Shown one piece after another: positions 1 through 64,000 of a DNA stretch of 64,000 nucleotides. Source of the DNA: Lentisphaeria bacterium (GTDB taxonomy: Bacteria > Verrucomicrobiota > Lentisphaeria > Victivallales > UBA1829). The DNA lies in contig JAFVTF010000070.1 in the NCBI GenBank assembly GCA_017503375.1, positions 1 through 64,000 on the forward strand, read 5' to 3'. The notes below the pieces were generated by a model. That model was not told the origin of the DNA. It saw only the letters and a program-made list of their open reading frames with translations, and did no database searches. Within the stretch, counting starts at the first letter, position 1, and each line of letters opens with the position of its first letter. Made by a program: the position numbers and the translations under genes.

Positions 1-141
1 AATGTCTGAAAATTCTTGCTGTGATCAGAAAATGGAGCGTTTTCGGTGGTTACTCGTTGAGTAGCCACGCTCAAACTACCATTTCCATCTCATCAGCAAT
101 CTCTTTTCAGCCAAATTTTGCCGGACTTTTGAAATTACCTC
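1..141 (-). repeat. 165-bp hairpin repeat (MITE-like), copy 1, truncated by window edge
   Basis: Read on the minus strand this matches the first ~141 bases of two complete copies at 46094-46258 and 52082-52246, with only a few substitutions. The visible terminus is the GAGGTAATTTCAAAAGTC end of the element; the other end lies outside the window. It has no coding capacity. Its terminus abuts gene 152-829, two bases from a palindromic match to its own end. Size, terminal inverted repeats and internal self-complementarity fit a non-autonomous MITE; the mobilising transposase is not in the window. Confidence 0.85.
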
Positions 142-153
142 TAGAGGTAATTT
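132..153. repeat. 22-bp perfect palindrome at repeat/gene junction
   Basis: The repeat terminus (132-141) is mirrored, after a central TA, by the same ten bases in opposite orientation (144-153). Position 152-154 is also the stop codon of the neighbouring minus-strand gene. It could be the relic of a second element end inserted head-to-head, or a target-site effect. Confidence 0.7.
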
Positions 154-829
154 ATTGATTGTGATAGGAATAATAAACTTCTACAGTTCCATCGGACCAC
201 AGCCGATGCCGGGCGGCTCCGGCATGAACACCCGGAGGGTCTTCCAGTACAGGAAACCGTTTTCCGGTATTTTCTTTTCCGGCACCCGGATAATTCCATT
301 TCAGCTTCTCAAAATGTTCCAGTTCCGGCAATTTTTCCGGAAAACGTTTTTTCCATTCCGGATTTTTCTGACATTCCTCATAAAAATATGTCATATTCCC
401 TTTGCACCGGCCCCTTCTGGAACGTTCCTTTCCGATACATAAACATCTACTGCTATTGGAAATAAAAAGAGCCAGTACAATAAACATAAGAGGATAAACT
501 TTCCCCTTGACTTTTTTCCGTCTCCGCAAAAACCAGAGAATAACGGCGGCGATGATAATAAGATATAAACCGATTCGGGGGCCGAACTCATTGTTATGGG
601 AATTCAGAGCAATAAACTCCTCCCGGACATAATAAAATTTTTCCGGGAGGTACGGTTTCAGGCTCTTCCACCACCGCAATAATGTTCCGTTGCTGAAAAT
701 TCCGAACCAGAACATAGCCGGAATAAATGAATAAAGGAGAATCCAGAATGGAAGATGATTCAGGAAAGATTCCTTACATCTTTCAGAAAATGTTTTTCTT
801 TCTGCTTTCTCTTTTCCGGCTTCTGACAT
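152..829 (-). CDS. Putative three-helix membrane protein of unknown function
   Basis: This 225-residue protein is not recognised as a known family. It has a charged N-terminus, hydrophobic segments at about 27-46, 87-101 and 111-125, then a basic, soluble C-terminal half. The last 25 residues contain H202 followed by an SDGTVEV stretch, which loosely resembles the H-X9-DG ending of pseudopilin-like proteins common in Planctomycetes/Lentisphaerae, though the spacing here is one residue longer. It starts 12 bases after the stop of the dehydrogenase gene with a good GAGGAG ribosome site, so it may be the last gene of that operon. Its stop codon lies inside a palindrome formed with the adjoining repeat, so the C-terminus may have been altered by insertion. 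Confidence 0.6.
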   Translation of the reverse strand: MSEAGKEKAERKTFSERCKESFLNHLPFWILLYSFIPAMFWFGIFSNGTLLRWWKSLKPYLPEKFYYVREEFIALNSHNNEFGPRIGLYLIIIAAVILWFLRRRKKVKGKVYPLMFIVLALFISNSSRCLCIGKERSRRGRCKGNMTYFYEECQKNPEWKKRFPEKLPELEHFEKLKWNYPGAGKENTGKRFPVLEDPPGVHAGAARHRLWSDGTVEVYYSYHNQ

Positions 830-841
830 TTCTCAATCTCC

Positions 842-1846
842 TCAAAGTTTGGAAATGTTTCCGCTTTCTGCAGATGCCATCATAGCCAAACCGAATTCCA
901 TGGCATTGATTGCTTCTTCCACGCCGGCATAAGGTGTTCCGCCGTTGAGAACACAATCAACGATCTTCGCCATTTCAGTGGCATACATCCCCCCGGTAAT
1001 GCTCTTCTGCAAAGGACCGAGGATTCCTTCGTCGATCTCAATCTTGGTTTCTGCTCCGCCGATATCATAGAAACTGATCCCGCTGTCGGTCAACGTCAAA
1101 GCACCTTTTTCGCCGTAAACGGTCATGCTGGTCTGGTTGGGACCGCCGCGCAGCCAGGAACATTCCATGTTGCAGATCACATTGTCTTTGAAAGTCACTG
1201 TGGAGCTGACATAATCGCGGGGAAGTGCTGCATCTGTATTCAGACGGAATGCTTTTGCATAGACGGATTCCGGTTTTCCGAACAACCCGTTGCAGAGGTC
1301 GCAATGGTGTGCGAGCATATCCAGAATCACACCGCCGGATTTCTGATAATCGGTGAACCAGTCGCCCCACTGACGGCAGAAACCGCCGAAGAGACAGGTC
1401 ACAGAAGCACAGATCAATTTTCCGATTTTATCTTCCGCAATCAATTTTTTCAAGGTCATATAACCTGCGGAATATCTGCGTACGAAACCGACAGCAAACA
1501 CATTTTTGTAACTTCTCAGCATGGGAGCCAGTTCATCGAGTTCCGCTCTGGTACGGCACAAAGGCTTTTCGCAGAACACAGATTTTCCGGTTGCCATAGC
1601 GGCGCGCAAACCTTCTGCATGACAATAAGTGGGCGACGTAATGGCAATAAGATCGACATCTGCACTGTTCACCAGCTCATCCGGGCTGCTCATGATTTTC
1701 ACCTGCGGATATTTTCCCACAAAAGCGGCAGTTTTCTCCGGATTGATATCATAAACAGCTGAAACTTCAGCATCTGCGATATTTGCGATATTTGCCGCAT
1801 GAGCATTCCCCATGCGCCCTGCTCCGATAATTCCGATCTTCAACAT
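842..1846 (-). CDS. Gfo/Idh/MocA-family NAD(P)-dependent dehydrogenase
   Basis: The 334-residue protein begins with a Rossmann GIIGAGRMG nucleotide-binding loop (residues 5-13), carries the family signature EKPL at 93-96, and has the catalytic-domain stretch GGVILDMLAHH near 170-180. Family members oxidise or reduce sugars and polyols such as myo-inositol, or their phosphates. Its start overlaps the upstream isomerase stop by one base (TAATG) and a GGGAG ribosome site precedes it, so the two are translationally coupled. The pairing with a TIM-barrel isomerase is the usual arrangement in polyol and keto-sugar pathways. The exact substrate cannot be read from the sequence. Confidence 0.9.
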   Translation of the reverse strand: MLKIGIIGAGRMGNAHAANIANIADAEVSAVYDINPEKTAAFVGKYPQVKIMSSPDELVNSADVDLIAITSPTYCHAEGLRAAMATGKSVFCEKPLCRTRAELDELAPMLRSYKNVFAVGFVRRYSAGYMTLKKLIAEDKIGKLICASVTCLFGGFCRQWGDWFTDYQKSGGVILDMLAHHCDLCNGLFGKPESVYAKAFRLNTDAALPRDYVSSTVTFKDNVICNMECSWLRGGPNQTSMTVYGEKGALTLTDSGISFYDIGGAETKIEIDEGILGPLQKSITGGMYATEMAKIVDCVLNGGTPYAGVEEAINAMEFGLAMMASAESGNISKL

Positions 1847-2670
1847 TATTTTTCTCCCTTCATAACAGATTTGATCAATTGTACTGCATTTCTGAAATCA
1901 TGTTCCTGTTCCGGTCCCGGTGCAAGTTCACGTTCAATGATGAGCGGACCGCTGAATCCGGTATCGAGGATCCGTTTCAGCAGCACACGGAAGTTGGTTG
2001 CACCTTCTCCAAGAACGGTTTCTTTTCCATTCTTTTCGCCTTCTGCGGGGCGGACAGCATCTTTGCAATGGACTGTCAGAATCTTATCCACAAGCTGATC
2101 CACCAGCAAAGCGGGATCATCGTTGTTGTAATAAAGGAAGTTTGCAGGGTCAAAGTTGATTCCCACATTAGGTTCATCAATCGCGGTAATCATATCTTTC
2201 AATCCGGCGACTGATTCCGTTCCGGTTTCAAACATGAAATACTGATCATTGATTGCGGCGAATCTGCAGAGCATTTTCAGATCAAGAATGAATTGATCAT
2301 AAAATTCATTCTTTTCTTCCGGCACAAAGCCCACATGACACGCAAAATATTTTGCACCGAATTTGCGGCCCCATTCCATCTGACGACAGGAGAGAGCTAT
2401 CCGTTCCGCACGGTAACGCTGGGGAACCAAGCCGAATTCAGTGTTCCACTGATTGGGATAAGAGAAGAACATGGTCGGCACAGAAATTTCATATTTCTGA
2501 AGCAGAGCATAAAGTTCATTCGTTGCTTTTCTTGCGGCTTCCGTGGGAGCGAGCCAATCTTCATAAACGCCTGCGAGCTGGATGCAATCCAACCCGATGT
2601 CTTTGTAAAATGCGATACGGCGTTCATCAATCGTACCGCAACGGTCCAACACACCAATTTGATTGTTCAT
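1846..2670 (-). CDS. Sugar phosphate isomerase/epimerase (AP endonuclease 2-like TIM barrel)
   Basis: The 274-residue protein fits the xylose-isomerase-like TIM-barrel family (IolE/IolI/IolH, tagatose epimerase). Likely metal ligands lie in four typical strand ends: FETGTES, GINFDPANF, LTVHCKD and IIERE. Such enzymes epimerise, isomerise or dehydrate sugars and inosose-like compounds with a divalent metal. It is encoded between nagA and the dehydrogenase in the operon. An AAGGA ribosome site lies nine bases upstream of the chosen ATG. Family is secure; substrate is unknown. Confidence 0.85.
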   Translation of the reverse strand: MNNQIGVLDRCGTIDERRIAFYKDIGLDCIQLAGVYEDWLAPTEAARKATNELYALLQKYEISVPTMFFSYPNQWNTEFGLVPQRYRAERIALSCRQMEWGRKFGAKYFACHVGFVPEEKNEFYDQFILDLKMLCRFAAINDQYFMFETGTESVAGLKDMITAIDEPNVGINFDPANFLYYNNDDPALLVDQLVDKILTVHCKDAVRPAEGEKNGKETVLGEGATNFRVLLKRILDTGFSGPLIIERELAPGPEQEHDFRNAVQLIKSVMKGEK

Positions 2671-2692
2671 TTTATAGATTCCTTCTTTGAGG

Positions 2693-3838
2693 TTAACATT
2701 GCCATTTCAATTCGCCATTGCAGATGGTTTTCCGGACATCCAGATTCTCATCCAACAGTACTATATCAGCGATATAATTTTTTTCAAGTTTTCCGCGCAT
2801 GCCCAAACCAAGACTTTCCGCCTGATTCAAACTTGTTGCACGGATCGCTTCACACAGCGGCAAGCCGGTCAATCGGACCAGACGTTTCAATCCGTTATGA
2901 TACCGCAGGGTACTTCCCGCAACAGGTCCGGTAGTCAATCGGGCACAGCCGTCTTTCACGATCACGGGCAAACCGCCCAGAGTGTAATTTCCATCCGGCA
3001 TGGCAGAAGCACGCATGGCATCGGTGATGAGCATCATCCGTTCAGGACCTTTGAGTTTGGCGATCAAACGGATCATCTGATCACACAAATGCACACCGTC
3101 GCAGATCATTTCCACATAGACGTCATCATCCATCAGACCGCCGCCGACCATGCCGAACCGCAGATGATGGACAGGTGTCATCACGTTACAGAAATGGGTC
3201 AAATGTTTCATTCCTGCAGCACGGTGCTGTTCAAAGCACTCGTAATCTGCTTCGGTATGACCGCCGGAAGGCATAATTTTACGCTCAGCCAAAGCCCTTG
3301 TGAACTCCAATCCGCCGGGCAGTTCCGGAGAAAAAGAAACTTTTTTCACCGGGGAGATCGCATTCAGTTCATCAATGAGTGCAATATCCGGATTTTTCAG
3401 AAAATCGGGGTTCTGTGCTCCGGCGCATGGCGGATTGAAAAATGGTCCTTCCAGATGGATCCCAAGAAGCGTTGCTCCGTCAGTGACATTCTTCTTATAA
3501 TCTTCTGCCAAACGGCACAGTTTTCTTAAATCATCGTAAGAAACGCTTAAAGATGTGGCAAGAAAACCAGTCACGCCATCCTGAAGTTTTCCTTTTCCGA
3601 TCACTTCAAAGGCTTCTGCAGAACCGTCGCAGAAATCATAATCGGATCTTCCGTGAAAATGAATATCAATGAATCCCGGAGCTGCGATCAAACCGGAACC
3701 GTCGATGACGGAATCGAATGATTCCTGTTCCGGGATTTCACCAACAGCAATAATCCGGTCATTTTCCATAACGATCCCGCCCTTTGGAATATCAATTCCG
3801 GGGGAGACGATACGGCAATTTTGAATCAGAGTTTTCAT
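2693..3838 (-). CDS. nagA: N-acetylglucosamine-6-phosphate deacetylase
   Basis: This 381-residue amidohydrolase removes acetate from GlcNAc-6-phosphate to give glucosamine-6-phosphate. Visible signatures are APGFIDIHFHG (metal-binding region), HLEGPFFNPP, GGHTEADYE, HFCNVMTP, and the catalytic ITDAMRASAMPDG aspartate. Length matches the family. Its start overlaps the end of nagB by four bases (ATGA), so the enzyme and the next step of the pathway are translated together. A second NagA gene lies at 52372-53517 with its own promoter. Confidence 0.94.
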   Translation of the reverse strand: MKTLIQNCRIVSPGIDIPKGGIVMENDRIIAVGEIPEQESFDSVIDGSGLIAAPGFIDIHFHGRSDYDFCDGSAEAFEVIGKGKLQDGVTGFLATSLSVSYDDLRKLCRLAEDYKKNVTDGATLLGIHLEGPFFNPPCAGAQNPDFLKNPDIALIDELNAISPVKKVSFSPELPGGLEFTRALAERKIMPSGGHTEADYECFEQHRAAGMKHLTHFCNVMTPVHHLRFGMVGGGLMDDDVYVEMICDGVHLCDQMIRLIAKLKGPERMMLITDAMRASAMPDGNYTLGGLPVIVKDGCARLTTGPVAGSTLRYHNGLKRLVRLTGLPLCEAIRATSLNQAESLGLGMRGKLEKNYIADIVLLDENLDVRKTICNGELKWQC

Positions 3839-4623
3839 ACCAGCGGATCCAGATTGATTTTGTCAGTTGTATAAATCAGAGTAAAATCAGGATGTTTCAG
3901 CAGATAGGATGCGGGGAGTTCCGGAGTTGCCCTGTTTCCGCTGATCATGGTCCGGAGCGGAGCTTCCTGCTGGGCAAAACAGGCAAGCAGAAGTTCCTGT
4001 TTGGAAGCAAGGATCGGTTTCATTCCGGTTGTTGCGGCATACCGGGGCATGAGAGAGCTGTCGCCGCCTGCGGTCAATGCGGTATTCTGATCAATGGTTT
4101 CCTGAGTCAGCGGGAGAACGCGGGTGGGCAGTTCGCCGTAAGCCTCAACAGAAATATCGGATTCTTTTTCCGGTTCATTGAATGCAATGTGACCATTGAA
4201 CCCGATTCCGAGGAGCTGAAGATCAAGACCTCCCGCAGCTTCCAGTTCGCGGTCGAACTTTGCCGGATCGGAAGGATCGGGGAAATGAGCCTGTTCTTCT
4301 TTAAAATTCCGTTCAGCATCGAAATGACTGAACAGTTTTTCATGCATATATTTCCAATAACTCAAAGGGTGTTCATGGGGGATCGCATGACTTGCATCGG
4401 AAGCATATTCATCCAGATTCCAGGTCTGAAGTCTGGAAAGATCGATCTTGTTCTGATTGAACTTGTCAGCAAGAATTCTGTAAAGATCGATCATGGTAAG
4501 CCCGGTCGCAAGACCGAGATTGAAATGTTTCCCCTGAGAAAGCGCACCGACAACCGCATCATAAATGATATCAGCACCGATTTGACTCATTGTCTGATAA
4601 TCAGGAACTTTCTGTACTTTCAT
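3835..4623 (-). CDS. nagB: Glucosamine-6-phosphate deaminase/isomerase
   Basis: The 262-residue protein converts glucosamine-6-phosphate to fructose-6-phosphate and ammonia, linking amino-sugar use to glycolysis. It shows the family's phosphate-binding GLATGLT loop, the TWNLDEYA motif with the general-base aspartate, and GIGFNGHIAFNEP containing the active-site histidine. Length is typical of NagB without C-terminal extension. An AAGGAG ribosome site lies six bases before the ATG. It overlaps nagA by four bases and follows the aldolase by 15 bases. Confidence 0.95.
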   Translation of the reverse strand: MKVQKVPDYQTMSQIGADIIYDAVVGALSQGKHFNLGLATGLTMIDLYRILADKFNQNKIDLSRLQTWNLDEYASDASHAIPHEHPLSYWKYMHEKLFSHFDAERNFKEEQAHFPDPSDPAKFDRELEAAGGLDLQLLGIGFNGHIAFNEPEKESDISVEAYGELPTRVLPLTQETIDQNTALTAGGDSSLMPRYAATTGMKPILASKQELLLACFAQQEAPLRTMISGNRATPELPASYLLKHPDFTLIYTTDKINLDPLV

Positions 4624-4638
4624 GTTTAACTCCTTTTG

Positions 4639-5466
4639 TTATTTTCCGGCAAAGAAGCGGATCAACCGTGCCGCATGGGCAGCACAGGCATCCACAACAG
4701 GATCAAAGAATTTATCCACCGGAATGAATTTTCCATTCAGTTTTTCCAACTCTGCACGGGAACTTTTCAGGTAAGTATCCATATATTCCGTTGCAATATT
4801 GATTTTTGCGATTCCGTTCAAAATGGATTCGCGGACGGCTTCCAGCGGGGTTCCGGAACCGCCGTGAAGAACCAGAGGCAATCCGGGAAGTGCATCGGAA
4901 ATCGCTTTGCAGCGTTCAATATCCAGTTTCGGTTCGGCTTTGTAATAGCCGTGAGCCGTGCCGATGGAAACCGCAAGAGCATCGACTTTGGTGAGATTTG
5001 CAAATTCCACAGCTTCTTCCACAGAAGTCAGGGATGTTTCATCTCCCTGAGCAACGTGCCCGATTTCCCCTTCCACAGTACAGCCTGCCGCATGGGCAAG
5101 ATCCGCTGCAAGTTTTGTGTTTGCAGCATTTTCCGCAAACGGCAAACGGGATCCGTCGTACATGACAGAAGTGTATCCCGCATGAAGCGCGATCGCCACG
5201 GATTCCAAACTTGCGCCATGATCCAAGTGCAGTGCGATTGGTTGATTGGACCGCTGGGCAACACGGATCATCATTCCCGCAATATCAGCCGCCTTTTCCG
5301 ATTCAAAAAGACGGTTATAGACCTGAATGATCACAGGAGATTTTTCCGCTTCCGCCGCTTTCATCACTGCCAGAGTGGTTTCATAATTTCCAACGTTAAA
5401 TGCCCCGATGCCGCGTTTTTCTTTCCGCGCAAGGGGGAGAATTTCATTCATTGTGACCAGTGCCAT
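4639..5466 (-). CDS. Class II ketose-bisphosphate aldolase (Fba/GatY/IolJ-like)
   Basis: This 275-residue zinc aldolase carries the family's HLDHGAS proton-donor/metal motif, GEIGHV, GTAHGYYK and LHGGSGTP metal and phosphate-binding stretches. It cleaves a ketose-1,6-bisphosphate or a related compound to DHAP plus an aldehyde. Fructose-, tagatose- and 5-keto-2-deoxygluconate-bisphosphate aldolases share this fold and cannot be told apart here. Linked IolB-like and PfkB genes make an IolJ-like or hexulose-phosphate role plausible (inference). An AAGGAG site lies five bases upstream of the start. Confidence 0.9.
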   Translation of the reverse strand: MALVTMNEILPLARKEKRGIGAFNVGNYETTLAVMKAAEAEKSPVIIQVYNRLFESEKAADIAGMMIRVAQRSNQPIALHLDHGASLESVAIALHAGYTSVMYDGSRLPFAENAANTKLAADLAHAAGCTVEGEIGHVAQGDETSLTSVEEAVEFANLTKVDALAVSIGTAHGYYKAEPKLDIERCKAISDALPGLPLVLHGGSGTPLEAVRESILNGIAKINIATEYMDTYLKSSRAELEKLNGKFIPVDKFFDPVVDACAAHAARLIRFFAGK

Positions 5467-5475
5467 GATATCTCC

Positions 5476-6486
5476 TTAAATCCCGGCAAGCAGTTCTTCA
5501 ACCGTTTTGACATTCAATGAAGTATATTTTTTCAACTGAACTTTCGTGTAAGGAGAGGCAACTGCGATCACATCGCTTTCCGGATGATCCGCACGGGCTT
5601 CAATGTATTTGGCAAGTTTCTCAATCAGTTCCGGTTCGATCTTGTCAAGAACCACAGCACCTTCTGCACAGCTGTAGGATTCTTCATCGTTTGTGCCGAA
5701 GGGTTTGAGATTTGCGCCGTTGGCTTTCAGAACCGCTTTCGGGAATGTATAATCATTGTTGTAATTCCGCAGAAAATCGCTTTCCAGATAATAGATATCA
5801 CCAAGATTCTTTCCGGTGACACCGGCAAGATATTCCGTTGTGTGCATGACTTTTGCGGGAACAGCAATCCCCAGTTCCGGACAGGTGTTCACCAGCATGT
5901 CATAAATCGCAGGATTGCTGACAACGATCGTTTCCGCTTTGGTATCAGCCAGCACCTTGACGAATTTTTCTGCAACGTTTTTTGCCGCAGCACGGAATCC
6001 GAGGACATACAAACCTTTGCCGCAGCAGCCGTCTTTAACTGTCTGATAACCGCTTGCAAGTTTTGCAAAGGCATCGGCAGAACCGGCTTCGATGGAATAT
6101 TTATCAGCAACGTAAGCAACTTTTCCTTCTCCGGAAACAGTCCATTCCGGCTTTCCTTCCAGATTGGCAGCGATCGCTTTGATCGCTTCGGGAGCCGCAT
6201 CTTTTTCCACAATATCAGCACGGTATGCAAGAGTCAGTCCCACTTCGTCAAAATGATGCACACAATTTCTGCGGCAGGCTCCGCTCAAATCGGAACGGTA
6301 CATGGTACGGATCAGATCTTCGTTGGTAAGTGTTTCCGGGCGCAGGGTTGCACCGTAGATCATGGAAGCACGGACACGGGGGGTATCCGCTTCGGTGAAT
6401 GTCACGTTTCCGATTCCGGAAAGATGACGGCACATGAAACAGAAACGGCAATATTTGATGACATCAGAAAAATTATCAATATTCAT
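5476..6486 (-). CDS. Fe-S (CCG-domain-like) subunit partner of a GlcD-type flavoprotein
   Basis: The 336-residue protein has an N-terminal CRFCFMC cysteine cluster (about residues 13-19) and a further CRRNC motif near 91-95, enough for a 4Fe-4S site. The C-terminal half has DGCCGKG and a degenerate second copy (YSCAEG) in place of tandem CCG motifs. This resembles GlcF/HdrD-type subunits that carry electrons from 2-hydroxy-acid or glycerol-phosphate dehydrogenases. It directly follows the flavoprotein gene (15-base gap), supporting a two-subunit enzyme. It is shorter than canonical GlcF and lacks one intact CCG domain. Confidence 0.75.
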   Translation of the reverse strand: MNIDNFSDVIKYCRFCFMCRHLSGIGNVTFTEADTPRVRASMIYGATLRPETLTNEDLIRTMYRSDLSGACRRNCVHHFDEVGLTLAYRADIVEKDAAPEAIKAIAANLEGKPEWTVSGEGKVAYVADKYSIEAGSADAFAKLASGYQTVKDGCCGKGLYVLGFRAAAKNVAEKFVKVLADTKAETIVVSNPAIYDMLVNTCPELGIAVPAKVMHTTEYLAGVTGKNLGDIYYLESDFLRNYNNDYTFPKAVLKANGANLKPFGTNDEESYSCAEGAVVLDKIEPELIEKLAKYIEARADHPESDVIAVASPYTKVQLKKYTSLNVKTVEELLAGI

Positions 6487-6501
6487 GGTTCAATACTCCT
6501 T

Positions 6502-7947
6502 TCAAAGTCCCATTTTTCCGGGGTTCATGATATTGTTGGGGTCCATCTGCTTTTTGATTCCTTCCAGAACAGGCATAGCAGGACCATAGAGATATTTCAT
6601 GAAACGACCGAGTTTCAAACCGACGCCGTGGTGTTCGTTGATCACGCCGCCATTGTCGATGGCAGCCTTGATCGCCATATCCCAGACACGGTTGTAAAGG
6701 GCGACTGCTTCCCGGGGATCTTTGGGAACAGCATCTTCTTCAAAAATGAACCGGGCGTAAAGCATGCAGCCCCATTCATACCAGTGGGAGAAGTGCCCGA
6801 TAAAACGTGCCTGCGGAAAGTTTTCATTCACCACCTTTTTCATGGCGTGATAGACCTTTTCAATATTGGCAAAGGTTGCCACGGTGTCCAGTGTTCCATA
6901 CGCCTGCGGAACGTGGAAAATATACGGCGGGTAGAAGAATTTATATTTGTTTTCCCACCAGAGATCGCCGCCCTTGCTGCCGAGATCCTGTCCGTGATAT
7001 TTGTTTTCCATGATCTCACGGGCATAACGCATCTGGCAATCCACAATATCAGAATATCCATCGAATCCGAACACAAGGTAGGCACCCTGATCCAGATCCA
7101 TGCCGAATACTTTGCGGACGTGTGTCTTGGTTTCGGTTTCATCATAAAGACGGATCGCGCAAGGCTGCAGACGGCTCCGCATCAGTTCAGCTCCGGCACT
7201 CATGGCTGTGTGGAAATCTTTGAAGATATAAGCACGGAATTCTCTCTTTTCCGGCTGGGGATGAACTTTCAAAGTCACTTCTGTGATGATTCCCAGTGTT
7301 CCTTCACTTCCTACATAAAGCATGGTCAGATCGGGTCCGGATGCATGACGGGGAACAGGAAGGGTCCGGATGATTTCACCGGTGGGAGTGACCACTTCCA
7401 GAGACATGACCATATCTTCGATTTTGCCGTATTTGGTTGAAAGCACCCCGGTTCCGCGATGGGCAAGGAATCCGCCGATGGTCGCACAGGAAATAGATGC
7501 CGGAAGGTGCATAGTGGAATAGCCTTCCTTGTTGCAGTTCCATTCCAGATGCTGGGCAATGATCCCGGTCTGACAGGTCACAGTCATGGATTCTTTATCA
7601 ACACCGTAATATTTATTCATACGTTTCATATCCATGATGATCCCGCCGAAGACCGGCAGTGCGCCGCCCTGGGATCCGGAACCGCCGCCCCAGGGAACCA
7701 CAGGGATCCGGTACTGATTGGCGATTTTCATGATCTTGGCAACTTCTTCCGTACAGCCCGGATGACAGATAAAATCAGCTTTCGGGGTTTCCATTCCGCG
7801 ATCATGCCACATTTCCGGGATCCAGTAGTAATCCACAGAGTGACCAAAGCGGTCGGCATCGCGCACGCCGACAAATTCTTTTCCGAGTACATCAATCAAT
7901 TCTGTATGAATCATCTCATACATGTAACTGTTTCGTTCAGGCAACAT
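6502..7947 (-). CDS. FAD-linked oxidase, GlcD/AGPS-like (VAO fold)
   Basis: The protein (481 residues from the preferred start) has the PCMH-type FAD-binding domain: VVPWGGGSGSQGGA, ISCATIGGFLAHRGTG and GSEGTLGIITEV. The C-terminal FAD-oxidase domain ends NNIMNPGKM, typical of glycolate/lactate dehydrogenase and alkyl-DHAP synthase relatives. I start at the ATG at 7947 because a GGAG site lies six bases upstream; an ATG at 7959 (four residues longer) has no good ribosome site. It sits between the FGGY kinase and the Fe-S subunit. It probably oxidises a 2-hydroxy acid or sugar-derived acid. Confidence 0.85.
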   Translation of the reverse strand: MLPERNSYMYEMIHTELIDVLGKEFVGVRDADRFGHSVDYYWIPEMWHDRGMETPKADFICHPGCTEEVAKIMKIANQYRIPVVPWGGGSGSQGGALPVFGGIIMDMKRMNKYYGVDKESMTVTCQTGIIAQHLEWNCNKEGYSTMHLPASISCATIGGFLAHRGTGVLSTKYGKIEDMVMSLEVVTPTGEIIRTLPVPRHASGPDLTMLYVGSEGTLGIITEVTLKVHPQPEKREFRAYIFKDFHTAMSAGAELMRSRLQPCAIRLYDETETKTHVRKVFGMDLDQGAYLVFGFDGYSDIVDCQMRYAREIMENKYHGQDLGSKGGDLWWENKYKFFYPPYIFHVPQAYGTLDTVATFANIEKVYHAMKKVVNENFPQARFIGHFSHWYEWGCMLYARFIFEEDAVPKDPREAVALYNRVWDMAIKAAIDNGGVINEHHGVGLKLGRFMKYLYGPAMPVLEGIKKQMDPNNIMNPGKMGL

Positions 7948-7967
7948 ATTTTTCTCCATAGTTTTGG

Positions 7968-9470
7968 TTATTTTGCTGAATAAACCGGTGCAAGAGCATC
8001 ATGAACTGCACGGTATTTTTTGAATCCGTCCCGGTAAAATTCTGTCAGAGAAGACTCCGGCAGGAGCTCACGATCCACATTCAAACATGCTTTGACCGCC
8101 GCACGGCTGTCTGCGAATACTCCCGCGCCGGTTCCCGCAAGAAGCGCAGAACCGAATGAAGCATCCCCCGGGACAGGGATCTGAACAGGCACACCGAATA
8201 CATTGCAGATGATCTCACTCCAGAGTTTTCCTCTGGCTCCGCCGCCAATCAGAAAAATCCGTTTCACAGGCAATCCCATCTCTTCGATGGTTCCGTAACA
8301 ATCCCGCAAAGAATAGGCAACACCTTCAAAGAGGGCACGGATAAAATCCCCTTTCGTGGAACTGATGGAAACGCCCGTGAAACTTGCCCGCAGATTTGCA
8401 TCCCAATAAGGCGAACGTTCCCCCTGTAAATACGGATGGAACATTACACCGTTTGCCCCCGGAACAGATTGTTCCGCAAGACGGTCCATGAGATCAAAGG
8501 CTTTGGTTCCAAGCACTTGAGCTTCTTTCACTTCTTCCTGACACAAGGTATCCCGCATCCACCTTTGACAGAGTGCTGCCGCATTGGTGGCGGAAACGGT
8601 GTACCACATGCCTTCGATCACATGTGAATAAGTAAGAGTCGTTGCAAACGGGTGCGGTTCCGCCGTCATGACATTCACATTTCCGGCAGTTGCAAGTTTC
8701 ACAATGCAGTCGCCCGGTTCAATGGCTCCTGCGCCGTAATCTTCCACGGCAGAATCAGAAGTTCCGCAGATCACAAGAGTCCCCTCCGGCAATCCGGTTT
8801 CCGCAGCAGCTTTCGCGGTCACTTTTCCGGCAGGATCAACGGGTTTGATCAACTCCGGAAGCTGATCCGGCCGGACACCTGCCAATGACGCAAGCTCTTC
8901 TGACCAGTTCATGCGCTGCATATCGAAAAAGAGCGTTCCCTGGGCTTCGATATAATCGGTCGCAGCCACTCCGGTCACGAGAAAACGGACGTAATCCTTA
9001 ACAAACAGGATCTTTGCCGTCTTCCGCAGGATTTCCGGTTCATGCTTCGTAAGCCAGCGGAGCTGGGGCAATGTCCAGGTGGGGGTTGCCTGCTGATACG
9101 CTGTCTGAAAAATCTTTTCCCCGTAATTTTCCCGGAGATATTTACACTCTTCCACGCTGCGCTGATCTGTCCACATAATGGTCTTCCGCACAGGATTCAT
9201 CTGCGAATCCAACAGGACTGCATTGTGTGTGGAACCATCGAAACTGATGGAAAGCACCCGGTTCAGGTCAACGCCGTTCTGCCGGAGTTTCTGCAACGCG
9301 CGGCACATGGCGGAATACCAATCTTCCGGATTCTGCTCCGACCAGCCGGGATGGGCGTGTTCTGTGGGATATTCTTCGGAGGCTTCCCCGGCAAAATGAC
9401 CGCAGACATCAATCGCGGTCACTTTACAGCCGCCGGTTCCGAAGTCGATCCCGAGCAAAAGATCTTTCAT
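7968..9470 (-). CDS. FGGY-family carbohydrate kinase (xylulokinase-like)
   Basis: This 500-residue kinase begins LLGIDFGTGGCKVTAID, the FGGY phosphate-binding start, followed by ISFDGSTHNAVLLD and IMWTDQRS. The C-terminal lobe has GTSDSAVEDYGAGA and the ADP-site signature FLIGGGARGKLWSEI. The family phosphorylates pentuloses, hexuloses, gluconate, glycerol and related polyols. The order of motifs and length are most like XylB. It overlaps the IolB-like gene by one base, so the two steps are coupled. Substrate assignment needs biochemistry. Confidence 0.88.
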   Translation of the reverse strand: MKDLLLGIDFGTGGCKVTAIDVCGHFAGEASEEYPTEHAHPGWSEQNPEDWYSAMCRALQKLRQNGVDLNRVLSISFDGSTHNAVLLDSQMNPVRKTIMWTDQRSVEECKYLRENYGEKIFQTAYQQATPTWTLPQLRWLTKHEPEILRKTAKILFVKDYVRFLVTGVAATDYIEAQGTLFFDMQRMNWSEELASLAGVRPDQLPELIKPVDPAGKVTAKAAAETGLPEGTLVICGTSDSAVEDYGAGAIEPGDCIVKLATAGNVNVMTAEPHPFATTLTYSHVIEGMWYTVSATNAAALCQRWMRDTLCQEEVKEAQVLGTKAFDLMDRLAEQSVPGANGVMFHPYLQGERSPYWDANLRASFTGVSISSTKGDFIRALFEGVAYSLRDCYGTIEEMGLPVKRIFLIGGGARGKLWSEIICNVFGVPVQIPVPGDASFGSALLAGTGAGVFADSRAAVKACLNVDRELLPESSLTEFYRDGFKKYRAVHDALAPVYSAK

Positions 9471-10270
9471 TATTTAATCCCCGCATGAACCGGATCTTTG
9501 GAGGAGACAAGACCGCGTCCGGAATCACCTGCCATTGTCCAGAGATAGTACATCTGATAGCCGGGTGCACCGCACAGCGGATGGTAACCTTCTGCAATGG
9601 CAACGGTATCATTATGTTTCACAGTATAGGTTTCATCAATGGAACCGTCGGTTTTATAGACTTTCTGGATCCCGAATCCGACCCGGGGATCAAAACGGTA
9701 GAAATAGGTTTCTTCCATATCCAGTTCTTCCGGCGGATTATTCACATCGTGTTTATGCGGGGGATAACCGGACCAGTTTCCGGAAGGAATCATGCCTTCG
9801 CCGATATAGAAGTGTTCCGAATCAAATTTTTCATCCAGAATGATCTCGGAAGTACGGAAGAAGTTTCTTGCTCCGATTTCGATATGCCGGGTATCTTCCG
9901 GACGGATCAGGGTGGGTTTTGCAGTATCGCGGGTTGCCGGAGAACCGTTGAATGCAAGTTCCGCATCGGAAAGAGCTTCAATGGTATAAGCGGTATGCCT
10001 GGGCATGTAAAGACAATGAGGCTTACCGGTGAAAGGACTCTCTCTGCCGTCCGTGACGGTGAATTCCCAGCCATCGCCGGAGGCTTTAAAGTTTCCGCCC
10101 ATGAGAACGAGTGCAACTTCCATTTCTCCGGTGGTATCGCTGTAAGAAGTCCCCTTTGCCAGCTTGATCAAACCGAACTTTGTGAGCTGCATATTGTATT
10201 CGCCCACATCGAAAATTTTGTTATAGCCCTGAACGGGATCCAGATGGATCAAAAGATTTTTGTCATTCAT
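9470..10270 (-). CDS. iolB: 5-deoxy-glucuronate isomerase-like protein
   Basis: The 266-residue bicupin matches the IolB/KduI-type isomerase family. The second cupin shows the SGYPPHKHD metal motif, followed by EELDMEETYFYRF and a GYHPLCGAPGYQMYYLW ending typical of IolB. In Bacillus IolB converts 5-deoxy-glucuronate to 5-dehydro-2-deoxygluconate in inositol breakdown. Here the operon has IolB-, IolC (PfkB)-, IolJ (aldolase)-, IolG- and IolE/I-like genes but no IolD hydrolase. It may therefore act on 5-deoxyglucuronate from another source or on a related uronate. Confidence 0.88.
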   Translation of the reverse strand: MNDKNLLIHLDPVQGYNKIFDVGEYNMQLTKFGLIKLAKGTSYSDTTGEMEVALVLMGGNFKASGDGWEFTVTDGRESPFTGKPHCLYMPRHTAYTIEALSDAELAFNGSPATRDTAKPTLIRPEDTRHIEIGARNFFRTSEIILDEKFDSEHFYIGEGMIPSGNWSGYPPHKHDVNNPPEELDMEETYFYRFDPRVGFGIQKVYKTDGSIDETYTVKHNDTVAIAEGYHPLCGAPGYQMYYLWTMAGDSGRGLVSSKDPVHAGIK

Positions 10271-10285
10271 GGTCAGTACCCTTTT

Positions 10286-11188
10286 TCAATTATTTTTTAA
10301 GAATTCATCCACTTCTTTTCTGTTCGGGATTCCGGCTCGTCCGCCGAGTTTCAGACACTTAATCGCTGAAACTGCCGAGGCAAAACGGGCACATTCCATC
10401 AAATCCTGCGTTTCCAGATAACGGACTCCGAATGCTGCATGGAACACATCTCCCGCTCCGGTGGTATCAACCGGCTTGATCTTAAACGCCGGACAATGCA
10501 GGATCTTGCCGTTATCCAGCAAAAGAGAACCATGTTCTCCCATTGTCAAACCTGTGACCGGAGCCCCGATCTCACCCAGTTTCAGCAATGCTTTTTCCAG
10601 ATCTTCTTCGCCGGAATATTGCCGGGCAAAAAGTTCCGAGGTAATGAGAATCGTCACATAAGGCAGCAGTTCAGTAACACCATCGCGCAACGTTCCGGCA
10701 TCGAAATTCACGATCACATTATGTTTTTCGGCTTCTTTCACTGCAGCCAGAGCCGCTTTGGGATTGTGTCCATCGATATGCAGGATCTTTGCATTGCGGA
10801 TCAACTCAAAATCGACTTCATCCGCCTGCAGTTCTTTCAATGTTCCGCGGGTCCAGGCAACACTCCGTTTTCCAGTAGGCTGTTCGATCCAGCAATAACC
10901 GACAGCAGATTCAGCCCCTTCCCGGATCCTGATCCCGTCTGTAGACACGTTTTCCGATTCAAAATCACGGATGATCCGCTTCCCGGGTTCATCATCGCCA
11001 ACAATTCCGATAAAAGAGGCATTTACTCCCAGCCGGGCAGCAGCGACCGCAGCAGTTGCCGCAGGACCTCCGCCCTGAACCAGATGTTCCAGCATTTGAA
11101 GTTTATTGTCTATTGGTATTTCCGGCAAAACTGCCAGATAATCATTGCTGCAGAACCCCAATCCGACAAAATCTACTTTCTTCATCAT
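10286..11188 (-). CDS. PfkB-family sugar kinase (sulfofructose kinase/IolC-like clade)
   Basis: First gene of the minus-strand operon, 300 residues. It has the PfkB first signature GGGPAATAAVAAARLG (about residues 39-54), the FIGIVGDD stretch and the second signature with catalytic base DTTGAGDVFHAAF. It ends in GGRAGIP. From memory these motifs are especially close to YihV-type sulfofructose kinases, but IolC and ketohexokinase relatives also belong here. Two adjacent ATGs (11188, 11185) are possible; a GGAG site serves either. It is divergent from the DeoR regulator. Confidence 0.85.
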   Translation of the reverse strand: MMKKVDFVGLGFCSNDYLAVLPEIPIDNKLQMLEHLVQGGGPAATAAVAAARLGVNASFIGIVGDDEPGKRIIRDFESENVSTDGIRIREGAESAVGYCWIEQPTGKRSVAWTRGTLKELQADEVDFELIRNAKILHIDGHNPKAALAAVKEAEKHNVIVNFDAGTLRDGVTELLPYVTILITSELFARQYSGEEDLEKALLKLGEIGAPVTGLTMGEHGSLLLDNGKILHCPAFKIKPVDTTGAGDVFHAAFGVRYLETQDLMECARFASAVSAIKCLKLGGRAGIPNRKEVDEFLKNN

Positions 11189-11215
11189 CTTTACTCCATT
11201 CTGTAACTTGAGGCT

Positions 11216-11244
11216 AATATATCTGCAGTTTCATACAAAATCAA
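11216..11244 (-). promoter_or_regulatory. Predicted promoter of the 11188-152 sugar operon
   Basis: On the minus strand, TTGATT and TATATT are separated by 17 bases, about 30 bases before the PfkB start. It is a good housekeeping sigma-factor match and the only strong one ahead of the operon. Confidence 0.6.
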
Positions 11245-11280
11245 GGTTGGATAATGAGAATATATGATAAATAAATGATA

Positions 11281-11312
11281 AAATATGAGAAAATATCATT
11301 TTTCTCATATTT
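11281..11312. promoter_or_regulatory. Inverted repeat, candidate DeoR operator
   Basis: An 11-base arm AAATATGAGAA (11281-11291) is repeated inverted at 11302-11312. Further ATGAGAATATATGATAA/ATGATAA-type half-matches lie at 11254-11280. It sits between the divergent promoters of the DeoR gene and the sugar operon, the usual place for an autoregulatory operator. Confidence 0.5.
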
Positions 11313-11327
11313 CATCAAAATCAGGAC

Positions 11328-11356
11328 TTGTTTTTTGCAATAACATGTGTTAGATT
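11328..11356 (+). promoter_or_regulatory. Predicted promoter of the DeoR-family regulator
   Basis: TTGTTT and TAGATT are spaced by 17 bases and lie just downstream of the inverted repeat and about 32 bases before the ATG. Confidence 0.4.
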
Positions 11357-11387
11357 ACCGGGAGAACATCACCGGAAAGGTCTTCCA

Positions 11388-12104
11388 ATGAAAAAGATAA
11401 GAACATACGCCATCGTTGATTATCTGAAAGAGAAAAAATACTGTACCATTGAAGAATTGACGGAACATTTTCAGGTTTCCACCGCCACGATGTACCGGGA
11501 TATTGCGGAACTGGCGGCAAGAGATGTTGTCCGTAAAGTTCATGGAGGCATTGCATTTCAGGATCGGCAGTCAGACCGGAGAATTCCTCTAAGCCATCCG
11601 TTTCAGGAACGGATCAACTGGAATTGTAAAAGGAAACAGATCATTGCAGAAGAGGCAATGAAGCGCATTTGCGAAAATGATATTCTTTTTCTGGATTCTT
11701 CAACCACAGTTTATTATCTGGCAAAACTTCTGGAAACCTCCAATTTTTCCAGTCTCACGATCGTTACTAACTCCGTAATGATCATTCAGAATTTTTATAA
11801 ATATCCGTCGCATTATGTCCGGATCGGACTGGGAGGCAGTTTTGATGTGCAGCTGAACGCATTTCTCGGACAGGCTACCTTGAGGGAACTGGAATATCTG
11901 GAAATTTCCAAAGCATTTATCTCAGCCTTCGGAATTGACGATGACAAAGTGACCACAAATCATGAATATCATGCCGGATTGCTGATGAAAGTATTGGAAA
12001 TTGCCAGGCAGAAATATTTATTGCTGGACAAAAGCAAGCTCAACCGGAGCGGTCTTTTCAAGATAAGCCCCGGAAGAGCTTTTGATGAAATCGTAACGGA
12101 TTGA
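11388..12104 (+). CDS. DeoR-family transcriptional regulator
   Basis: The 238-residue protein has an N-terminal DeoR winged helix (about residues 5-58) with the recognition segment TMYRDIAELAARD and the wing KVHGGIA. A C-terminal DeoRC sensor domain follows, with ILFLDSSTTVYYLA and GLGGSFD motifs of the sugar-phosphate-binding fold. An upstream in-frame start at 11328 lacks a ribosome site and would overlap the promoter, so I use the ATG at 11388. The divergent position suggests it represses the operon below 11188 and is induced by a sugar phosphate intermediate. Confidence 0.9.
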   Translation: MKKIRTYAIVDYLKEKKYCTIEELTEHFQVSTATMYRDIAELAARDVVRKVHGGIAFQDRQSDRRIPLSHPFQERINWNCKRKQIIAEEAMKRICENDILFLDSSTTVYYLAKLLETSNFSSLTIVTNSVMIIQNFYKYPSHYVRIGLGGSFDVQLNAFLGQATLRELEYLEISKAFISAFGIDDDKVTTNHEYHAGLLMKVLEIARQKYLLLDKSKLNRSGLFKISPGRAFDEIVTD

Positions 12105-12124
12105 AACCGTACAATCTCCAGAGA

Positions 12125-13807
12125 TTATTTTTTCAGTTTATTCAAAACGTGCTGAACGACAGAAACCTGTTCTTCAGAAGCATTGAAATTATTTTCCAAT
12201 TCTTCCACGGCTTCATAGATCATGATACAGCCTGTCTTGTAATCCACGCCGCCGATTTCACAGATCAAACGGATTCCGCGGTCCATCAGTTTCTTGTTGG
12301 AAACATTCACCCAGCTCATCCAGTTGCTTGTGATTCTTCCGAGAACCGCCATAACTCCGGTGGAAACTGTATTGAGGACCAGTTTCACTGCCATGTGTCC
12401 CATCAGGTGCAAGGGAGATTCTTTGATATTGCAGGGAATGGAGAAATCAGCTTCAGCAGCACCGCCGACAGCCAGATATTTCCGGCAGGCAAAAGGAGCC
12501 TGAACATTTGCAAAACCATCTTTCAAATCAGCCGGACAGGGCATGTTTCCAACAGTGATCAGAACAGCAGCGTCGTTTCCGGTGACGGTACGGTCTTCCG
12601 GATGTTCACAGCCGACTTCAAATTTCAGCAGTTCGGTGCTGCGGATCTTCGGAGGATTGCTGCAAATACTTTCAGGAATATTCATGTCTCTGTAATCTTT
12701 GATTTCCCATTCCAGACAGCGGAGTTTGCGGTTCATGCCGCGCATCCAGGTTTCTTCTGTGGTGAAAAGCGGATTCTTCACAAAAGCCCACGGACGCGGT
12801 GAGATATTGTCATCGTTCTTGCGGAACGGAGGCAGCATGAATGTGGGAGAACGTTCTGTTGTATCGGTAAAGATATCCAGCAGATAGTCGTTTGCAAAGT
12901 AGGTAATCAAACCTTTTTTCCGGTAAATATCAGCTTCAAAAGCGATATAATCAGCGATTCCTTTAACGGCTTCAGCGCTTTCCAGCTGAGCGAGCAAAGC
13001 ACCGAATTCAGATGCATAATCGGTCTGCGGTTTTCCGGTCAAACGGCACATAATGGATTCCAGAGCACCGCCTGCAACGAGCTGTTCGGAAGTAGTTGCC
13101 TGCATACGGGTGGACCCTGCAAGAGCCATGGGACCGCAATGGAGATCCAGCACGCAGACTCTGGGATCACGGATGGCTTTGCGGGAACGTTCCAGATGCT
13201 CAGCCAGAAGATCAGCGGGGTTGTTGAACATCAGAAAGACTTTGGAACCGCGGTCGAGAGCCTCAAAAACAGAACCGAGAACAGAAGAAGTTTCTCCGCC
13301 TTCAGTAATGGCAACCAGCATGTCGTTTTCTCCCATGCCCATTTCCTGAACCTGACGGCGTCCAAATACCTGGTAATCTTCAAAGAATTCCACGGATTTG
13401 ACGAGAGCATAATCGCCGCCGGTCATAATGCTGAACACCTGATTTGCATAAGGGGCAGCAGCGGAATCTTTGGCACAGCAATCACGCCACATACATTCCA
13501 GAAGAATACTCAAACGTCCGGTTGCACCGCAGCCGGAAAACACAACTTTTCCGCCGTTGCGGATCACAGATTCTCCGGCATCAACCAGCTTTTTGAATTC
13601 TGCAGAAGCAAAAATCCGCTTTGCCATTTCCAGAACGTTGCGGTCAACTTCCTGAAGATTCCGCACACCGGCTTCGCAGGAAGATGCAAATTTCTGATCC
13701 ATCCCGCGAGTAATGGGGCTGGACTGTTCCGTAGGAAGAAATCCCAGATGAAACTGTTTTTCGTTTTCCATGAAATCCATGGCGGCTTGAAGAGCTTTTT
13801 CACTCAT
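12125..13807 (-). CDS. SIS-domain protein, MurQ/glucokinase-regulator-like
   Basis: About 560 residues, roughly twice the length of the MurQ etherase and similar to glucokinase regulatory protein. The N-terminal SIS domain has VVFSGCGATGRLSILLE (about 88-104), VAITEGGETSSVLG (about 166-178) and LAGSTRMQATTSEQL (about 229-243), matching MurQ phosphosugar-binding motifs. The C-terminal half looks like a second SIS domain. It may cleave MurNAc-6-phosphate or bind sugar phosphates as a regulator. The start at 13807 is chosen because AAGGA lies eight bases upstream; the ATG at 13813 is too close to it. It follows the IclR gene and ends 20 bases from the convergent DeoR gene. Confidence 0.8.
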   Translation of the reverse strand: MSEKALQAAMDFMENEKQFHLGFLPTEQSSPITRGMDQKFASSCEAGVRNLQEVDRNVLEMAKRIFASAEFKKLVDAGESVIRNGGKVVFSGCGATGRLSILLECMWRDCCAKDSAAAPYANQVFSIMTGGDYALVKSVEFFEDYQVFGRRQVQEMGMGENDMLVAITEGGETSSVLGSVFEALDRGSKVFLMFNNPADLLAEHLERSRKAIRDPRVCVLDLHCGPMALAGSTRMQATTSEQLVAGGALESIMCRLTGKPQTDYASEFGALLAQLESAEAVKGIADYIAFEADIYRKKGLITYFANDYLLDIFTDTTERSPTFMLPPFRKNDDNISPRPWAFVKNPLFTTEETWMRGMNRKLRCLEWEIKDYRDMNIPESICSNPPKIRSTELLKFEVGCEHPEDRTVTGNDAAVLITVGNMPCPADLKDGFANVQAPFACRKYLAVGGAAEADFSIPCNIKESPLHLMGHMAVKLVLNTVSTGVMAVLGRITSNWMSWVNVSNKKLMDRGIRLICEIGGVDYKTGCIMIYEAVEELENNFNASEEQVSVVQHVLNKLKK

Positions 13808-13829
13808 GATCATGTTCCTTTATGTTTGT

Positions 13830-14534
13830 TCAATACGCCTGACAGACAGGCGCAGTAAGTTTTTTTCTTATTTCTTCTGCAGCTTCGGCCGAAAGTTCAA
13901 ATGCCTTGTCAGAAAACTCCTGCGGCACGCCGAAGCCAAATGCCGCGACAGGATATCCCGGAATCCGGATCCAATGCCCGATCACACAAAGAGAATCCTG
14001 TTCAAACCGCACATAACCATCATCTCTGATCTTCCGGAGGAGCTCTCCCGGATATGGCTTGATCCCGCAGTTTTTGCAAACTTTCTTCGATTCTGATTCC
14101 TCAAGAGCTGCAAGCAGCAAACGCCCCGTGGCAGTGTCCCAGTGATCCGAAAAACGGAATATTTCCCAGGGAGCGGCCGGATAGCCCGGAAGATGATAAG
14201 CCAGCATGATCCGCTCATTTTCATGCAGCACGGAAATATTGACCTGACATCTCAACGCTTCTGAAAGTTTCTTTACAGGAAGTTCTGCGGCATCTGCAAT
14301 CCGCTTATACAAATTTTGCCGTGTGTTCAGGGACGCAACCATCGGTCCCGCAACATATCCGGATTTCCGGGAAACTTTCTGCAGATATCCGCGCTTGACC
14401 AGTTCCCCCATGATCCGGGTACAGGTGGCAAGATTGACTTGCAAAGCATCCGCCGCTTCGCTCGGTGTTACATTTTCTCCATTCCGCAATATCACATATT
14501 CCAGAATATCAAATGTTTTATGCAGTGATTTCAT
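13830..14534 (-). CDS. IclR-family transcriptional regulator
   Basis: The 234-residue protein starts with the IclR-type helix-turn-helix: MKSLHKTFDILEYV, then VTPSEAADAL and a CTRIMGELVKRGYL recognition helix. An effector-binding domain follows, shortened compared with many family members (about 250 residues). It lies 22 bases upstream of the SIS-protein gene on the same strand and probably controls it. The nearest GGGAG is about 15 bases from the ATG, so translation may be weak. Confidence 0.82.
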   Translation of the reverse strand: MKSLHKTFDILEYVILRNGENVTPSEAADALQVNLATCTRIMGELVKRGYLQKVSRKSGYVAGPMVASLNTRQNLYKRIADAAELPVKKLSEALRCQVNISVLHENERIMLAYHLPGYPAAPWEIFRFSDHWDTATGRLLLAALEESESKKVCKNCGIKPYPGELLRKIRDDGYVRFEQDSLCVIGHWIRIPGYPVAAFGFGVPQEFSDKAFELSAEAAEEIRKKLTAPVCQAY

Positions 14535-14566
14535 ATTATAAAATTAAAACTCCCTGTTTTGAAATT

Positions 14567-14594
14567 ACTATATCACAAAAAAAGGAAAATTCAA
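14567..14594 (-). promoter_or_regulatory. Predicted promoter of iclR-type gene
   Basis: On the minus strand TTGAAT and TATAGT are separated by 16 bases, about 32 bases ahead of the IclR start codon. Confidence 0.5.
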
Positions 14595-14616
14595 GAAAAA
14601 TTTCCCGCAGAGATAC

Positions 14617-14650
14617 AAAAAAAAGAGGCTGTCGTAAAAAACAGCCCCTT
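14617..14650 (-). terminator. Rho-independent terminator
   Basis: On the minus strand a GGGGCTGT...ACAGCCTC hairpin is followed by eight T. It ends the unit containing the two Gfo/Idh genes and the AraC gene. Confidence 0.85.
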
Positions 14651-14675
14651 CAGGAATTTTGTTTGAAATCAGCTC

Positions 14676-15575
14676 TTAAAAATGGAACACGGGTTCCGCT
14701 TTTCCGCTTTCCAAAGATTTCAATGCGGCCTCCATCATTGCCATGACTTCAACGGAATCTTCCCAGGAAACAGGCTGTTCTCCGTTGAGGAACTTCACAA
14801 ATTCTTTCATCAGCATATAATAGAACGGAACACGTCCGGTAACAGAAACTGTAAATGCCTGATTTTCTTTTGTGCGCCCCATTGCTCCATAAGAGAAAGC
14901 AGGATTCAGGTCAACAATACCGTATCTGCCATCCTTATACTGTACACGGAAAAGATAGCAGTTTTCAGCGGTTTTGATTCCGGAAACAGTTTCAGCCCCC
15001 TGTCCCATCAGACGCTGAAGCATTTCAAAGGTGTGGCAGCCGTACCAGACAACAGCCGGTCCTTTCGGAGGAATTCCGGCAGGTCCCCACGTCATACCTT
15101 TTTCAACGGGGATGCCTTTTTCCATACATTCTGCGAAGTCGATATCGAAGCGCAGGCTGGATGCGGTGAAGAAACGGACATTGTACTTCTTTGCAAGTTC
15201 AATGATCTTGCACATATTTTCCACGGTATCGGCGAAAGGTTTATCCAAAAAGATCGGTTTGCCAAGGGGGGCACATTTTTCAAAATATTCCAGATGCAGC
15301 GCAGGATCATTGATCTCAATCATGATGGCATCGCAATCTGCCACAGATTCTTCAAAGTTTTCCGTAACTTTCACGCCGATGCTTTCCAGATATTCCTGAC
15401 GTTTATCCAGACCTTCTTTGTTCTGGAATGCTGTTTCAAAACGGAGACAGCTGACCACGCGCAGACCGGAAATTTTCTGTTCTTCGGGAGTGGTGGGGTC
15501 CTGCATCAATTTCGGAAATGCAGTTGCGTGGCTTGTATCAAGACCGACGATGGCAATTTTGATTTCTTCTGACAT
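14676..15575 (-). CDS. Gfo/Idh/MocA-family oxidoreductase
   Basis: The 299-residue protein begins IKIAIVGLDTSHATAF, a Rossmann start with a variant glycine loop, and has FLDKPFADT in place of the usual EKP (about residues 113-121). The C-terminal domain carries VWYGCHTFEML, the family's D/H region. The altered loop and DKP suggest a distinct subgroup or weak cofactor binding. It is the last gene of a three-gene unit with an AraC regulator and another Gfo/Idh gene, and is followed by a clear terminator. Confidence 0.82.
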   Translation of the reverse strand: MSEEIKIAIVGLDTSHATAFPKLMQDPTTPEEQKISGLRVVSCLRFETAFQNKEGLDKRQEYLESIGVKVTENFEESVADCDAIMIEINDPALHLEYFEKCAPLGKPIFLDKPFADTVENMCKIIELAKKYNVRFFTASSLRFDIDFAECMEKGIPVEKGMTWGPAGIPPKGPAVVWYGCHTFEMLQRLMGQGAETVSGIKTAENCYLFRVQYKDGRYGIVDLNPAFSYGAMGRTKENQAFTVSVTGRVPFYYMLMKEFVKFLNGEQPVSWEDSVEVMAMMEAALKSLESGKAEPVFHF

Positions 15576-15589
15576 GATTGATTCCTTTC

Positions 15590-16378
15590 TTAAATCTTTT
15601 TCCGGAATTCAGTTGGTGATTGTTTCATGACTTTTGTGAATTGACGTGAGAAATAAAACTCTCCGCCGAATCCGCTGGCAAAAGCGATCTCTTTCACCAG
15701 CATATCTGTGGTTTCCAGAAGATGCACAGCATACCGGATCCGCTGTTCCAACAGATAGCGGTTTGGGCTGAATCCGGTTTCCCGGCGGAACAGTCTGCGG
15801 AAATGAACTTCGGAAAGCCCATGCCGCTCAGCCTCTTCTGCAACATTCCATCCCTGTTCCGGATGTTCAGCGATCTTTTGGGCGAAGTCGCTGATAATCT
15901 TGTGATTGAACGATCCCGCCTGACGGGGTGCCGGCTGATTCATGGAAAACAGCAACGCTTTTTCCAGTAAAAGAACAGCTTCCCCGTAAGAAGTCCGGGA
16001 ACATTTCTGAAGCTGACGGACTATCGCCGTCATCACTTCCATAAACTCTTTTTCTTCCGTGATACGGATCATCTTACCTATTTCCGGCATAAGCCCGCCG
16101 GAAATGTAACGGTTCACCCGTTCTCCGCGGAAACAGACATAAATATGCTCCCTGCCCCCCCCGTTCGGGGTATAATAGGTGATCTTTTTTTCCGGTCCTG
16201 TCAAAAACAGAACCGGACCTTCAGCGAGCCAGGGAGCTTCGCCTTCAGATTTCACATAGATCTCTCCGCCCCGGATGTACTGAAGACCGTAATATTCAAA
16301 CAAACGGTCCCGCGTTATTCCGGTGGCATTTTTACTGCTTCCGAAACAGACAAATTCGAGGTCGGAGAAATAATCCAT
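15590..16378 (-). CDS. AraC-family transcriptional regulator
   Basis: The 262-residue protein has an N-terminal cupin-like sensor half and a C-terminal AraC DNA-binding domain with SEVHFRRLFRRETGFSPNRY (first helix-turn-helix) and EIAFASGFGGEFYFSR (second). It is sandwiched between two dehydrogenase genes, three bases after the upstream stop and 15 before the downstream start, so it is co-transcribed with its probable targets. A GH3 gene nearby could also be a target. Confidence 0.88.
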   Translation of the reverse strand: MDYFSDLEFVCFGSSKNATGITRDRLFEYYGLQYIRGGEIYVKSEGEAPWLAEGPVLFLTGPEKKITYYTPNGGGREHIYVCFRGERVNRYISGGLMPEIGKMIRITEEKEFMEVMTAIVRQLQKCSRTSYGEAVLLLEKALLFSMNQPAPRQAGSFNHKIISDFAQKIAEHPEQGWNVAEEAERHGLSEVHFRRLFRRETGFSPNRYLLEQRIRYAVHLLETTDMLVKEIAFASGFGGEFYFSRQFTKVMKQSPTEFRKKI

Positions 16379-16381
16379 GGA

Positions 16382-17494
16382 TCAGAATGTTCCCTTGGGA
16401 ACCTTGACTGTCTTCTTCAGAGGATTCTGCTTGTGACATTCTTCGATGATGGCGATCTGACGGCGGACCTGTTCCAGCTGAACGACCAGAGGAGCTCCGG
16501 TGGTCAATGCATCATAAATGTTGCAGTAGTATCTGGTTCCCCAATCGTCAAAGGAGTTGGCGAAGTCGGGAAGTTCCATCTTTTCAGAATAGAAGTTCAG
16601 TTTTTCGGAGCAATAGACAGGGAGGCGTCCATCGGTTTCCATGGTAGCGATCCGGACTTCACGGGATGGAGCTTCTTCCGGATGATAGTATTTCCATTCA
16701 ACGGTATTGCCGTCAGCAACCAGAGAACCGTTGGAACCGAAAACCTGATACATCTTCTGGGGGAACATACATTCTTTGGTGACTTCCAGGTCAATGACCG
16801 GATGACCTTTTCCTTCAAAGACCAGTTTGACAAAGTCTTCAGCATCACCGAAATTGTTGTAGTTGGCAAGTTTGGAGAAAATGCGGTCCGGCATGGTAGC
16901 ACCGAACATATCCCAGAGACCGATCATCTGGTCAAGCGGATGGGGGGCGGTATTCATGAGTTCCCCGGCATTTAAGCCCTGAATGGTCTGCCAGTCCCAG
17001 CGTCTGCCGAATGAGTTGTAGGAAACTTTCACCATTGCAATTTCGCCCAGGACACCGGAACGGATCACATCACAAATCTTCTGATAAAGCGGACGGAAAC
17101 GTGCCTGCTGGAAAACCGCAAAGAACTTCTTTGTATCTTTCTGAACCTTGAAAAGACGGTCAACTTCGCTGACTTTGCTTGCAAGGGGTTTTTCACTGAT
17201 CACATTGTAGCCGGCTTTCATGGCTTCAATGGAAATATCCACATGAAGATGGCTGCGGCTTGCATTGACGACCAATTCAACATTCTTGTCTTTCAGCAAT
17301 TTCTTGTAGTCATCATAATGTTTGCACTTGGGATTGGCTCCGGGATTGGTATTGACTCTGCGTTCCTCAATGGGGTCTGCAACTGCCACCACATCAAACC
17401 GTTCCTGCAATGCGGGACAGCATTCCAGAAGGTGACGGTGAATATTCCGTCCGCTGCGTCCCTGACCGATGATACCGACTTTAATCCGTTTCAT
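16382..17494 (-). CDS. Gfo/Idh/MocA-family oxidoreductase
   Basis: The 370-residue protein has the Rossmann loop VGIIGQGRSGRNIH (residues 6-19), EKPLASKV, and a GELMNTAPHPLDQM segment with the usual histidine and aspartate of the catalytic domain. It belongs to the large dehydrogenase family that acts on sugars, inositols or glycan-derived glycosides. It is the first gene of the unit with AraC and the second Gfo/Idh gene. The promoter region contains several GATAA/TTATC motifs. Confidence 0.88.
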   Translation of the reverse strand: MKRIKVGIIGQGRSGRNIHRHLLECCPALQERFDVVAVADPIEERRVNTNPGANPKCKHYDDYKKLLKDKNVELVVNASRSHLHVDISIEAMKAGYNVISEKPLASKVSEVDRLFKVQKDTKKFFAVFQQARFRPLYQKICDVIRSGVLGEIAMVKVSYNSFGRRWDWQTIQGLNAGELMNTAPHPLDQMIGLWDMFGATMPDRIFSKLANYNNFGDAEDFVKLVFEGKGHPVIDLEVTKECMFPQKMYQVFGSNGSLVADGNTVEWKYYHPEEAPSREVRIATMETDGRLPVYCSEKLNFYSEKMELPDFANSFDDWGTRYYCNIYDALTTGAPLVVQLEQVRRQIAIIEECHKQNPLKKTVKVPKGTF

Positions 17495-17536
17495 GTTCTT
17501 TTCTCCTTGGTTTATAAGGGTTATTGATTCTATCTT

Positions 17537-17564
17537 AAATTATCACACAAATATCAAATTGCAA
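17537..17564 (-). promoter_or_regulatory. Predicted promoter of the Gfo/Idh-AraC unit
   Basis: On the minus strand TTGCAA and TAATTT are spaced by 16 bases, about 43 bases before the start. Repeated TGATMA/TTATCA motifs lie upstream (17595-17660) and could be activator sites. Confidence 0.4.
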
Positions 17565-17675
17565 GTATATTTCACAAAAAAAGAATATCCTTTTTGATCA
17601 TTTATCAACAAAAAAATCTCTTCTGATAAAAATCATCAATAAAATCGTGCCTGATAACAGAAACAGCTGTTCAGC

Positions 17676-17718
17676 AAAAAAAAACTCCGCATATCACTGT
17701 TTTCTGTACATGCGGAGC
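17676..17718 (-). terminator. Rho-independent terminator of GH3 gene
   Basis: On the minus strand a GCTCCGCAT...ATGCGGAG-type hairpin is followed by nine T, about 18 bases after the GH3 stop. Confidence 0.85.
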
Positions 17719-17736
17719 TCTTCTGTCAGGAAATGA

Positions 17737-19809
17737 TTATTTCCGGTCAATTGTCAAGCGTTGATCTTCAATCATCAAAGTAATTTTTCCTGTGACAGGA
17801 TGGAAGAAGCCTTCTTCATCGGCAAATTCCAGAAATTCTGCCGGATAAGTGAAAGTAACATCCTTTGTTTCTCCCGGTTCCAGAGCAATACGCACAGAAC
17901 CGGCAAACTGTTTCAACGGTTCCCAATCAGCTCCATCTTCATGCTTGAAGTAGAAAAGAACAACCGTTTCTCCGGCTCGATCACCACTGTTTTTCACCTT
18001 GATCTGACATGGGATTCCCTCAGCAGAAGAATTTTCTGCGGGAGCTGTCAGCTCAGAATATTCAAACGTCGTGTAACTCAAACCGTAACCGAACGGGAAC
18101 AGAATATTTTTATCTGTATAACGGTAAGTTCTTCCCCGCATGGAATAATCGGTAAAATCCGGCAGACAGTCAGTTGATTTGTAGAATGTCAGCGGCAAAC
18201 GACCGGATGGATTGACTTTTCCTGTGAGGATATCTGCTGCAACTCTTCCGCCTTCGGGACCGGGATAGAATACTTGAATCACGGCATTCATCCGCTCTGC
18301 CGGCATCGCCATGGCACTTCCGGAACAGCTCAGAAGAATCATGGGTTTTCCGGTGGCATACAGTTTTTCCAACAGAACTTTCTGCTGATCGGAATATTCC
18401 AAACGGAGCTTATCGCCCTGAGCCTCTGCAAATTTTGAGCCTGCCTCACCTTCAAATTCCGGTGTCAGACCCATACAGAGAACGATCAAATCGGAATTTT
18501 CTGCGGAAGAAACTGCTTCTGCCAAACGGTCATTGGGCAATGCAGCAACTTCAGTGCGGTCTCCGATGATTTCACTGCCGAGAGCGTAAATAATCTTGTC
18601 TTCTCCGAATGTATCCTGCAAACCTTGCAGAAGTGTAACATAACGGCTGGCGGTTCCTGCATAATTTCCACGCAGGACCTCAATATCTGTTGCAGTTGGT
18701 CCGATTACAGCAACCCGATTGAGTTTTTCCGGATTCAGGGGGAGAATTCCATCATTTTTCAGCAGAACCATACTGCGCTCACTGATTTTTCTGGAAATTT
18801 CCCGGAATTCCCGGCATTCCAGACGGGTGTAATCCGGAAGTTCATGGGAATCAAACATGCCGAGCTGGAATTTCAAAATCAGCTGATTCCGGACTGCACG
18901 ATCAATATCTTCCTCTTTGAGCAAGCCGCGGTCATATGCTTCCCGGAAATGTTCATGAGCCTGATCATCGACTTCACAGCAGACATCAACCCCGGCGGAA
19001 ATTTCCATTGCCAATGCTTCGGGAATATCCTTGCACCGTTTATGTGCCGCAACAAGAAATGCTGCTGTACCGACATCTGTCACTGTAACGCCGTCAAAGC
19101 CCCATTCATCACGCAGCATGTCCTGAATGATTTCTTTATTGGCAGACATCGGAGTTCCATTGATTGCGTTATAGGCAGTCATAAAACTTTTGGAACGGCT
19201 GTGTTTCAGACAATATTTGAATGCATAAAGATATGTTTGAGCCAAATCCTGTCTGGAGACTTTGGAATCAAATCCGCCGCGAACGCCTTCAGGACCGGAA
19301 TGAGCGGCAAAATGTTTCAGAGTGGTACTGCATTTCAAATGTTCCGGATCTTCTCCTTCCACTCCCTGAACAAAGGCTGTTCCCATAAGAGAAGTCAAAA
19401 CCGGACATTCCCCGTAGGTTTCATGACCGCGTCCCCAGCGGGGATCTCGGAAGATATTGATATTCGGGGAATACATTGTCAATCCGGCATAGATACCGTG
19501 TTCGCCATGTGCTGCGGCGTATCGGTGTTTAATCCAGGCTTCTTCCTGAATCACTTTCCCCATCTGGCGGGCATAATCCGGAGTGAAGGTGGCTGCAACA
19601 GCAATAGCCTGCGGGAACATGGTTGCTTTCCCGTTCCGTGCCACACCGTGAAGAGCTTCATTCCACCAGTGATAGGTGGGAATATTGAGACGCGGAATCG
19701 CCTCATTCACCATATTCAGCTGTCCGAGTTTTTCGTCGAGGGTGAGAAGCGAAAGAAGATTTTCTGCGCGTTCTCTGGCTGTCTTTGTGCTGTCCTGATA
19801 AATATTCAT
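17737..19809 (-). CDS. Glycoside hydrolase family 3 (beta-glucosidase/beta-xylosidase)
   Basis: The 690-residue enzyme has the complete GH3 plan: N-terminal TIM barrel with the nucleophile region GFDGVTVTDVGT, a C-terminal alpha/beta domain (LLKNDGILPLN, VLRGNYAG, FYPGPEGGRVAADIL) and a fibronectin III-like tail after LFPFGYGLSYTTFEY. The N-terminus lacks a signal peptide, so it probably hydrolyses imported oligosaccharides in the cytoplasm. Family members remove beta-linked glucose or xylose; the YHWWNEALHGVAR segment near residue 47 is typical of xylosidase-type GH3. It is monocistronic with its own promoter and terminator. Confidence 0.93.
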   Translation of the reverse strand: MNIYQDSTKTARERAENLLSLLTLDEKLGQLNMVNEAIPRLNIPTYHWWNEALHGVARNGKATMFPQAIAVAATFTPDYARQMGKVIQEEAWIKHRYAAAHGEHGIYAGLTMYSPNINIFRDPRWGRGHETYGECPVLTSLMGTAFVQGVEGEDPEHLKCSTTLKHFAAHSGPEGVRGGFDSKVSRQDLAQTYLYAFKYCLKHSRSKSFMTAYNAINGTPMSANKEIIQDMLRDEWGFDGVTVTDVGTAAFLVAAHKRCKDIPEALAMEISAGVDVCCEVDDQAHEHFREAYDRGLLKEEDIDRAVRNQLILKFQLGMFDSHELPDYTRLECREFREISRKISERSMVLLKNDGILPLNPEKLNRVAVIGPTATDIEVLRGNYAGTASRYVTLLQGLQDTFGEDKIIYALGSEIIGDRTEVAALPNDRLAEAVSSAENSDLIVLCMGLTPEFEGEAGSKFAEAQGDKLRLEYSDQQKVLLEKLYATGKPMILLSCSGSAMAMPAERMNAVIQVFYPGPEGGRVAADILTGKVNPSGRLPLTFYKSTDCLPDFTDYSMRGRTYRYTDKNILFPFGYGLSYTTFEYSELTAPAENSSAEGIPCQIKVKNSGDRAGETVVLFYFKHEDGADWEPLKQFAGSVRIALEPGETKDVTFTYPAEFLEFADEEGFFHPVTGKITLMIEDQRLTIDRK

Positions 19810-19844
19810 GTGTAAAATCTCCGGATGTTGTTGATGTTACTGTT

Positions 19845-19873
19845 AATATACACGCTCTTATCATTTTTTCCAA
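19845..19873 (-). promoter_or_regulatory. Predicted promoter of GH3 gene
   Basis: On the minus strand TTGGAA and TATATT are spaced by 17 bases, about 36 bases before the ATG, which has a GGAG site nine bases upstream. Confidence 0.6.
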
Positions 19874-19894
19874 TGAAAAAATCCCCTGTCGGCT

Positions 19895-20443
19895 TTACTT
19901 TATCTTATAAATCCCGTTTGAGGAGTAATTAAAAAGAATCATCCACGGAAACAATGCATTCGGATTATGGTTAAGCAAACCGATCTGCAATCCGTTTTCG
20001 GCATAATTATAAATCCCGATCTGAAGATAATTTCCGGTTTCGCCAAAGGGAAGAATATGATTCACAATGCCGATTTGAACTCCGTGATTTTCCATAGCAA
20101 GATTCACCGGACTGATGGATAAACCATAATGAATCCCGCAAGCTGAATAGAGAGCTGTCACAGCCGCACCGTAATGATATCCGGAAATTTGAGATAATCC
20201 GCCTGTCAATCCGCAGCAAACCTCATTGCCGTAATATAGAGAACAGATCAGGCGGAATCCATAATTTTTCGTGTTGAACCCAACAAGATTGAATGGATAA
20301 ACGGAAAGATTGAATGGGGTCCATTCCGGTTTTGTCAGAGAGACTCCCATCGGACCGTAAATATCATAAACCATATCAGCATTCCAATCCGCAGAACAGA
20401 TGGATACTGAAATAAAAAAAATCAGAAATAAAATTTTCTTCAT
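19895..20443 (-). CDS. Secreted repeat protein, LA_2272-like
   Basis: The 182-residue protein has a signal peptide (about residues 1-18, ending CSA) and a body rich in GxQIGxxN/xGLxN units, for example GVQIGIVNH, YLQIGIYNY and GLQIGLLNH. This pattern is known from LA_2272-type surface lipoprotein families and suggests a beta-solenoid-like exported protein. There is no lipobox cysteine directly after the cleavage site. Function is unknown. It is a single gene with its own promoter. Confidence 0.65.
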   Translation of the reverse strand: MKKILFLIFFISVSICSADWNADMVYDIYGPMGVSLTKPEWTPFNLSVYPFNLVGFNTKNYGFRLICSLYYGNEVCCGLTGGLSQISGYHYGAAVTALYSACGIHYGLSISPVNLAMENHGVQIGIVNHILPFGETGNYLQIGIYNYAENGLQIGLLNHNPNALFPWMILFNYSSNGIYKIK

Positions 20444-20476
20444 AATACAAAATTTCCGGAAACATTATCTGCTGTT

Positions 20477-20506
20477 ACTATAGCATTATTAAATGCACTT
20501 TTCCAA
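20477..20506 (-). promoter_or_regulatory. Predicted promoter of secreted repeat protein
   Basis: On the minus strand TTGGAA and TATAGT are spaced by 18 bases, about 33 bases before the start codon. Confidence 0.45.
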
Positions 20507-20599
20507 TTGAATTGTCTTTCTGCTGCGGATTTTTATTAAAATTTTTTCAGAAGCATTCTTTCTCCGGGAGAACCGGGACAATATGGATTAATATAATAC

Positions 20600-20628
20600 T
20601 TGACTTTTCTATATTTTCAGGGTATATT
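20600..20628 (+). promoter_or_regulatory. Predicted strong promoter of lipoprotein gene
   Basis: TTGACT and TATATT are spaced by exactly 17 bases in an AT-rich region, about 43 bases before the lipoprotein ATG. It is one of the best housekeeping-type promoter matches in the window. Confidence 0.7.
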
Positions 20629-20671
20629 AATATGATATTTTTATCCAACAATAAATTCCGGAGGTTTTGCT

Positions 20672-21433
20672 ATGCAAAAAAAAATTTTGAATGTTCTTTT
20701 GATTGTGTGCTGTATGTTTGCACAATTCCTCATCGTCGGATGTTCTGATAATTCACCCAAAAAGGAAGAAGCGGATTTAGATAAACCAATTCTTGAAACA
20801 AAAGAAACAGCTCTGAAATCCATCACGTATGCAGTTATCAATGACCGGCCGGAATTATTCTGGAATTGTCTTGCAGAAAATACCCGGACCATTCTCCTCA
20901 ATGCAGCACAGCAAATCGGAAAGCCTGCGGATATCGTCCAAAAAGAGTTTTTTTATGGGTTCAAAAAAGATTTTCAGAAACTTATGATGAAACATGAAAA
21001 CAATCCGAATAAGGTTGTCGAAGCATTATCAGAAGGAGATTTCTTTCCCATGGAAGAAATTGAAGGGAAATGGTATCTTCTTCTGGATGAAGTTATTGCA
21101 CGGAAAGCTGATATATCAAAACTTCAGGGAAATAAAGAAAGATATTCAGACAAACAAGTATTGGCAAATGATTTTATCAACGGAATCATCGGAGGAAATT
21201 ACAATCTGGTATGGAATTGTCTTTCCGCAAAAATGCAGGCAGATATAAAAAACAGGAAAGACTATGAAGAATGCAATGATGATGAAGTCAAAATGAAATT
21301 TGTCAAAGAGATGAAACCTGCCATTGACAAAGAACTTGAAAAACATAACTATGATGCTGAAAAAATGATTTCTGAGTTTGCGAAAAGAAGCTCTTTCATA
21401 AAAACAGGAAATCGCTGGTTTTATCAGGAATAA
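20672..21433 (+). CDS. Lipoprotein of unknown function with internal duplication
   Basis: The 253-residue protein has a lipoprotein signal peptide with lipobox IVGC (Cys24). The mature part contains two similar modules: one with NDRPELFWNCLAENTR (about residues 57-72), the other with GGNYNLVWNCLSAKMQ (about 176-191). The layout resembles small helical lipoprotein domains of the NTF2-like or DUF4878 type, but I cannot assign a family. It has its own promoter and a terminator and is convergent with the PHP gene. Confidence 0.75.
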   Translation: MQKKILNVLLIVCCMFAQFLIVGCSDNSPKKEEADLDKPILETKETALKSITYAVINDRPELFWNCLAENTRTILLNAAQQIGKPADIVQKEFFYGFKKDFQKLMMKHENNPNKVVEALSEGDFFPMEEIEGKWYLLLDEVIARKADISKLQGNKERYSDKQVLANDFINGIIGGNYNLVWNCLSAKMQADIKNRKDYEECNDDEVKMKFVKEMKPAIDKELEKHNYDAEKMISEFAKRSSFIKTGNRWFYQE

Positions 21434-21456
21434 AACAGACAGGGAGCAAAAGTATC

Positions 21457-21497
21457 GGGGCTGTTGCGAAACTTAATTTGCAGCAGCCCTCTTTTTT
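21457..21497 (+). terminator. Rho-independent terminator
   Basis: GGGCTGTTGC is mirrored by GCAGCAGCCC, followed by a run of six T, just after the lipoprotein gene and before the convergent PHP stop. Confidence 0.8.
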
Positions 21498-21502
21498 ACG
21501 GA

Positions 21503-22420
21503 TTATATGTAAGGATTCCGGATTGGATTACTCCAGGCGTAATTACCATTGGCATCACGGAGCTGAATTCTGAAAAGACCGCGTGGACAATCTTTCAAGT
21601 CAGCTTTGATAGAGGATACTTCGCTTGCAGTTCCGGGGCCATCCGGATTTTCAATGGAAAACATTGCGCCGGTAGAATTACGTCCTACCAGAACCGCTGC
21701 TGCACAAGGGGTGAACTCAGCTTCCAAAATACCGTCATGAACAGCAATCTTTGAAAATTCCGGACCCTGTGAGGAATAGAAATATCCCTGCTTCAAAGCC
21801 TTAATGATATCTTCCTGAGATCTGCTTTCTGCACAAATCATGGTCCATCCACAACAAAAATCACGGCGGCTGTGAATATCGTCCACTGCAATTGCGGTAT
21901 ACTCTTTTCCTGCATTCAGGCAATCATCCCAGCAATACATATTAAATTCTTTTCCGATATATCTGGTTGAAGTATTGTAAACTTCAATTCCGAGAATATT
22001 GTTAAGTGTCATAACATCACCGGAAGTTAAGCCGCACCAGTAGGGATGAGCACAGAAAACTGCGGCACCTGAGGCATTTGCAAGATCGACAGCCTCCTGT
22101 CCGGTTGCCGGATAATTATGCGGAAAATCTTCCGGTACGCCGACAGCCAGAATATGCCAGGTAATATTGCGCGGGCCGACCGGATGAAGTTCAATTCCGG
22201 AAATCAGAACCATTCCTTTTCCATCGTAAGATGAAACAGGGTTGGTCTTACGGTGATCTGTAAAGGCCAGCACATCATATCCTGCACCTTGATACATTTC
22301 TATTATTTCCTCAGGAGAAAATTTTCCATCGGAGTTTGTTGTATGGGTATGCAGATTTGCTTTCAGAACGATTCTTTCTTCCGCAGCCATACCCGGTTTC
22401 TGATAAACGATCTTTTTCAT
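21503..22420 (-). CDS. PHP-domain metal-dependent phosphoesterase
   Basis: The 305-residue protein has PHP motifs: ANLHTHTTNSDGKFSPEE (motif I), AFTDH (motif II), ISGIELH (motif III), FCAHPYW and AVDDIHSR (motif IV). Such proteins hydrolyse phosphoesters with two or three bound metals; some act on nucleotides, others on sugar-linked phosphates. The C-terminal ~80 residues form an extra beta-rich region. An AAGGAG site lies five bases before the ATG. It lies in the same direction as the CocE-type hydrolase, separated by a gene remnant. Confidence 0.85.
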   Translation of the reverse strand: MKKIVYQKPGMAAEERIVLKANLHTHTTNSDGKFSPEEIIEMYQGAGYDVLAFTDHRKTNPVSSYDGKGMVLISGIELHPVGPRNITWHILAVGVPEDFPHNYPATGQEAVDLANASGAAVFCAHPYWCGLTSGDVMTLNNILGIEVYNTSTRYIGKEFNMYCWDDCLNAGKEYTAIAVDDIHSRRDFCCGWTMICAESRSQEDIIKALKQGYFYSSQGPEFSKIAVHDGILEAEFTPCAAAVLVGRNSTGAMFSIENPDGPGTASEVSSIKADLKDCPRGLFRIQLRDANGNYAWSNPIRNPYI

Positions 22421-22429
22421 ATTCTCTCC

Positions 22430-22654
22430 TTATTTTAACAGAGTTACAACGATATCGTCAATGTAAACATCCATTTTTGATCCACTGATAACAAAAGTGC
22501 AGTGATCAATGCCTGGGACCCACAGTCCGATTTCGATTTCCCGGGTAAGTGTCTGCCAGTTTGCTTTAGCCATTGTTGTGATGGGGGCACGGGAAGTGAA
22601 ATGTTTGGAACGTCCGGTCTTGGAGTCTTTTAGATTTTTTGCCGTCAGCAGAGT
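22430..22654 (-). pseudogene. Remnant of a carbohydrate-binding or beta-sandwich protein (C-terminus)
   Basis: On the minus strand an uninterrupted frame of 74 codons follows the CocE-type stop, without a usable start or ribosome site. It reads ...WQTLTREIEIGLW... and ends MDVYIDDIVVTLLK, the closing strand seen in beta-sandwich carbohydrate-binding modules. It is probably the C-terminal remnant of a deleted gene. An internal ATG would give only about 47 residues, so a small functional protein cannot be excluded. Confidence 0.5.
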
Positions 22655-24246
22655 TCATCGAAGTACAGCGTCAGCACAGAATCTCCGGTACAAATCGTGT
22701 TGTATGCGGTATCTGCTCCGGTTTGCTCTGACATAGGACCTTTCCGGTTTGTGTGAACCAGAAAATGCGGAACACAGGAGGATGAGACATCCAGCCGGAT
22801 CTGCTCTCCTTTTCTGACCTCACAGCAGTGTTCTGTAAAATCAAAATGAAGCACTGCAGTTTTCCCCGGCTGATAATCCGGATTTGTCCGGCAGAGTGAA
22901 TCAATATCATCCCGTAAAGTCAAAGTTCCATCTTCCCGGACGATGCTCAAGCGGACATAAAAGCAAGTGTCGGGAGCGGTAGATTTTACATGCAGATCCA
23001 AAGAACTTTTTCCTTTCAGCAGAGAATCTTTTTCAAAAGGGGCTGACAGGAAAGAGATGATATCATATCTGGAATTCGGCGGATCCTGATACTGCATTCC
23101 ACCGAAAGTATAGCAGCCGCTGCCTTTGAATCCCGCCGGTGCATAAGGATTGTAAAGATAAGTGATTTCTCCTTTTTCTCCTTGGGATGCGGCAAGTTTT
23201 CCTGTCTGATCAGGATAAAATCTGACAGTTTTTGAACCTTTTGACAAAAATTTTTCATGCTGCCATGGACCGTTGAACATGGGATAATAAACGATCTCTC
23301 CGCGTTTGATAAATTCCAATGGAGTTCCGGTCCGGAAATGATCGAACCAGAGATAAACGTAATCGGGGCAGACTTCAGAGATTTTCGCATTCGGGAAAAC
23401 AGGCATTCCCTCCCGGTCATATCCACTCCAGCCGTGATCGTATGGGGAAACGATCATTGCACAATCTTTTCTGCGGGCCTCAGGGAGAGTATTCCAGATA
23501 TCAAAGATGCCGTCTGTATAAATATCATAGAACCCCGTTGTCAGCAGAACAGGGACATTGCTTTCGTGGATGGCTCCGGAGTAATCTGAGCCGCCTTCAA
23601 TAGACTTCCAGAACGGGTCTGCCGGATCGGGGTGGGAAATCTCTTCTTCCAGAAACTCTGCACGTTCCCCGTAAACTTTTTCGGTGAAACCTTTCAACGG
23701 AAGTGTACGGAATGTTTCTAATGCAAAATTCTTTTTCCGGAACTTTTTTTTCTTATACATATTGACTGCCCAGTTTCCATGCAGTCCCGGTTTGAAAAAG
23801 CCGTTGCGGTAGATAATGTTATACCGTTCGGAGTCCTGAACCATCAGACATGCGGCTTTGATATCCGGCTGATTGGTTTTCAGATAGGAAAAATGAACAG
23901 AACTCAGATAACTTGCGCCCTCAAGAAAAAGTTCTCCGTTGTAAAAATCCTGTTTCCGGATCCAGTCAAGAGTGTCAAGTCCATCATTATGTTCGTTGAT
24001 GTACGGAATACAGTCGCCTTCGCTTCTTCCGGTTCCACGGCACTCCTGATAAACGATTGCATAACCATGAGTATTTTCCGTCCGGAACCGTTCCATTTCC
24101 GGTGTGACATCAGCATAGGGATTCCGTTTGATGATGGTTGGGAAATTTCCTTCCGGTCCGGGAAGTTGAACGAGAGTATAAAGTTTTACACCATCCCGCA
24201 TCGGGATCATATATTCAAGAAGTATATTGTCGATTTCCGGATTCAT
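22645..24246 (-). CDS. CocE/NonD-family (X-Pro dipeptidyl-peptidase S15-like) hydrolase
   Basis: The 533-residue serine hydrolase has an N-terminal alpha/beta-hydrolase domain with nucleophile motif EGASYLS (about residues 107-113), GFYDIYTDGIFDIW bearing the acid, and SPYDHGWSG with the histidine. The C-terminal half is the jelly-roll domain typical of cocaine esterase and PepX-like enzymes. These enzymes cleave acyl esters or Xaa-Pro peptides. No signal peptide is apparent. It has its own promoter and is followed by a gene remnant and the PHP gene. Confidence 0.88.
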   Translation of the reverse strand: MNPEIDNILLEYMIPMRDGVKLYTLVQLPGPEGNFPTIIKRNPYADVTPEMERFRTENTHGYAIVYQECRGTGRSEGDCIPYINEHNDGLDTLDWIRKQDFYNGELFLEGASYLSSVHFSYLKTNQPDIKAACLMVQDSERYNIIYRNGFFKPGLHGNWAVNMYKKKKFRKKNFALETFRTLPLKGFTEKVYGERAEFLEEEISHPDPADPFWKSIEGGSDYSGAIHESNVPVLLTTGFYDIYTDGIFDIWNTLPEARRKDCAMIVSPYDHGWSGYDREGMPVFPNAKISEVCPDYVYLWFDHFRTGTPLEFIKRGEIVYYPMFNGPWQHEKFLSKGSKTVRFYPDQTGKLAASQGEKGEITYLYNPYAPAGFKGSGCYTFGGMQYQDPPNSRYDIISFLSAPFEKDSLLKGKSSLDLHVKSTAPDTCFYVRLSIVREDGTLTLRDDIDSLCRTNPDYQPGKTAVLHFDFTEHCCEVRKGEQIRLDVSSSCVPHFLVHTNRKGPMSEQTGADTAYNTICTGDSVLTLYFDELC

Positions 24247-24275
24247 ATTCGATTTCTCCTTTTGTATCTGAGAAT

Positions 24276-24304
24276 ACTATATACTGACATTGGAATATTT
24301 TCAA
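24276..24304 (-). promoter_or_regulatory. Predicted promoter of CocE-type gene
   Basis: On the minus strand TTGAAA and TATAGT are spaced by 17 bases, about 30 bases before the start codon. Confidence 0.65.
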
Positions 24305-24430
24305 GAGAGAAAATTTTTTTTTCTGAATTTGACTTCGGGATGATGATAAAAAACGCTTTGGAAATAAAGGTGGAGTCTGCTTTCAGCTGAAAATATCAAT
24401 TTTCCACATCTAATATTCCGGAAAGTTTCC

Positions 24431-24459
24431 TTGTAATTTGCCGGAACGTGTGGTAAAAT
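24431..24459 (+). promoter_or_regulatory. Predicted promoter of ROK-like gene
   Basis: TTGTAA and TAAAAT are spaced by 17 bases, about 41 bases before the ATG. The gene has an AGGAG site and a codon mix richer in C-ending codons than its neighbours, consistent with high expression. Confidence 0.6.
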
Positions 24460-24500
24460 ATTGGTGATATCATTTTCAACCATAAACAGGAGTATCAGAA

Positions 24501-25901
24501 ATGATTGACAAACTGAACCTTGCGGCAAAACCCGCTATTACACCGGTTCTTGATCCCGATTTCAGCGCAGCTGTTCTCTGGGACAGAGCTTTCAAAAAAG
24601 CTGTGGAAGAATCCGGAAGATCAAAAAAACTCATCATTGCAATCGAACGCAACCCCGAAAGTGTCAGTACCTATGAAACCGTAGTGTTTGACAATGCATC
24701 CGCTGAAGAACTGGCTGCTGCAGTCCGCCATGTGGAACGTCTGGTCAAAACGCTTCTCTGGCTCAAGGGCGGTCACAAAGTTACCATCGCAGGTGACAAG
24801 GCTGTTGCTGATGAAGTTGCCAAGATTTATGCATCCGGTGCAGAACGTGACTTTGATTTCCGCATGATGGCAAAAATCTATTCTGCTCCCATGGAAGTTG
24901 TTTATGCTGATCTGGCAGATGCACCCAAAAACGTGGAACCCTCTCAGCCTCTCGGACGTCATCTTGACGGCTGCAGAATCGGTTTTGACCTTGGCGGTTC
25001 CGACCGCAAATGCGCCGCTGTGATCAACGGCGAAGTCGTCTTCACCGAAGAAGTTACCTGGGATCCCTATTTCCAAAAAGATCCGGAATATCACAAGGCT
25101 GGAATCAATGACTCTCTGAAACGCGCTGCCGCACATCTTCCCAGAGTTGATGCAATCGGCGGAAGTTCCGCAGGTGTCTATGTCCAGAACCGCGTCCGTC
25201 TTGCTTCTCTCTTCCGCGGCGTGCCCGAAGAAAACTTTGAAAGCTGCGTCCGCGATATCTTCCTGGATCTCGCAAAAGACTGGAAAGTTCCCTTTGAAGT
25301 TGTCAACGACGGTGAAGTGACCGCTCTTGCCGGTTCCATGGATATGAATGCAAACTGTGTTCTCGGTGTTTCCATGGGAACCTCCATGGCAGGCGGCTAT
25401 GTGAACCGTGAAGGCAATATTACCGACTGGCTGAATGAATTGGCATTTGTTCCTGTTGACTACCGTTGCGGTGCTCCCGCTGACGAATGGTCCGGCGACC
25501 TGGGCTGCGGCGTTCAGTACTTCTCTCAGCAGGGTGTGGCACGTCTGGCAAAACAGGCAGGAATCGACTTCCCCGAAGATATGCCTCTTGCCGTCCGCTT
25601 GAAAGAAGTTCAGGCTATGTTTGACAAAGGCGATGAACGCACAAAGAAAATCTTTGAAACCATCGGTGTCTGTTTCGGATGCACCATCGCACGTTACTTC
25701 GACTTCTATGATGTTGAAAAGCTGTTGATCCTCGGCCGTGTGACCAGCGGCGGCGGCGGAGATATCATCCTTGCAGAAGCACGCCGTGTTCTGGATGAAC
25801 TCTTCCCCGAACTCACAAAGAAGATCGAATTCAGCATTCCTGATGAAAAAGGACGCAGACATGGACAGGCTGTTGCAGCAGCAAGTCTTCCCATGATCTG
25901 A
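24501..25901 (+). CDS. ROK-family-like sugar kinase or regulator
   Basis: The 466-residue protein has an extra N-terminal ~150-residue domain, then an actin-like ROK fold starting GFDLGGSDRKCAAVI (phosphate 1) and ending with a GRVTSGGGGDIIL adenosine-type motif. The zinc-binding cysteine signature of canonical ROK proteins is not seen, and VVNDGEVTALAGS replaces the usual catalytic segment. It may be a sugar kinase of divergent specificity. It is monocistronic with strong start signals and a bidirectional terminator. Lentisphaerota genomes seem to have several such genes (recall, not checked). Confidence 0.7.
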   Translation: MIDKLNLAAKPAITPVLDPDFSAAVLWDRAFKKAVEESGRSKKLIIAIERNPESVSTYETVVFDNASAEELAAAVRHVERLVKTLLWLKGGHKVTIAGDKAVADEVAKIYASGAERDFDFRMMAKIYSAPMEVVYADLADAPKNVEPSQPLGRHLDGCRIGFDLGGSDRKCAAVINGEVVFTEEVTWDPYFQKDPEYHKAGINDSLKRAAAHLPRVDAIGGSSAGVYVQNRVRLASLFRGVPEENFESCVRDIFLDLAKDWKVPFEVVNDGEVTALAGSMDMNANCVLGVSMGTSMAGGYVNREGNITDWLNELAFVPVDYRCGAPADEWSGDLGCGVQYFSQQGVARLAKQAGIDFPEDMPLAVRLKEVQAMFDKGDERTKKIFETIGVCFGCTIARYFDFYDVEKLLILGRVTSGGGGDIILAEARRVLDELFPELTKKIEFSIPDEKGRRHGQAVAAASLPMI

Positions 25902-25918
25902 GCTTAAGTATCAGAAGG

Positions 25919-25960
25919 AAAAAAAAGCTCCGTCTCTATTGTTTGAGCCGGAGCTTTTTT
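25919..25960. terminator. Bidirectional terminator between convergent genes
   Basis: AAGCTCCG and CGGAGCTT form a hairpin flanked by A-run and T-run, serving the ROK-like gene on the plus strand and the esterase gene on the minus strand. Confidence 0.85.
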
Positions 25961-25980
25961 ATTGCCGGAAAAACGATTTC

Positions 25981-27300
25981 TTATTTCCCGGAATCATTCA
26001 GGAAATGAATAAATCCGCGTGTATTGAACGAGGTGGAATGAGCTCCGACGGGATAGATTTCTATAGACCGTTTTTTTGCAGGGAGACGGTTGTAAAGAAC
26101 ATAAATACTTGTCGGACAGCAGACAAAATCATTGAGCCCTGCGGAAAGGTAAACGTTGCACTTCATCCTGTCAACAAAGAAAACATTGTCATAATAAGGA
26201 GCTGTTTTTACTCTGCCTGGGATCGGAGTTTTTCTGCGGGCATCAAAAAGAGTCGGCCAACCGGGTTTTCGCGGAATTTCCGCAAGGGAACCGCCATGAT
26301 CCATCAAAGCAGGAACAGAAACGATGCAATGAGTCACCTGAGAATCCAGTCCGGCTGCAGCCAGAGATTGAGCACCGCCCATACTGGAACCTGTCACGAT
26401 CAGAACTTTTCCGTTCCATTCCGGACGGCTTTTGATGTAATCCAATGCCCGCATTACCCGGAAAAACATTCCACGGAAATAAAATGTTTCTCTGTCTTCC
26501 GCCCCTCTGTGCCAATATGCGCCCAGAACGGTTTTCATTTTCCGGTAATAATCTTTCGGTTTCCCGTTTGGGATTCCATGAGAATTGACATCCAGATACA
26601 AAGCTGGTTCCGGATTTATGCTTTTATTGGAAGAATATACTCCAGCACCATGAAAAGAAACCACTGCCGGAAGAGACTTTTCTTTTGCATCGCAAGGCAC
26701 ACTCAGATAACCGGAAACCGGCATATCTCCGGCACAGGTGACCTGAACATCGTAGCAGCGGAATTTTCCTTTTTGCGGGGGAGCCGGTTCCACTTCTGTC
26801 AAAACAGCTTTCATCGGAACTTTATTCAGAATTTCCCGTTGGGCATCCCAGAATTGATCAAAATCATCCGGTCTTTTCATGCCCGGACGAAGTTTTTCCG
26901 GTTCCACCAAAGCACCGATTCCGGCAGATACTTTTTTCTTTCTACCGGATTTATCCTGATATTCAAACTCCTTTCCGGAATCGTCAAGCAGAATAAAATT
27001 CAAATTGATCCAGCCGGGATGCGGGAGGGAATATTTTACAACAGCATCCTTCGCTCCGCTGATAATAATCCCTTCCTTTTTCTTCAATCCGTCAACATTT
27101 ATAATATAACGGATTTTCCTGCCGTTCAGTTCACTGAACGGTGCTTTGGAATGATCACGGCTGGATAATTTCACTGAAAATTCCGCTTCTTCCTGACTCT
27201 TCAATTTCCAATCACCGGAACTTGCAGGTTCCAGCTTATATTCCAGCGAATAACAAAAGCTCAGAATGAATACTGACACCAAGAACAAATTTTTTTTCAT
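25981..27300 (-). CDS. Acetylxylan esterase (AXE1-type), secreted
   Basis: The 439-residue protein has a signal peptide (about residues 1-19) and an N-terminal ~100-residue beta domain. A carbohydrate-esterase-7-like alpha/beta hydrolase follows: VVSFHGAGVY oxyanion region, VTGSSMGGAQS with nucleophile serine, AGLNDFVCCP with the acid, and VGAHSTSF with the histidine. It would remove acetyl groups from xylan or xylo-oligosaccharides in the periplasm or outside. The start at 27300 has a GGGAG site seven bases upstream; the longer frame begins with a TTG. It lies just downstream of the AraC gene on the same strand. Confidence 0.88.
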   Translation of the reverse strand: MKKNLFLVSVFILSFCYSLEYKLEPASSGDWKLKSQEEAEFSVKLSSRDHSKAPFSELNGRKIRYIINVDGLKKKEGIIISGAKDAVVKYSLPHPGWINLNFILLDDSGKEFEYQDKSGRKKKVSAGIGALVEPEKLRPGMKRPDDFDQFWDAQREILNKVPMKAVLTEVEPAPPQKGKFRCYDVQVTCAGDMPVSGYLSVPCDAKEKSLPAVVSFHGAGVYSSNKSINPEPALYLDVNSHGIPNGKPKDYYRKMKTVLGAYWHRGAEDRETFYFRGMFFRVMRALDYIKSRPEWNGKVLIVTGSSMGGAQSLAAAGLDSQVTHCIVSVPALMDHGGSLAEIPRKPGWPTLFDARRKTPIPGRVKTAPYYDNVFFVDRMKCNVYLSAGLNDFVCCPTSIYVLYNRLPAKKRSIEIYPVGAHSTSFNTRGFIHFLNDSGK

Positions 27301-27328
27301 AAACAAACTCCCTGTTTTGAAATTATTT

Positions 27329-28171
27329 TTATTTCTGACGGTATTTCCCGGGAGAAATACCGAAATATTTCCGGAACAGACGACAGAAATAATTACTGTC
27401 GGTAAACCCTGTCATGTCCGCAATTTCTGCTAAACCGAGTTCCGGATTCTGCAGCAGAACAGAGGCTTTTTTCAGACGGACCCGGATCAGATATTCCAAA
27501 GGGGAAACACCTGTCCGTTCCCGGAAATGCCGGGTCAAAGTACTCAAAGACATTCCTGCCTTTTTAGCCATTTCCGCCCGGCTCCATTTTCTAGCGGAAT
27601 GTTCCGTGATTTCATCCACCAGTTCATCAACGCGGGAATATTGCGGACTTTTCCGGGTGATTCCTGCGGAGACGGCACTGCGCCCCAAAAGCAGGATCAG
27701 CTGCATGAACAACGCTGAGATCATGGCATCGGAATCTTCCGCAGCGGAGGTTTGTTCGTCTTCCATCTTCCGGACCAGTTCAAATACGGCTTGAAACTCC
27801 TCTCCAGTGAGATGTACTCCGCCATCCGGTACTTTCAGAAGAAACAGAGACGGCAATAAAGATTTTCCCTGAAGAGCAAAAAGGGGATGATTGAACTCTT
27901 TCAGATCAAACATGATATTATAAAGAGCCAGATCATGCAAATCTGAATAGGCATGGCGTGTTTTTCCGTGGATCAGAAACACATCACCGGCAGAGATATT
28001 TCTTTCTGAACCGGGAAGAATATGCTTTCCCTGACCGCGTGTAACAATCACCAATTCAGAACTTTCATGACTGTGAAGCGGGAATTCCGGCTGAGGATCC
28101 CGCCGCAGCAGCACAAGCGGAAGCTGTTTCTTCCGCAAAAAATCTTCATTTTTGAGATAAAGATCAGCCAT
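27329..28171 (-). CDS. AraC-family transcriptional regulator
   Basis: The 280-residue protein has an N-terminal cupin sensor (FPLHSHESSELVIV, ISAGDVFLIHG) and a C-terminal AraC domain with MSLSTLTRHFRERTGVSPLEY and EIADMTGFTDSNYFCRLFRKY. It overlaps the end of cmk by eight bases and lies 28 bases upstream of the esterase gene, the likely target. The overlap suggests it is transcribed from the lgt-rluD-cmk unit. Confidence 0.9.
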   Translation of the reverse strand: MADLYLKNEDFLRKKQLPLVLLRRDPQPEFPLHSHESSELVIVTRGQGKHILPGSERNISAGDVFLIHGKTRHAYSDLHDLALYNIMFDLKEFNHPLFALQGKSLLPSLFLLKVPDGGVHLTGEEFQAVFELVRKMEDEQTSAAEDSDAMISALFMQLILLLGRSAVSAGITRKSPQYSRVDELVDEITEHSARKWSRAEMAKKAGMSLSTLTRHFRERTGVSPLEYLIRVRLKKASVLLQNPELGLAEIADMTGFTDSNYFCRLFRKYFGISPGKYRQK

Positions 28172-28841
28172 TCTGTTTTTCCCGGATCAGCGCAAGAATA
28201 TGCTGAACCGTTTCTTCTTTACTCATATCCGAACTGTCGACCAGAATTGCATCATCAGCCTGTTTCAGCGGAGACACAGCCCGGGTGGAATCCACTTTAT
28301 CCCGTTCAGCAATAGCCGCTGCAGTTTTCTGCAACAGTTCCGGTTCCAGCTCAAATCCATCCTGAAGCAAGCGGCGTTTTGCCCGTTCTTCCGGGGAGGC
28401 TGTCAGGAAAAACTTGTACTTTGCATCAGGGAAAACGACCGTTCCGATATCTCTGCCTTCCATAACGAGCAGATCATTTCCAGCCATTTCCCGCTGAAGT
28501 TCCACAAGCCGTGTCCGGACAGCAGGAATCGTAGCGACTCTGGATGCGGCGGCTGAGGCGGCTTCCGTCCGCAGTTTTTCGCCGGGGAATTCGCCATCGA
28601 CTTCCAATTCCGGATCGCCCGGTCCTTTCCGGACAAAACGCATCTGCACTCCGGCGAGAGTTTCAGCAAATTTTTCCGGATCGTTTTCCGGATCAATTCC
28701 TGCCAGAACGGTTTTATAACCAATCGCACGATACATGGACCCGGTATTGATATGAACAGCATTCATTGCCTCAGCAACAGCGCAGGCAACGGAACTTTTT
28801 CCCGATGCAGCGGGACCATCAATCGCAATTACATTCATCAT
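28164..28841 (-). CDS. cmk: Cytidylate kinase
   Basis: The 225-residue enzyme phosphorylates CMP and dCMP. It has the P-loop IDGPAASGKSSVA (residues 7-19), an INTGSMYRAIGY substrate segment, MEGRDIGTVVFPDA and the lid-like AKRRL/AERDKVDSTRAVSP region, all typical of bacterial Cmk. Its ATG overlaps the rluD stop by four bases. Downstream, the AraC gene overlaps its end by eight bases. Confidence 0.95.
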   Translation of the reverse strand: MMNVIAIDGPAASGKSSVACAVAEAMNAVHINTGSMYRAIGYKTVLAGIDPENDPEKFAETLAGVQMRFVRKGPGDPELEVDGEFPGEKLRTEAASAAASRVATIPAVRTRLVELQREMAGNDLLVMEGRDIGTVVFPDAKYKFFLTASPEERAKRRLLQDGFELEPELLQKTAAAIAERDKVDSTRAVSPLKQADDAILVDSSDMSKEETVQHILALIREKQNG

Positions 28842-29773
28842 AACGGTTTCATCTCCTGTAAGTAGTGTTCAAAATCAGCTGGAAGAGGGGCTTCAAATGT
28901 CATGAGTGCTCCGGTATCCGGATGCGGGAACGATATCTTCCAGGCATGAAGCATCTGCCGTTCCGCTGCAATCCGGGAATTTCCCCCGTAAACAGAATCG
29001 CCAATCACAGGACAGCCGTAATGAGACATGTGAACGCGAATCTGATGGGTGCGGCCGGTCATGATACGGACTTTCACCAGGGCAGCAGAAACGGTCCCGA
29101 TCTTCCCTGAACGTTCCACCGTAAATACGGAATGGGCAAATTTCCCGTGACGTTCATCACGGACAACTGCCATTTTTTTCCGGTTTACAGGATGGCGTCC
29201 GATATAAGTTTTAATTTCCGCACACTGCACCCGCGGCGCAGGCGCAACGATTGCAAGATATGTTTTGGAAACAACTCTGGCGGCAAATGCACGGCACAGT
29301 TTGAACATTGCCTGTTCCGTTTTGGCAATGACCAGACAGCCGGAAGTATCTTTATCCAGACGGTGAACGATTCCCGGCCTTGAAGGGTCTGTGTTTTCAA
29401 ACCCTTCCAGCATGGAGGATTCATGTCCAAGCACTGCATTGACAACGGTTCCCGAATGATTCCCTGCCCCCGGATGCACCACCATTCCGGCAGGTTTGGC
29501 AATGACCATCAGAGAATCATCTTCGTACAGGATATTCAAATCAATATTTTCGGGTTTTGCAAAGTTTTCCTGAGATGCACCGGACTCAAATTCCAGAATA
29601 TCTCCTGTTTTTACGAGGGTGCGTTTTTCGGAACAGACTTTTTCATTGCATTTCATTCCGCCGGCTTCAATGATCCGCTGAATCATTGCGCGGGAAAAAT
29701 CGGGAGACAAGCCGGCTGCGGCAGCATCGATCCGTTTGCCGTTCCACTCTTCTGTTATTATTACTGAATTCAT
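28838..29773 (-). CDS. rluD: Large-subunit pseudouridine synthase (RluD-like)
   Basis: The 311-residue enzyme isomerises uridines in 23S rRNA. It has an N-terminal S4 RNA-binding domain (about residues 10-70) and a catalytic domain with GIVHRLDKDTSGCLV, which carries the catalytic aspartate, then TGRTHQIRVHM and GDSVYGG. Length is normal for RluC/RluD. Its start overlaps the lgt stop by four bases, so these genes are translated as a coupled set. Confidence 0.93.
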   Translation of the reverse strand: MNSVIITEEWNGKRIDAAAAGLSPDFSRAMIQRIIEAGGMKCNEKVCSEKRTLVKTGDILEFESGASQENFAKPENIDLNILYEDDSLMVIAKPAGMVVHPGAGNHSGTVVNAVLGHESSMLEGFENTDPSRPGIVHRLDKDTSGCLVIAKTEQAMFKLCRAFAARVVSKTYLAIVAPAPRVQCAEIKTYIGRHPVNRKKMAVVRDERHGKFAHSVFTVERSGKIGTVSAALVKVRIMTGRTHQIRVHMSHYGCPVIGDSVYGGNSRIAAERQMLHAWKISFPHPDTGALMTFEAPLPADFEHYLQEMKPL

Positions 29774-30624
29774 TTTTTCTTTTCATCCTTCAGCAAAGTC
29801 ACCGGATCGGGAGCACCGTTTCCGCCCCATTTTCCGGCAAAAACAATCATCAGAATTCCAATCGGTGCTGTTATAAACACTGCGACGGACTGGGAGGGCG
29901 TTAACCCGACAACAGAATGAGTGTGATCTCCGCGCATAAATTCCATCAGAAAACGCAAAACGGCATAACAGACGACATAAAGTCCGGCAACTCTTCCCGG
30001 TTTTTTGAATTTCCCGGCAATAAAGAAAAGTAATCCGAATAAAGCAAAATTGACACCTGCCTCAATCAACTGGGTGGGATACAGCGGAAGTGAGGGCATT
30101 TTCTGCATGATAATCTCCCCTGTTGCGGGCATGGGGAACCGTTCAGCAGGAGCAGAACCGGCAGGAAAAGTGACTCCGCACCAGCTGTCTCCGGCAGGTT
30201 TTCCAAAGCAGCACCCCTGCATGAAACACCCAAGGCGTCCGAACGCATGTCCCAGAGCAACGGCAGGGGCAAACACATCCAGCAAACGGGCAAGATTGAT
30301 TTTCTTGATGATACAATATGTGATCAGAACTATTGTTGAAAGAATAAAACCTCCGTAAAATACAAGTCCGCCCTGATCAATCCGGAATACTTTCAGCCAA
30401 TTTCCTTCAAACTGCTGATGGAACTGAAAAACATAAAAAATCCGGGCACCGGCTATTCCGGCAAACATGGCAATCATACCGATATCCATGATATTGTCTT
30501 TGGAAACTCCTGCGATATGACGTTTCCACATCAAAGCAAGCATAGCAGAAAGGAACCCGCATGCTGAAAGGATTCCATACCAATGAATTTTCAGACTTCC
30601 AATTGAAAAAGCGATTTCATGCAT
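29770..30624 (-). CDS. lgt: Prolipoprotein diacylglyceryl transferase
   Basis: The 284-residue inner-membrane enzyme transfers diacylglycerol to the lipobox cysteine of prolipoproteins. The first residues MHEIAFSIGSLKIHWYG are the classic start, and GRLGCFMQGCCFG is the Lgt signature. Seven hydrophobic segments are visible. The long frame to 30741 is an extension overlapping the dedA region; I use the ATG at 30624, with GAGGG eight bases upstream. It is followed by rluD and cmk with four-base overlaps. Confidence 0.95.
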   Translation of the reverse strand: MHEIAFSIGSLKIHWYGILSACGFLSAMLALMWKRHIAGVSKDNIMDIGMIAMFAGIAGARIFYVFQFHQQFEGNWLKVFRIDQGGLVFYGGFILSTIVLITYCIIKKINLARLLDVFAPAVALGHAFGRLGCFMQGCCFGKPAGDSWCGVTFPAGSAPAERFPMPATGEIIMQKMPSLPLYPTQLIEAGVNFALFGLLFFIAGKFKKPGRVAGLYVVCYAVLRFLMEFMRGDHTHSVVGLTPSQSVAVFITAPIGILMIVFAGKWGGNGAPDPVTLLKDEKKK

Positions 30625-30704
30625 TATATTATCCCTCGTGTTAATTACCAAGTAATGTACACCTTCTTTTGAGAAAACGCAAATCAGAAAGGATGAATTT
30701 TTCG

Positions 30705-31373
30705 ATGACAGACCAAATTGCTCAATATTTGCAGGATGCATCTTCCTACGCTCCGGCCTGGGGCTTTCTTCTTATTTTTATTTGTATGACAATTGAAAGC
30801 TCTTTTATCCCCTTCCCCAGCGAAGTTGTTATGATTCCGGCAGGTTTTCTGGCATTGCGCGGAGATATGACCACTGGAATCTGGTGGCTTGATTGCATTC
30901 TGGCTGTTCTGATCGGAACAATCGGCTGTCTGCTCGGAGCTTACGTCAACTATTTCCTTGCCGAAAAATTGGGAAGAACCCTTCTTTACCGTTACGGAAA
31001 GTATTTTTTCCTGAAACCGGACACGCTGGAACGATCTGAAGAAATATTCCGGAAACATGGAGAAATTACAACTTTTATCTGCCGCTTGATTCCCGGAATC
31101 CGTCAGGTTATCTCCATCCCGGCAGGATTGGCAAAAATGAAACACCGTCCGTTCATTATCTTCACTGTACTTGGCGCTGGAATCTGGAACATCATCCTCA
31201 CCGGAATCGGTGCGTACCTGGGACATCTTTCCAAAGATATCTCATATATTGAACTTGTTCACCAGGGAAAGAAAATGATCTCTGATCATTATATCTGGCT
31301 CCTTCTGGTTCTGGCAATCATTGTTGCCGGATACCTTTTCATCCACCATAAAGTAATGAAAAAGGATGCTTGA
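30705..31373 (+). CDS. DedA-family membrane protein
   Basis: The 222-residue inner-membrane protein has the DedA/SNARE-associated core: FIPFPSEVVMIPAGFLA, then FRKHGEITTFICRLIPGIRQVISIP (split here at GEITTF and RLIPGIRQ), GLAKM, and four to five hydrophobic segments. DedA proteins flip or translocate phospholipid carriers such as undecaprenyl phosphate and affect envelope integrity. Start is uncertain: ATGs at 30693 and 30705 are both in frame, the latter better spaced from AAAGG. It is divergent from lgt and overlaps the small gene after it. Confidence 0.88.
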   Translation: MTDQIAQYLQDASSYAPAWGFLLIFICMTIESSFIPFPSEVVMIPAGFLALRGDMTTGIWWLDCILAVLIGTIGCLLGAYVNYFLAEKLGRTLLYRYGKYFFLKPDTLERSEEIFRKHGEITTFICRLIPGIRQVISIPAGLAKMKHRPFIIFTVLGAGIWNIILTGIGAYLGHLSKDISYIELVHQGKKMISDHYIWLLLVLAIIVAGYLFIHHKVMKKDA

Positions 31374-31375
31374 TT

Positions 31376-31606
31376 ATGCGTTGGCTGCTGTTGGCAATCT
31401 TCTTTTTCGCTCTGCCTCTGACGGCGCAAACCGTCCTGCAGAATCAGGCAGATCACGCGCAAAACTATCTGGATCAGACTCTTCTCAAGATTGCTGATTC
31501 CTGGAAAATGATGAAATATCATTTTTCAGAAGGCAATAAAAAACTGAAAGAATCAGCGAAAGAAAAGCTTCCGGAACTTCCGGAAAAACTGAAACCCGGA
31601 AAATAA
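31376..31606 (+). CDS. Small secreted helical protein, unknown
   Basis: The 76-residue protein starts with a signal peptide (about residues 1-18, ending LTAQT) followed by a charged amphipathic helix (about 25-70, lysine and glutamate rich, ending PEKLKPGK). It is not recognised as a family. It starts two bases after the DedA stop and ends one base before the D-aminoacylase start, so the three genes form an operon. The in-frame upstream codon is a TTG, so I use the ATG. Confidence 0.6.
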   Translation: MRWLLLAIFFFALPLTAQTVLQNQADHAQNYLDQTLLKIADSWKMMKYHFSEGNKKLKESAKEKLPELPEKLKPGK

Positions 31607-31607
31607 T

Positions 31608-33206
31608 ATGATAAATTCCGGTATTATCAGCGGCGCAGTCATTTGTGATGGAACGGGTGCAGAACCGTTCCGGGCTGATTTACTTTTTGAAAACGGAATT
31701 ATTTCCGGAACAGGCAGCAATTTCCCAAAAGATCTCCCGGTTTTTCGTGGAGAAAACCTTGTTCTTGCGCCCGGTTTCATTGATATTCATGCTCATTCAG
31801 ACCTGTCCCTTGCAGCAGCTCCGGATGCGTTCGGAAAAATTTCGCAGGGTGTTACTACCGAAGTTTCCGGCAATTGCGGACTTTCCCCGTTTCCAGTTCT
31901 CAATGATGAAGTCCGTTCCCATTTGCAAAAAATTTATCAGAAATATAATTTCCCTGTTACCTGGAATGATTTTTCCGGATATATTTCAGCTGTGGAAGCC
32001 GAAAAACCGGCAATTAATTTTGCCTCTTTCTGCGGTTACAATACTCTCCGGGCAAATTTTACGGGATATCAGAACACGCCTTTTTCCGGAAAAAAAATGG
32101 AAGAGATGCGCAGGCTCTTATCGGAAATGCTTGATCAGGGAGCTGTCGGACTCTCCACAGGGCTGCTTTATGTTCCGGGAAGATTTGCAGACGCAGAAGA
32201 ATTGGAATTTATCGTTTCTGTACTGAAAGGAACCGGAAAAACAATCGCAATGCACTTACGCAGCGAGGGGGATAACCTGATTGAATCTGTGGAAGAAGCA
32301 ATCAGGATTGCAAAAGCGGCAGATAACAAACTTCAGATCAGCCATTTGAAAACCGCCCTTCCCCGGAACTGGAACAAGATTGATTTGCTGTTGAATACAA
32401 TCAGAGAAGCACAAAATTCCGGCTGCACCATTCATGCAGACAGATATCCATATACTTTTGCCCAGACTTCTCTCAGCGTGATTCTTCCCCCGCCATGGGA
32501 CAATATGAGCGATGCCGCAATTATGGAAGATTTGAATCAAAATCCGGAAAAACAGGAAATCCTGATTCAGGAATTGAGAAAAAATGCTCCGGATTGGGAA
32601 CGGATCATTCTGTGTACTACTGCTCAAAAAGAAGCTGCGGCTTATTCCGGAGAACCTTTTTTGAATATTTGTAAGGCCCTGCGTAAAAAACCGGAAGAAT
32701 TATGTGCAGAGCTGATGACTGCCGATGCTCCCGGAACAATGGCAGCTTTCGGTGGACTTTCCGGAGAAAACCTGAAAAGAATTCTCTCAGAAACGTATGT
32801 CTGCTGCGGAAGTGATGAAACCGCCCGTCCGGAAGATAAATCGCTGGGAATCAGCCACCCGCGCGGATTCGGAAGTTTTCCAAAATTTTTCCAGTTTGTA
32901 AAAGAAAATGCGGGACTCGGAGAAGCAATCCGCAGAATGACATCTCTCCCGGCAGAGATTTGTAATTTTTCAGACAGAGGAATCCTGAAACCGGGATATG
33001 CCGCTGATATGGTTCTGTTTGATCCGGAACATTTCAGAGACCGGGCAACATTTAAGAATCCCCATAAAAAAGCAGATGGAATCCATTCCGTCTTTGTGAA
33101 CGGTGTTCTCTCTTTTTCAAATGGACAAGTGATTCAGCGTGCGGGGAAAGGGTTGAAAATCAAACGCTGTGTTCATAAAGATACTGAACGAACTCATGAA
33201 CGGTAA
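31608..33206 (+). CDS. D-aminoacylase / N-acyl-D-amino-acid deacylase
   Basis: The 532-residue amidohydrolase has LAPGFIDIHAHSDLSL metal motif, the cysteine-containing SGNCGLSP, ISHLK, HLRSEGDN, and a late GSDET aspartate region. It removes acyl groups from N-acyl-D-amino acids, a way to recycle peptidoglycan- or diet-derived D-amino acids. The last 47 bases overlap the 3' end of the convergent Nif11-like gene. No signal peptide is seen. Confidence 0.88.
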   Translation: MINSGIISGAVICDGTGAEPFRADLLFENGIISGTGSNFPKDLPVFRGENLVLAPGFIDIHAHSDLSLAAAPDAFGKISQGVTTEVSGNCGLSPFPVLNDEVRSHLQKIYQKYNFPVTWNDFSGYISAVEAEKPAINFASFCGYNTLRANFTGYQNTPFSGKKMEEMRRLLSEMLDQGAVGLSTGLLYVPGRFADAEELEFIVSVLKGTGKTIAMHLRSEGDNLIESVEEAIRIAKAADNKLQISHLKTALPRNWNKIDLLLNTIREAQNSGCTIHADRYPYTFAQTSLSVILPPPWDNMSDAAIMEDLNQNPEKQEILIQELRKNAPDWERIILCTTAQKEAAAYSGEPFLNICKALRKKPEELCAELMTADAPGTMAAFGGLSGENLKRILSETYVCCGSDETARPEDKSLGISHPRGFGSFPKFFQFVKENAGLGEAIRRMTSLPAEICNFSDRGILKPGYAADMVLFDPEHFRDRATFKNPHKKADGIHSVFVNGVLSFSNGQVIQRAGKGLKIKRCVHKDTERTHER

Positions 33207-33357
33207 AGACAAAACCGTTCCGCTCTGCAATACGGATCAGTTCGTCAATCATATCTTCCTGTTCTTCAAAACGTTCCTGCAAAGACAAAGCTTCTTTTTT
33301 GACTTCCGGGGTACGTTCCAAAAACGCATAAAATGCTGCTACTGCCTCTTTTGCCAT
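33160..33357 (-). CDS. Nif11-like small protein
   Basis: The 65-residue protein matches the Nif11 leader domain layout: MAKEAVAAFYAFLER, a glutamate-rich helix, then IAERNGFVFTVHEFVQYL, whose GFxFT core is the Nif11 signature. The domain is best known from leader peptides of nitrile-hydratase-like RiPPs, but no core peptide tail is present and no modification enzymes lie nearby. A near-ideal GGAGAGG ribosome site lies inside the end of rfbF, two bases before the ATG, so it is coupled to that gene. It overlaps the convergent deacylase gene by 47 bases. The longer frame to 33405 has no ribosome site. Confidence 0.7.
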   Translation of the reverse strand: MAKEAVAAFYAFLERTPEVKKEALSLQERFEEQEDMIDELIRIAERNGFVFTVHEFVQYLYEHSV

Positions 33358-33359
33358 GA

Positions 33360-34175
33360 TTATCCTCTCCAGAAACGGGTCCAGGGTGCTTCGCCTGTTT
33401 CCCACAAACGGTTAAGCAGCGCATGTTCTCTGGGAGTATCCATGCACTGCCAGAAACCTTCATGCCGGTAAGCATTCATCTGACCGTCTTCAGTGATACG
33501 GCTGAATGGTTCCGATTCAAAATAAACATCCTCATTTTCGGGGATATATTTTTTGATAACAGATTTTTCCACAACCATAAAACCGCCGTTGATAAAACCT
33601 GCAGAACGGATCGGTTTTTCATCGAAACGGATGGAACCGTCTTTGCGGAAATGAACTTCCCCGAAACGGCCTTCCGGATGAACTGCTGAAATTGTAAGCA
33701 TCCGTCCGGACTGATTGTGATTTTCCAGAAGTTTATTCACATCCACATCTGCCACGCCGTCACCGTAAGTTAAGAAGAATTTCTTATCATTCGATTTCAG
33801 ATATTTCGATGCGATTCTGATCCGTGTGGCTGTACAGCTTTCCAAACCGGTATCAGCCAGAGTCACTTCCCAATCTTCTTCCTCCCGCTTTCCATGAAAA
33901 ACCATCCGGGGAGTCTGCCCCAGTTTAATAGTGACATCATTTTCCCTGGCAGAAAAGTTCAGAAAATAATCAATAAAGGTTTCTTTTTTATATCCCAGAC
34001 AAAGGATAAAACGTTTGACCCCGAAAGCGGAATAAGAACGCATGATATGCCAAAGGACCGGATGAGTTCCGATTGGCACCATTGGTTTGGGGAGCAGTTC
34101 AGTAACATCCCGCAGTCTGGTACCTTTTCCGCCGCAAAGAATCATTGCTGGAGGCATCTCTTTTACAGCATCCAT
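33360..34175 (-). CDS. rfbF: Glucose-1-phosphate cytidylyltransferase
   Basis: The 271-residue enzyme forms CDP-glucose, the precursor of CDP-deoxysugars and dideoxysugars of surface polysaccharides. Signatures are MILCGGKGTRLRDVTE, LPKPMVPIG, YGDGVADVD and an FINGGFMV stretch. Length is typical. It is followed two bases later by the Nif11-like gene and preceded by the LptF/G gene. No other CDP-sugar genes are in the window. Confidence 0.92.
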   Translation of the reverse strand: MDAVKEMPPAMILCGGKGTRLRDVTELLPKPMVPIGTHPVLWHIMRSYSAFGVKRFILCLGYKKETFIDYFLNFSARENDVTIKLGQTPRMVFHGKREEEDWEVTLADTGLESCTATRIRIASKYLKSNDKKFFLTYGDGVADVDVNKLLENHNQSGRMLTISAVHPEGRFGEVHFRKDGSIRFDEKPIRSAGFINGGFMVVEKSVIKKYIPENEDVYFESEPFSRITEDGQMNAYRHEGFWQCMDTPREHALLNRLWETGEAPWTRFWRG

Positions 34176-34179
34176 AACA

Positions 34180-35271
34180 TCACCGTCTTGCTATATGAAA
34201 TATGTAATATGCGCCGAAGACCTGGTAAAGAATTGGTGCAATCCAAACCAGATATTGCGGATATAATTGATGTTTTGAAGAGAGAACAACGGCACCCAGG
34301 ATTGCTCCGAAATAAATTCCGGCAAGAAGCACACTGATAAACAAGCCGACCGATGTTTCTCTGCGGGAAGTCCGGATTGCCATTGGAAGCCCCAGCAGCA
34401 GGAATGCAATCGGAGATAATCCCATAGCAACCCGCTGATTCAACTCTGTTTCCAGCTGGCTGATATACCTTTTATCTCCCATTCTGCGGGCAAGAACAAT
34501 TCTGGCATACAATTCCTTGTAACCTTCAAACTTATCCCGTTTCCTCACGGAAATCTGATTGTATTTTTTTCCATACTCAATTTCAATGGAACACAATCCG
34601 GCGGTCGGACGCTGCTGGTCCTTTTTTGAATAGTCGATAATTACAGCATCCTTTAATTCAATAAAAAGTTTTTGAACGGTTGCATCCACCCGGATCCGGC
34701 CGGCTGAAGCAGAGATATCCTGTTTGATATCATTTCCTTCCATACGGTAAATCTGCACACCGCGGATCGTTCCATCTTCATCTTTGCTGTCGATCAGAAC
34801 TTTCAAATCATCGAACTGCATCGGGATTCCCGGTTTGAACAGTGCAAGAGGAGAATCCAGAAAAACCTGTTTCACAATTTCTTTCGATTTTGCAAGATTT
34901 ACCGGAGCGACCTCCAGCTGAATATACAGGCAGATACAGGAAAGGCTGAATGCCACAGCAATAAGCGGAGCCACTATTTGAAGAATGGAAACTCCGCAGG
35001 CACGCATTGCAGTGATTTCATTATCCGCAGAAAGCCGCCCGAAAACCAGCATAATCGAAACCAATGCAGCCCAGGGTATGGAATATGAAAGCACAACGGG
35101 GAGAACATAAATGATAAATTTGAATGCAGCCCCGGAGCTCACCCCCTGGGAAATATATTCAAAGACCTTAATCAGTCTTGCGCCAGTCATCCCGAATGTC
35201 AAAACGCCGATTGCTGTTAGAAATGTTACGATAAAGTTTTTTGCTATATACCAGTTCAGTGTTTTCAGCAT
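34180..35271 (-). CDS. LptF/LptG (YjgP/YjgQ)-family permease
   Basis: The 363-residue membrane protein has the LptF/G plan: two N-terminal transmembrane segments, a periplasmic beta-jellyroll in the middle, and three C-terminal segments with GLSPIAFLLLGLPMA. LptF/G moves lipopolysaccharide from the inner membrane with LptB. The partner gene is not visible here, so it may be LptF or LptG, or a single-copy form. Start chosen at 35271 with GACGG upstream; an ATG at 35307 has no site. Confidence 0.88.
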   Translation of the reverse strand: MLKTLNWYIAKNFIVTFLTAIGVLTFGMTGARLIKVFEYISQGVSSGAAFKFIIYVLPVVLSYSIPWAALVSIMLVFGRLSADNEITAMRACGVSILQIVAPLIAVAFSLSCICLYIQLEVAPVNLAKSKEIVKQVFLDSPLALFKPGIPMQFDDLKVLIDSKDEDGTIRGVQIYRMEGNDIKQDISASAGRIRVDATVQKLFIELKDAVIIDYSKKDQQRPTAGLCSIEIEYGKKYNQISVRKRDKFEGYKELYARIVLARRMGDKRYISQLETELNQRVAMGLSPIAFLLLGLPMAIRTSRRETSVGLFISVLLAGIYFGAILGAVVLSSKHQLYPQYLVWIAPILYQVFGAYYIFHIARR

Positions 35272-35401
35272 TTTCCGTCTCTCTGTTTTTTTAATGATAT
35301 CAATCATCTGTAATTTAGCACGATTCTTCAAGATTGCAAAATTTTTTTTACAGGAATAACATATTTTTCTGATGATTGGACCATTTTTTTTAATCGGAGG
35401 C

Positions 35402-35430
35402 TTGCAGTTTACCAAATTACAGGATATATT
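35402..35430 (+). promoter_or_regulatory. Predicted promoter of YeiH-type gene
   Basis: TTGCAG and TATATT are spaced by 17 bases, about 33 bases ahead of the ATG, with an AAGGAG site in between. Confidence 0.6.
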
Positions 35431-35463
35431 ATCACTTTACAAAACATCTGTCAAGGAGCTGAA

Positions 35464-36438
35464 ATGTTAAAGAAAGTTGTTTTTATCTTATTTGCCGCAG
35501 CATTTTTTGCTGTACCTTATTTCTGGAATACTGCGCGGGATTATGCCCCCGGAATTGCAGTGATCATGGGGATTATTTTTGCAGTCTGCTGGGGAAATCC
35601 GTTCAGTAAATTCACCTCAAAAATCACCTCACCCATGCTTGGAGCAACAATCGTAGGCATGGGATGCGGTATGAATCTGCTTCAGGTTCTTCAAGCCGGA
35701 GCTCATGGATTGCTCTATACCTTTATCGGGATATCAGCGGCACTGCTGCTGGGAGTCTTTGCCGGAAAACTTTTGAAACTTCCCAAAGATACGACCTGGC
35801 TTGTAAGTGTGGGGACTGCAATTTGCGGAGGAAGTGCGATTGCAGCTGCGGCACCTGTTCTGAAAGCGAAAGCCCATGATATTGCGATTGCCTCTGCCAC
35901 GGTATTTACATTGAATGCGGTGGCATTACTCGTTTTTCCGGTTATCGGACATTGGCTTGGATTCTCACAGGAGCAGTTCGGTTACTGGGCGGCATTGGCA
36001 ATTCACGATACCAGTTCCGTCGTCGGAGCGGGAATGCAGTATGGCCCGGAAGCGTTGGAAATCGGTACAACAGTAAAACTGGCCCGTGCGCTCTGGATTG
36101 TCCCTGTTACGCTGTTTCTATCCCTGTTTATTGCGGAAAAAGAACCGGGGGAAAAGAGAAAAGTAAAATTCAAAGTACCCTGGTTTATTCCCGGATTTCT
36201 GATTGCCGCCGCTCTTGTTACCTGGATTCCGGTGCTTGAGCCTGCCGGGAAATTTATCAAGGATCTCTCCAAATATATGATGATCGTTACGCTCTTTCTG
36301 ATCGGCTCAAATCTCAGCAGAGAAAAACTGAAAGAGCTTGGATTGCGTCCGATTTTACAGGGACTGATCCTCTGGATTGTGCTTTCCATAGTCTGGTGCT
36401 GCGCCATCTTCTTTAACTGGGTCAATTGCGTAAAATAA
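35464..36438 (+). CDS. YeiH/UPF0324-family membrane protein, putative sulfate exporter
   Basis: The 324-residue protein has about nine to ten hydrophobic segments and the UPF0324 landmarks: LGATIVGMGCGMNL, SVGTAICGGSAIAAAAP, and AIHDTSSVVGAGM. The family is annotated as putative sulfate or sulfur-compound exporters; direct evidence is thin. It is the first gene of a two-gene unit with the uracil-DNA glycosylase (13-base gap). Confidence 0.88.
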   Translation: MLKKVVFILFAAAFFAVPYFWNTARDYAPGIAVIMGIIFAVCWGNPFSKFTSKITSPMLGATIVGMGCGMNLLQVLQAGAHGLLYTFIGISAALLLGVFAGKLLKLPKDTTWLVSVGTAICGGSAIAAAAPVLKAKAHDIAIASATVFTLNAVALLVFPVIGHWLGFSQEQFGYWAALAIHDTSSVVGAGMQYGPEALEIGTTVKLARALWIVPVTLFLSLFIAEKEPGEKRKVKFKVPWFIPGFLIAAALVTWIPVLEPAGKFIKDLSKYMMIVTLFLIGSNLSREKLKELGLRPILQGLILWIVLSIVWCCAIFFNWVNCVK

Positions 36439-36451
36439 GGAAAATAAGCCC

Positions 36452-37222
36452 ATGGATATTTTTGATGAAATCATCCGCTGTATGAAAGAAGAAGCCTCTT
36501 CTTCCGGCAATGTTTTTGTCCGCAGAAAAGATTTGGCGGAATTCATGGGAGAACAAATTCCTGCTGCGGTCAGACCTGCCCCTGCTCCTCAGGCTGTACC
36601 GAGAATTGAACTTCCGGAGGAACCGCCCGCAGCACCTCCGGCGATGATGCGGAAAGCATTGCCGGATCTTTCCAATATGAACTGGCAGGAACTTCATCAA
36701 TGTGCCTTGCAATGTGCTGCATGTCCGTTGGCTCCGACAAGAACGAATGTGGTTTTCGGATGCGGAGCGGAACAGACTGAACTGATGTTTATCGGAGAAG
36801 GTCCGGGTGCGGATGAAGATGCTCAGGGAATTCCATTTGTGGGACGTGCCGGAGAACTGCTCACAAAAATGATCAAAGCAATGAAATATGACCGTTCAGA
36901 AGTCTATATTGCCAATATTGTAAAATGCCGTCCGCCGGAAAACAGAAATCCTTCTGATGATGAAGCAGCTGCATGTATTCCGTTTCTCAAACGGCAAATC
37001 GAGCTGGTACAGCCGAAAGCGATTGTACTTCTCGGAGCTGTCCCGGTAAAATATCTTATGGGAAAGACCGGAATCACACGGCTGCGGGGTAACTGGATGG
37101 AGTATGAAGGAATCAAAGTTATGCCGACCTATCACCCGGCATATCTGCTGAGAAACCCTGCGGCGAAAGCAGATGTCTGGAAAGACCTTCAGCAGGTAAT
37201 GGCATATCTTGGAAAACTTTGA
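36452..37222 (+). CDS. Uracil-DNA glycosylase, type 4/5 (Fe-S)
   Basis: The 256-residue protein removes uracil from DNA. After a Pro/Ala-rich linker (residues 38-65) it has CPLAPTRTNVVFG (from 91), GEGPGADEDAQGIPFVGRAG (115-134), NIVKCRPPENRNP, and YHPAYLLRNP at the end. The cysteines at 91 and in KCRPP, with others, suit the 4Fe-4S cluster of family 4. The N-terminal ~75 residues are an extension. Its end is seven bases from the convergent ispH gene. Confidence 0.9.
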   Translation: MDIFDEIIRCMKEEASSSGNVFVRRKDLAEFMGEQIPAAVRPAPAPQAVPRIELPEEPPAAPPAMMRKALPDLSNMNWQELHQCALQCAACPLAPTRTNVVFGCGAEQTELMFIGEGPGADEDAQGIPFVGRAGELLTKMIKAMKYDRSEVYIANIVKCRPPENRNPSDDEAAACIPFLKRQIELVQPKAIVLLGAVPVKYLMGKTGITRLRGNWMEYEGIKVMPTYHPAYLLRNPAAKADVWKDLQQVMAYLGKL

Positions 37223-37229
37223 GTTAAGC

Positions 37230-38096
37230 TTAATCGCCCAGTACCCAGCCATACGACTGAAGTTTCCGGATCAGATCATCGACCAGATATTCGGGAGCAC
37301 TGGCTCCGCTGGTGATCCCGATGTCTCCCGAGGTTTCAAAAAAAGAATCCGGCAATCCGGAAACATCCGATATCAGAACAGCTTCAGCTCCCGCTGATTC
37401 AGCGACCTCGCGCAGCCGTTTGGAATTGGAACTCTTCGTAGAACCGATAACAAGGATCCGTTTACATTTTTCCGCCAATTTTTTTACAGCTGTCTGACGG
37501 CTTGTTGTAGCCTGACAAATCCCGCCTGCCACATGAAGGTCCGGTATTTTTTTCCGCAGAACCGATAAAATGGTTTCATATTCATCGGTACTGAGCGTTG
37601 TTTGAGAAATCACTGCATAACGTTTTCCCGGAACAGGCTCAAATGCTTGAGATTCAGCTGCATTTTCAAATACAACCGGAGGATACTGAACCCGTCCGAT
37701 TACCCCCTCGGTTTCTCTGTGAACCCGCTTTCCCGCCATGAGAAGAGTATATCCTTCTGACTCAAGTTCCGCAGCAGCCGCATGTAATTTTTTAACCAGA
37801 GGACATGTTGCATCCATTACCTCCACAGACATGGAGCGGACATATTCCTCCAATTTTTTTCCAACCCCGTGAGCACTCAGAATCAGACAGCCCCCCTTCC
37901 ATTCCGGATCAGGAGTATCATAAAAACAGACACCGCGTGCGGCAAAATCGTTTACGACATTTTCGTTATGTACGATCTCATGCAGAACTCTGACAGGGAA
38001 AGGTCCGTTTTCAACAGCTTGAGCCACCATTTTCACAGCCCGTTCCACTCCGGAACAGAACCCCCGCTTTTCTGCTAAATATATCTTGCCTCTCAT
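37230..38096 (-). CDS. ispH: 4-hydroxy-3-methylbut-2-enyl diphosphate reductase
   Basis: The 288-residue Fe-S enzyme makes IPP and DMAPP in the MEP pathway. Motifs include GFCSGVERAV, HEIVHN, LSAHGV, DATCPLVKKLH, and GITSGASAPEYLV with the third cluster-ligating or active-site region. It starts with a one-base overlap with the stop of the O-antigen ligase-like gene, so it is downstream in that transcript. Confidence 0.94.
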   Translation of the reverse strand: MRGKIYLAEKRGFCSGVERAVKMVAQAVENGPFPVRVLHEIVHNENVVNDFAARGVCFYDTPDPEWKGGCLILSAHGVGKKLEEYVRSMSVEVMDATCPLVKKLHAAAAELESEGYTLLMAGKRVHRETEGVIGRVQYPPVVFENAAESQAFEPVPGKRYAVISQTTLSTDEYETILSVLRKKIPDLHVAGGICQATTSRQTAVKKLAEKCKRILVIGSTKSSNSKRLREVAESAGAEAVLISDVSGLPDSFFETSGDIGITSGASAPEYLVDDLIRKLQSYGWVLGD

Positions 38097-39898
38097 TATT
38101 TTTCCAGTGTTTTCAGTTCTTCTCTGTATTTCGGATTCATCGGGAATAAGCTGATTGCTTTATTCAAATATTCTTTCGCAGCAGAAAGATTCCCTTCACT
38201 GCGTTCCACGCGGTACAGACGCATATGCAATGCCGATGATGACGGGTCAAGTTCCAATGCCTTCAAAGTAAAAAGCTTAGAGGCAGCAAAATCTCCTCTG
38301 GCACGGCAGAAATCACTCATGGTCATATAAGGATAAGGGGATGAAGGATTTTTATTCATCACTGTCTCAAAAGAACTTTGGACTTCTGCCGGATTGATCT
38401 TTGCATACTCTTCCGGCGGAATCATCCGGAAATCTGTCATATCATTCAACGCTGCCAGTGAATAATCAAAGGAAAGCACTTTCCAGCCGCAGTACAAACC
38501 GGAAAAACCATAAACCAGAACCATCACAAGAAACACATAATGCAATGCCGGATATTTCCGTTCAAAAACACTCTTTTCATCCTGCGGCTCTATCTCAATC
38601 AAAGTAAGAATCACAACTGCGGCACATGTTACGATCGCTCCGGGAGATTCAAAAAGAATATCCTGCAGACAATGAACAGTAAACCCGGCAATCCCCGCAA
38701 GAGACCCGGCAAACACAATCCGGTTGTCATGAAGATTTTCTGTCAGCTTTGAACGGAAAAGATAACGGTAGAGGAAATAAATGGAAAAGACCAGGATGAC
38801 ACATGCAATCAGAAATCCGGCGACTCCGGCTTGCGCCCCTATGGAAAGCGGGAAATTGTGCGGGGAAGCTGGAGCTTCTGCATCATAAATCCACTTCATC
38901 TTCATAAACTGCCGCTGAAAACCGCCCCACCCGACACCGTACAAAGGGGAATCTGCCATCATGCGGAACGCACCCTGAAAATAATCCAGACGGAACAGGA
39001 TGGATTTTCCCCCTCTACCCAGCATCACCAACGCAGTCATTCCGGCAATGCCAAGGGGAATCAGAGAAAACAGACACCAACGCCATTTCCGTGGCATATC
39101 AGAAGCAAGGAACAGGACAAATACAGCTGCAAGCAAAGATAAGATTCCTCCGCGGCTGCCTGTCTTTACCAACAAAAATACACTAACAAGAAACACGGGA
39201 ACAGTAAAAACCACCCGGGAAACTTTTTCGGGAGAAAAACGTTTCCCCATTTTCCACAGCCATGCCAGTGCTATCGGCATTCCAAGAACAAGATATCCGG
39301 CAAATGCATTACAGGCTGAAAATCCGCCGGCTACGCGCATCTGACGGAGTTTGAACAGGATGGAGGCATTGACTTCCCCCATATTCTTCGACTGAATCTG
39401 ATCTATCGTGTCCTGGTATCCGGAGAAATATTGATTCAGCCCGATTGCGAGTGAAATCAAAAAAGAAAATGTAAAAAGCCCGTAAAAAACCCCGATTACG
39501 TTTCTGTTGTGATTCACCACCCGCACAAACCCAAGCAGGAATGCTCCGGTTGAAAGAATATAGGAAACGAAATAAGCAAAAGCATCCGGCGGAGTTTCTT
39601 TGGCAATTCCGCCGGGCAGCGCAGCCAGTCCCAGCAAAAGCCATAATCCGGCAAACTTCCCTGCCCGTCCGGGGAAAATCTCTCCCGGAACGAACAAAAG
39701 AGACAGCATCAGAAAGATTCCGGAGACGACCGGAAAGACAGGAGCCGGCCAGGCACCTATAAACAGGGAAACCGGATCACTCCAGTAAATCATTGTCAAA
39801 TTCGGAATTGCAACCAGAGTTCCGAACTTCAGAGGGAGCAGGAACAGAATCAAACCTGCTGCGGCTTCTGCGATCCAGGCAAACTTTCCTTTCAGCAT
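38096..39898 (-). CDS. O-antigen ligase/polymerase-like membrane protein with TPR tail
   Basis: The 600-residue protein has about twelve hydrophobic segments and the Wzy/WaaL periplasmic loop PLYGVGWGGFQRQF. The last ~100 residues (about 505-600) form TPR-like repeats (SPYPYMTMSDFC, NLSAAKEYLNKAISLFPMN). This combination is common in Lentisphaerota and Planctomycetes proteins that add or polymerise O-antigen or exopolysaccharide. It lies between ptsN-like and ispH genes with tight spacing. Confidence 0.82.
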   Translation of the reverse strand: MLKGKFAWIAEAAAGLILFLLPLKFGTLVAIPNLTMIYWSDPVSLFIGAWPAPVFPVVSGIFLMLSLLFVPGEIFPGRAGKFAGLWLLLGLAALPGGIAKETPPDAFAYFVSYILSTGAFLLGFVRVVNHNRNVIGVFYGLFTFSFLISLAIGLNQYFSGYQDTIDQIQSKNMGEVNASILFKLRQMRVAGGFSACNAFAGYLVLGMPIALAWLWKMGKRFSPEKVSRVVFTVPVFLVSVFLLVKTGSRGGILSLLAAVFVLFLASDMPRKWRWCLFSLIPLGIAGMTALVMLGRGGKSILFRLDYFQGAFRMMADSPLYGVGWGGFQRQFMKMKWIYDAEAPASPHNFPLSIGAQAGVAGFLIACVILVFSIYFLYRYLFRSKLTENLHDNRIVFAGSLAGIAGFTVHCLQDILFESPGAIVTCAAVVILTLIEIEPQDEKSVFERKYPALHYVFLVMVLVYGFSGLYCGWKVLSFDYSLAALNDMTDFRMIPPEEYAKINPAEVQSSFETVMNKNPSSPYPYMTMSDFCRARGDFAASKLFTLKALELDPSSSALHMRLYRVERSEGNLSAAKEYLNKAISLFPMNPKYREELKTLEK

Positions 39899-39918
39899 GA
39901 TTCTCTCTGCAAACTTTC

Positions 39919-40395
39919 TCAGGCTTCAGCCCGTGTAAGAATCTCCAGACAATTTTTGGGATCGGAAGAAGCCAGAAATGCAGCTTTCAACCGTCCGTCA
40001 TAAAACAGAGTTCCGATGGAGGAAAGAATCTTCAGATGCTTTGCCCGCTGAGTTCCCCCTGCGGCAATCAGAAAAACCAGCTGAACAGGTTTCATGTCCG
40101 GAGCCTGATAATCAGTCACGCCATCCGGAACAATTGCCAGAGCCATACATGCATGACCGATATTTTCAGAGCGGACATGGGGAACAGCGATACCGTTCCC
40201 GATTCCGGTACTCATAATACTTTCCCGGTGGAGCACCCCCCATTCCAGGTCTTCCCGCTGTATCATACCGTCCACCTCTGCAACGGAATCTATCAGAACT
40301 TTAAGCACATCGTTTTTCAATTGCTTTCCGTTCAGAATAAACACACGTTCTCCGAGCAATTCACTCAAAGCAGTTTTCTTTGCATCATGGCTCAT
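39919..40395 (-). CDS. PTS EIIA component (fructose/nitrogen PtsN-like)
   Basis: The 158-residue protein has the EIIA-2 fold with phosphorylated histidine in GIAVPHVRS (about residue 71). No PTS permease, HPr or EI gene lies nearby, so it is probably regulatory, like PtsN. It is 20 bases upstream of the O-antigen ligase-like gene on the same strand, with a promoter at 40445-40472. Confidence 0.85.
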   Translation of the reverse strand: MSHDAKKTALSELLGERVFILNGKQLKNDVLKVLIDSVAEVDGMIQREDLEWGVLHRESIMSTGIGNGIAVPHVRSENIGHACMALAIVPDGVTDYQAPDMKPVQLVFLIAAGGTQRAKHLKILSSIGTLFYDGRLKAAFLASSDPKNCLEILTRAEA

Positions 40396-40444
40396 TTTTC
40401 ACCTGCCTGTTCTATATTCAGTGTCAGTTATTTCACATGATCAT

Positions 40445-40472
40445 ACTATACACTGTTTTAACGGCATTTCAA
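40445..40472 (-). promoter_or_regulatory. Predicted promoter of EIIA-ligase-ispH unit
   Basis: On the minus strand TTGAAA and TATAGT are spaced by 16 bases, about 50 bases before the EIIA start. Confidence 0.6.
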
Positions 40473-40474
40473 AT

Positions 40475-41845
40475 TCAATTTGACTTTTCTTTCTGAGATT
40501 TCTTTTCAGGATGAGCTGATTCCAGCCATGCAATTGCCTCTTCCCTGCTGTTCAGCTTTCCTTCCAACTGAAGGTCTGAAAGTTCTGCCAGAATTTCTCC
40601 CATGGAACGCCCTGCCGGATAACCGAGAGAGATCAGATCTTTTCCCATCAGAAGCGGCTCCGGTATGACAGGTTCACCACGCAATTCATGCAAAAAATCC
40701 AAAAGATAAACATAATCCCGTATGATACCATGACAGGATGCGCAATCGACACGCAGCACTTCCAGGGTTACCGGGAAACTCTTTTCTGCAATCAAACGGC
40801 GCAATGTTTTCCGTTTCATCTGTGCGGTATTGACAAAGCGCATGTGATTTTCAACTGCAGAACTGACGGTTTCTGTCAGCTCACGGGAACTGCGTAAACG
40901 CTGCATGATATCTTCCGCCATTTTTGCTCCGACTGCTTCATGTCCGTAAAAATGAATTTTTCCATCTTCATGGATTTTATAAGTCACCGGTTTTCCCACA
41001 TCATGAAGCAGCACACTCCAGGCTGTTTCGGGGGTGGGATGCGCCAGCATCTTCAGCATGATCATGGTATGTTCAAACACATCGCCTTCCGGATGAAATT
41101 CCGGAGGCTGAGCCACGCCATCCATAGCGGCGACTTCCGGCAGGATGACATTCAAGGCACCGATCCGCAAGAGAGTCCGGAACGCGATGTCGGGATGCGG
41201 ACCGGTCAGCATTTCCTCCAATTCGGATTTGATCCGTTCTGCGGAAAGCAGTTTCAGATTTCCCGCCAGTTTTTTTGCTGCTTCTTCGGTTTCGGGAGCC
41301 ATGGAAAAAAGATATCTTGCATGAAAACGGACAGCACGGAGGATTCTCAAAGCATCTTCCCGGAACCGGTCTTCCCCGTTTCCGATGGTGCGGATCAAAC
41401 CATGTTTCAAATCTTCCAGACCTCCGACAAAGTCCAGGACTTCTCCTGTTACGGGATCAAGCATCATGCCGTTTATGGTAAAATCGCGGCGAGCCACATC
41501 TTCCTGCGGGGATTCGGTGTAAGTTGTCTGCCCCGGATGCCGTCCATCGGAATAAGCACATTCCTTCCGGAAGGTGGCAGTTTCAAACAGAAATCCATCC
41601 ATATGAATTGTGACGACCCCGAACGAAACGCCGGAATCATGAGTTTTCGGGAATACTTCATGGATTTGATCCGGGGTTGCAGATGTTGCGATATCAATAT
41701 CGGAAGGGGAGCGTCCCATGAGCAGATCGCGAACGGCTCCGCCGGCAAAATAAGCCTGATATCCGGCGTTCCGCAGCCGTACCACCGCCTTTTCAGCGGC
41801 ACGAAACTCTGCTGATTGAGAAAAAAATTGAAAATTCTTCAACAT
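40475..41845 (-). CDS. cca: CCA tRNA nucleotidyltransferase with HD domain
   Basis: The 456-residue protein has the class II polymerase head: AYFAGGAVRDLLMGR, SDIDIATSATP, DFVGGLEDL and RFREDALRILRAVRFHARY. A C-terminal HD domain follows (LLHDVGKP, GHEAVGAKMAE). It adds or repairs the CCA end of tRNAs; the HD domain suggests phosphohydrolase activity. It is divergent from nadD-rsfS. Confidence 0.9.
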   Translation of the reverse strand: MLKNFQFFSQSAEFRAAEKAVVRLRNAGYQAYFAGGAVRDLLMGRSPSDIDIATSATPDQIHEVFPKTHDSGVSFGVVTIHMDGFLFETATFRKECAYSDGRHPGQTTYTESPQEDVARRDFTINGMMLDPVTGEVLDFVGGLEDLKHGLIRTIGNGEDRFREDALRILRAVRFHARYLFSMAPETEEAAKKLAGNLKLLSAERIKSELEEMLTGPHPDIAFRTLLRIGALNVILPEVAAMDGVAQPPEFHPEGDVFEHTMIMLKMLAHPTPETAWSVLLHDVGKPVTYKIHEDGKIHFYGHEAVGAKMAEDIMQRLRSSRELTETVSSAVENHMRFVNTAQMKRKTLRRLIAEKSFPVTLEVLRVDCASCHGIIRDYVYLLDFLHELRGEPVIPEPLLMGKDLISLGYPAGRSMGEILAELSDLQLEGKLNSREEAIAWLESAHPEKKSQKEKSN

Positions 41846-41861
41846 ATTTTAAAAACTCCAC

Positions 41862-41889
41862 TTGTTTATCTGAAAAAACGGGTTAAAAT
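41862..41889 (+). promoter_or_regulatory. Predicted promoter of nadD-rsfS
   Basis: TTGTTT and TAAAAT are spaced by 16 bases, about 43 bases before the ATG. Confidence 0.5.
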
Positions 41890-41932
41890 ATCACATGTTC
41901 AGAATTTTTTCAAGCGGAGGCAATGATTCTTT

Positions 41933-42934
41933 ATGAAAATCGTTTTTTTCGGGGGAACTTTTGATCCTCCCCATGAGGGACATCTTGCATTGGCAGATGC
42001 GGTTCTGGAAAAAGGAATCGCCGACCATGTGATGTTTGTTCCGGCATGGATCCCGCCGCATAAGATTCTGAAGGGAAGAGTTCCCTATGCAGACAGGCTC
42101 CGGATGATGGAACTGGCTGCCGGGGAGAAAAAAAATATGTCAGTTTCCGGTTTGGAAGGAGAACGGGGCGGTGTGTCTTACACTATTGATTCCCTGGAAT
42201 CCCTGTCCTCGGCTCATCCGGAACATGAATATATATTACTGATCGGAGGAGACAGTCTGGCACAGCTTCACACCTGGCATCGGGCGAAAGAACTGGCGGA
42301 ACGTTTTCCCATCATATACTGTCCAAGACCGGGGACGACTCCGGATCTTGATGAACTTTTGAAACATTGGCCGCAGGAGATTGCGGAAAAATTATTGTCC
42401 GGAGCAATTGCGAACCTGCCGTTATCGGATCTGGCATCAACAGAAATCCGGCGGAAACTTGCGGAAGGGGAATTTCCTTCCGGAATCCCGGAACAGGTTG
42501 CAGATTATATCCGGCAAAGGAGATTTTACATGAACGAAGAAAAGAAAGCTGTCAAACCGACAGCAAAAGAGTTGGCGTGCTTCTGTGCAAACGTTGCAGA
42601 TCAGCGCAAAGGGTCCGACATCATTGTCATGGATATGACAGAACTTTCCGCAATTGCAGATTACTTTGTCATCTGTACAGGCACCTCAGCTCCGCACCTC
42701 AGAGCAATCTCTGAAAACATTCAGAAAGAGGCAAAAGAAAAATATGATCTGCGGGGAAAGATCGACGGTACCCCGGAAAGCAACTGGATCATCGTGGATA
42801 TGGGTGATGTCATGATCCATATTTTCACACCGGAATCCAGAATGACATATCAGCTGGAAGATCTCTGGGGTGATGCCGGAAGAGTCGATGCTGTCAAGAA
42901 AGAAGAAAAACAGGTCAAATCCAGACTTCTCTGA
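41933..42934 (+). CDS. nadD-rsfS: NadD-RsfS fusion (nicotinate-mononucleotide adenylyltransferase + ribosome silencing factor)
   Basis: The 333-residue frame is two proteins in one. Residues 1-199 are NadD, with FGGTFDPPHEGHL and LASTEIRRKL, making NaAD from NaMN. Residues 200-333 are RsfS/Iojap, with DIIVMDMTELSAIADYFVIC, which blocks 50S-30S joining in starvation. These genes are neighbours in many bacteria. Here the joint is MNEEKK at residue 200, and that codon (42530) is preceded by a perfect AAAGGAG site at seven bases, in frame. So either a true fusion, or two products from one frame. Confidence 0.9.
   Translation: MKIVFFGGTFDPPHEGHLALADAVLEKGIADHVMFVPAWIPPHKILKGRVPYADRLRMMELAAGEKKNMSVSGLEGERGGVSYTIDSLESLSSAHPEHEYILLIGGDSLAQLHTWHRAKELAERFPIIYCPRPGTTPDLDELLKHWPQEIAEKLLSGAIANLPLSDLASTEIRRKLAEGEFPSGIPEQVADYIRQRRFYMNEEKKAVKPTAKELACFCANVADQRKGSDIIVMDMTELSAIADYFVICTGTSAPHLRAISENIQKEAKEKYDLRGKIDGTPESNWIIVDMGDVMIHIFTPESRMTYQLEDLWGDAGRVDAVKKEEKQVKSRLL
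42516..42532 (+). promoter_or_regulatory. Internal ribosome-binding site and start codon for a separate RsfS
   Basis: AAAGGAG at 42516-42522, then seven bases, then ATG at 42530, in frame within the fused reading frame and exactly at the domain border. Confidence 0.7.
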
Positions 42935-42946
42935 AAGTAAGAAACT

Positions 42947-43624
42947 ATGCAGTTCAAAGATTGTTTCTCCTGGAGTGAATTTGATTGGGAACGGGAAATC
43001 CGGAAGGATGATGCCCGGGTCTCTGCGTATATCACGGAGCTGCCGAAATATATCGACCTTCCGGGAGAAGACAGTATTCTCATGCACACCATAAAACGGA
43101 GGCTCGGCTCCGACCGTGACGATGACTGGGGCCCTGTTCCCTACGATGAATCGGGAGACGAGCAGGATATGCAGCCGTTTCCGGGCTCGGAAAACTGGCG
43201 TGCGGCACCGGGAGGACCGGTCTATCACAACTGTTCCGTCCTTGTCAGGGATTTTATTCTCGGAGCCGCCTCATGTTCCAGAGAGGAAATCCGCCCCCGG
43301 GTCATGAGAATCCTTACGATCTACGGACAGCTCATGGCACGGTCTGCCGACCTCATTGACATGTCGCTGGAAGTGGAACGCTCCAAAATGGAAATGGAAG
43401 ATTGCGATATTCCGGACAATCTCAGAATTGCTATTGTAAAACGTCTGCTCTCCTTCCAGAACAATCTCTCAAAAGAACTGCATCTGCTGGAAGAGGAATC
43501 GCCGGAGCTGAGAGCACATGCAGATGCACACCGGGAAGCCAGCGGAATGATGCATGATTATCTCGTTGACTTACTTTATGCATTCCGGGAAAACATAAAA
43601 TCAGATGATGATCTTCCATTCTGA
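42947..43624 (+). CDS. Conserved-looking helical protein, unknown
   Basis: The 225-residue protein is not recognised. It is acidic, without signal peptide, with an N-terminal ordered region (FSWSEFDWEREIRKDDAR), a middle segment rich in charged loops, and a mostly helical second half (from RVMRILTIYGQLMARSADL to the C-terminus). It lies between nadD-rsfS and the phosphoesterase gene with 12- and 11-base gaps, so it is part of that transcript. The ribosome site is weak. Confidence 0.65.
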   Translation: MQFKDCFSWSEFDWEREIRKDDARVSAYITELPKYIDLPGEDSILMHTIKRRLGSDRDDDWGPVPYDESGDEQDMQPFPGSENWRAAPGGPVYHNCSVLVRDFILGAASCSREEIRPRVMRILTIYGQLMARSADLIDMSLEVERSKMEMEDCDIPDNLRIAIVKRLLSFQNNLSKELHLLEEESPELRAHADAHREASGMMHDYLVDLLYAFRENIKSDDDLPF

Positions 43625-43635
43625 CCGGAGGAAAA

Positions 43636-44424
43636 ATGCTGAAAATCATTCACTTTTCTGATATTCATCTTTCTGCACCGTTGGGCTCTCCGAGTGCGTT
43701 CTTTGATAAACGGTTCATCGGTTATCTGAACGGAGCAGTCATCCGTAGACATGCATACCGTCAGGAACGGCTGGAAAAAGCGATCCCCATGATTCTGAAT
43801 GAAAAGCCGGATGTGATCGTCTTTACAGGTGATGCAACAACATGTTCCCAGCCCGGTGAATTTGAAAAAGCATTGAATATTCTGAAACCGCTGATTGATT
43901 CAAAAATCCCGATTCTTTTCACACCGGGAAATCATGATTGCTATGTGAAAGACAAAAAATGTACAGATGCGCTCCGGGAATTCCGGCTGGCTCTTACCGG
44001 TTCTGAAAAAGCTCCGGATAAATTTGAAACGCCGGAATGTACGTTTCTGATATTTCACTCAGCAGTTCCCACCTCTCCGGTTCTTTCATGCGGTTATTTT
44101 TCCGGAGAATCTCTGGAATTTCTGAAAAATGAATGTGCGAAAAAAACAAAACCGATTATCGCATTGACTCATTTTCCTGTTGTCAAAGTGGAAAAAGGGA
44201 TTTCCGGAGCCAGAAGAAAATTATACGGAGCTGAATCAGTACGGGAATTTGTGGATTCCGGAGATATAGATCTGGTCCTTTGCGGACACATTCACAAACC
44301 GTATGAGATACTTGATTTTACCGGACGCGGCGAAATTTGTGCAGGTTCCCTTACCAAAAAGGGAATTTTCCGGAAAATCATTTATTCAGATAATATGTTT
44401 CATGTTGAAAATATTTATACTTAA
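43636..44424 (+). CDS. Calcineurin-like metallophosphoesterase
   Basis: The 262-residue protein has the five motif blocks: IIHFSDIHLS, FTGDATT, TPGNHD, LTHFPV and CGHIHKPYE. It binds two metals and hydrolyses phosphodiesters or phosphomonoesters; candidate substrates include cyclic nucleotides or UDP-diacylglucosamine, which cannot be decided here. GGAGG lies five bases before the ATG. The GH2 gene follows after 17 bases. Confidence 0.88.
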   Translation: MLKIIHFSDIHLSAPLGSPSAFFDKRFIGYLNGAVIRRHAYRQERLEKAIPMILNEKPDVIVFTGDATTCSQPGEFEKALNILKPLIDSKIPILFTPGNHDCYVKDKKCTDALREFRLALTGSEKAPDKFETPECTFLIFHSAVPTSPVLSCGYFSGESLEFLKNECAKKTKPIIALTHFPVVKVEKGISGARRKLYGAESVREFVDSGDIDLVLCGHIHKPYEILDFTGRGEICAGSLTKKGIFRKIIYSDNMFHVENIYT

Positions 44425-44441
44425 ACCGAAAGGCTTTTACC

Positions 44442-46091
44442 ATGAGAAAAATTCACAATTTAAATGGCGTCTGGGATTTTGAATTCCTGTTCAAAAAAAA
44501 TTGGAATGAAGTTGATTTTTCAACGGTTTCCTATCCGGAAAAGATCTCTGTTCCCGGCTGTTTCGATGCAGTTGCAAAATATGAAAATAAACGCGGAACC
44601 GGAATTTACAGAACATTCGTTGATTGCGGAAATACCGTCAAACTGGAATTGGAGGCAACAGGAATCCGGGGAGAAGTCCGCTGGGATGGAAAACAGATTG
44701 CCCTTCTCAATCAACCGTACACCCCGCAAACACTGATTTTTAATGCAGGTTCACCGGGAAAACATGAACTGGTTGTCGCAACCGATAATTTTGTCTTCAG
44801 CGGGGATGATTCCGTATTCTCGCCTTTTTATGATTTCTATCCCTTCGGCGGAATTTACCGGAATGTAACGCTGACAGAATTGCCGGAACAGTTTATCGAC
44901 AGAGTGGAAGTTCTGCCGCAAAACACAGAGACAGGAGAAGTTCTTGTCCGAGTGGAAACAAGTAAAGAAATTGCTTCTGTTGATTTTCTGTTCGACACCT
45001 CAAAAGCGCCCCTCTCCTGTTCTGTTAAAGATGGAAAGGGAGAACTCCGCTGCTGCGTTCCGGATTTCAAAATATGGTCCACTGAAACGCCGTTTCTACA
45101 TACACTCAAAGCGATGACCGGGGACGATGAATTGACCGTTACCTTCGGAATCCGGACGATAGAGTGCAAGGAAGGAAAGATTCTTCTGAACGGGAAAGCA
45201 CTGAAACTGATTGGCTGGAACCGTCATGAGAGCCACCCGGCGTTTGGTGCTGCAGTTCCGGAATTTCTTACCTATACAGACCTCCAGCTCATCAAGGAAC
45301 AGGGGTCCAATTTCATTCGCGGATGTCATTACAAACAGAGCAAAAACATGCTTGACCTCTGCGACAGGATGGGACTGCTGGTCTGGGAAGAATCTCTGGG
45401 CTGGGGAAACCGGGAAGCTCAGCTTGCCAATGAAAATTTCCGCAAGTTCCAATGCGAACAGACAGCTGCGATGGTCCGCAGCAGTATCAATCATCCATGT
45501 GTGATCATGTGGGGATTCCTCAATGAGTGTGCCAGTGATACTCAAGCCGGACACGAGTGCATCGAACAGCTTTGCAAGACCATCCGTGCACTGGACCCGT
45601 CCCGCCCGATTACCTTTGCATCCAATCGCCAGCAGGCAGATATCTGTCTTGATCTGGTAGATATCATTTCCATCAACACCTATCCCGGATGGTATGATTA
45701 TCTCCACGATGATGAATCTGAAGGCTTGGAAAGAATTGTTCCGAAGATCAAAGAATTGGAAGAGTTTGTCTCCAAGCCGGAATATATCAACAAGCCGTTT
45801 ATTGTTGCCGAGTTGGGAGCTGCCGCCATAATCGGGGATCATTCCGGGGTTCAGTGGTCGGAAGAATATCAGGCAGACCTTTTGGAAATTGCTGTAAAAT
45901 ATATTCTTGAAAGTCCCAGAGCCTCCGGTATCGCCTTGTGGCAATTCTGCAATGCCAAGACATACAACCGGATTTTTGCAGTAATCGACCGTCCGCGCGG
46001 CTACAATAACAAGGGAGCTGTGGATGAATTCCGCCGTCCGAAGCTCGGTTGGAAACGGGTTGCCGATGTGCTCAAAGGGAATGTGAAATAA
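44442..46091 (+). CDS. Glycoside hydrolase family 2 (beta-glucuronidase/galactosidase-like)
   Basis: The 549-residue enzyme has the GH2 plan: N-terminal jelly-roll, Ig-like middle and TIM barrel. The acid/base is in MWGFLNECASDT, the nucleophile in FIVAELGAAA, and LIGWNRHESHP is the HxxxH-type substrate-binding stretch. The compact length and the short jelly-roll fit small beta-glucuronidases. No signal peptide is seen, so it acts on imported oligosaccharides. The 165-bp repeat begins two bases after its stop. Confidence 0.88.
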   Translation: MRKIHNLNGVWDFEFLFKKNWNEVDFSTVSYPEKISVPGCFDAVAKYENKRGTGIYRTFVDCGNTVKLELEATGIRGEVRWDGKQIALLNQPYTPQTLIFNAGSPGKHELVVATDNFVFSGDDSVFSPFYDFYPFGGIYRNVTLTELPEQFIDRVEVLPQNTETGEVLVRVETSKEIASVDFLFDTSKAPLSCSVKDGKGELRCCVPDFKIWSTETPFLHTLKAMTGDDELTVTFGIRTIECKEGKILLNGKALKLIGWNRHESHPAFGAAVPEFLTYTDLQLIKEQGSNFIRGCHYKQSKNMLDLCDRMGLLVWEESLGWGNREAQLANENFRKFQCEQTAAMVRSSINHPCVIMWGFLNECASDTQAGHECIEQLCKTIRALDPSRPITFASNRQQADICLDLVDIISINTYPGWYDYLHDDESEGLERIVPKIKELEEFVSKPEYINKPFIVAELGAAAIIGDHSGVQWSEEYQADLLEIAVKYILESPRASGIALWQFCNAKTYNRIFAVIDRPRGYNNKGAVDEFRRPKLGWKRVADVLKGNVK

Positions 46092-46093
46092 TA

Positions 46094-46258
46094 GAGGTAA
46101 TTTCAAAAGTCCGGCAAAATTTGGCTGAAAAGAGATTGCTGATGAGATGGAAATGGTAGTTTGAGTGTGGCTACTCAAAGAGTAACCACCGAAAACGCTC
46201 CATTTTCAGATCACGGCAAGAATTTTCAGACAGTTTTGAAGACTTTTGAAATTGCCTC
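46094..46258 (+). repeat. 165-bp hairpin repeat (MITE-like), copy 2
   Basis: Complete copy with imperfect terminal inverted repeats: the first 18 bases and the reverse complement of the last 18 match at 17 positions. The rest is self-complementary around a central GTGGCTACTC/GAGTAACCAC hairpin. AATA flanks both ends as a likely 4-bp target duplication. It starts two bases after the GH2 stop and ends 17 bases before the nuclease ATG. Confidence 0.88.
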
Positions 46259-46275
46259 AATAAAAGTGCATTTTT

Positions 46276-47025
46276 ATGAAACGGAGATTTCATAATCTGT
46301 TATTTTTCCTGCTTCTCCTGCCGATACTTCTGTTTTCGGGGGAGAAACAGGATCATTTATTTTATGGAATTCCAAGTGAGAGCGACCTGTTATTGAACAG
46401 GAAAGGATTTGCTCTCGGTTACAGTCAAAAATATAAACAGGCAATCTGGGTCAGCTACATCCTTGAAGCAGAAACGCTCCGTCAGAAACAAGTCCGGCGC
46501 AAGAATAAATTCCGTGCAGACCCCGCTGTGAAACGGGCTCCGGTAAAACCGGGCGATTACACAAAAACCGGTTATGACAGGGGACATCTTGCTCCGGCAG
46601 CTGATATGACATGGTCGCAGCAAACAGAAAAAGAGTCATTTTACATGACAAATATGTCTCCGCAAATCCCCGGCTGCAACAGGGGAATCTGGAAACGTGT
46701 GGAAGCTCAAGTCCGGAAATGGGCGATTCAGGAAAAAAAGATCTGTGTCATAACGGGACCGATCTTTTCTGACAAATATAAGAAGATGGGAAAAGCAAAA
46801 ATAGCGGTTCCGGTTGCTTTTTACAAAGTGATTCTTGATCTGACTCCACCAAGAAAAATGATTGCGTTCATCATCCCGAATAAACCGTCAAAACGAAGAA
46901 TCCGGAGTTTTACAGTTTCAGTAGACAAAGTGGAATGCATCACAGGATACAACTTTTTCAGTGAGCTTTTGGAGCATCCGGACAATGAACTGAAGAAACA
47001 ATCGAATTTTTCAGATTGGAAGTAA
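46276..47025 (+). CDS. DNA/RNA non-specific endonuclease, secreted
   Basis: The 249-residue protein has a signal peptide (about residues 1-20) and the NUC1/NucA active site DRGHLAPAADM (about residues 99-109), followed by SFYMTNMSPQIPGCNRGIW with the metal-binding asparagine. It degrades double- and single-stranded nucleic acids, with Mg2+, in the periplasm or outside, perhaps to obtain nucleotides. No ribosome site is visible ahead of the ATG, and the hairpin repeat occupies its upstream region. Confidence 0.85.
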   Translation: MKRRFHNLLFFLLLLPILLFSGEKQDHLFYGIPSESDLLLNRKGFALGYSQKYKQAIWVSYILEAETLRQKQVRRKNKFRADPAVKRAPVKPGDYTKTGYDRGHLAPAADMTWSQQTEKESFYMTNMSPQIPGCNRGIWKRVEAQVRKWAIQEKKICVITGPIFSDKYKKMGKAKIAVPVAFYKVILDLTPPRKMIAFIIPNKPSKRRIRSFTVSVDKVECITGYNFFSELLEHPDNELKKQSNFSDWK

Positions 47026-47056
47026 TACACTCCGGATAATACAGATGATTCTCATC

Positions 47057-48877
47057 TTAAATCATCGGTTCCGGCTTTGCATCGGCTTTCAGTTTTTTCC
47101 ATTCTGAGTTTTCTTCATGACAAAGCTGCATCAGCTCTTTAATCAAACGCTGTCTGTATGCAATGGCATATTCTTCCGTTATATTCCCTGCTGAAAGTTC
47201 CTTATCCAACTTATCAAATTTCTTGAGAGTCAACTCAAAATAGCCGGCTGTTTTTTCGTAATTTTCTGCGATTTCGTTCCACTGTTTCTTTTCCAGAAGC
47301 CAACCGAGTGAGGCAAAAATAAAAGGTCCGATCCCCACAATGACTTCAGTATAATGAGTATGATCCAACCCGCACCAGGCCAGGAGATTTACAGATGAAA
47401 AGAAAATATAATGCAAAAGAAAAAACACAGACATACCCATGGAAATTCCATAGAAGATCTTTGCCCATTTCCTTACATTTCTGTCCCAACGCAAAAATCG
47501 GGGGACAGATGTTTTCCGATAGTAATCAAGCTGACTCTGGAGCCATGCTTTCCGAACCGTAGGCATTTGCTGGTGACATTCTTCCCCAATAGCGGAAGAA
47601 TGAATTGCAGGATCGCAAATCTCCCAGTTGCAAACAGGCAATGCACAGAAAAAATTGCCGCTTTCTGCCAGAACCATAGATGAAAATTCTTCCTTGATTC
47701 CCGCAAGTTTCCAAAATATTTTCAAACGCATCAATTCTGCAATTACGCGATGATTGCAGTATATGCGATAATCATCAGTTTTGTTGATATAAAATTTCTG
47801 GATGAGAAATGCGATCAGAAGACCGGATAAAAACAATGAAATAAAGGCGTTTACCCATGCACTGTTGAGACAGTCTTCCGTACTGAACGTAACACCGCCT
47901 GAGATTTGAGAGCAAATTGCGGCAGCAAAAGATATTGCAAGTACCAAATTAAACTGTTTCCAATAACGCCTCTGATGTTTCAATGCCTGTTTATCATGAT
48001 ATGAATAACGTTCAAAATCATCCATCACTGCATTTAATTTTTTCTGCTGCAGAGCTCTATCTGTTCCGGAATTCAGAATGTCAGCTTCCAGCCAGGCATC
48101 TTTTTCAATTGTGTCATGAGAAATTCTGTTTGCAACAATCATCTCTTTCAATGCTGAAATAACAGAATATTTTTCAGTATCTTTCCGGGATGCATCTTCT
48201 GACTCCAAATTGAATTGTTCAAAAGGAGTTCCGTAAAATGAAGAGGAATCCTCATCCCAGCTCAGGACATCCAACGCAGAACTCAATTTTGCCATAGTTT
48301 TTCCGGCATTTCCATTACGGCTGACTGACAGATTCACAACCAAATGCAGTTTTTCCGGATCGGGAGTCAGAAGATCATCAATATGAAATGCCTTATTTAT
48401 CAAATAATAGGTTCCGCCTTTTTTCGGTTCTCCGGAACTGTCAACAGCAGCCCTTCCATCCCATATTGTCAACAAGATATCTGAACGCTGACGGATATAA
48501 TCCGAAGCAGCGGAATAATCTCCGGCAGGAGCATTGCAAATAATCGTTTTATAAGCTCCAGTCAAATCATTCTGATAATTAATCAAATCCTCTTCCTGAT
48601 CAAAATCCTTACGGTATTCCTCCTCTTTGAAAGGGAGAACAACTATATATTTCACATCATCCGGACGGTACTTGACTGCATAGTGGTCAGCCCCTCTGGC
48701 TATGGAAGAAAGCAGTACAAGCGGAGTTTCCGGACCGATAATATGACGCAGGTGTTTCCAGAAAGCCTGAATCTGCGCTGCTACATAAGATTCATCCTCT
48801 GCAATGGATATATGACCGGAAATACCTACGACCAAAGGTATTTTCAACAAAGAATGTATGGTATTTTTATCATTCAT
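47057..48877 (-). CDS. SLOG-like Rossmann domain fused to membrane segments, putative stress/defence protein
   Basis: The 606-residue protein begins with a Rossmann-like domain showing VVGISGHIS, LLSSIARGADHYA and RSDILLTIWDGRA, the pattern of SLOG (LOG/DprA-related) nucleotide-derivative sensors. The C-terminal half has hydrophobic pairs near residues 305-360 and 480-525 flanking a conserved YCNHRVIAELMRLKIFWKLAG segment, similar to SLOG-TM proteins. SLOG-membrane fusions are proposed effectors in nucleotide-signalling conflict systems. It is monocistronic with its own strong promoter. No synthetase gene is adjacent. Confidence 0.7.
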   Translation of the reverse strand: MNDKNTIHSLLKIPLVVGISGHISIAEDESYVAAQIQAFWKHLRHIIGPETPLVLLSSIARGADHYAVKYRPDDVKYIVVLPFKEEEYRKDFDQEEDLINYQNDLTGAYKTIICNAPAGDYSAASDYIRQRSDILLTIWDGRAAVDSSGEPKKGGTYYLINKAFHIDDLLTPDPEKLHLVVNLSVSRNGNAGKTMAKLSSALDVLSWDEDSSSFYGTPFEQFNLESEDASRKDTEKYSVISALKEMIVANRISHDTIEKDAWLEADILNSGTDRALQQKKLNAVMDDFERYSYHDKQALKHQRRYWKQFNLVLAISFAAAICSQISGGVTFSTEDCLNSAWVNAFISLFLSGLLIAFLIQKFYINKTDDYRIYCNHRVIAELMRLKIFWKLAGIKEEFSSMVLAESGNFFCALPVCNWEICDPAIHSSAIGEECHQQMPTVRKAWLQSQLDYYRKTSVPRFLRWDRNVRKWAKIFYGISMGMSVFFLLHYIFFSSVNLLAWCGLDHTHYTEVIVGIGPFIFASLGWLLEKKQWNEIAENYEKTAGYFELTLKKFDKLDKELSAGNITEEYAIAYRQRLIKELMQLCHEENSEWKKLKADAKPEPMI

Positions 48878-48928
48878 AAATTTTCTCCGTGTTTTTGAAT
48901 TGATTCCAAAATATCAAAAATCCTTAAT

Positions 48929-48957
48929 AGTATATAACCGGAATATAGTTTTTGCAA
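48929..48957 (-). promoter_or_regulatory. Predicted promoter of SLOG-like gene
   Basis: On the minus strand TTGCAA and TATACT are spaced by 17 bases, about 52 bases before the ATG. Confidence 0.6.
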
Positions 48958-48996
48958 TCAGGAAAGAATATATTCCGAAAAAAACTGAAAAATTAT

Positions 48997-50478
48997 TTAC
49001 TTTTTGTAATTTTCCGGCTTGATAATACCAAAGTAAAAATCATGTTTTTTCATTTTTCCATATTTTGCCTTGTAAGGAAAAAGCACAAATGTCCAATCCG
49101 GAGACTGTCCGAGATTTTTCTTGAGATATCCGGCACTTTCTTCATTTCTGGCTGATATCACCAGCGCACCATGTCTGCGGATAATATCCCGATGGGTATC
49201 CAACAGAATTTTATCATGAGCAGGAGCCGCTTTCACCTGATAACGATATGCTTTTTGAAGAATGGAAGTGTGCCAGACATCTCCGGTAATAAACGGAATT
49301 TCCCTTTTTCCGGTCTGTTCATAATAATATTTTTCTGCCGTCCGGCGGAGTTCATCCGGATTCAAATGTCGGCGGAATGAAGAGGAAAAGTTGGAATGAA
49401 GCAAATCGACAATCATTACAACAGAAGCAAAAGCAAAAACAAGCACAGCAAAGTTAATAATTGTCTTCCGGTCAACTTCTGCAGGATACACAGACATAAT
49501 CAAAATCCCGGCTGGCAGGAACAATTGGAATGTCCACATCATCTCCAACCGCTGATTTGCCAATGCCATGAGAAGAAGAATTGCCGCCTGCCCACCCATG
49601 ATAAATCCGGCATACTTTGCAGCGGCCGGATTCGCAAAACAGCGGATTTTCCCGGGCAATTTTTTATGAGTAAGACAATAAGTCAACACCGCAGCTGCAC
49701 TCATACAAAGAATTGGTGCGGCAATCGAAAACAGAATGGCAAAAATCTGAAAAAAATAACTGTACTGCTTTATTTTTCCTTCTGCAATATATGCAAAAGA
49801 GGAAAAATCCGTTTGCCATAAATGGTAAAGGTGAGGAGAAATCAAAAGGAAAAACAGCCCGCCCGCAAGGTATGGTTTGTATGATTTGAACAATAAACGG
49901 GCATTTTTATCATAGACCATATAAGCCAGAAAAGAGAGAAAAAAGATTCCGGCATAATATTTTGTCAGAAATGCACACGCTCCGCTGACCGCAAGCAGAA
50001 GCCATTGGTTCAATTTATTTTCCGTGATTCCCTTGTAAAAGTAATAGCACATCATGGGGACAAAAAGAATGTGCGGAACATTGGCATTAAATTTCGGAGT
50101 CTCATAATTATAAAGGAAATAAAAGGTTATGATCAGCGTTGCCATAACACTCTGCGGACGCTCAAAGAAACATCTTGACAGCTTGTAAATATATACAAAA
50201 CCGATAGTAACAACAATCTGACTTAAGAGAAATACAGAAAAATTGTGAAAACGGAACAGAGAACAAAACCAGTAAAGCATATACCCCGCCATCGGCGGAT
50301 GCTTGGCATTTCCCAGGTTGAAAGTGCTGCCCCACATCAAGGTTTCTGCCGGATCATAATGAAGAGCTTCGTAATAGGATGTTGGAATCAACACCCACAT
50401 TATTCCTGAAAATAATAAAAAGTAAAAAAAGAATTTTAATGAAAAATCTTTTTTTATCTCACAGAAAACATTTCTCAT
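48997..50478 (-). CDS. ArnT/PMT-like membrane glycosyltransferase (GT39/GT83)
   Basis: The 493-residue protein has about ten to eleven hydrophobic segments, an early acidic loop DPAETLMWGSTFNLGNAKHPPMAGYML with the DE/D-type catalytic site (given here as DPAET and KHPPM), and a C-terminal soluble domain. Such enzymes transfer sugars from polyprenyl phosphate to lipid A or proteins. Start at 50478 has AAAGG five bases upstream; the longer frame has no site. It is divergent from the ceramidase-like gene. Confidence 0.8.
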   Translation of the reverse strand: MRNVFCEIKKDFSLKFFFYFLLFSGIMWVLIPTSYYEALHYDPAETLMWGSTFNLGNAKHPPMAGYMLYWFCSLFRFHNFSVFLLSQIVVTIGFVYIYKLSRCFFERPQSVMATLIITFYFLYNYETPKFNANVPHILFVPMMCYYFYKGITENKLNQWLLLAVSGACAFLTKYYAGIFFLSFLAYMVYDKNARLLFKSYKPYLAGGLFFLLISPHLYHLWQTDFSSFAYIAEGKIKQYSYFFQIFAILFSIAAPILCMSAAAVLTYCLTHKKLPGKIRCFANPAAAKYAGFIMGGQAAILLLMALANQRLEMMWTFQLFLPAGILIMSVYPAEVDRKTIINFAVLVFAFASVVMIVDLLHSNFSSSFRRHLNPDELRRTAEKYYYEQTGKREIPFITGDVWHTSILQKAYRYQVKAAPAHDKILLDTHRDIIRRHGALVISARNEESAGYLKKNLGQSPDWTFVLFPYKAKYGKMKKHDFYFGIIKPENYKK

Positions 50479-50512
50479 ACAGCACCTTTTCAAAATAATC
50501 CGTTGAATCAGT

Positions 50513-50540
50513 AATATATACTGACATTTAAAAAAAACAA
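50513..50540 (-). promoter_or_regulatory. Predicted promoter of glycosyltransferase gene
   Basis: On the minus strand TTGTTT and TATATT are spaced by 16 bases. It shares an AATGTCAGTATATA string with the promoter at 24276-24304. Confidence 0.5.
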
Positions 50541-50633
50541 GAGTCGTTTTGAAATCCTTACTTATCAAGATTGGTGAATTTGTAAAATATTCTCATTTTA
50601 TTGATGTTTTTGATTTTTTTTGAATAAAAGAGC

Positions 50634-50662
50634 TTGTAAAAAACAGCAGACTGAATTATATT
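50634..50662 (+). promoter_or_regulatory. Predicted promoter of ceramidase-like gene
   Basis: TTGTAA and TATATT are spaced by 17 bases, about 45 bases before the ATG. Confidence 0.6.
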
Positions 50663-50707
50663 TTTCAAAGCAAAAAAATAAACCTGAAATATTAAGGAGA
50701 AAACAAC

Positions 50708-52015
50708 ATGAAAATCGGTTTTGCTCAGGAAATTATCACGCCGCCCATCGGTGTCGATCTTGCCGGCTACTTTAATGAACGCCTCAATGTAGGGATGTAC
50801 GATGACCTCTATGTGAAAACCATCGTTTTTGAAGTCGATGGAAAACGCTGCGGTATCGTTGTGTTTGACCTGCTCGGTTACAGTCAGGGAATCCGTGACG
50901 GTGTCCGCAATGGAGCCGCGGCTGAATTCGGGCAGGAATTTTCCGATGGTCTCATTATCACTGCCACACACACTCATACAGGCCCCCGGATTGCAAAATT
51001 CGACACTGAAAATCCGCTGGTCAAAGATATCGTTGATGCAGCTATGCGCAGCTTGAGACGTTCCGTTGCAAACCTCCAGGACGGTGTCCTCGAAGCAACA
51101 AGCGTCTACAACAACCCCTATGCTTTCGTCCGCAGATATTTCATGAAAAACGGAACGATCGTCACAAATCCCGGTTGGAGAAATCCCGATATTGACCGTC
51201 CGGAAACAGAATTCGACCGTACCATCGAAATCCTCGGTGTCCGTCAGTGCGGACGTCTTGCAGCCTTGATCTGCAACATTGCAAACCACGGTGATACCAT
51301 CGGCGGAAATTTTGTTTCAGCTGACTGGTACGGAAGAATGACACAGGCAATCCAGTACGAACTCAAAGAAAGCATTCCGGTTCTCATCCTCGACGATGCG
51401 TCCGGTGATATCAACCACTTTGACTTCCGTCAGGATATCAAACAGACCGGTTTTGAAGAAGCTGTCCGTATCGGACGCGGCTATGCAAGAATCGTCCTCG
51501 ATGCCCTGAAAGATTTGAAACCTCTGGAAGCAGATTCCGTTAAAGTCAGCAACGGAACAGTCACGATCCCCCACCGCAAACTTACCGAAGCGGAACTGGC
51601 AGAAGCTCATCACATTCTTGCTACCGTTCCGGATATCAAAAAGGAAGGCGACTTTGAAAGTCAGGATTTGGCAAACAAAGTTCCTGCAGCACTGCGTTAC
51701 TTCGCACAGCGTGCGCTGGATTGCCATGAAAAGAGTGTCCCCTCTCACAGCTGCCGTATGACAAATATCCAGATCGGCAAAGATCTTATGTTCTCCACAC
51801 TTCCCGGCGAAAGTTTCAACGGTATTGCACGTGCGATCCGCGAAAAAAGCCCCTGCAAACACACCTTTGTTGTGGAACTTTCCCAGGATGTTTCCGGATA
51901 CGTTCCCATGAAGGAATGTTTTGCCCGCGGCGGATATGAAGTCCAGCCCGGCATTGATACCGTTGCTCCTGAAGCAGCTGATGTCATCATCGAAAAGGCT
52001 GTAGAACTGTTCTGA
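50708..52015 (+). CDS. Neutral/alkaline ceramidase-superfamily protein
   Basis: The 435-residue protein has the superfamily landmarks TPPIGVDLAGYF, SATHTHTGP-like (TATHTHTGP, with metal-binding histidines) and CNIANHGDTIGG. These enzymes cleave amides such as ceramide; many bacterial members have unknown substrates. No signal peptide is visible, so it is probably intracellular. Codon use favours C-ending codons, suggesting strong expression. It has its own promoter and a terminator 20 bases after the stop. Confidence 0.8.
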   Translation: MKIGFAQEIITPPIGVDLAGYFNERLNVGMYDDLYVKTIVFEVDGKRCGIVVFDLLGYSQGIRDGVRNGAAAEFGQEFSDGLIITATHTHTGPRIAKFDTENPLVKDIVDAAMRSLRRSVANLQDGVLEATSVYNNPYAFVRRYFMKNGTIVTNPGWRNPDIDRPETEFDRTIEILGVRQCGRLAALICNIANHGDTIGGNFVSADWYGRMTQAIQYELKESIPVLILDDASGDINHFDFRQDIKQTGFEEAVRIGRGYARIVLDALKDLKPLEADSVKVSNGTVTIPHRKLTEAELAEAHHILATVPDIKKEGDFESQDLANKVPAALRYFAQRALDCHEKSVPSHSCRMTNIQIGKDLMFSTLPGESFNGIARAIREKSPCKHTFVVELSQDVSGYVPMKECFARGGYEVQPGIDTVAPEAADVIIEKAVELF

Positions 52016-52035
52016 TCTCTTCCGCATATTCAGAA

Positions 52036-52076
52036 AAGCTGCTGCAAAATTCAATGTTTGCGGCAGCTTCTTTTTT
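52036..52076 (+). terminator. Rho-independent terminator
   Basis: AAGCTGCTGCAAA and TTTGCGGCAGCTT form a long hairpin followed by a T-run. The 165-bp repeat begins six bases further on. Confidence 0.85.
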
Positions 52077-52081
52077 GCATA

Positions 52082-52246
52082 GAGGTAATTTCAAAAGTCC
52101 GGCAAAATTTGGCTGAAAAGAGATTGCTGATGAGATGGAAATGGTAGTTTGAGCGTGGCTACTCACAGAGTAACCACCGAAAACGCTCCATTTTCAGATC
52201 ACAGCAAGAATTTTCAGACATTTTTGAAGACTTTTGAAATTGCCTC
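52082..52246 (+). repeat. 165-bp hairpin repeat (MITE-like), copy 3
   Basis: Complete copy, same length as copy 2 and nearly identical. Flanks are CATA on both sides, a likely 4-bp target duplication. The apex hairpin is GTGGCTACTC (52155-52164) with GAGTAACCAC (52168-52177). It is inserted between a terminator and the nagA promoter; the 356-base gene-free stretch 52016-52371 holds only the terminator, this repeat and a promoter. Confidence 0.9.
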
Positions 52247-52283
52247 CATAAAAAAAAATACATATCATTTTTCAAAAATCCGG

Positions 52284-52311
52284 TTGAAAAGTTCAGGAAA
52301 AATGCTATTAT
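52284..52311 (+). promoter_or_regulatory. Predicted promoter of second nagA
   Basis: TTGAAA and TATTAT are spaced by 16 bases, about 60 bases before the ATG. Confidence 0.55.
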
Positions 52312-52371
52312 TACCCGGAGAAGGATATGGTATTTTCCAAAGATTTTATATTAAACAAGGAGTAGAAACTC

Positions 52372-53517
52372 ATGAAAACATTGTTGAAAGACTGCCAGTT
52401 GGTCACCCCCGAAATGGAATTGGAAGGTGCTTCCGTTCTGATCGAAAATGATCGGATCAAACGGATTTATACCTGTGATGATGAACTGCCGGAAGCAGAT
52501 CAGGTCATTGATATTCAGGGTGATTTCGTCATGCCCGGATTCATTGATGTTCACTGTCACGGGAATTCCGGACTTGATTTTGCCGACTGTACGCTCGAAG
52601 CAGTCAAGACCATGGCTGAAAAGAAACTGCTGGAAGGAGTTACCACCCTTCTCCCGACAACCCTCACCCTGCCCGAAGAAACTCTGGCAGAAGCGATGAA
52701 AACCGCTGCAGAATATGCAAAGAATCCCACCGGCTGTAAAGTCCCCGGAGTTCATCTGGAAGGTCCGTTCATCAACCCGAAATGCCTCGGTGCACAGAAC
52801 CCGGCATACGTCCGTGCCCCCAATCTGGATGAAGTTATGCGCTTGAATGCGATTTATCCTGTTCTGAAAGTTTCCTATGCAGTGGAAATGGAAGGCGGAG
52901 CTGAATTTGCAGCAGAACTGATCTCTGAAGGAATCACACCTTCCTGCGTTCACAGTGCGGCAACTTATGCAGAATTCCAGGCAGCACACGAACACGGCTT
53001 GAAAAACCTCAGTCATTTCTGCAACCAGATGACACCGCTTCATCACCGCGATATCGGACTGGTCGGAGCTGGTTTGATGAATGAAGATGTTTATATTGAA
53101 TTCATCTGCGACAAACTCCACATCTGCCCGGATATGATCAATCTGGTCTTCTCCCTCAAGGATGTCAATCACATTCAGCTGATCACCGATGCAATGCGCG
53201 CAGCCGGAATGCCCGATGGCGAATCTTCTCTCGGTGGACTTCCTGTGATCGTGAAAGACGGTGCAGCACGTTTGAAATCCAACGGAGCATTGGCAGGAAG
53301 CACTCTGAAACTGAATCACGCTCTGCGGAATGTGGCAGAAATCACCGGATATTCCCTCTCTGAACTGGTGAAAACCACCTCCTGGAACCAGGCTTGCGCA
53401 CTCGGATTGAAGGATGTCGGCCGCATTGAACCCGGCTACTTCGCGGATATCGTTGTCCTCGACGGCAGCTTTGAAGTCCGTCAGGTCTTCGTTAACGGTG
53501 TCAAGAAAGTCGGATAA
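52372..53517 (+). CDS. nagA: N-acetylglucosamine-6-phosphate deacetylase, second copy
   Basis: The 381-residue enzyme has MPGFIDVHCHGNSG, HLEGPFINP, SHFCNQMTPLHH and ITDAMRAAGMPDG with the catalytic aspartate. It is a paralogue of the nagA at 2693-3838 with the same length but many substitutions. Here the GGH-type motif is replaced by CVHSAATYAE. C-rich codon usage and a strong AAGGAG site suggest high expression. It stands alone with its own promoter and terminator, away from nagB. Confidence 0.92.
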   Translation: MKTLLKDCQLVTPEMELEGASVLIENDRIKRIYTCDDELPEADQVIDIQGDFVMPGFIDVHCHGNSGLDFADCTLEAVKTMAEKKLLEGVTTLLPTTLTLPEETLAEAMKTAAEYAKNPTGCKVPGVHLEGPFINPKCLGAQNPAYVRAPNLDEVMRLNAIYPVLKVSYAVEMEGGAEFAAELISEGITPSCVHSAATYAEFQAAHEHGLKNLSHFCNQMTPLHHRDIGLVGAGLMNEDVYIEFICDKLHICPDMINLVFSLKDVNHIQLITDAMRAAGMPDGESSLGGLPVIVKDGAARLKSNGALAGSTLKLNHALRNVAEITGYSLSELVKTTSWNQACALGLKDVGRIEPGYFADIVVLDGSFEVRQVFVNGVKKVG

Positions 53518-53531
53518 GGAAACGCTATTAC

Positions 53532-53575
53532 AACGGAGTGTGCAGTTTCATTCTGCCGCTCCGTTATTTGTTTTT
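53532..53575 (+). terminator. Rho-independent terminator after nagA
   Basis: AACGGAG...CTCCGTT hairpin with an inner TGCAG/CTGC stem, then a T-rich tail. Confidence 0.7.
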
Positions 53576-53589
53576 GAGGAGGCAGGTTT

Positions 53590-54867
53590 ATGCTGAAAAA
53601 AGCTGCAGTTTTTTCTCTGATCTTATTGAGTTCTCTGTTTTCAGTTTTGAATGCAGATGAACCAGTGGGAGTGTTTCGCATTCAGAACACGCAGGAGTTT
53701 ATCCGGAAGAGTTCCGTCTTTATGAGCAAGGTCAACGAGCAGGCCGGCGGTGCAACAGCGGTGTTTCTGAATGATGGATTATTGTCTAAACTTACAGCTT
53801 TGGACCCGAATAAACCTGTTACAGCGTATTTTTATTTTGCCAAACCTGCTTTGCAGATGGTATATTTCGGCAGTTATCTCAAGGGGAAAAAACTGGAAAA
53901 AGTTTCAGCTCTTCCCGGACAGAACCTTGTTCCCGAAAAAGATAAATCCGGCGGGATTGTTTATGCTGATCCGAAATTCAAGAACCGGATCAAAGGCTTG
54001 AAAGCCGATACCATTCCCCTGCCCCGGAAGATTCTTGCCGGACAATATATTTTCCGGGAAAATCTTCAAGCTCCGGACAACAGTATACACAATCATGATA
54101 TTGCAGTTTTCCTTTCCAATGAGTTCGACAGGTTTTCATTCACGGTTGATTTTCCATCCGAAGATCTCCTGAACGCTGAAGTGGATTTCATCGCAAAGAA
54201 AAACAGTAAGATGAATGAATTCAGCAATCGTCAGCATCCGCAATTGAAGGACAGGGCTTTGGCACTCCCGAAACCGGAATTTTATATTTATGCTGAACTC
54301 CCCGCCGGGCAGCCGGCAGCCAGAGGGTTCATTGATGTCTGCACCATTGCTTCTCAGGATTTCGCAAATGATGAACATATCCTCGGCCGTTTTCTCCACA
54401 CTGTTCTGACCGGAGATCATCCGGCAGCCCTGATGCTCAGCAAGAATCAGGATTACTATCTGTTCAGCGGAACAATTCCTTCCGCAGAAAGAAAAGCGTA
54501 CTTTGAAAAATTCCTGAAATCCAACGGGGATTCCTACAGCGGGAAAACATACCTTTTCCACAACGATGACGGAACTGATATTTATGTTGCAATCATTGGA
54601 AATACAGCAAACCTTCTGATTAAAAAGAAAAACGGAATGACCCCGGGAATTTCTCAGACATTCCAATCGTTAAAGCCTTTGAGACAGAAATGTTCCGGCA
54701 GAGAATTTCTGCTTGCCATGATGCGGAACGCTGAAGGCTCTTATGAAAAAATGATTTCCTCTTCCATGATAAACGGGAAATTTCATTTTACTTTGAATCT
54801 GCGCCCGAAGGCAGCTTTTACCATACTTCCGCGGCTGTTCACCGGAGAGGATTTATTTCAGGAATGA
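53590..54867 (+). CDS. Large secreted protein, unknown
   Basis: The 425-residue protein has a signal peptide (about residues 1-22, ending LNADE) and no lipobox. The mature part looks like an alternating beta/alpha protein with an EFYIYAELP-like segment (residues near 236) and a FLLAMMRNAEGSYEK helix near the end. No family is recognised. GAGGAGG lies seven bases before the ATG. Its stop overlaps the UPF0489 start by four bases, so the two are translated together. Confidence 0.7.
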   Translation: MLKKAAVFSLILLSSLFSVLNADEPVGVFRIQNTQEFIRKSSVFMSKVNEQAGGATAVFLNDGLLSKLTALDPNKPVTAYFYFAKPALQMVYFGSYLKGKKLEKVSALPGQNLVPEKDKSGGIVYADPKFKNRIKGLKADTIPLPRKILAGQYIFRENLQAPDNSIHNHDIAVFLSNEFDRFSFTVDFPSEDLLNAEVDFIAKKNSKMNEFSNRQHPQLKDRALALPKPEFYIYAELPAGQPAARGFIDVCTIASQDFANDEHILGRFLHTVLTGDHPAALMLSKNQDYYLFSGTIPSAERKAYFEKFLKSNGDSYSGKTYLFHNDDGTDIYVAIIGNTANLLIKKKNGMTPGISQTFQSLKPLRQKCSGREFLLAMMRNAEGSYEKMISSSMINGKFHFTLNLRPKAAFTILPRLFTGEDLFQE

Positions 54868-55508
54868 TCCCCTTCTGCATTGTCGAAGAACATCATCAGG
54901 TTTTACCGTTCTGGACTGAAACAGCCGGAAACGGAACGCTTGATTTCATTTTGACACTGGATCATCATACAGATGTTCTTCCGGCATTCAGCAGATTGGA
55001 AACAAAACCGGAAATTGACCGGATGAATCCGGAAAAAGCAGTTTTACAACTCCGTCATGATGAACACATTGACTGGGCTTTGCGTGCCGGAATCATGAAC
55101 CGGGCATTGATTCTTTCCCATGAAAATTTCACAGAACCGGCACACCCTGCAATGATGGTGATCTGTCCGGAACTATGGCCGGATACACAAGCAATTCTGA
55201 ACTCGGAACCATCCGCAGTTTCTGCGGCAGAAAAAGTTTTGGAACCGGAATATTTACAGTATGCTGTTACAGGGGATGATTTGAAGAAAAGTTATATTCT
55301 GGATATTGATCTGGATAACTTTCTCTGTAAAAAAGCACTTCGCCCGGAAAGACCGGAATTTTTTCTTGAATTGGTGAACCATGCAAAGGGAATTTCCATT
55401 TCCATGGAGCGTGACTGGCAGAGAATTCTGCGGTTCAGAGGGGAAACTTTAACCTCCGATGATATTTTATCCATGCTGGAATCATTAATCAGACAGAAAT
55501 TCACTTGA
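54864..55508 (+). CDS. UPF0489-family protein
   Basis: The 214-residue protein has the UPF0489 (C5orf22-like) landmarks: CIVEEHHQVLPFW, LTLDHHTDV and YILDIDLDNF, an arginase-like set of acidic and histidine residues that could bind metal. The function of the family is unknown. It has no signal peptide although the coupled upstream gene is secreted. The gene for a Nif11-like protein follows after its own promoter. Confidence 0.8.
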   Translation: MIPFCIVEEHHQVLPFWTETAGNGTLDFILTLDHHTDVLPAFSRLETKPEIDRMNPEKAVLQLRHDEHIDWALRAGIMNRALILSHENFTEPAHPAMMVICPELWPDTQAILNSEPSAVSAAEKVLEPEYLQYAVTGDDLKKSYILDIDLDNFLCKKALRPERPEFFLELVNHAKGISISMERDWQRILRFRGETLTSDDILSMLESLIRQKFT

Positions 55509-55532
55509 TTTTTCTCAAAATGACTGTATAAT
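55505..55532 (+). promoter_or_regulatory. Predicted strong promoter of Nif11-like gene
   Basis: TTGATT and TATAAT (a perfect -10) are spaced by 16 bases, overlapping the UPF0489 stop codon, 42 bases before the ATG. Confidence 0.7.
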
Positions 55533-55573
55533 AATATGTTACCATAAAAACTTTAACAGAAAGAGGTGTTATT

Positions 55574-55864
55574 ATGTCTATTGAAACCGCCAGAGCATTT
55601 TGCATGAAGATGATGAGTGATGATGAATTCCGTGATTCTCTCGGACAGGCTGAATCTGCAGATGGAATCCGTCAGATCATCTCTGATGCAGGATTCAGCT
55701 TCAGCAAATACGACCTTCTGAAAATCGTCGGCGAACTTACCGGAAAGAAAATTGAAGCAGACGAACTGGAAGCAATGGTCTGCGGATTCTATCAGGAAGA
55801 AGTCGCAACCCAGAATCCGAAGGCTGTGGAAAACGTTACCGAATGGTTCCGTTCTCTTGAATAA
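55574..55864 (+). CDS. Nif11-like leader-type protein
   Basis: The 96-residue protein starts MSIETARAFCMKMMSDDEF, the standard Nif11 leader opening, continues with GFSFSKYDL and has ADELEAMVCGF where RiPP leaders end with a double-glycine type cleavage site; here it is CG. The 25-residue tail after it has no cysteine, serine or threonine cluster, so it is a poor core peptide. No RiPP synthetase, protease or transporter is in the window. It has its own promoter and terminator, so it is expressed as a stand-alone protein. Confidence 0.75.
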   Translation: MSIETARAFCMKMMSDDEFRDSLGQAESADGIRQIISDAGFSFSKYDLLKIVGELTGKKIEADELEAMVCGFYQEEVATQNPKAVENVTEWFRSLE

Positions 55865-55890
55865 GAAACCGGACACATTTCTCTGCAGAC

Positions 55891-55917
55891 GGGGCTGTTT
55901 ACAGAAGCAGCCCCTTT
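55891..55917 (+). terminator. Rho-independent terminator after Nif11-like gene
   Basis: GGGGCTGTTT...AGCAGCCCC hairpin followed by TTT. Confidence 0.75.
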
Positions 55918-56008
55918 CTGTTCCCAACAGAAATTGATTCACAGAAATCCACATTTTTTTGACTCTGTTACTAATATGGGGTGATAAATTCTTCTATTTC
56001 ACTCAAAA

Positions 56009-56091
56009 GATGGCATTTTGATTTTTGTTATCAAAAATCAGAATGCCGCAAAAAGGGTTGAAAAAGGATGATGGGGTTCGGGGAAGAAGGG
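56009..56091 (+). repeat. ~84-bp direct repeat, copy A
   Basis: Shared with 57008-57091 at roughly 85% by eye. It starts with a hairpin (GCATTTTGATTTTTG mirrored by CAAAAATCAGAATGC) and ends GGGGTTCGGGGAAGAAGGG. The 318-base stretch 55865-56182 holds the preceding terminator, this repeat and the hairpin at 56080; I see no gene. Confidence 0.75.
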
Positions 56092-56126
56092 AAAACCTTT
56101 CCTGAAAAGTTTTTCCCTTCTTCCCC
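56080..56126. terminator. Perfect 16-bp hairpin, possible terminator
   Basis: A 16-base arm GGGGAAGAAGGGAAAA is mirrored exactly after a 15-base loop. It begins inside the end of repeat copy A and lies just after the 3' end of the minus-strand membrane-protein gene. There is no clean T-run, so its terminator role is uncertain. Confidence 0.55.
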
Positions 56127-56182
56127 GATCACAAATCAACCTTTATCGGGAACAGAGCCATATTTTTTCATAAAACGATTCT

Positions 56183-56650
56183 TTACTCAGGCATATTGAT
56201 CCGGGATAATTTCCGGATGAAAATGATGATCAGAAATGACAAGCCACCCAGAGCAAACAGAAACGGTGTCAGGACGATCGTTCCAAAAAACATTGCTTTC
56301 ATATCCCGGAAACGGGGATGATAATCGTGCTTCGCATATTCTGCCAGAATTTCCGGCGGCATGACATTGAGATTGATTGGATAACCGGTGTACGGATCGG
56401 ACCAGCCTGTTTTATCTCTTGCAAACCTGTCCCGCAGTTCCATACGGTAATGCCAACCGCTGTAAACAAAAGCAATGTTCAGCGGGGAAAGCAATAACGG
56501 AAAAATCAGCAGCCAGAGAAAAAACACTTTTTTCAGACGGATGAGAAAATGAAAACCAATCATGATCCATACTGTGTATAAAGGCACCAGCACCCAGAGC
56601 CGGTACTCATAGATAAAACTGAAGATTTTCAAATCAGTGGGAATCGTCAT
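56183..56650 (-). CDS. Small membrane protein, unknown
   Basis: The 155-residue protein has hydrophobic segments near residues 13-35, 38-60 and 122-147, with a soluble acidic loop in between. No family recognised. It overlaps the truncated SGNH-hydrolase gene by four bases and carries an AGGAG site inside that gene, so it would be expressed from the same transcript. Confidence 0.6.
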   Translation of the reverse strand: MTIPTDLKIFSFIYEYRLWVLVPLYTVWIMIGFHFLIRLKKVFFLWLLIFPLLLSPLNIAFVYSGWHYRMELRDRFARDKTGWSDPYTGYPINLNVMPPEILAEYAKHDYHPRFRDMKAMFFGTIVLTPFLFALGGLSFLIIIFIRKLSRINMPE

Positions 56651-56871
56651 TGTGTTTTTCTCCTGTAAAATCTTCCGCCTTTTCCGCTGTTGATGAATTT
56701 ATCACCGGGCAGGGACTTTTGAAGCATATCGGAATATCTGCCGTTTTTTCCGCCGCAGGATGTCAGGCTGTCGCCGAAACAGACGATCCGCTTTTCCTCA
56801 CTTCCCCACAATGCCGAGACAGACAGCAGACTCAAAATGACTGTTTGAAGAATGTGTTTCATGATTTTCAC
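56647..56871 (-). pseudogene. Truncated SGNH/GDSL hydrolase
   Basis: The 74-residue frame has a signal peptide (about residues 1-24) and the GDSL block IVCFGDSLTSCGG, then continues as far as FINSGKGGR and stops. Intact enzymes of this type are about 200 residues with a later GxND and DxxH block. The coding sequence ends in FYRRKTQ, exactly where the ribosome site of the next gene begins, so a deletion fused the two. Catalytic residues after the serine are lost. It could still be secreted, but is very unlikely to be active. Confidence 0.75.
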
Positions 56872-57007
56872 TTATCCCGTTTTTTCAGAATTTTACGCTT
56901 CTCAACAATGATTAAATTACTCCGTTTCTTGAGAATTTCAATAATGAAAAAATTCTTCTCATCATTTTTTGCAGATTTTTTTACATGAAGCGCTGTTTTT
57001 TCATGAA

Positions 57008-57091
57008 GATGGCATTTTATTTTTGTACATCAAAAATCGGAATGCAGCAAAAAGGTTTGAAATCGGGATAATGGGGTTCCGGGAAGAAGGG
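57008..57091 (+). repeat. ~84-bp direct repeat, copy B
   Basis: Second copy of the repeat at 56009-56091, same strand. The two copies bracket a ~1-kb segment carrying the truncated hydrolase and the membrane-protein gene. Confidence 0.75.
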
Positions 57092-57312
57092 GCTGTTGCG
57101 AAACAACTCACAAATAGAAACTTTTGTACGGAGAAAAACGAGTGCTCAGAGTGTACGGTGGGAGATTATCAAAAGACATGTTGAGGTAATTTCTCCCAAA
57201 AAAAATGAAAAGTTTTGCTTTCCGGCTTGAAAAAACAGATAAATGGAGTAACTTATTGCAAAAAGAGACGGGGGGAAGTCTCACAGTTCATTTACACCGT
57301 AATTTTCTGAGA
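57092..57312. other. Gene-free stretch with little visible content
   Basis: Apart from a weak promoter (57227-57255) and a small GAGAC...GTCTC hairpin (57265-57282), I see nothing. A ten-base match to the terminus of the 165-bp repeat lies at 57183-57192, without the rest of the element. Confidence 0.5.
57227..57255 (+). promoter_or_regulatory. Weak promoter candidate for RNA/ORF at 57313
   Basis: TTGAAA and AACTTA spaced by 17 bases; the -10 is poor. Confidence 0.3.
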
Positions 57313-57481
57313 TTATCCTGAAAAACCGACCAAGTTAAAATTGATAAAACCTCGAAAATATGACGGAAAGTCCGGTACGACTGTTGTCTAAGACAGGTCT
57401 GCCGGGCGCTTCCTTGTGTTTTCGAGGTGGGTTCTTGGTCGGACCTTTCAGGATGATGCTTGGGGGCGTTCGGTTTTTTTT
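57313..57481 (+). ncRNA. Candidate structured RNA, long rod-shaped fold
   Basis: Nested stems are visible: ATCCTGAAA 57315-57323 with 57446-57454, CCGACCAAG 57326-57334 with 57434-57442, ACCTCGAAAA 57349-57358 with 57419-57428, GGAA 57365-57368 with 57410-57413, GTCCGG 57370-57375 with 57402-57407, and a short apical stem. A run of eight T follows at 57474-57481. It lies just upstream of the 87-residue ORF and may be its 5' leader or an independent RNA. No SRP, tmRNA, RNase P or known riboswitch core was recognised. Confidence 0.5.
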
Positions 57482-57508
57482 CCCTGAATAAACAACAGGA
57501 GACGAATC

Positions 57509-57772
57509 ATGGAAGGTGAATTCTACCGCAGCTACAAAACCTTTGCAATGTATCCGATAACGATTCATTGTAAAGGTATGAAATACAAGGAAGCGACGAT
57601 TCTGTCTGCCGGATTTGCCTCTTTCGGATGCGATATTCATAAAGTCAGCGCTTACATTACCCTGAAGAACGGAACCCCTGAACTGGCAAAAGAATTACTG
57701 GAAATTTTGAATCAGGATGGAAATTTTGTCAGAAGCAATCCTGTCAGCAATTTTATTTATGGCATGTGGTAA
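57509..57772 (+). CDS. Small protein of 87 residues, unknown
   Basis: The frame has an AGGAG site six bases before the ATG and follows the structured RNA. It has no signal peptide or membrane segment; the composition is soluble with an alternating beta/alpha look (PITIHCKGMKY, HKVSAYITLKNG, ELAKELLEIL). One cysteine occurs in FGCDIH. The family is unknown. It is separated from the preceding minus-strand genes and could be the product regulated by the leader. Confidence 0.6.
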   Translation: MEGEFYRSYKTFAMYPITIHCKGMKYKEATILSAGFASFGCDIHKVSAYITLKNGTPELAKELLEILNQDGNFVRSNPVSNFIYGMW

Positions 57773-57778
57773 AAAAAA

Positions 57779-58183
57779 TTATGGTTTCGTCATCAACAGA
57801 TATTGATTATTTCCCAGAATGTCCGGGGCAAAATAAATCAGATTCCACTTTTCAGCATCATCTTTTGTAAATCCGGGACGATAAATCAAATCAACGGCAC
57901 CGGCCCGGAGCAGCCCGGTCAAACGTTTTTCCGGACAAATAATCACTTTGATTTTCCATCCGTTTGACTCCAATTTTTTCCGGATTTCCTCCGGCACATT
58001 CCGGTCAGACGAAGTCACGCCAAGACGAAGTATTTTAGATTGATTCAATTCTTTCATCCGCTGTTCCTCCCGGCTTTGCCGCAATTCAGAACGGTGCAGC
58101 AGTCCGGAAGGATACTCTTTCCCGCTGAAACAGCCGTTCAGCAGGAAAGTCAGCAACAGCGTAATGAAAGAGAGATATTTCAC
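57779..58183 (-). CDS. Small lipoprotein, solute-binding-like fragment
   Basis: The 134-residue protein has a lipoprotein signal peptide with LNGC (Cys18). The mature part resembles a short extracellular solute-binding domain: ILRLGVTSSDRNVPEEIRK and AVDLIYRPGFTKDDAEK. It is much shorter than a whole solute-binding protein. Its start overlaps panC stop by four bases, so it is the last gene of the malic enzyme-panC transcript. Function unknown. Confidence 0.6.
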   Translation of the reverse strand: MKYLSFITLLLTFLLNGCFSGKEYPSGLLHRSELRQSREEQRMKELNQSKILRLGVTSSDRNVPEEIRKKLESNGWKIKVIICPEKRLTGLLRAGAVDLIYRPGFTKDDAEKWNLIYFAPDILGNNQYLLMTKP

Positions 58184-59025
58184 GGATTGACCACGATGTT
58201 GTCGATCAAACGGGTAGTACCGTAAAAGACAGCTGCGGCAAAAAGCACCGGACGTTCCACTTTGGAAACAGGTTCCAGAGTTTCAGCATCGACAGATTCA
58301 AAATAATCCACTCTTCCGCCTGCGGCAGTAACGGATCGCATTGCCTGTTCCAGCAGAGGAGCGGTTTCTTTCGCCCCGTTTTTCACGGCATCAGCGATCG
58401 TAAAAATCGCTTTGGAAAGGGAAAGAGCCTGAACACGCTGTTCCGCTGAAAGATATTTGTTGCGGGAACTCTTTGCAAGACCGTCAGCTTCCCGGATGAT
58501 GGGGGAAACGATGATTTTGACGGGGACGTTCAAATCACGGACCATCCGTTTCAGGACAGCCACCTGCTGAGCATCTTTCTGTCCGAAAACAGCCAGATGC
58601 GGCATTGTGGCATTGAAGAGCTTGGTCACAACACTTGCCACACCGCGGAAGTGAATGGGACGGCTTCTGCCGCAAAGACCTTTGGAAAGTTTTTCCTCAG
58701 TAACCCATGTGGAAGAATCCGCAGGATACATTTCAGAAGCGGCGGGAGCAAAAACAGCATCCACGTTTTTCTGACGGCACAGTTCCAGGTCCCGTTCCAG
58801 ATCTCTGGGATAGGCATCGAAATCCTCATTCGGACCGAACTGGGTGGGATTCACAAAATTGGTCAGAATGATCTTAGTCGCTCCGTTTGCGCGGGCTGTG
58901 TCGATCAGGGACAAATGTCCTTCATGAAGAAATCCCATGGTGGGGACAACTGCCACAGTCTCCCCGGCCATGCGCTGTTTGTCGGACCAATCCTGCATTT
59001 CCTGAATGGAACGGACAACTATCAT
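58180..59025 (-). CDS. panC: Pantoate-beta-alanine ligase
   Basis: The 281-residue enzyme makes pantothenate from pantoate and beta-alanine with ATP. Landmarks: VPTMGFLHEGHLSLI, FVNPTQFGPNEDF, CGRSRPIHFRGV, FGQKDAQQ and SSRNKYLS. It lies after the malic enzyme gene and overlaps the lipoprotein gene by four bases. PanB, PanD and PanE are not in the window. Confidence 0.95.
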   Translation of the reverse strand: MIVVRSIQEMQDWSDKQRMAGETVAVVPTMGFLHEGHLSLIDTARANGATKIILTNFVNPTQFGPNEDFDAYPRDLERDLELCRQKNVDAVFAPAASEMYPADSSTWVTEEKLSKGLCGRSRPIHFRGVASVVTKLFNATMPHLAVFGQKDAQQVAVLKRMVRDLNVPVKIIVSPIIREADGLAKSSRNKYLSAEQRVQALSLSKAIFTIADAVKNGAKETAPLLEQAMRSVTAAGGRVDYFESVDAETLEPVSKVERPVLFAAAVFYGTTRLIDNIVVNP

Positions 59026-59031
59026 GTTATC

Positions 59032-60378
59032 TTAAGCCTTTCTCTGAGCGGCAATATCTGCTGCAACAGCTTTTTCGTATGCATCGAAATCAGTGATCAT
59101 GACCTGAGCGACACCTGTTTTGATAGCGGCTTCAGCCACGCGTGCGGCAACACGGGGCACGACACGGATATCGAAGGGTTTCGGAATCACGTAGGTTGAT
59201 TTGAATGGATTTTCGCCATCGAACACACCAGCTGCGGCATCTTCCGGATAAGCTGCCTTGAGTTCAGCCAGAATATCAGCCGGAATGGGTTCACGGGCGA
59301 TTTCAGCCAACGCACGGGATGCAGCATGTTTCATTGCTTCGTTGATATCCTTTGCGCGGACATCCAGAGCACCACGGAAGATTCCGGGGAATCCGAGAAC
59401 GTTGTTGACCTGATTGGGAAAGTCGGAACGTCCGGTACCTGCAACTGCGGCACCTGCGGCAATGGCTTCTGTGGGAGTGATTTCAGGAACAGGGTTTGCC
59501 ATCGCAAAGACGATTGCATCTTTTGCCATAGTGCGGACCATATCCTGAGTCAGAGCTCCACCGACGGAAACACCCATGAAGACGTCAGCGCCAACGATTG
59601 CTTCAGCCAGAGTTTTTTCTTTCATGGGGCGTGCGAAAGCGCGTTTCTGTTCGTTGAGATCGGTACGGTCAGCGCGGATGGTTCCTTTGGAGTCGCAGAG
59701 GGTGAAGTTTTCGCGTTTGGCACCTGCGGAGATATAATATTCCGCACATGCGATACCCGCTGCACCTGCACCGTTCATCACGAATTTACATTCTTCGATT
59801 TTCTTGCCGACGAGTTCGATTGCGTTAATAATGCCGGCGAGAGAGATGATCGCAGTACCATGCTGGTCATCGTGGAACACAGGGATTCCCATTTTCTGTT
59901 TGAGGGTGGTTTCCACTTCAAAACATGCGGGTGCTCCGATATCTTCCAGGTTGATGCCGCCGAATGTGGGTTCCAGTGTTTTGACAGCTTCGATCAGCTT
60001 TTTTGCATCGGTTTTTCCATCTTCGCCTTTGCAGGAACCGAGACAGAGGGGGATTGCATTGATTCCGGCGAACTTTTTGAACAGCACACATTTTCCTTCC
60101 ATAACGGGGAGACCTGCTTCGGGACCGATATTTCCGAGACCGAGAACAGCTGTGCCGTCGGAAACAACAGCCACAGAATTTGCTCTTCCGGTGTATTCCC
60201 AGACAGTTTCCGGTTTGTCATGGATCTCCATGCAGGGAACCGCAACGCCTGGGGTATATGCCAGAGAGAGATCTTCCTGGGTCACACAGGGCTTGGATGC
60301 GATGACATTGATTTTTCCTTTGGGTCCACGGGAATGGTATTCCAGTGCTGCTTTTGCGAGTTCTTCCTTAGTCGCCAT
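59032..60378 (-). CDS. NAD(P)-dependent malic enzyme
   Basis: The 448-residue enzyme decarboxylates malate to pyruvate. It has [20 protein letters not shown], the metal site DDQHGTAI, and the dinucleotide loop [12 protein letters not shown]. It lacks the phosphotransacetylase tail of MaeB. Start placed at 60378, where AGGAG lies eight bases upstream; the longer frame to 60519 crosses into the purD promoter. Divergent from purD. Confidence 0.92.
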
Positions 60379-60511
60379 GCTATTTTCTCCTGAAAAGTTA
60401 AGTTTTTTCAAAAAAAGTTGCTCTTTTTTGCCGGAATCATTGGCAATTATTAAAAAATGCTTTAAATTACCACATGTTAGAGAATTTTTCAAGTAGAAAG
60501 GAAAGAGAAGT

Positions 60512-61795
60512 ATGAACATTCTTGTTGTTGGTAACGGCGGACGCGAACATGCAATCGCTTATTGGCTCTCAAAATCCATGCCTTCCGGCTCTAAACTTTA
60601 CTGTGTTCCCGGCAATCCCGGTATCTCTGTCATTGCAGAATGTGCCGCAATCAAAGCAGAACCAGCACCGGTTGCCGCGTTTGCAAAAGAAAAACAGATC
60701 GACTTTGCAGTGATCGGACCTGAAGCACCGCTTTGTGCCGGAGTTTCTGATGCACTCCGTGAAATCGGCGTGGCAGTCTTCGGTCCTTCCAAAGAAGCTG
60801 CTCAGCTGGAAGGCAGCAAAGATTTTGCAAAACAGTTCATGGTCAAATATGGCATTCCCACTGCAAAATATCAGACATTCACCGAAGAAGCTCCAGCTTT
60901 GGATTATGTCAACGCTGAATATGATGCAAACCGTGCAGTTGTTGTGAAAGCCGATGGTCTTGCAGCAGGAAAAGGTGTGATTGTTGCAGAAAACCGTCAG
61001 CAGGCACTGGATGCAGTCAAAGAATGTTTCGGCGGTGCATTCGGAAATGCCGGAGCAAGAGTTGTGATCGAAGAACTTCTGGAAGGTGAAGAAGCCTCCA
61101 TTCTCGCATTGACCGATGGAAAGACAATCATTCCCCTTGCAAGTTCTCAGGACCACAAGAGACTTCTGGATGGCGATATGGGCCCCAACACAGGCGGAAT
61201 GGGCGCTTACTCTCCAGCCCCTGTCGTTACCGATGAACTCATGGCAACTGTCAAAGAATTAGTTCTTGACCGCTTCCTGACTGGAGTCAAAGCAGAAAAT
61301 CTGTTCTACCGCGGCGTGATCTATGCCGGAATCATGGTCACAAAAGACGGACCGAAAGTTCTGGAATTCAATGTCCGTTTCGGCGACCCCGAAACACAGG
61401 CAGTTCTTTCCAGACTGGATTCCAGCCTTTGTGATGCCCTTTACAAAACAGCTGTCGGCGAAGTTGATAAAATCGACCTTGTCTGGAGCAAAGATACCAC
61501 CGTTTGTGTTGTTCTCGCCTCCGGCGGATATCCCGGAACCATTGACAAAGGTCATGTGATCACCGGCTTGAAAGATGCCTGGAAAGCCGGAGCATACGTG
61601 TTCCACGCAGGAACAGCCGATGAAAGCGGAAAAGTCGTCAATTCCGGTGGACGTGTTCTCGGTGTCACGGTTCGCGGTGAAGGTATTGCCGATGCGATCC
61701 GCAAGGTCTATGAAATCGTTCCCAAGATCAAATTTGCCGGAATGCAGTACCGGAAAGATATTGCACACCGCGCATTGAAACGTTTGGAAAAATAA
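60512..61795 (+). CDS. purD: Phosphoribosylamine-glycine ligase
   Basis: The 427-residue enzyme forms GAR in purine synthesis. Landmarks: [26 protein letters not shown]-grasp stretch [33 protein letters not shown] (split here), and [11 protein letters not shown]. Length normal. Divergent from the malic enzyme gene and followed 18 bases later by a lipoprotein gene. Confidence 0.96.
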
Positions 61796-61813
61796 TCTGA
61801 AAGGATCAATATC

Positions 61814-62317
61814 ATGAAGGCTTTCTCTGTTTTATTCTGTTGTACCGCCGCAATTCTTTTATCCGGGTGTTCTGTCTCCGGAGTAAAAACGGAACTTTCC
61901 GCCACAAAGCTGGAAAAAGGAGTTCAGGTCTCTGAAGCTGAATTGGCAAAAACAGGGGAAGCCTATTTCCGTCAATCAGTAAAAGCGCTGCAAACAAGAA
62001 ATCATGCTGAATTCACGGAACATTACATTACCGAAGGCAAACAGAAGATCACAACAGAGGTCTTTCGTGCAATGTCAGAAAATTTCCGCTTGAAGCACGG
62101 AAAAATGAAACAGCTCAAATACTTGGGCTGTATCAATAAATATTCCGGAAAGATCCTTTTGTGGAGTGCGATCTTTGAACGGACTTCGGCTGTCAATGAA
62201 CAGTTGAAGAAAGCCGGATATGATCCTGCAAAAATTCCTGATACGGAATCTCTCGTTCAAATGATGATCGGGAAAACGGATAAAGGCTGGAGAATCATCC
62301 GGATGGGTGTCCAATAA
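61814..62317 (+). CDS. Small lipoprotein, unknown
   Basis: The 167-residue protein has a lipoprotein signal peptide with LSGC (Cys18) and a helical NTF2-like mature part (GEAYFRQSVKALQTRNHAEF, KTDKGWRIIRMG). It resembles small DUF3887-type accessory lipoproteins but I cannot name one. It lies between purD and znuA with 18- and 21-base gaps. Confidence 0.65.
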   Translation: MKAFSVLFCCTAAILLSGCSVSGVKTELSATKLEKGVQVSEAELAKTGEAYFRQSVKALQTRNHAEFTEHYITEGKQKITTEVFRAMSENFRLKHGKMKQLKYLGCINKYSGKILLWSAIFERTSAVNEQLKKAGYDPAKIPDTESLVQMMIGKTDKGWRIIRMGVQ

Positions 62318-62338
62318 ATCTGAACCAGGAGGTTGATG

Positions 62339-63244
62339 ATGAAGCATTTTCTGAGTTTATTGCTGTTGTCTGCTGTGCTTCTGCTGTCAGCAGATGTCAA
62401 AATTGTCGGAACGACCAAGAGTGTTACAGCTGCGGCGAAGGCACTTATGCAGGGGATTCCGGGATATCAAGTGGAAGTGCTTCTTCCCGCCATCAGCGGG
62501 TGTCCTCATGATTATTCACTGACTCCGGCAGATATGAAACGTCTTTCCGGAGCGAAAATTGTAGTCATCAACGGCGGCGGAATGGAAGGATTTCTGCATG
62601 GAGTTGTGGAACGGGTCTGTCCGGGAGCAAAAATCGCAGATGCCTCCAAAGGAGTTCTTCCGGATATCAAAAATACGCCCTGCACCAATGAAAAACATTG
62701 CCATCACCATCATCACCACCACAATGAACACATTCTGGCGTCTCCTCAGATGGCGGGGAAAGCAATTCAGGCCCTCAGTTCCCAGCTCAGAATGATTTTT
62801 GCCGGAAAACCGGAAGTCGCTGAAAAAATCGGAAAAAATACGGTTCATTTCTATGAAGAATTGAACAGACTTCATATTGATTACCGGAATTTTGCAGCCA
62901 CTGTTCCTGCTTCAAAAAAACGGATTCTTGTCCAGCATTCCATTTTTGATTATCTGGCGAAAGAAGCCGGTTTTGAGATCAAAGGAACGATTTTCAAACA
63001 TGATATGCAGGAGCCGTCAGCCTCAGAAGCAGCCAAGCTGATCCGGCAAATCAAAAAAGAAAAGATTTTTGCGATCTTTGCTGAACGGGGAAAAACTTCC
63101 CGTATGACAGAACGGATTGCCCGGGAAAGTAAAATTCCGGTTATCTATCTGGATGCAAATCCGGCAAATGATTCTCCGGAAAAGTTTCTGCAGATGTTCC
63201 GGCAGGATCTGAACACTTTGAAAGAAGCGGTAAAACAGAAATGA
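62339..63244 (+). CDS. znuA: Zinc ABC transporter, periplasmic binding protein
   Basis: The 301-residue protein has a signal peptide (about residues 1-18) and the metal-binding fold of cluster A-I proteins, with PHDYSLTPADMKRL and VINGGGMEGFL. A histidine-rich loop KHCHHHHHHHNEH (residues 119-131) is the mark of ZnuA-type zinc binding. The start at 62339 is six bases from AGGAGG; earlier in-frame codons are a TTG and an ATG three bases before. It overlaps znuC by four bases. Confidence 0.9.
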   Translation: MKHFLSLLLLSAVLLLSADVKIVGTTKSVTAAAKALMQGIPGYQVEVLLPAISGCPHDYSLTPADMKRLSGAKIVVINGGGMEGFLHGVVERVCPGAKIADASKGVLPDIKNTPCTNEKHCHHHHHHHNEHILASPQMAGKAIQALSSQLRMIFAGKPEVAEKIGKNTVHFYEELNRLHIDYRNFAATVPASKKRILVQHSIFDYLAKEAGFEIKGTIFKHDMQEPSASEAAKLIRQIKKEKIFAIFAERGKTSRMTERIARESKIPVIYLDANPANDSPEKFLQMFRQDLNTLKEAVKQK

Positions 63245-64000
63245 AACTTCCCCCGAACCACGACTGTAAATGCGTCAATGCCGTCACCTTCAAAGGTGTT
63301 TCTGTTGGCAGCAATGATGTAAATATCCTGCAGAATATCAATGCAGTGATTCCTCATGCAGGCTGTACAGCAATCGTCGGCCCCAATGGAGCCGGAAAAA
63401 CAACACTGGTTCTTGCATTACTGAATGAAATAGATTACACCGGAACAATTGAGTTCTGTTCCAACCGCCGTCCGCGGATCGGTTATGTTCCCCAGCAGCT
63501 TGCCTTTGACCGGGGAATGCCGCTGACAGTTACAGAGTTCATTGCAGCGTTCCATCAGAAACGCCCTCTCTGTTTCGGGATTCAAAAAGAGTTGAAACAG
63601 AAAATCCATGACCTGCTCGGCGAAACAGGTTGTCTCCATCTGGCACAGCGTCCGCTGGGAGCTCTTTCCGGCGGAGAATTGCAGAGAGTCATGCTGGCAG
63701 GAGCATTATCACAGGATCCGGAACTGCTGATTCTTGACGAACCGGCATCCGGAATCGACTTTAAAGGCGGGGAAGTCTGCTGCGAACTTCTGGAACGGTT
63801 CCGGAAAGCCCACGGATTCACTCAGCTGATGGTTTCCCATGACTTGAACACTGTTATGGCGCATGCAACTCACGTTATCTGTCTGAACAGAACTGTTATC
63901 ACCCAGGGAGACCCGAAGGCAGTTCTGACTCAGGAGGTTCTGGCACGGGCATTCGGACCACATATCGGCTGCAGCTGCGGAAAGGATCATAATCATGGAA
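63241..64000 (+). CDS. znuC: Zinc ABC transporter ATP-binding protein (partial, runs off the window)
   Basis: An open frame of 253 codons reaches the window edge. It has Walker A GPNGAGKTTL, the signature LSGGELQRV, Walker B LLILDEPASGI and the H-loop VSHDLN, in ABC order. The C-terminus visible here ends IGCSCGKDHNHG, a Cys/His cluster seen in some ZnuC. It shares ATGA with znuA. The permease znuB is expected just beyond the edge. Confidence 0.9.
   Translation, partial: MKLPPNHDCKCVNAVTFKGVSVGSNDVNILQNINAVIPHAGCTAIVGPNGAGKTTLVLALLNEIDYTGTIEFCSNRRPRIGYVPQQLAFDRGMPLTVTEFIAAFHQKRPLCFGIQKELKQKIHDLLGETGCLHLAQRPLGALSGGELQRVMLAGALSQDPELLILDEPASGIDFKGGEVCCELLERFRKAHGFTQLMVSHDLNTVMAHATHVICLNRTVITQGDPKAVLTQEVLARAFGPHIGCSCGKDHNHG

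Follow-up and report, generated by a model that had tools for sequence, protein, structure and literature searches.

What is the long rod-shaped RNA that lies just ahead of a small gene in this Lentisphaeria genome, and what might it control? The window analysed here is the whole 64,000-nucleotide stretch of one contig. From its letters, the original prediction described nested stems between 57313 and 57481, ending in a T-run before an 87-residue ORF, and offered a regulatory leader, a 6S-like RNA or a new RNA class as readings.

A conserved rod and its family

The nested stems are where they had been placed and go beyond chance. The stretch 57313-57481 (+) folds at -74.6 kcal/mol, compared with -45.4 +/- 4.1 for 200 dinucleotide shuffles, none of which was as good (z -7.1), and the T-run (57474-57481) does lie just before the ORF, whose ATG is at 57509. 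The description was incomplete, however: these stems correspond to one fold of a conserved pair, and the element extends further upstream. The rod fold, at 57296-57478 (+), is larger than the stretch first described. The reverse strand of 57313-57481 also folds well (z -6.2), because the element is a long near-palindrome. The promoter, U-run and gene are all oriented on the plus strand, which point to this as the working strand.

We aligned 95 distinct copies with MAFFT (alignment A3), and the covariation proposed as a check was found. In the rod 88% of cells were paired, with 677 two-sided compensatory cells against 231 +/- 20 in shuffled controls and at most 173 with the partners slid. The shuffle controls ignore the relatedness of the copies; the slid controls and the remote homologues agree with them. 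The helix made by strand a (rod helix 6) was paired in 97.8% of cells, with both sides varying.

No Rfam 15 family reached threshold in the window and none matched the RNA at any threshold tried; at E up to 10, the one match around the element was at chance level and outside the rod. Literature searches, with incomplete coverage, found no description of it. Acido-Lenti-1 (RF01687), a structured RNA of Acidobacteria and Lentisphaerae (PMC2864571), resembles it in coming from Lentisphaerae, but the RNA described here was unmatched by the Rfam library searched.

The family is widespread, which together with the Rfam result bears out the suggestion of a new RNA class. In 100 related genomes searched at the DNA level, the RNA turned up across the family and order, often in multiple copies. 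When a covariance model built from 29 copies was used to search 149 relatives, 81 carried the RNA at 1-8 copies per genome. A 101-copy model found it in 93 of the 198 genomes of the class, about half, and in 87 of the 388 genomes of the phylum (E up to 0.01). As a specificity control we searched the phylum of a Bacteroidales-labelled record, where the family is rare because only 4 of 248 genomes match (E up to 0.001). The named RNA-bearing records are nearly all metagenome-assembled genomes of Lentisphaerae, Lentisphaeria or Victivallales, many from rumen or colon. Three exact-pattern matches (L182, L210 and L237) carry the labels Bacteroidetes, Bacteroidales and Thermoguttaceae. The Thermoguttaceae-labelled match, on a short contig, has a score like that of a Victivallales copy and could be a binning error; the other two are diverged copies.

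The model found a second copy in the window genome (G000:C106:53924-54104; L064:7925-8105), diverged from the window copy and nearer the family consensus (182 bits against 139 bits). Its contig stops 237 nt downstream, within a repeat. A transposon palindrome was rejected, as the full window query is single-copy in the genome at the DNA level and the second copy is diverged. Searches of phage, plasmid and viral sequences gave no matches to the RNA, the viral scan using the commonest sequence variant only, and a mobile-element or phage RNA was rejected on these empty searches.

The long rod with its internal bubble does resemble 6S RNA (RF00013), and no 6S was detected elsewhere in the window genome. 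A 6S homologue is nevertheless the reading to which we give least credence, and that part of the original prediction was not supported: the 6S model has no match in the genome, at any threshold tried, and multiple cis copies sited before genes, up to eight in a genome and with an alternative terminator fold, do not fit 6S.

Table 1. Position of the RNA, its parts and its neighbours in the window
Feature	Position	Strand	Basis or role
Conserved RNA element, 181-position model; whole length forms the rod (antiterminator state)	57296..57478	+	Model R1 match 139.5 bits, E 3.7e-31; rod covariation
Sigma-70-type promoter	57227..57254	+	-35 TTGAAA (57227-57232), 16-nt spacer, -10 TAACTT (57249-57254); read by eye
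Small 5' hairpin GAGAC-GGGGGGAA-GUCUC, right after the inferred start	57265..57282	+	Sequence
5' half of the alternative state (sensor-like domain)	57296..57400	+	Base ACCG (57296-57299) with CGGU (57373-57376), plus inner helices
Strand a CCGACCAAG	57326..57334	+	Rod partner is 57434-57442; lies in an unpaired loop when the other state forms
Terminator 5' arm CCGGGCGCUUCC	57402..57413	+	Part of the upper stem in the rod state
Hairpin B GGUUC-UUGGUC-GGACC, nested in the terminator loop	57430..57445	+	Overlaps rod strand 57434-57442
Terminator 3' arm GGGGGCGUUCGG	57462..57473	+	12-bp helix with 57402-57413
U-run UUUUUUUU	57474..57481	+	Directly after the terminator 3' arm
Downstream gene, 87 codons, protein of no recognised family	57509..57772	+	Genus-restricted

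Two folds that share bases

The second fold becomes visible at the 3' end. Columns 160-171 of the alignment (CCGGRCGYUUCY) can pair with columns 229-240 (GGGAGCGUUCGG), immediately 5' of the U-run. The 12-bp terminator helix they form was paired in 94.6% of cells and had 64 two-sided changes, compared with 17 +/- 8.5 shuffled and at most 34 slid. Several of its pairs use columns that the rod leaves unpaired or pairs otherwise, and these pairs therefore cannot be put down to the rod; one is 169-231, which is U-A in 43 copies, C-G in 27 and U-G in 22. Hairpin B, within the terminator loop, was paired in 97.2% of cells, one of its pairs being split between U-A (63) and C-G (31). On its own, the 3' half of the window copy forms one hairpin (-38.1 kcal/mol) that runs up to U8. 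In 85 of the 95 copies, 10 or more of the 12 arm pairs can form and 5 or more of the 8 bases that follow are T; the U-run or an arm is missing in a few.

In the same state the 5' half forms a domain that has conserved sequence, folds alone and is present in remote homologues. Its helices were paired in 78%, 92% and 81% of cells over the 95 copies, and the longest complementarity between its inner strands was 7.2, compared with 4.5 when shuffled. These helices vary less and covary less strongly than the 3' half does, and the domain is weaker in the genus of the window than in other genera. Over the whole alternative state there were 157 two-sided cells, against 54 +/- 10 shuffled and at most 108 slid.

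The contest between the folds can be followed at single bases. Column 204 with its rod partner, column 39, is C-G in 80 copies, U-A in 13 and A-U in one, and with its hairpin-B partner, column 195, it is U-G in 79, U-A in 14, A-U in one and C-G in one. In one copy (L128) all three columns have changed in concert. The stem sequences differ in remote homologues from other families of the phylum, yet both folds are kept, as in L281, where the terminator reads GGGCGUCCUUC...GGGGACGCCC-UUUUUU. Read from the alignment, these patterns show that two mutually exclusive folds share bases and are both kept by compensatory mutation, one of the two being an intrinsic terminator.

Translation of a short ORF within the RNA could in principle set the fold, making this a leader-peptide attenuator, and AGGUGAAAUG does open a short frame in many copies. 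This seems very improbable. Frame length varies between 1 and 169 codons and an ATG is absent from some copies, so the reading frame is not conserved, and pairing accounts for the conserved letters.

Placement before many unrelated genes

By eye, a promoter-like CTTGNNA ... TGNTATATTA lies at an about constant distance upstream of the RNA in most copies. The window -35/-10 site was not among the sites given by a consensus promoter scan; from its position we infer that transcription starts near 57261. Many copies have short palindromes, differing from one another, at the position of the 5' hairpin (also read by eye).

We took as the neighbour the nearest ORF that had 100 codons or more and lay no further than 600 nt downstream, with ORFs called mechanically. 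In the 82 decidable cases this ORF was co-oriented with the RNA in 77 and opposed in 5. Upstream ORFs were co-oriented in 47 cases and opposed in 33. With the promoter-like sequence upstream and a terminator fold competing with the rod, this placement upholds the regulatory leader of the original prediction.

The 87-codon gene of the window has an AGGAGA ribosome-binding site and starts 28 nt past the U-run. The gap is similarly short in two other species of the genus (28-40 nt across the genus), and a further promoter could not be accommodated there. The ORF is coding, with changes at the three codon positions of 19/12/38, and its protein has no match at the reporting thresholds of Pfam, NCBIfam or PADLOC. 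It is found in 3 genomes of a single genus, at 69-71% identity in the two relatives, which share with the window the RNA, the ORF and panC-maeB-purD. The tie to this ORF that had been proposed is thus not general, as the RNA stands before many unrelated genes. Nucleotide similarity to these two closest relatives begins at 57276, in the 5' hairpin, with unrelated sequence upstream and synteny kept downstream, which suggests a recombination joint at the leader. Elsewhere in the window, 55574-55864 encodes a Nif11-domain protein (Pfam E 1.1e-8), of a type known from the leaders of peptide natural products.

The RNA might instead be a stand-alone small RNA acting in trans, with its own promoter and terminator and the downstream gene a mere neighbour. 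The promoter-like sequence, the terminator at the 3' end, the several diverged copies per genome and the additional terminator before the gene in some copies would all suit such an RNA. It is an unlikely reading all the same, given the 77 to 5 orientation of the next gene and a gap in the window genus into which a second promoter would not fit. The covarying antiterminator rod, moreover, would be purposeless in a free RNA.

A single shared downstream protein family was rejected, as none was found among 81 downstream proteins. Even the most frequent Pfam family, Sel1, is limited to four of them. Others include glycosyltransferases, radical SAM proteins, pilin-type peptidases, sigma factors and Mrr, KAP and GmrSD domains. 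AIDA adhesin repeats occur in 5 further long proteins, one protein is an autotransporter O-heptosyltransferase, and several defence-type families are represented by one protein each. So broad a range speaks against a narrow metabolic signal.

Several features recur around particular copies. Tandem RNAs (L065:2991-3139 and 3380-3517; L066:3007-3155 and 3397-3534) lie upstream of a gene whose product has a KAP-type P-loop NTPase domain, and a GmrSD-like ORF follows beyond it. A conserved stretch 3' of the RNA in L034, L012, L016, L026 and L064 ends in long (GCAA)n tetranucleotide repeats, at which the contigs break; the repeat region could be phase-variable. In L088, L091, L093, L097, L109 and L131 a second terminator-like hairpin, CCGCGAAATCC...GGATTATCGCGG-TTTTTT, recurs before the gene, and in a subset a GGATTTCGC stretch upstream of it could, by eye, pair with its 5' arm. 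A NusG/UpxY-like gene (L082:15842-16378) lies downstream of one copy, at the start of a probable polysaccharide cluster.

Further terminator-like hairpins between RNA and gene were found in 33 of 88 copies, compared with 6 when shuffled. Such hairpins would suit a processive antitermination element, which would modify the polymerase so that it passes later terminators. The put RNA of phage HK022 and EAR of Bacillus act in this way, in cis and near the transcript start, to carry the polymerase past distant terminators, and our RNA would likewise act in cis, near the transcript start. Some of its downstream genes are typical of operons under such elements (long adhesins, glycosyltransferases and the NusG-like gene after one L082 copy). 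Unlike put and EAR, however, its conserved contest is with the element's own terminator, and it has no phage or plasmid match. The window copy serves one 87-codon gene, followed by a convergent gene. The LoaP-dependent dfn leader of Bacillus velezensis is similar in being a long structured leader with an intrinsic terminator and accessory operons downstream (PMC12691694). There a small UNCG hairpin is bound by a NusG paralogue (PMC12691694), whereas the RNA here has no accompanying paralogue and its terminator belongs to the element. Dependence on a NusG paralogue was rejected, as no specialised paralogue is associated with the RNA, and the window genome and most RNA-bearing genomes give one NusG match. 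Overall we consider processive antitermination distinctly unlikely.

A probable attenuator and its signal

The reading we prefer, and consider probable, is that the RNA acts in cis as a transcription attenuator at the head of the mRNA, with the rod as the ON state and the terminator fold as the OFF state. Most likely it switches many unrelated genes on and off. Lengthwise pairing of the 5' and 3' halves in the rod leaves no strong hairpin next to the U-run, and RNA polymerase would proceed into the gene. In the other state the 5' half forms its own hairpin domain and the 3' half the 12-bp hairpin with its nested hairpin, followed by the U-run, and the polymerase would stop. Some factor, whether a small molecule, a protein, another RNA or the speed of the polymerase, may act on the 5' half. 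If that half were held closed, the 3' half could not invade it, and termination would be favoured. Any such signal would have to be widely relevant, because the controlled genes share no metabolic pathway.

In equilibrium folding the rod is more stable than the terminator state by a median of 17 kcal/mol, and by 28 in the window. No prefix of the window transcript prefers the terminator, and the rod forms once its 3' strand is made. As the rod is so strongly favoured by energy, switching would need kinetic control or a bound factor.

An attenuator of this kind would work much as riboswitches with terminator/antiterminator platforms do. Like them it has a 5' domain of conserved sequence, an overlapping 3' terminator and mutually exclusive folds, and recurs many times in a genome, ahead of adhesin-, pilus- or sigma-type genes. 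The c-di-GMP-I/GEMM riboswitch class also has diverse regulons. Unlike riboswitches, the RNA has no known ligand or Rfam match, its genes have no common pathway and its antiterminator is an end-to-end rod of about 180 nt. We class it as an attenuator with a putative ligand domain, and not as a riboswitch. We raise more tentatively, as a possibility rather than an expectation, that it is a new riboswitch class, whose 5' domain would bind a widely relevant small molecule, such as a second messenger, and lock the terminator state, giving one phylum-wide RNA signal through which surface, pilus, export, defence and peptide genes would be gated singly.

Lentisphaeria are abundant in the rumen and gut but poorly studied, and little is known of their gene control. 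Here an RNA that is not listed in Rfam, carried by roughly half of the class and sparsely in the phylum at large, has its competing pair of folds worked out. The double covariation, including a coordinated change of three bases, documents the evolution of a bistable RNA with unusual clarity, and the pair of folds permits a direct test of which condition or molecule halts or frees transcription. The genes that follow the RNA hint at surface and accessory functions in host-associated bacteria. If it does prove to be a new riboswitch class, this bacterial phylum would have one RNA signal gating such genes individually.
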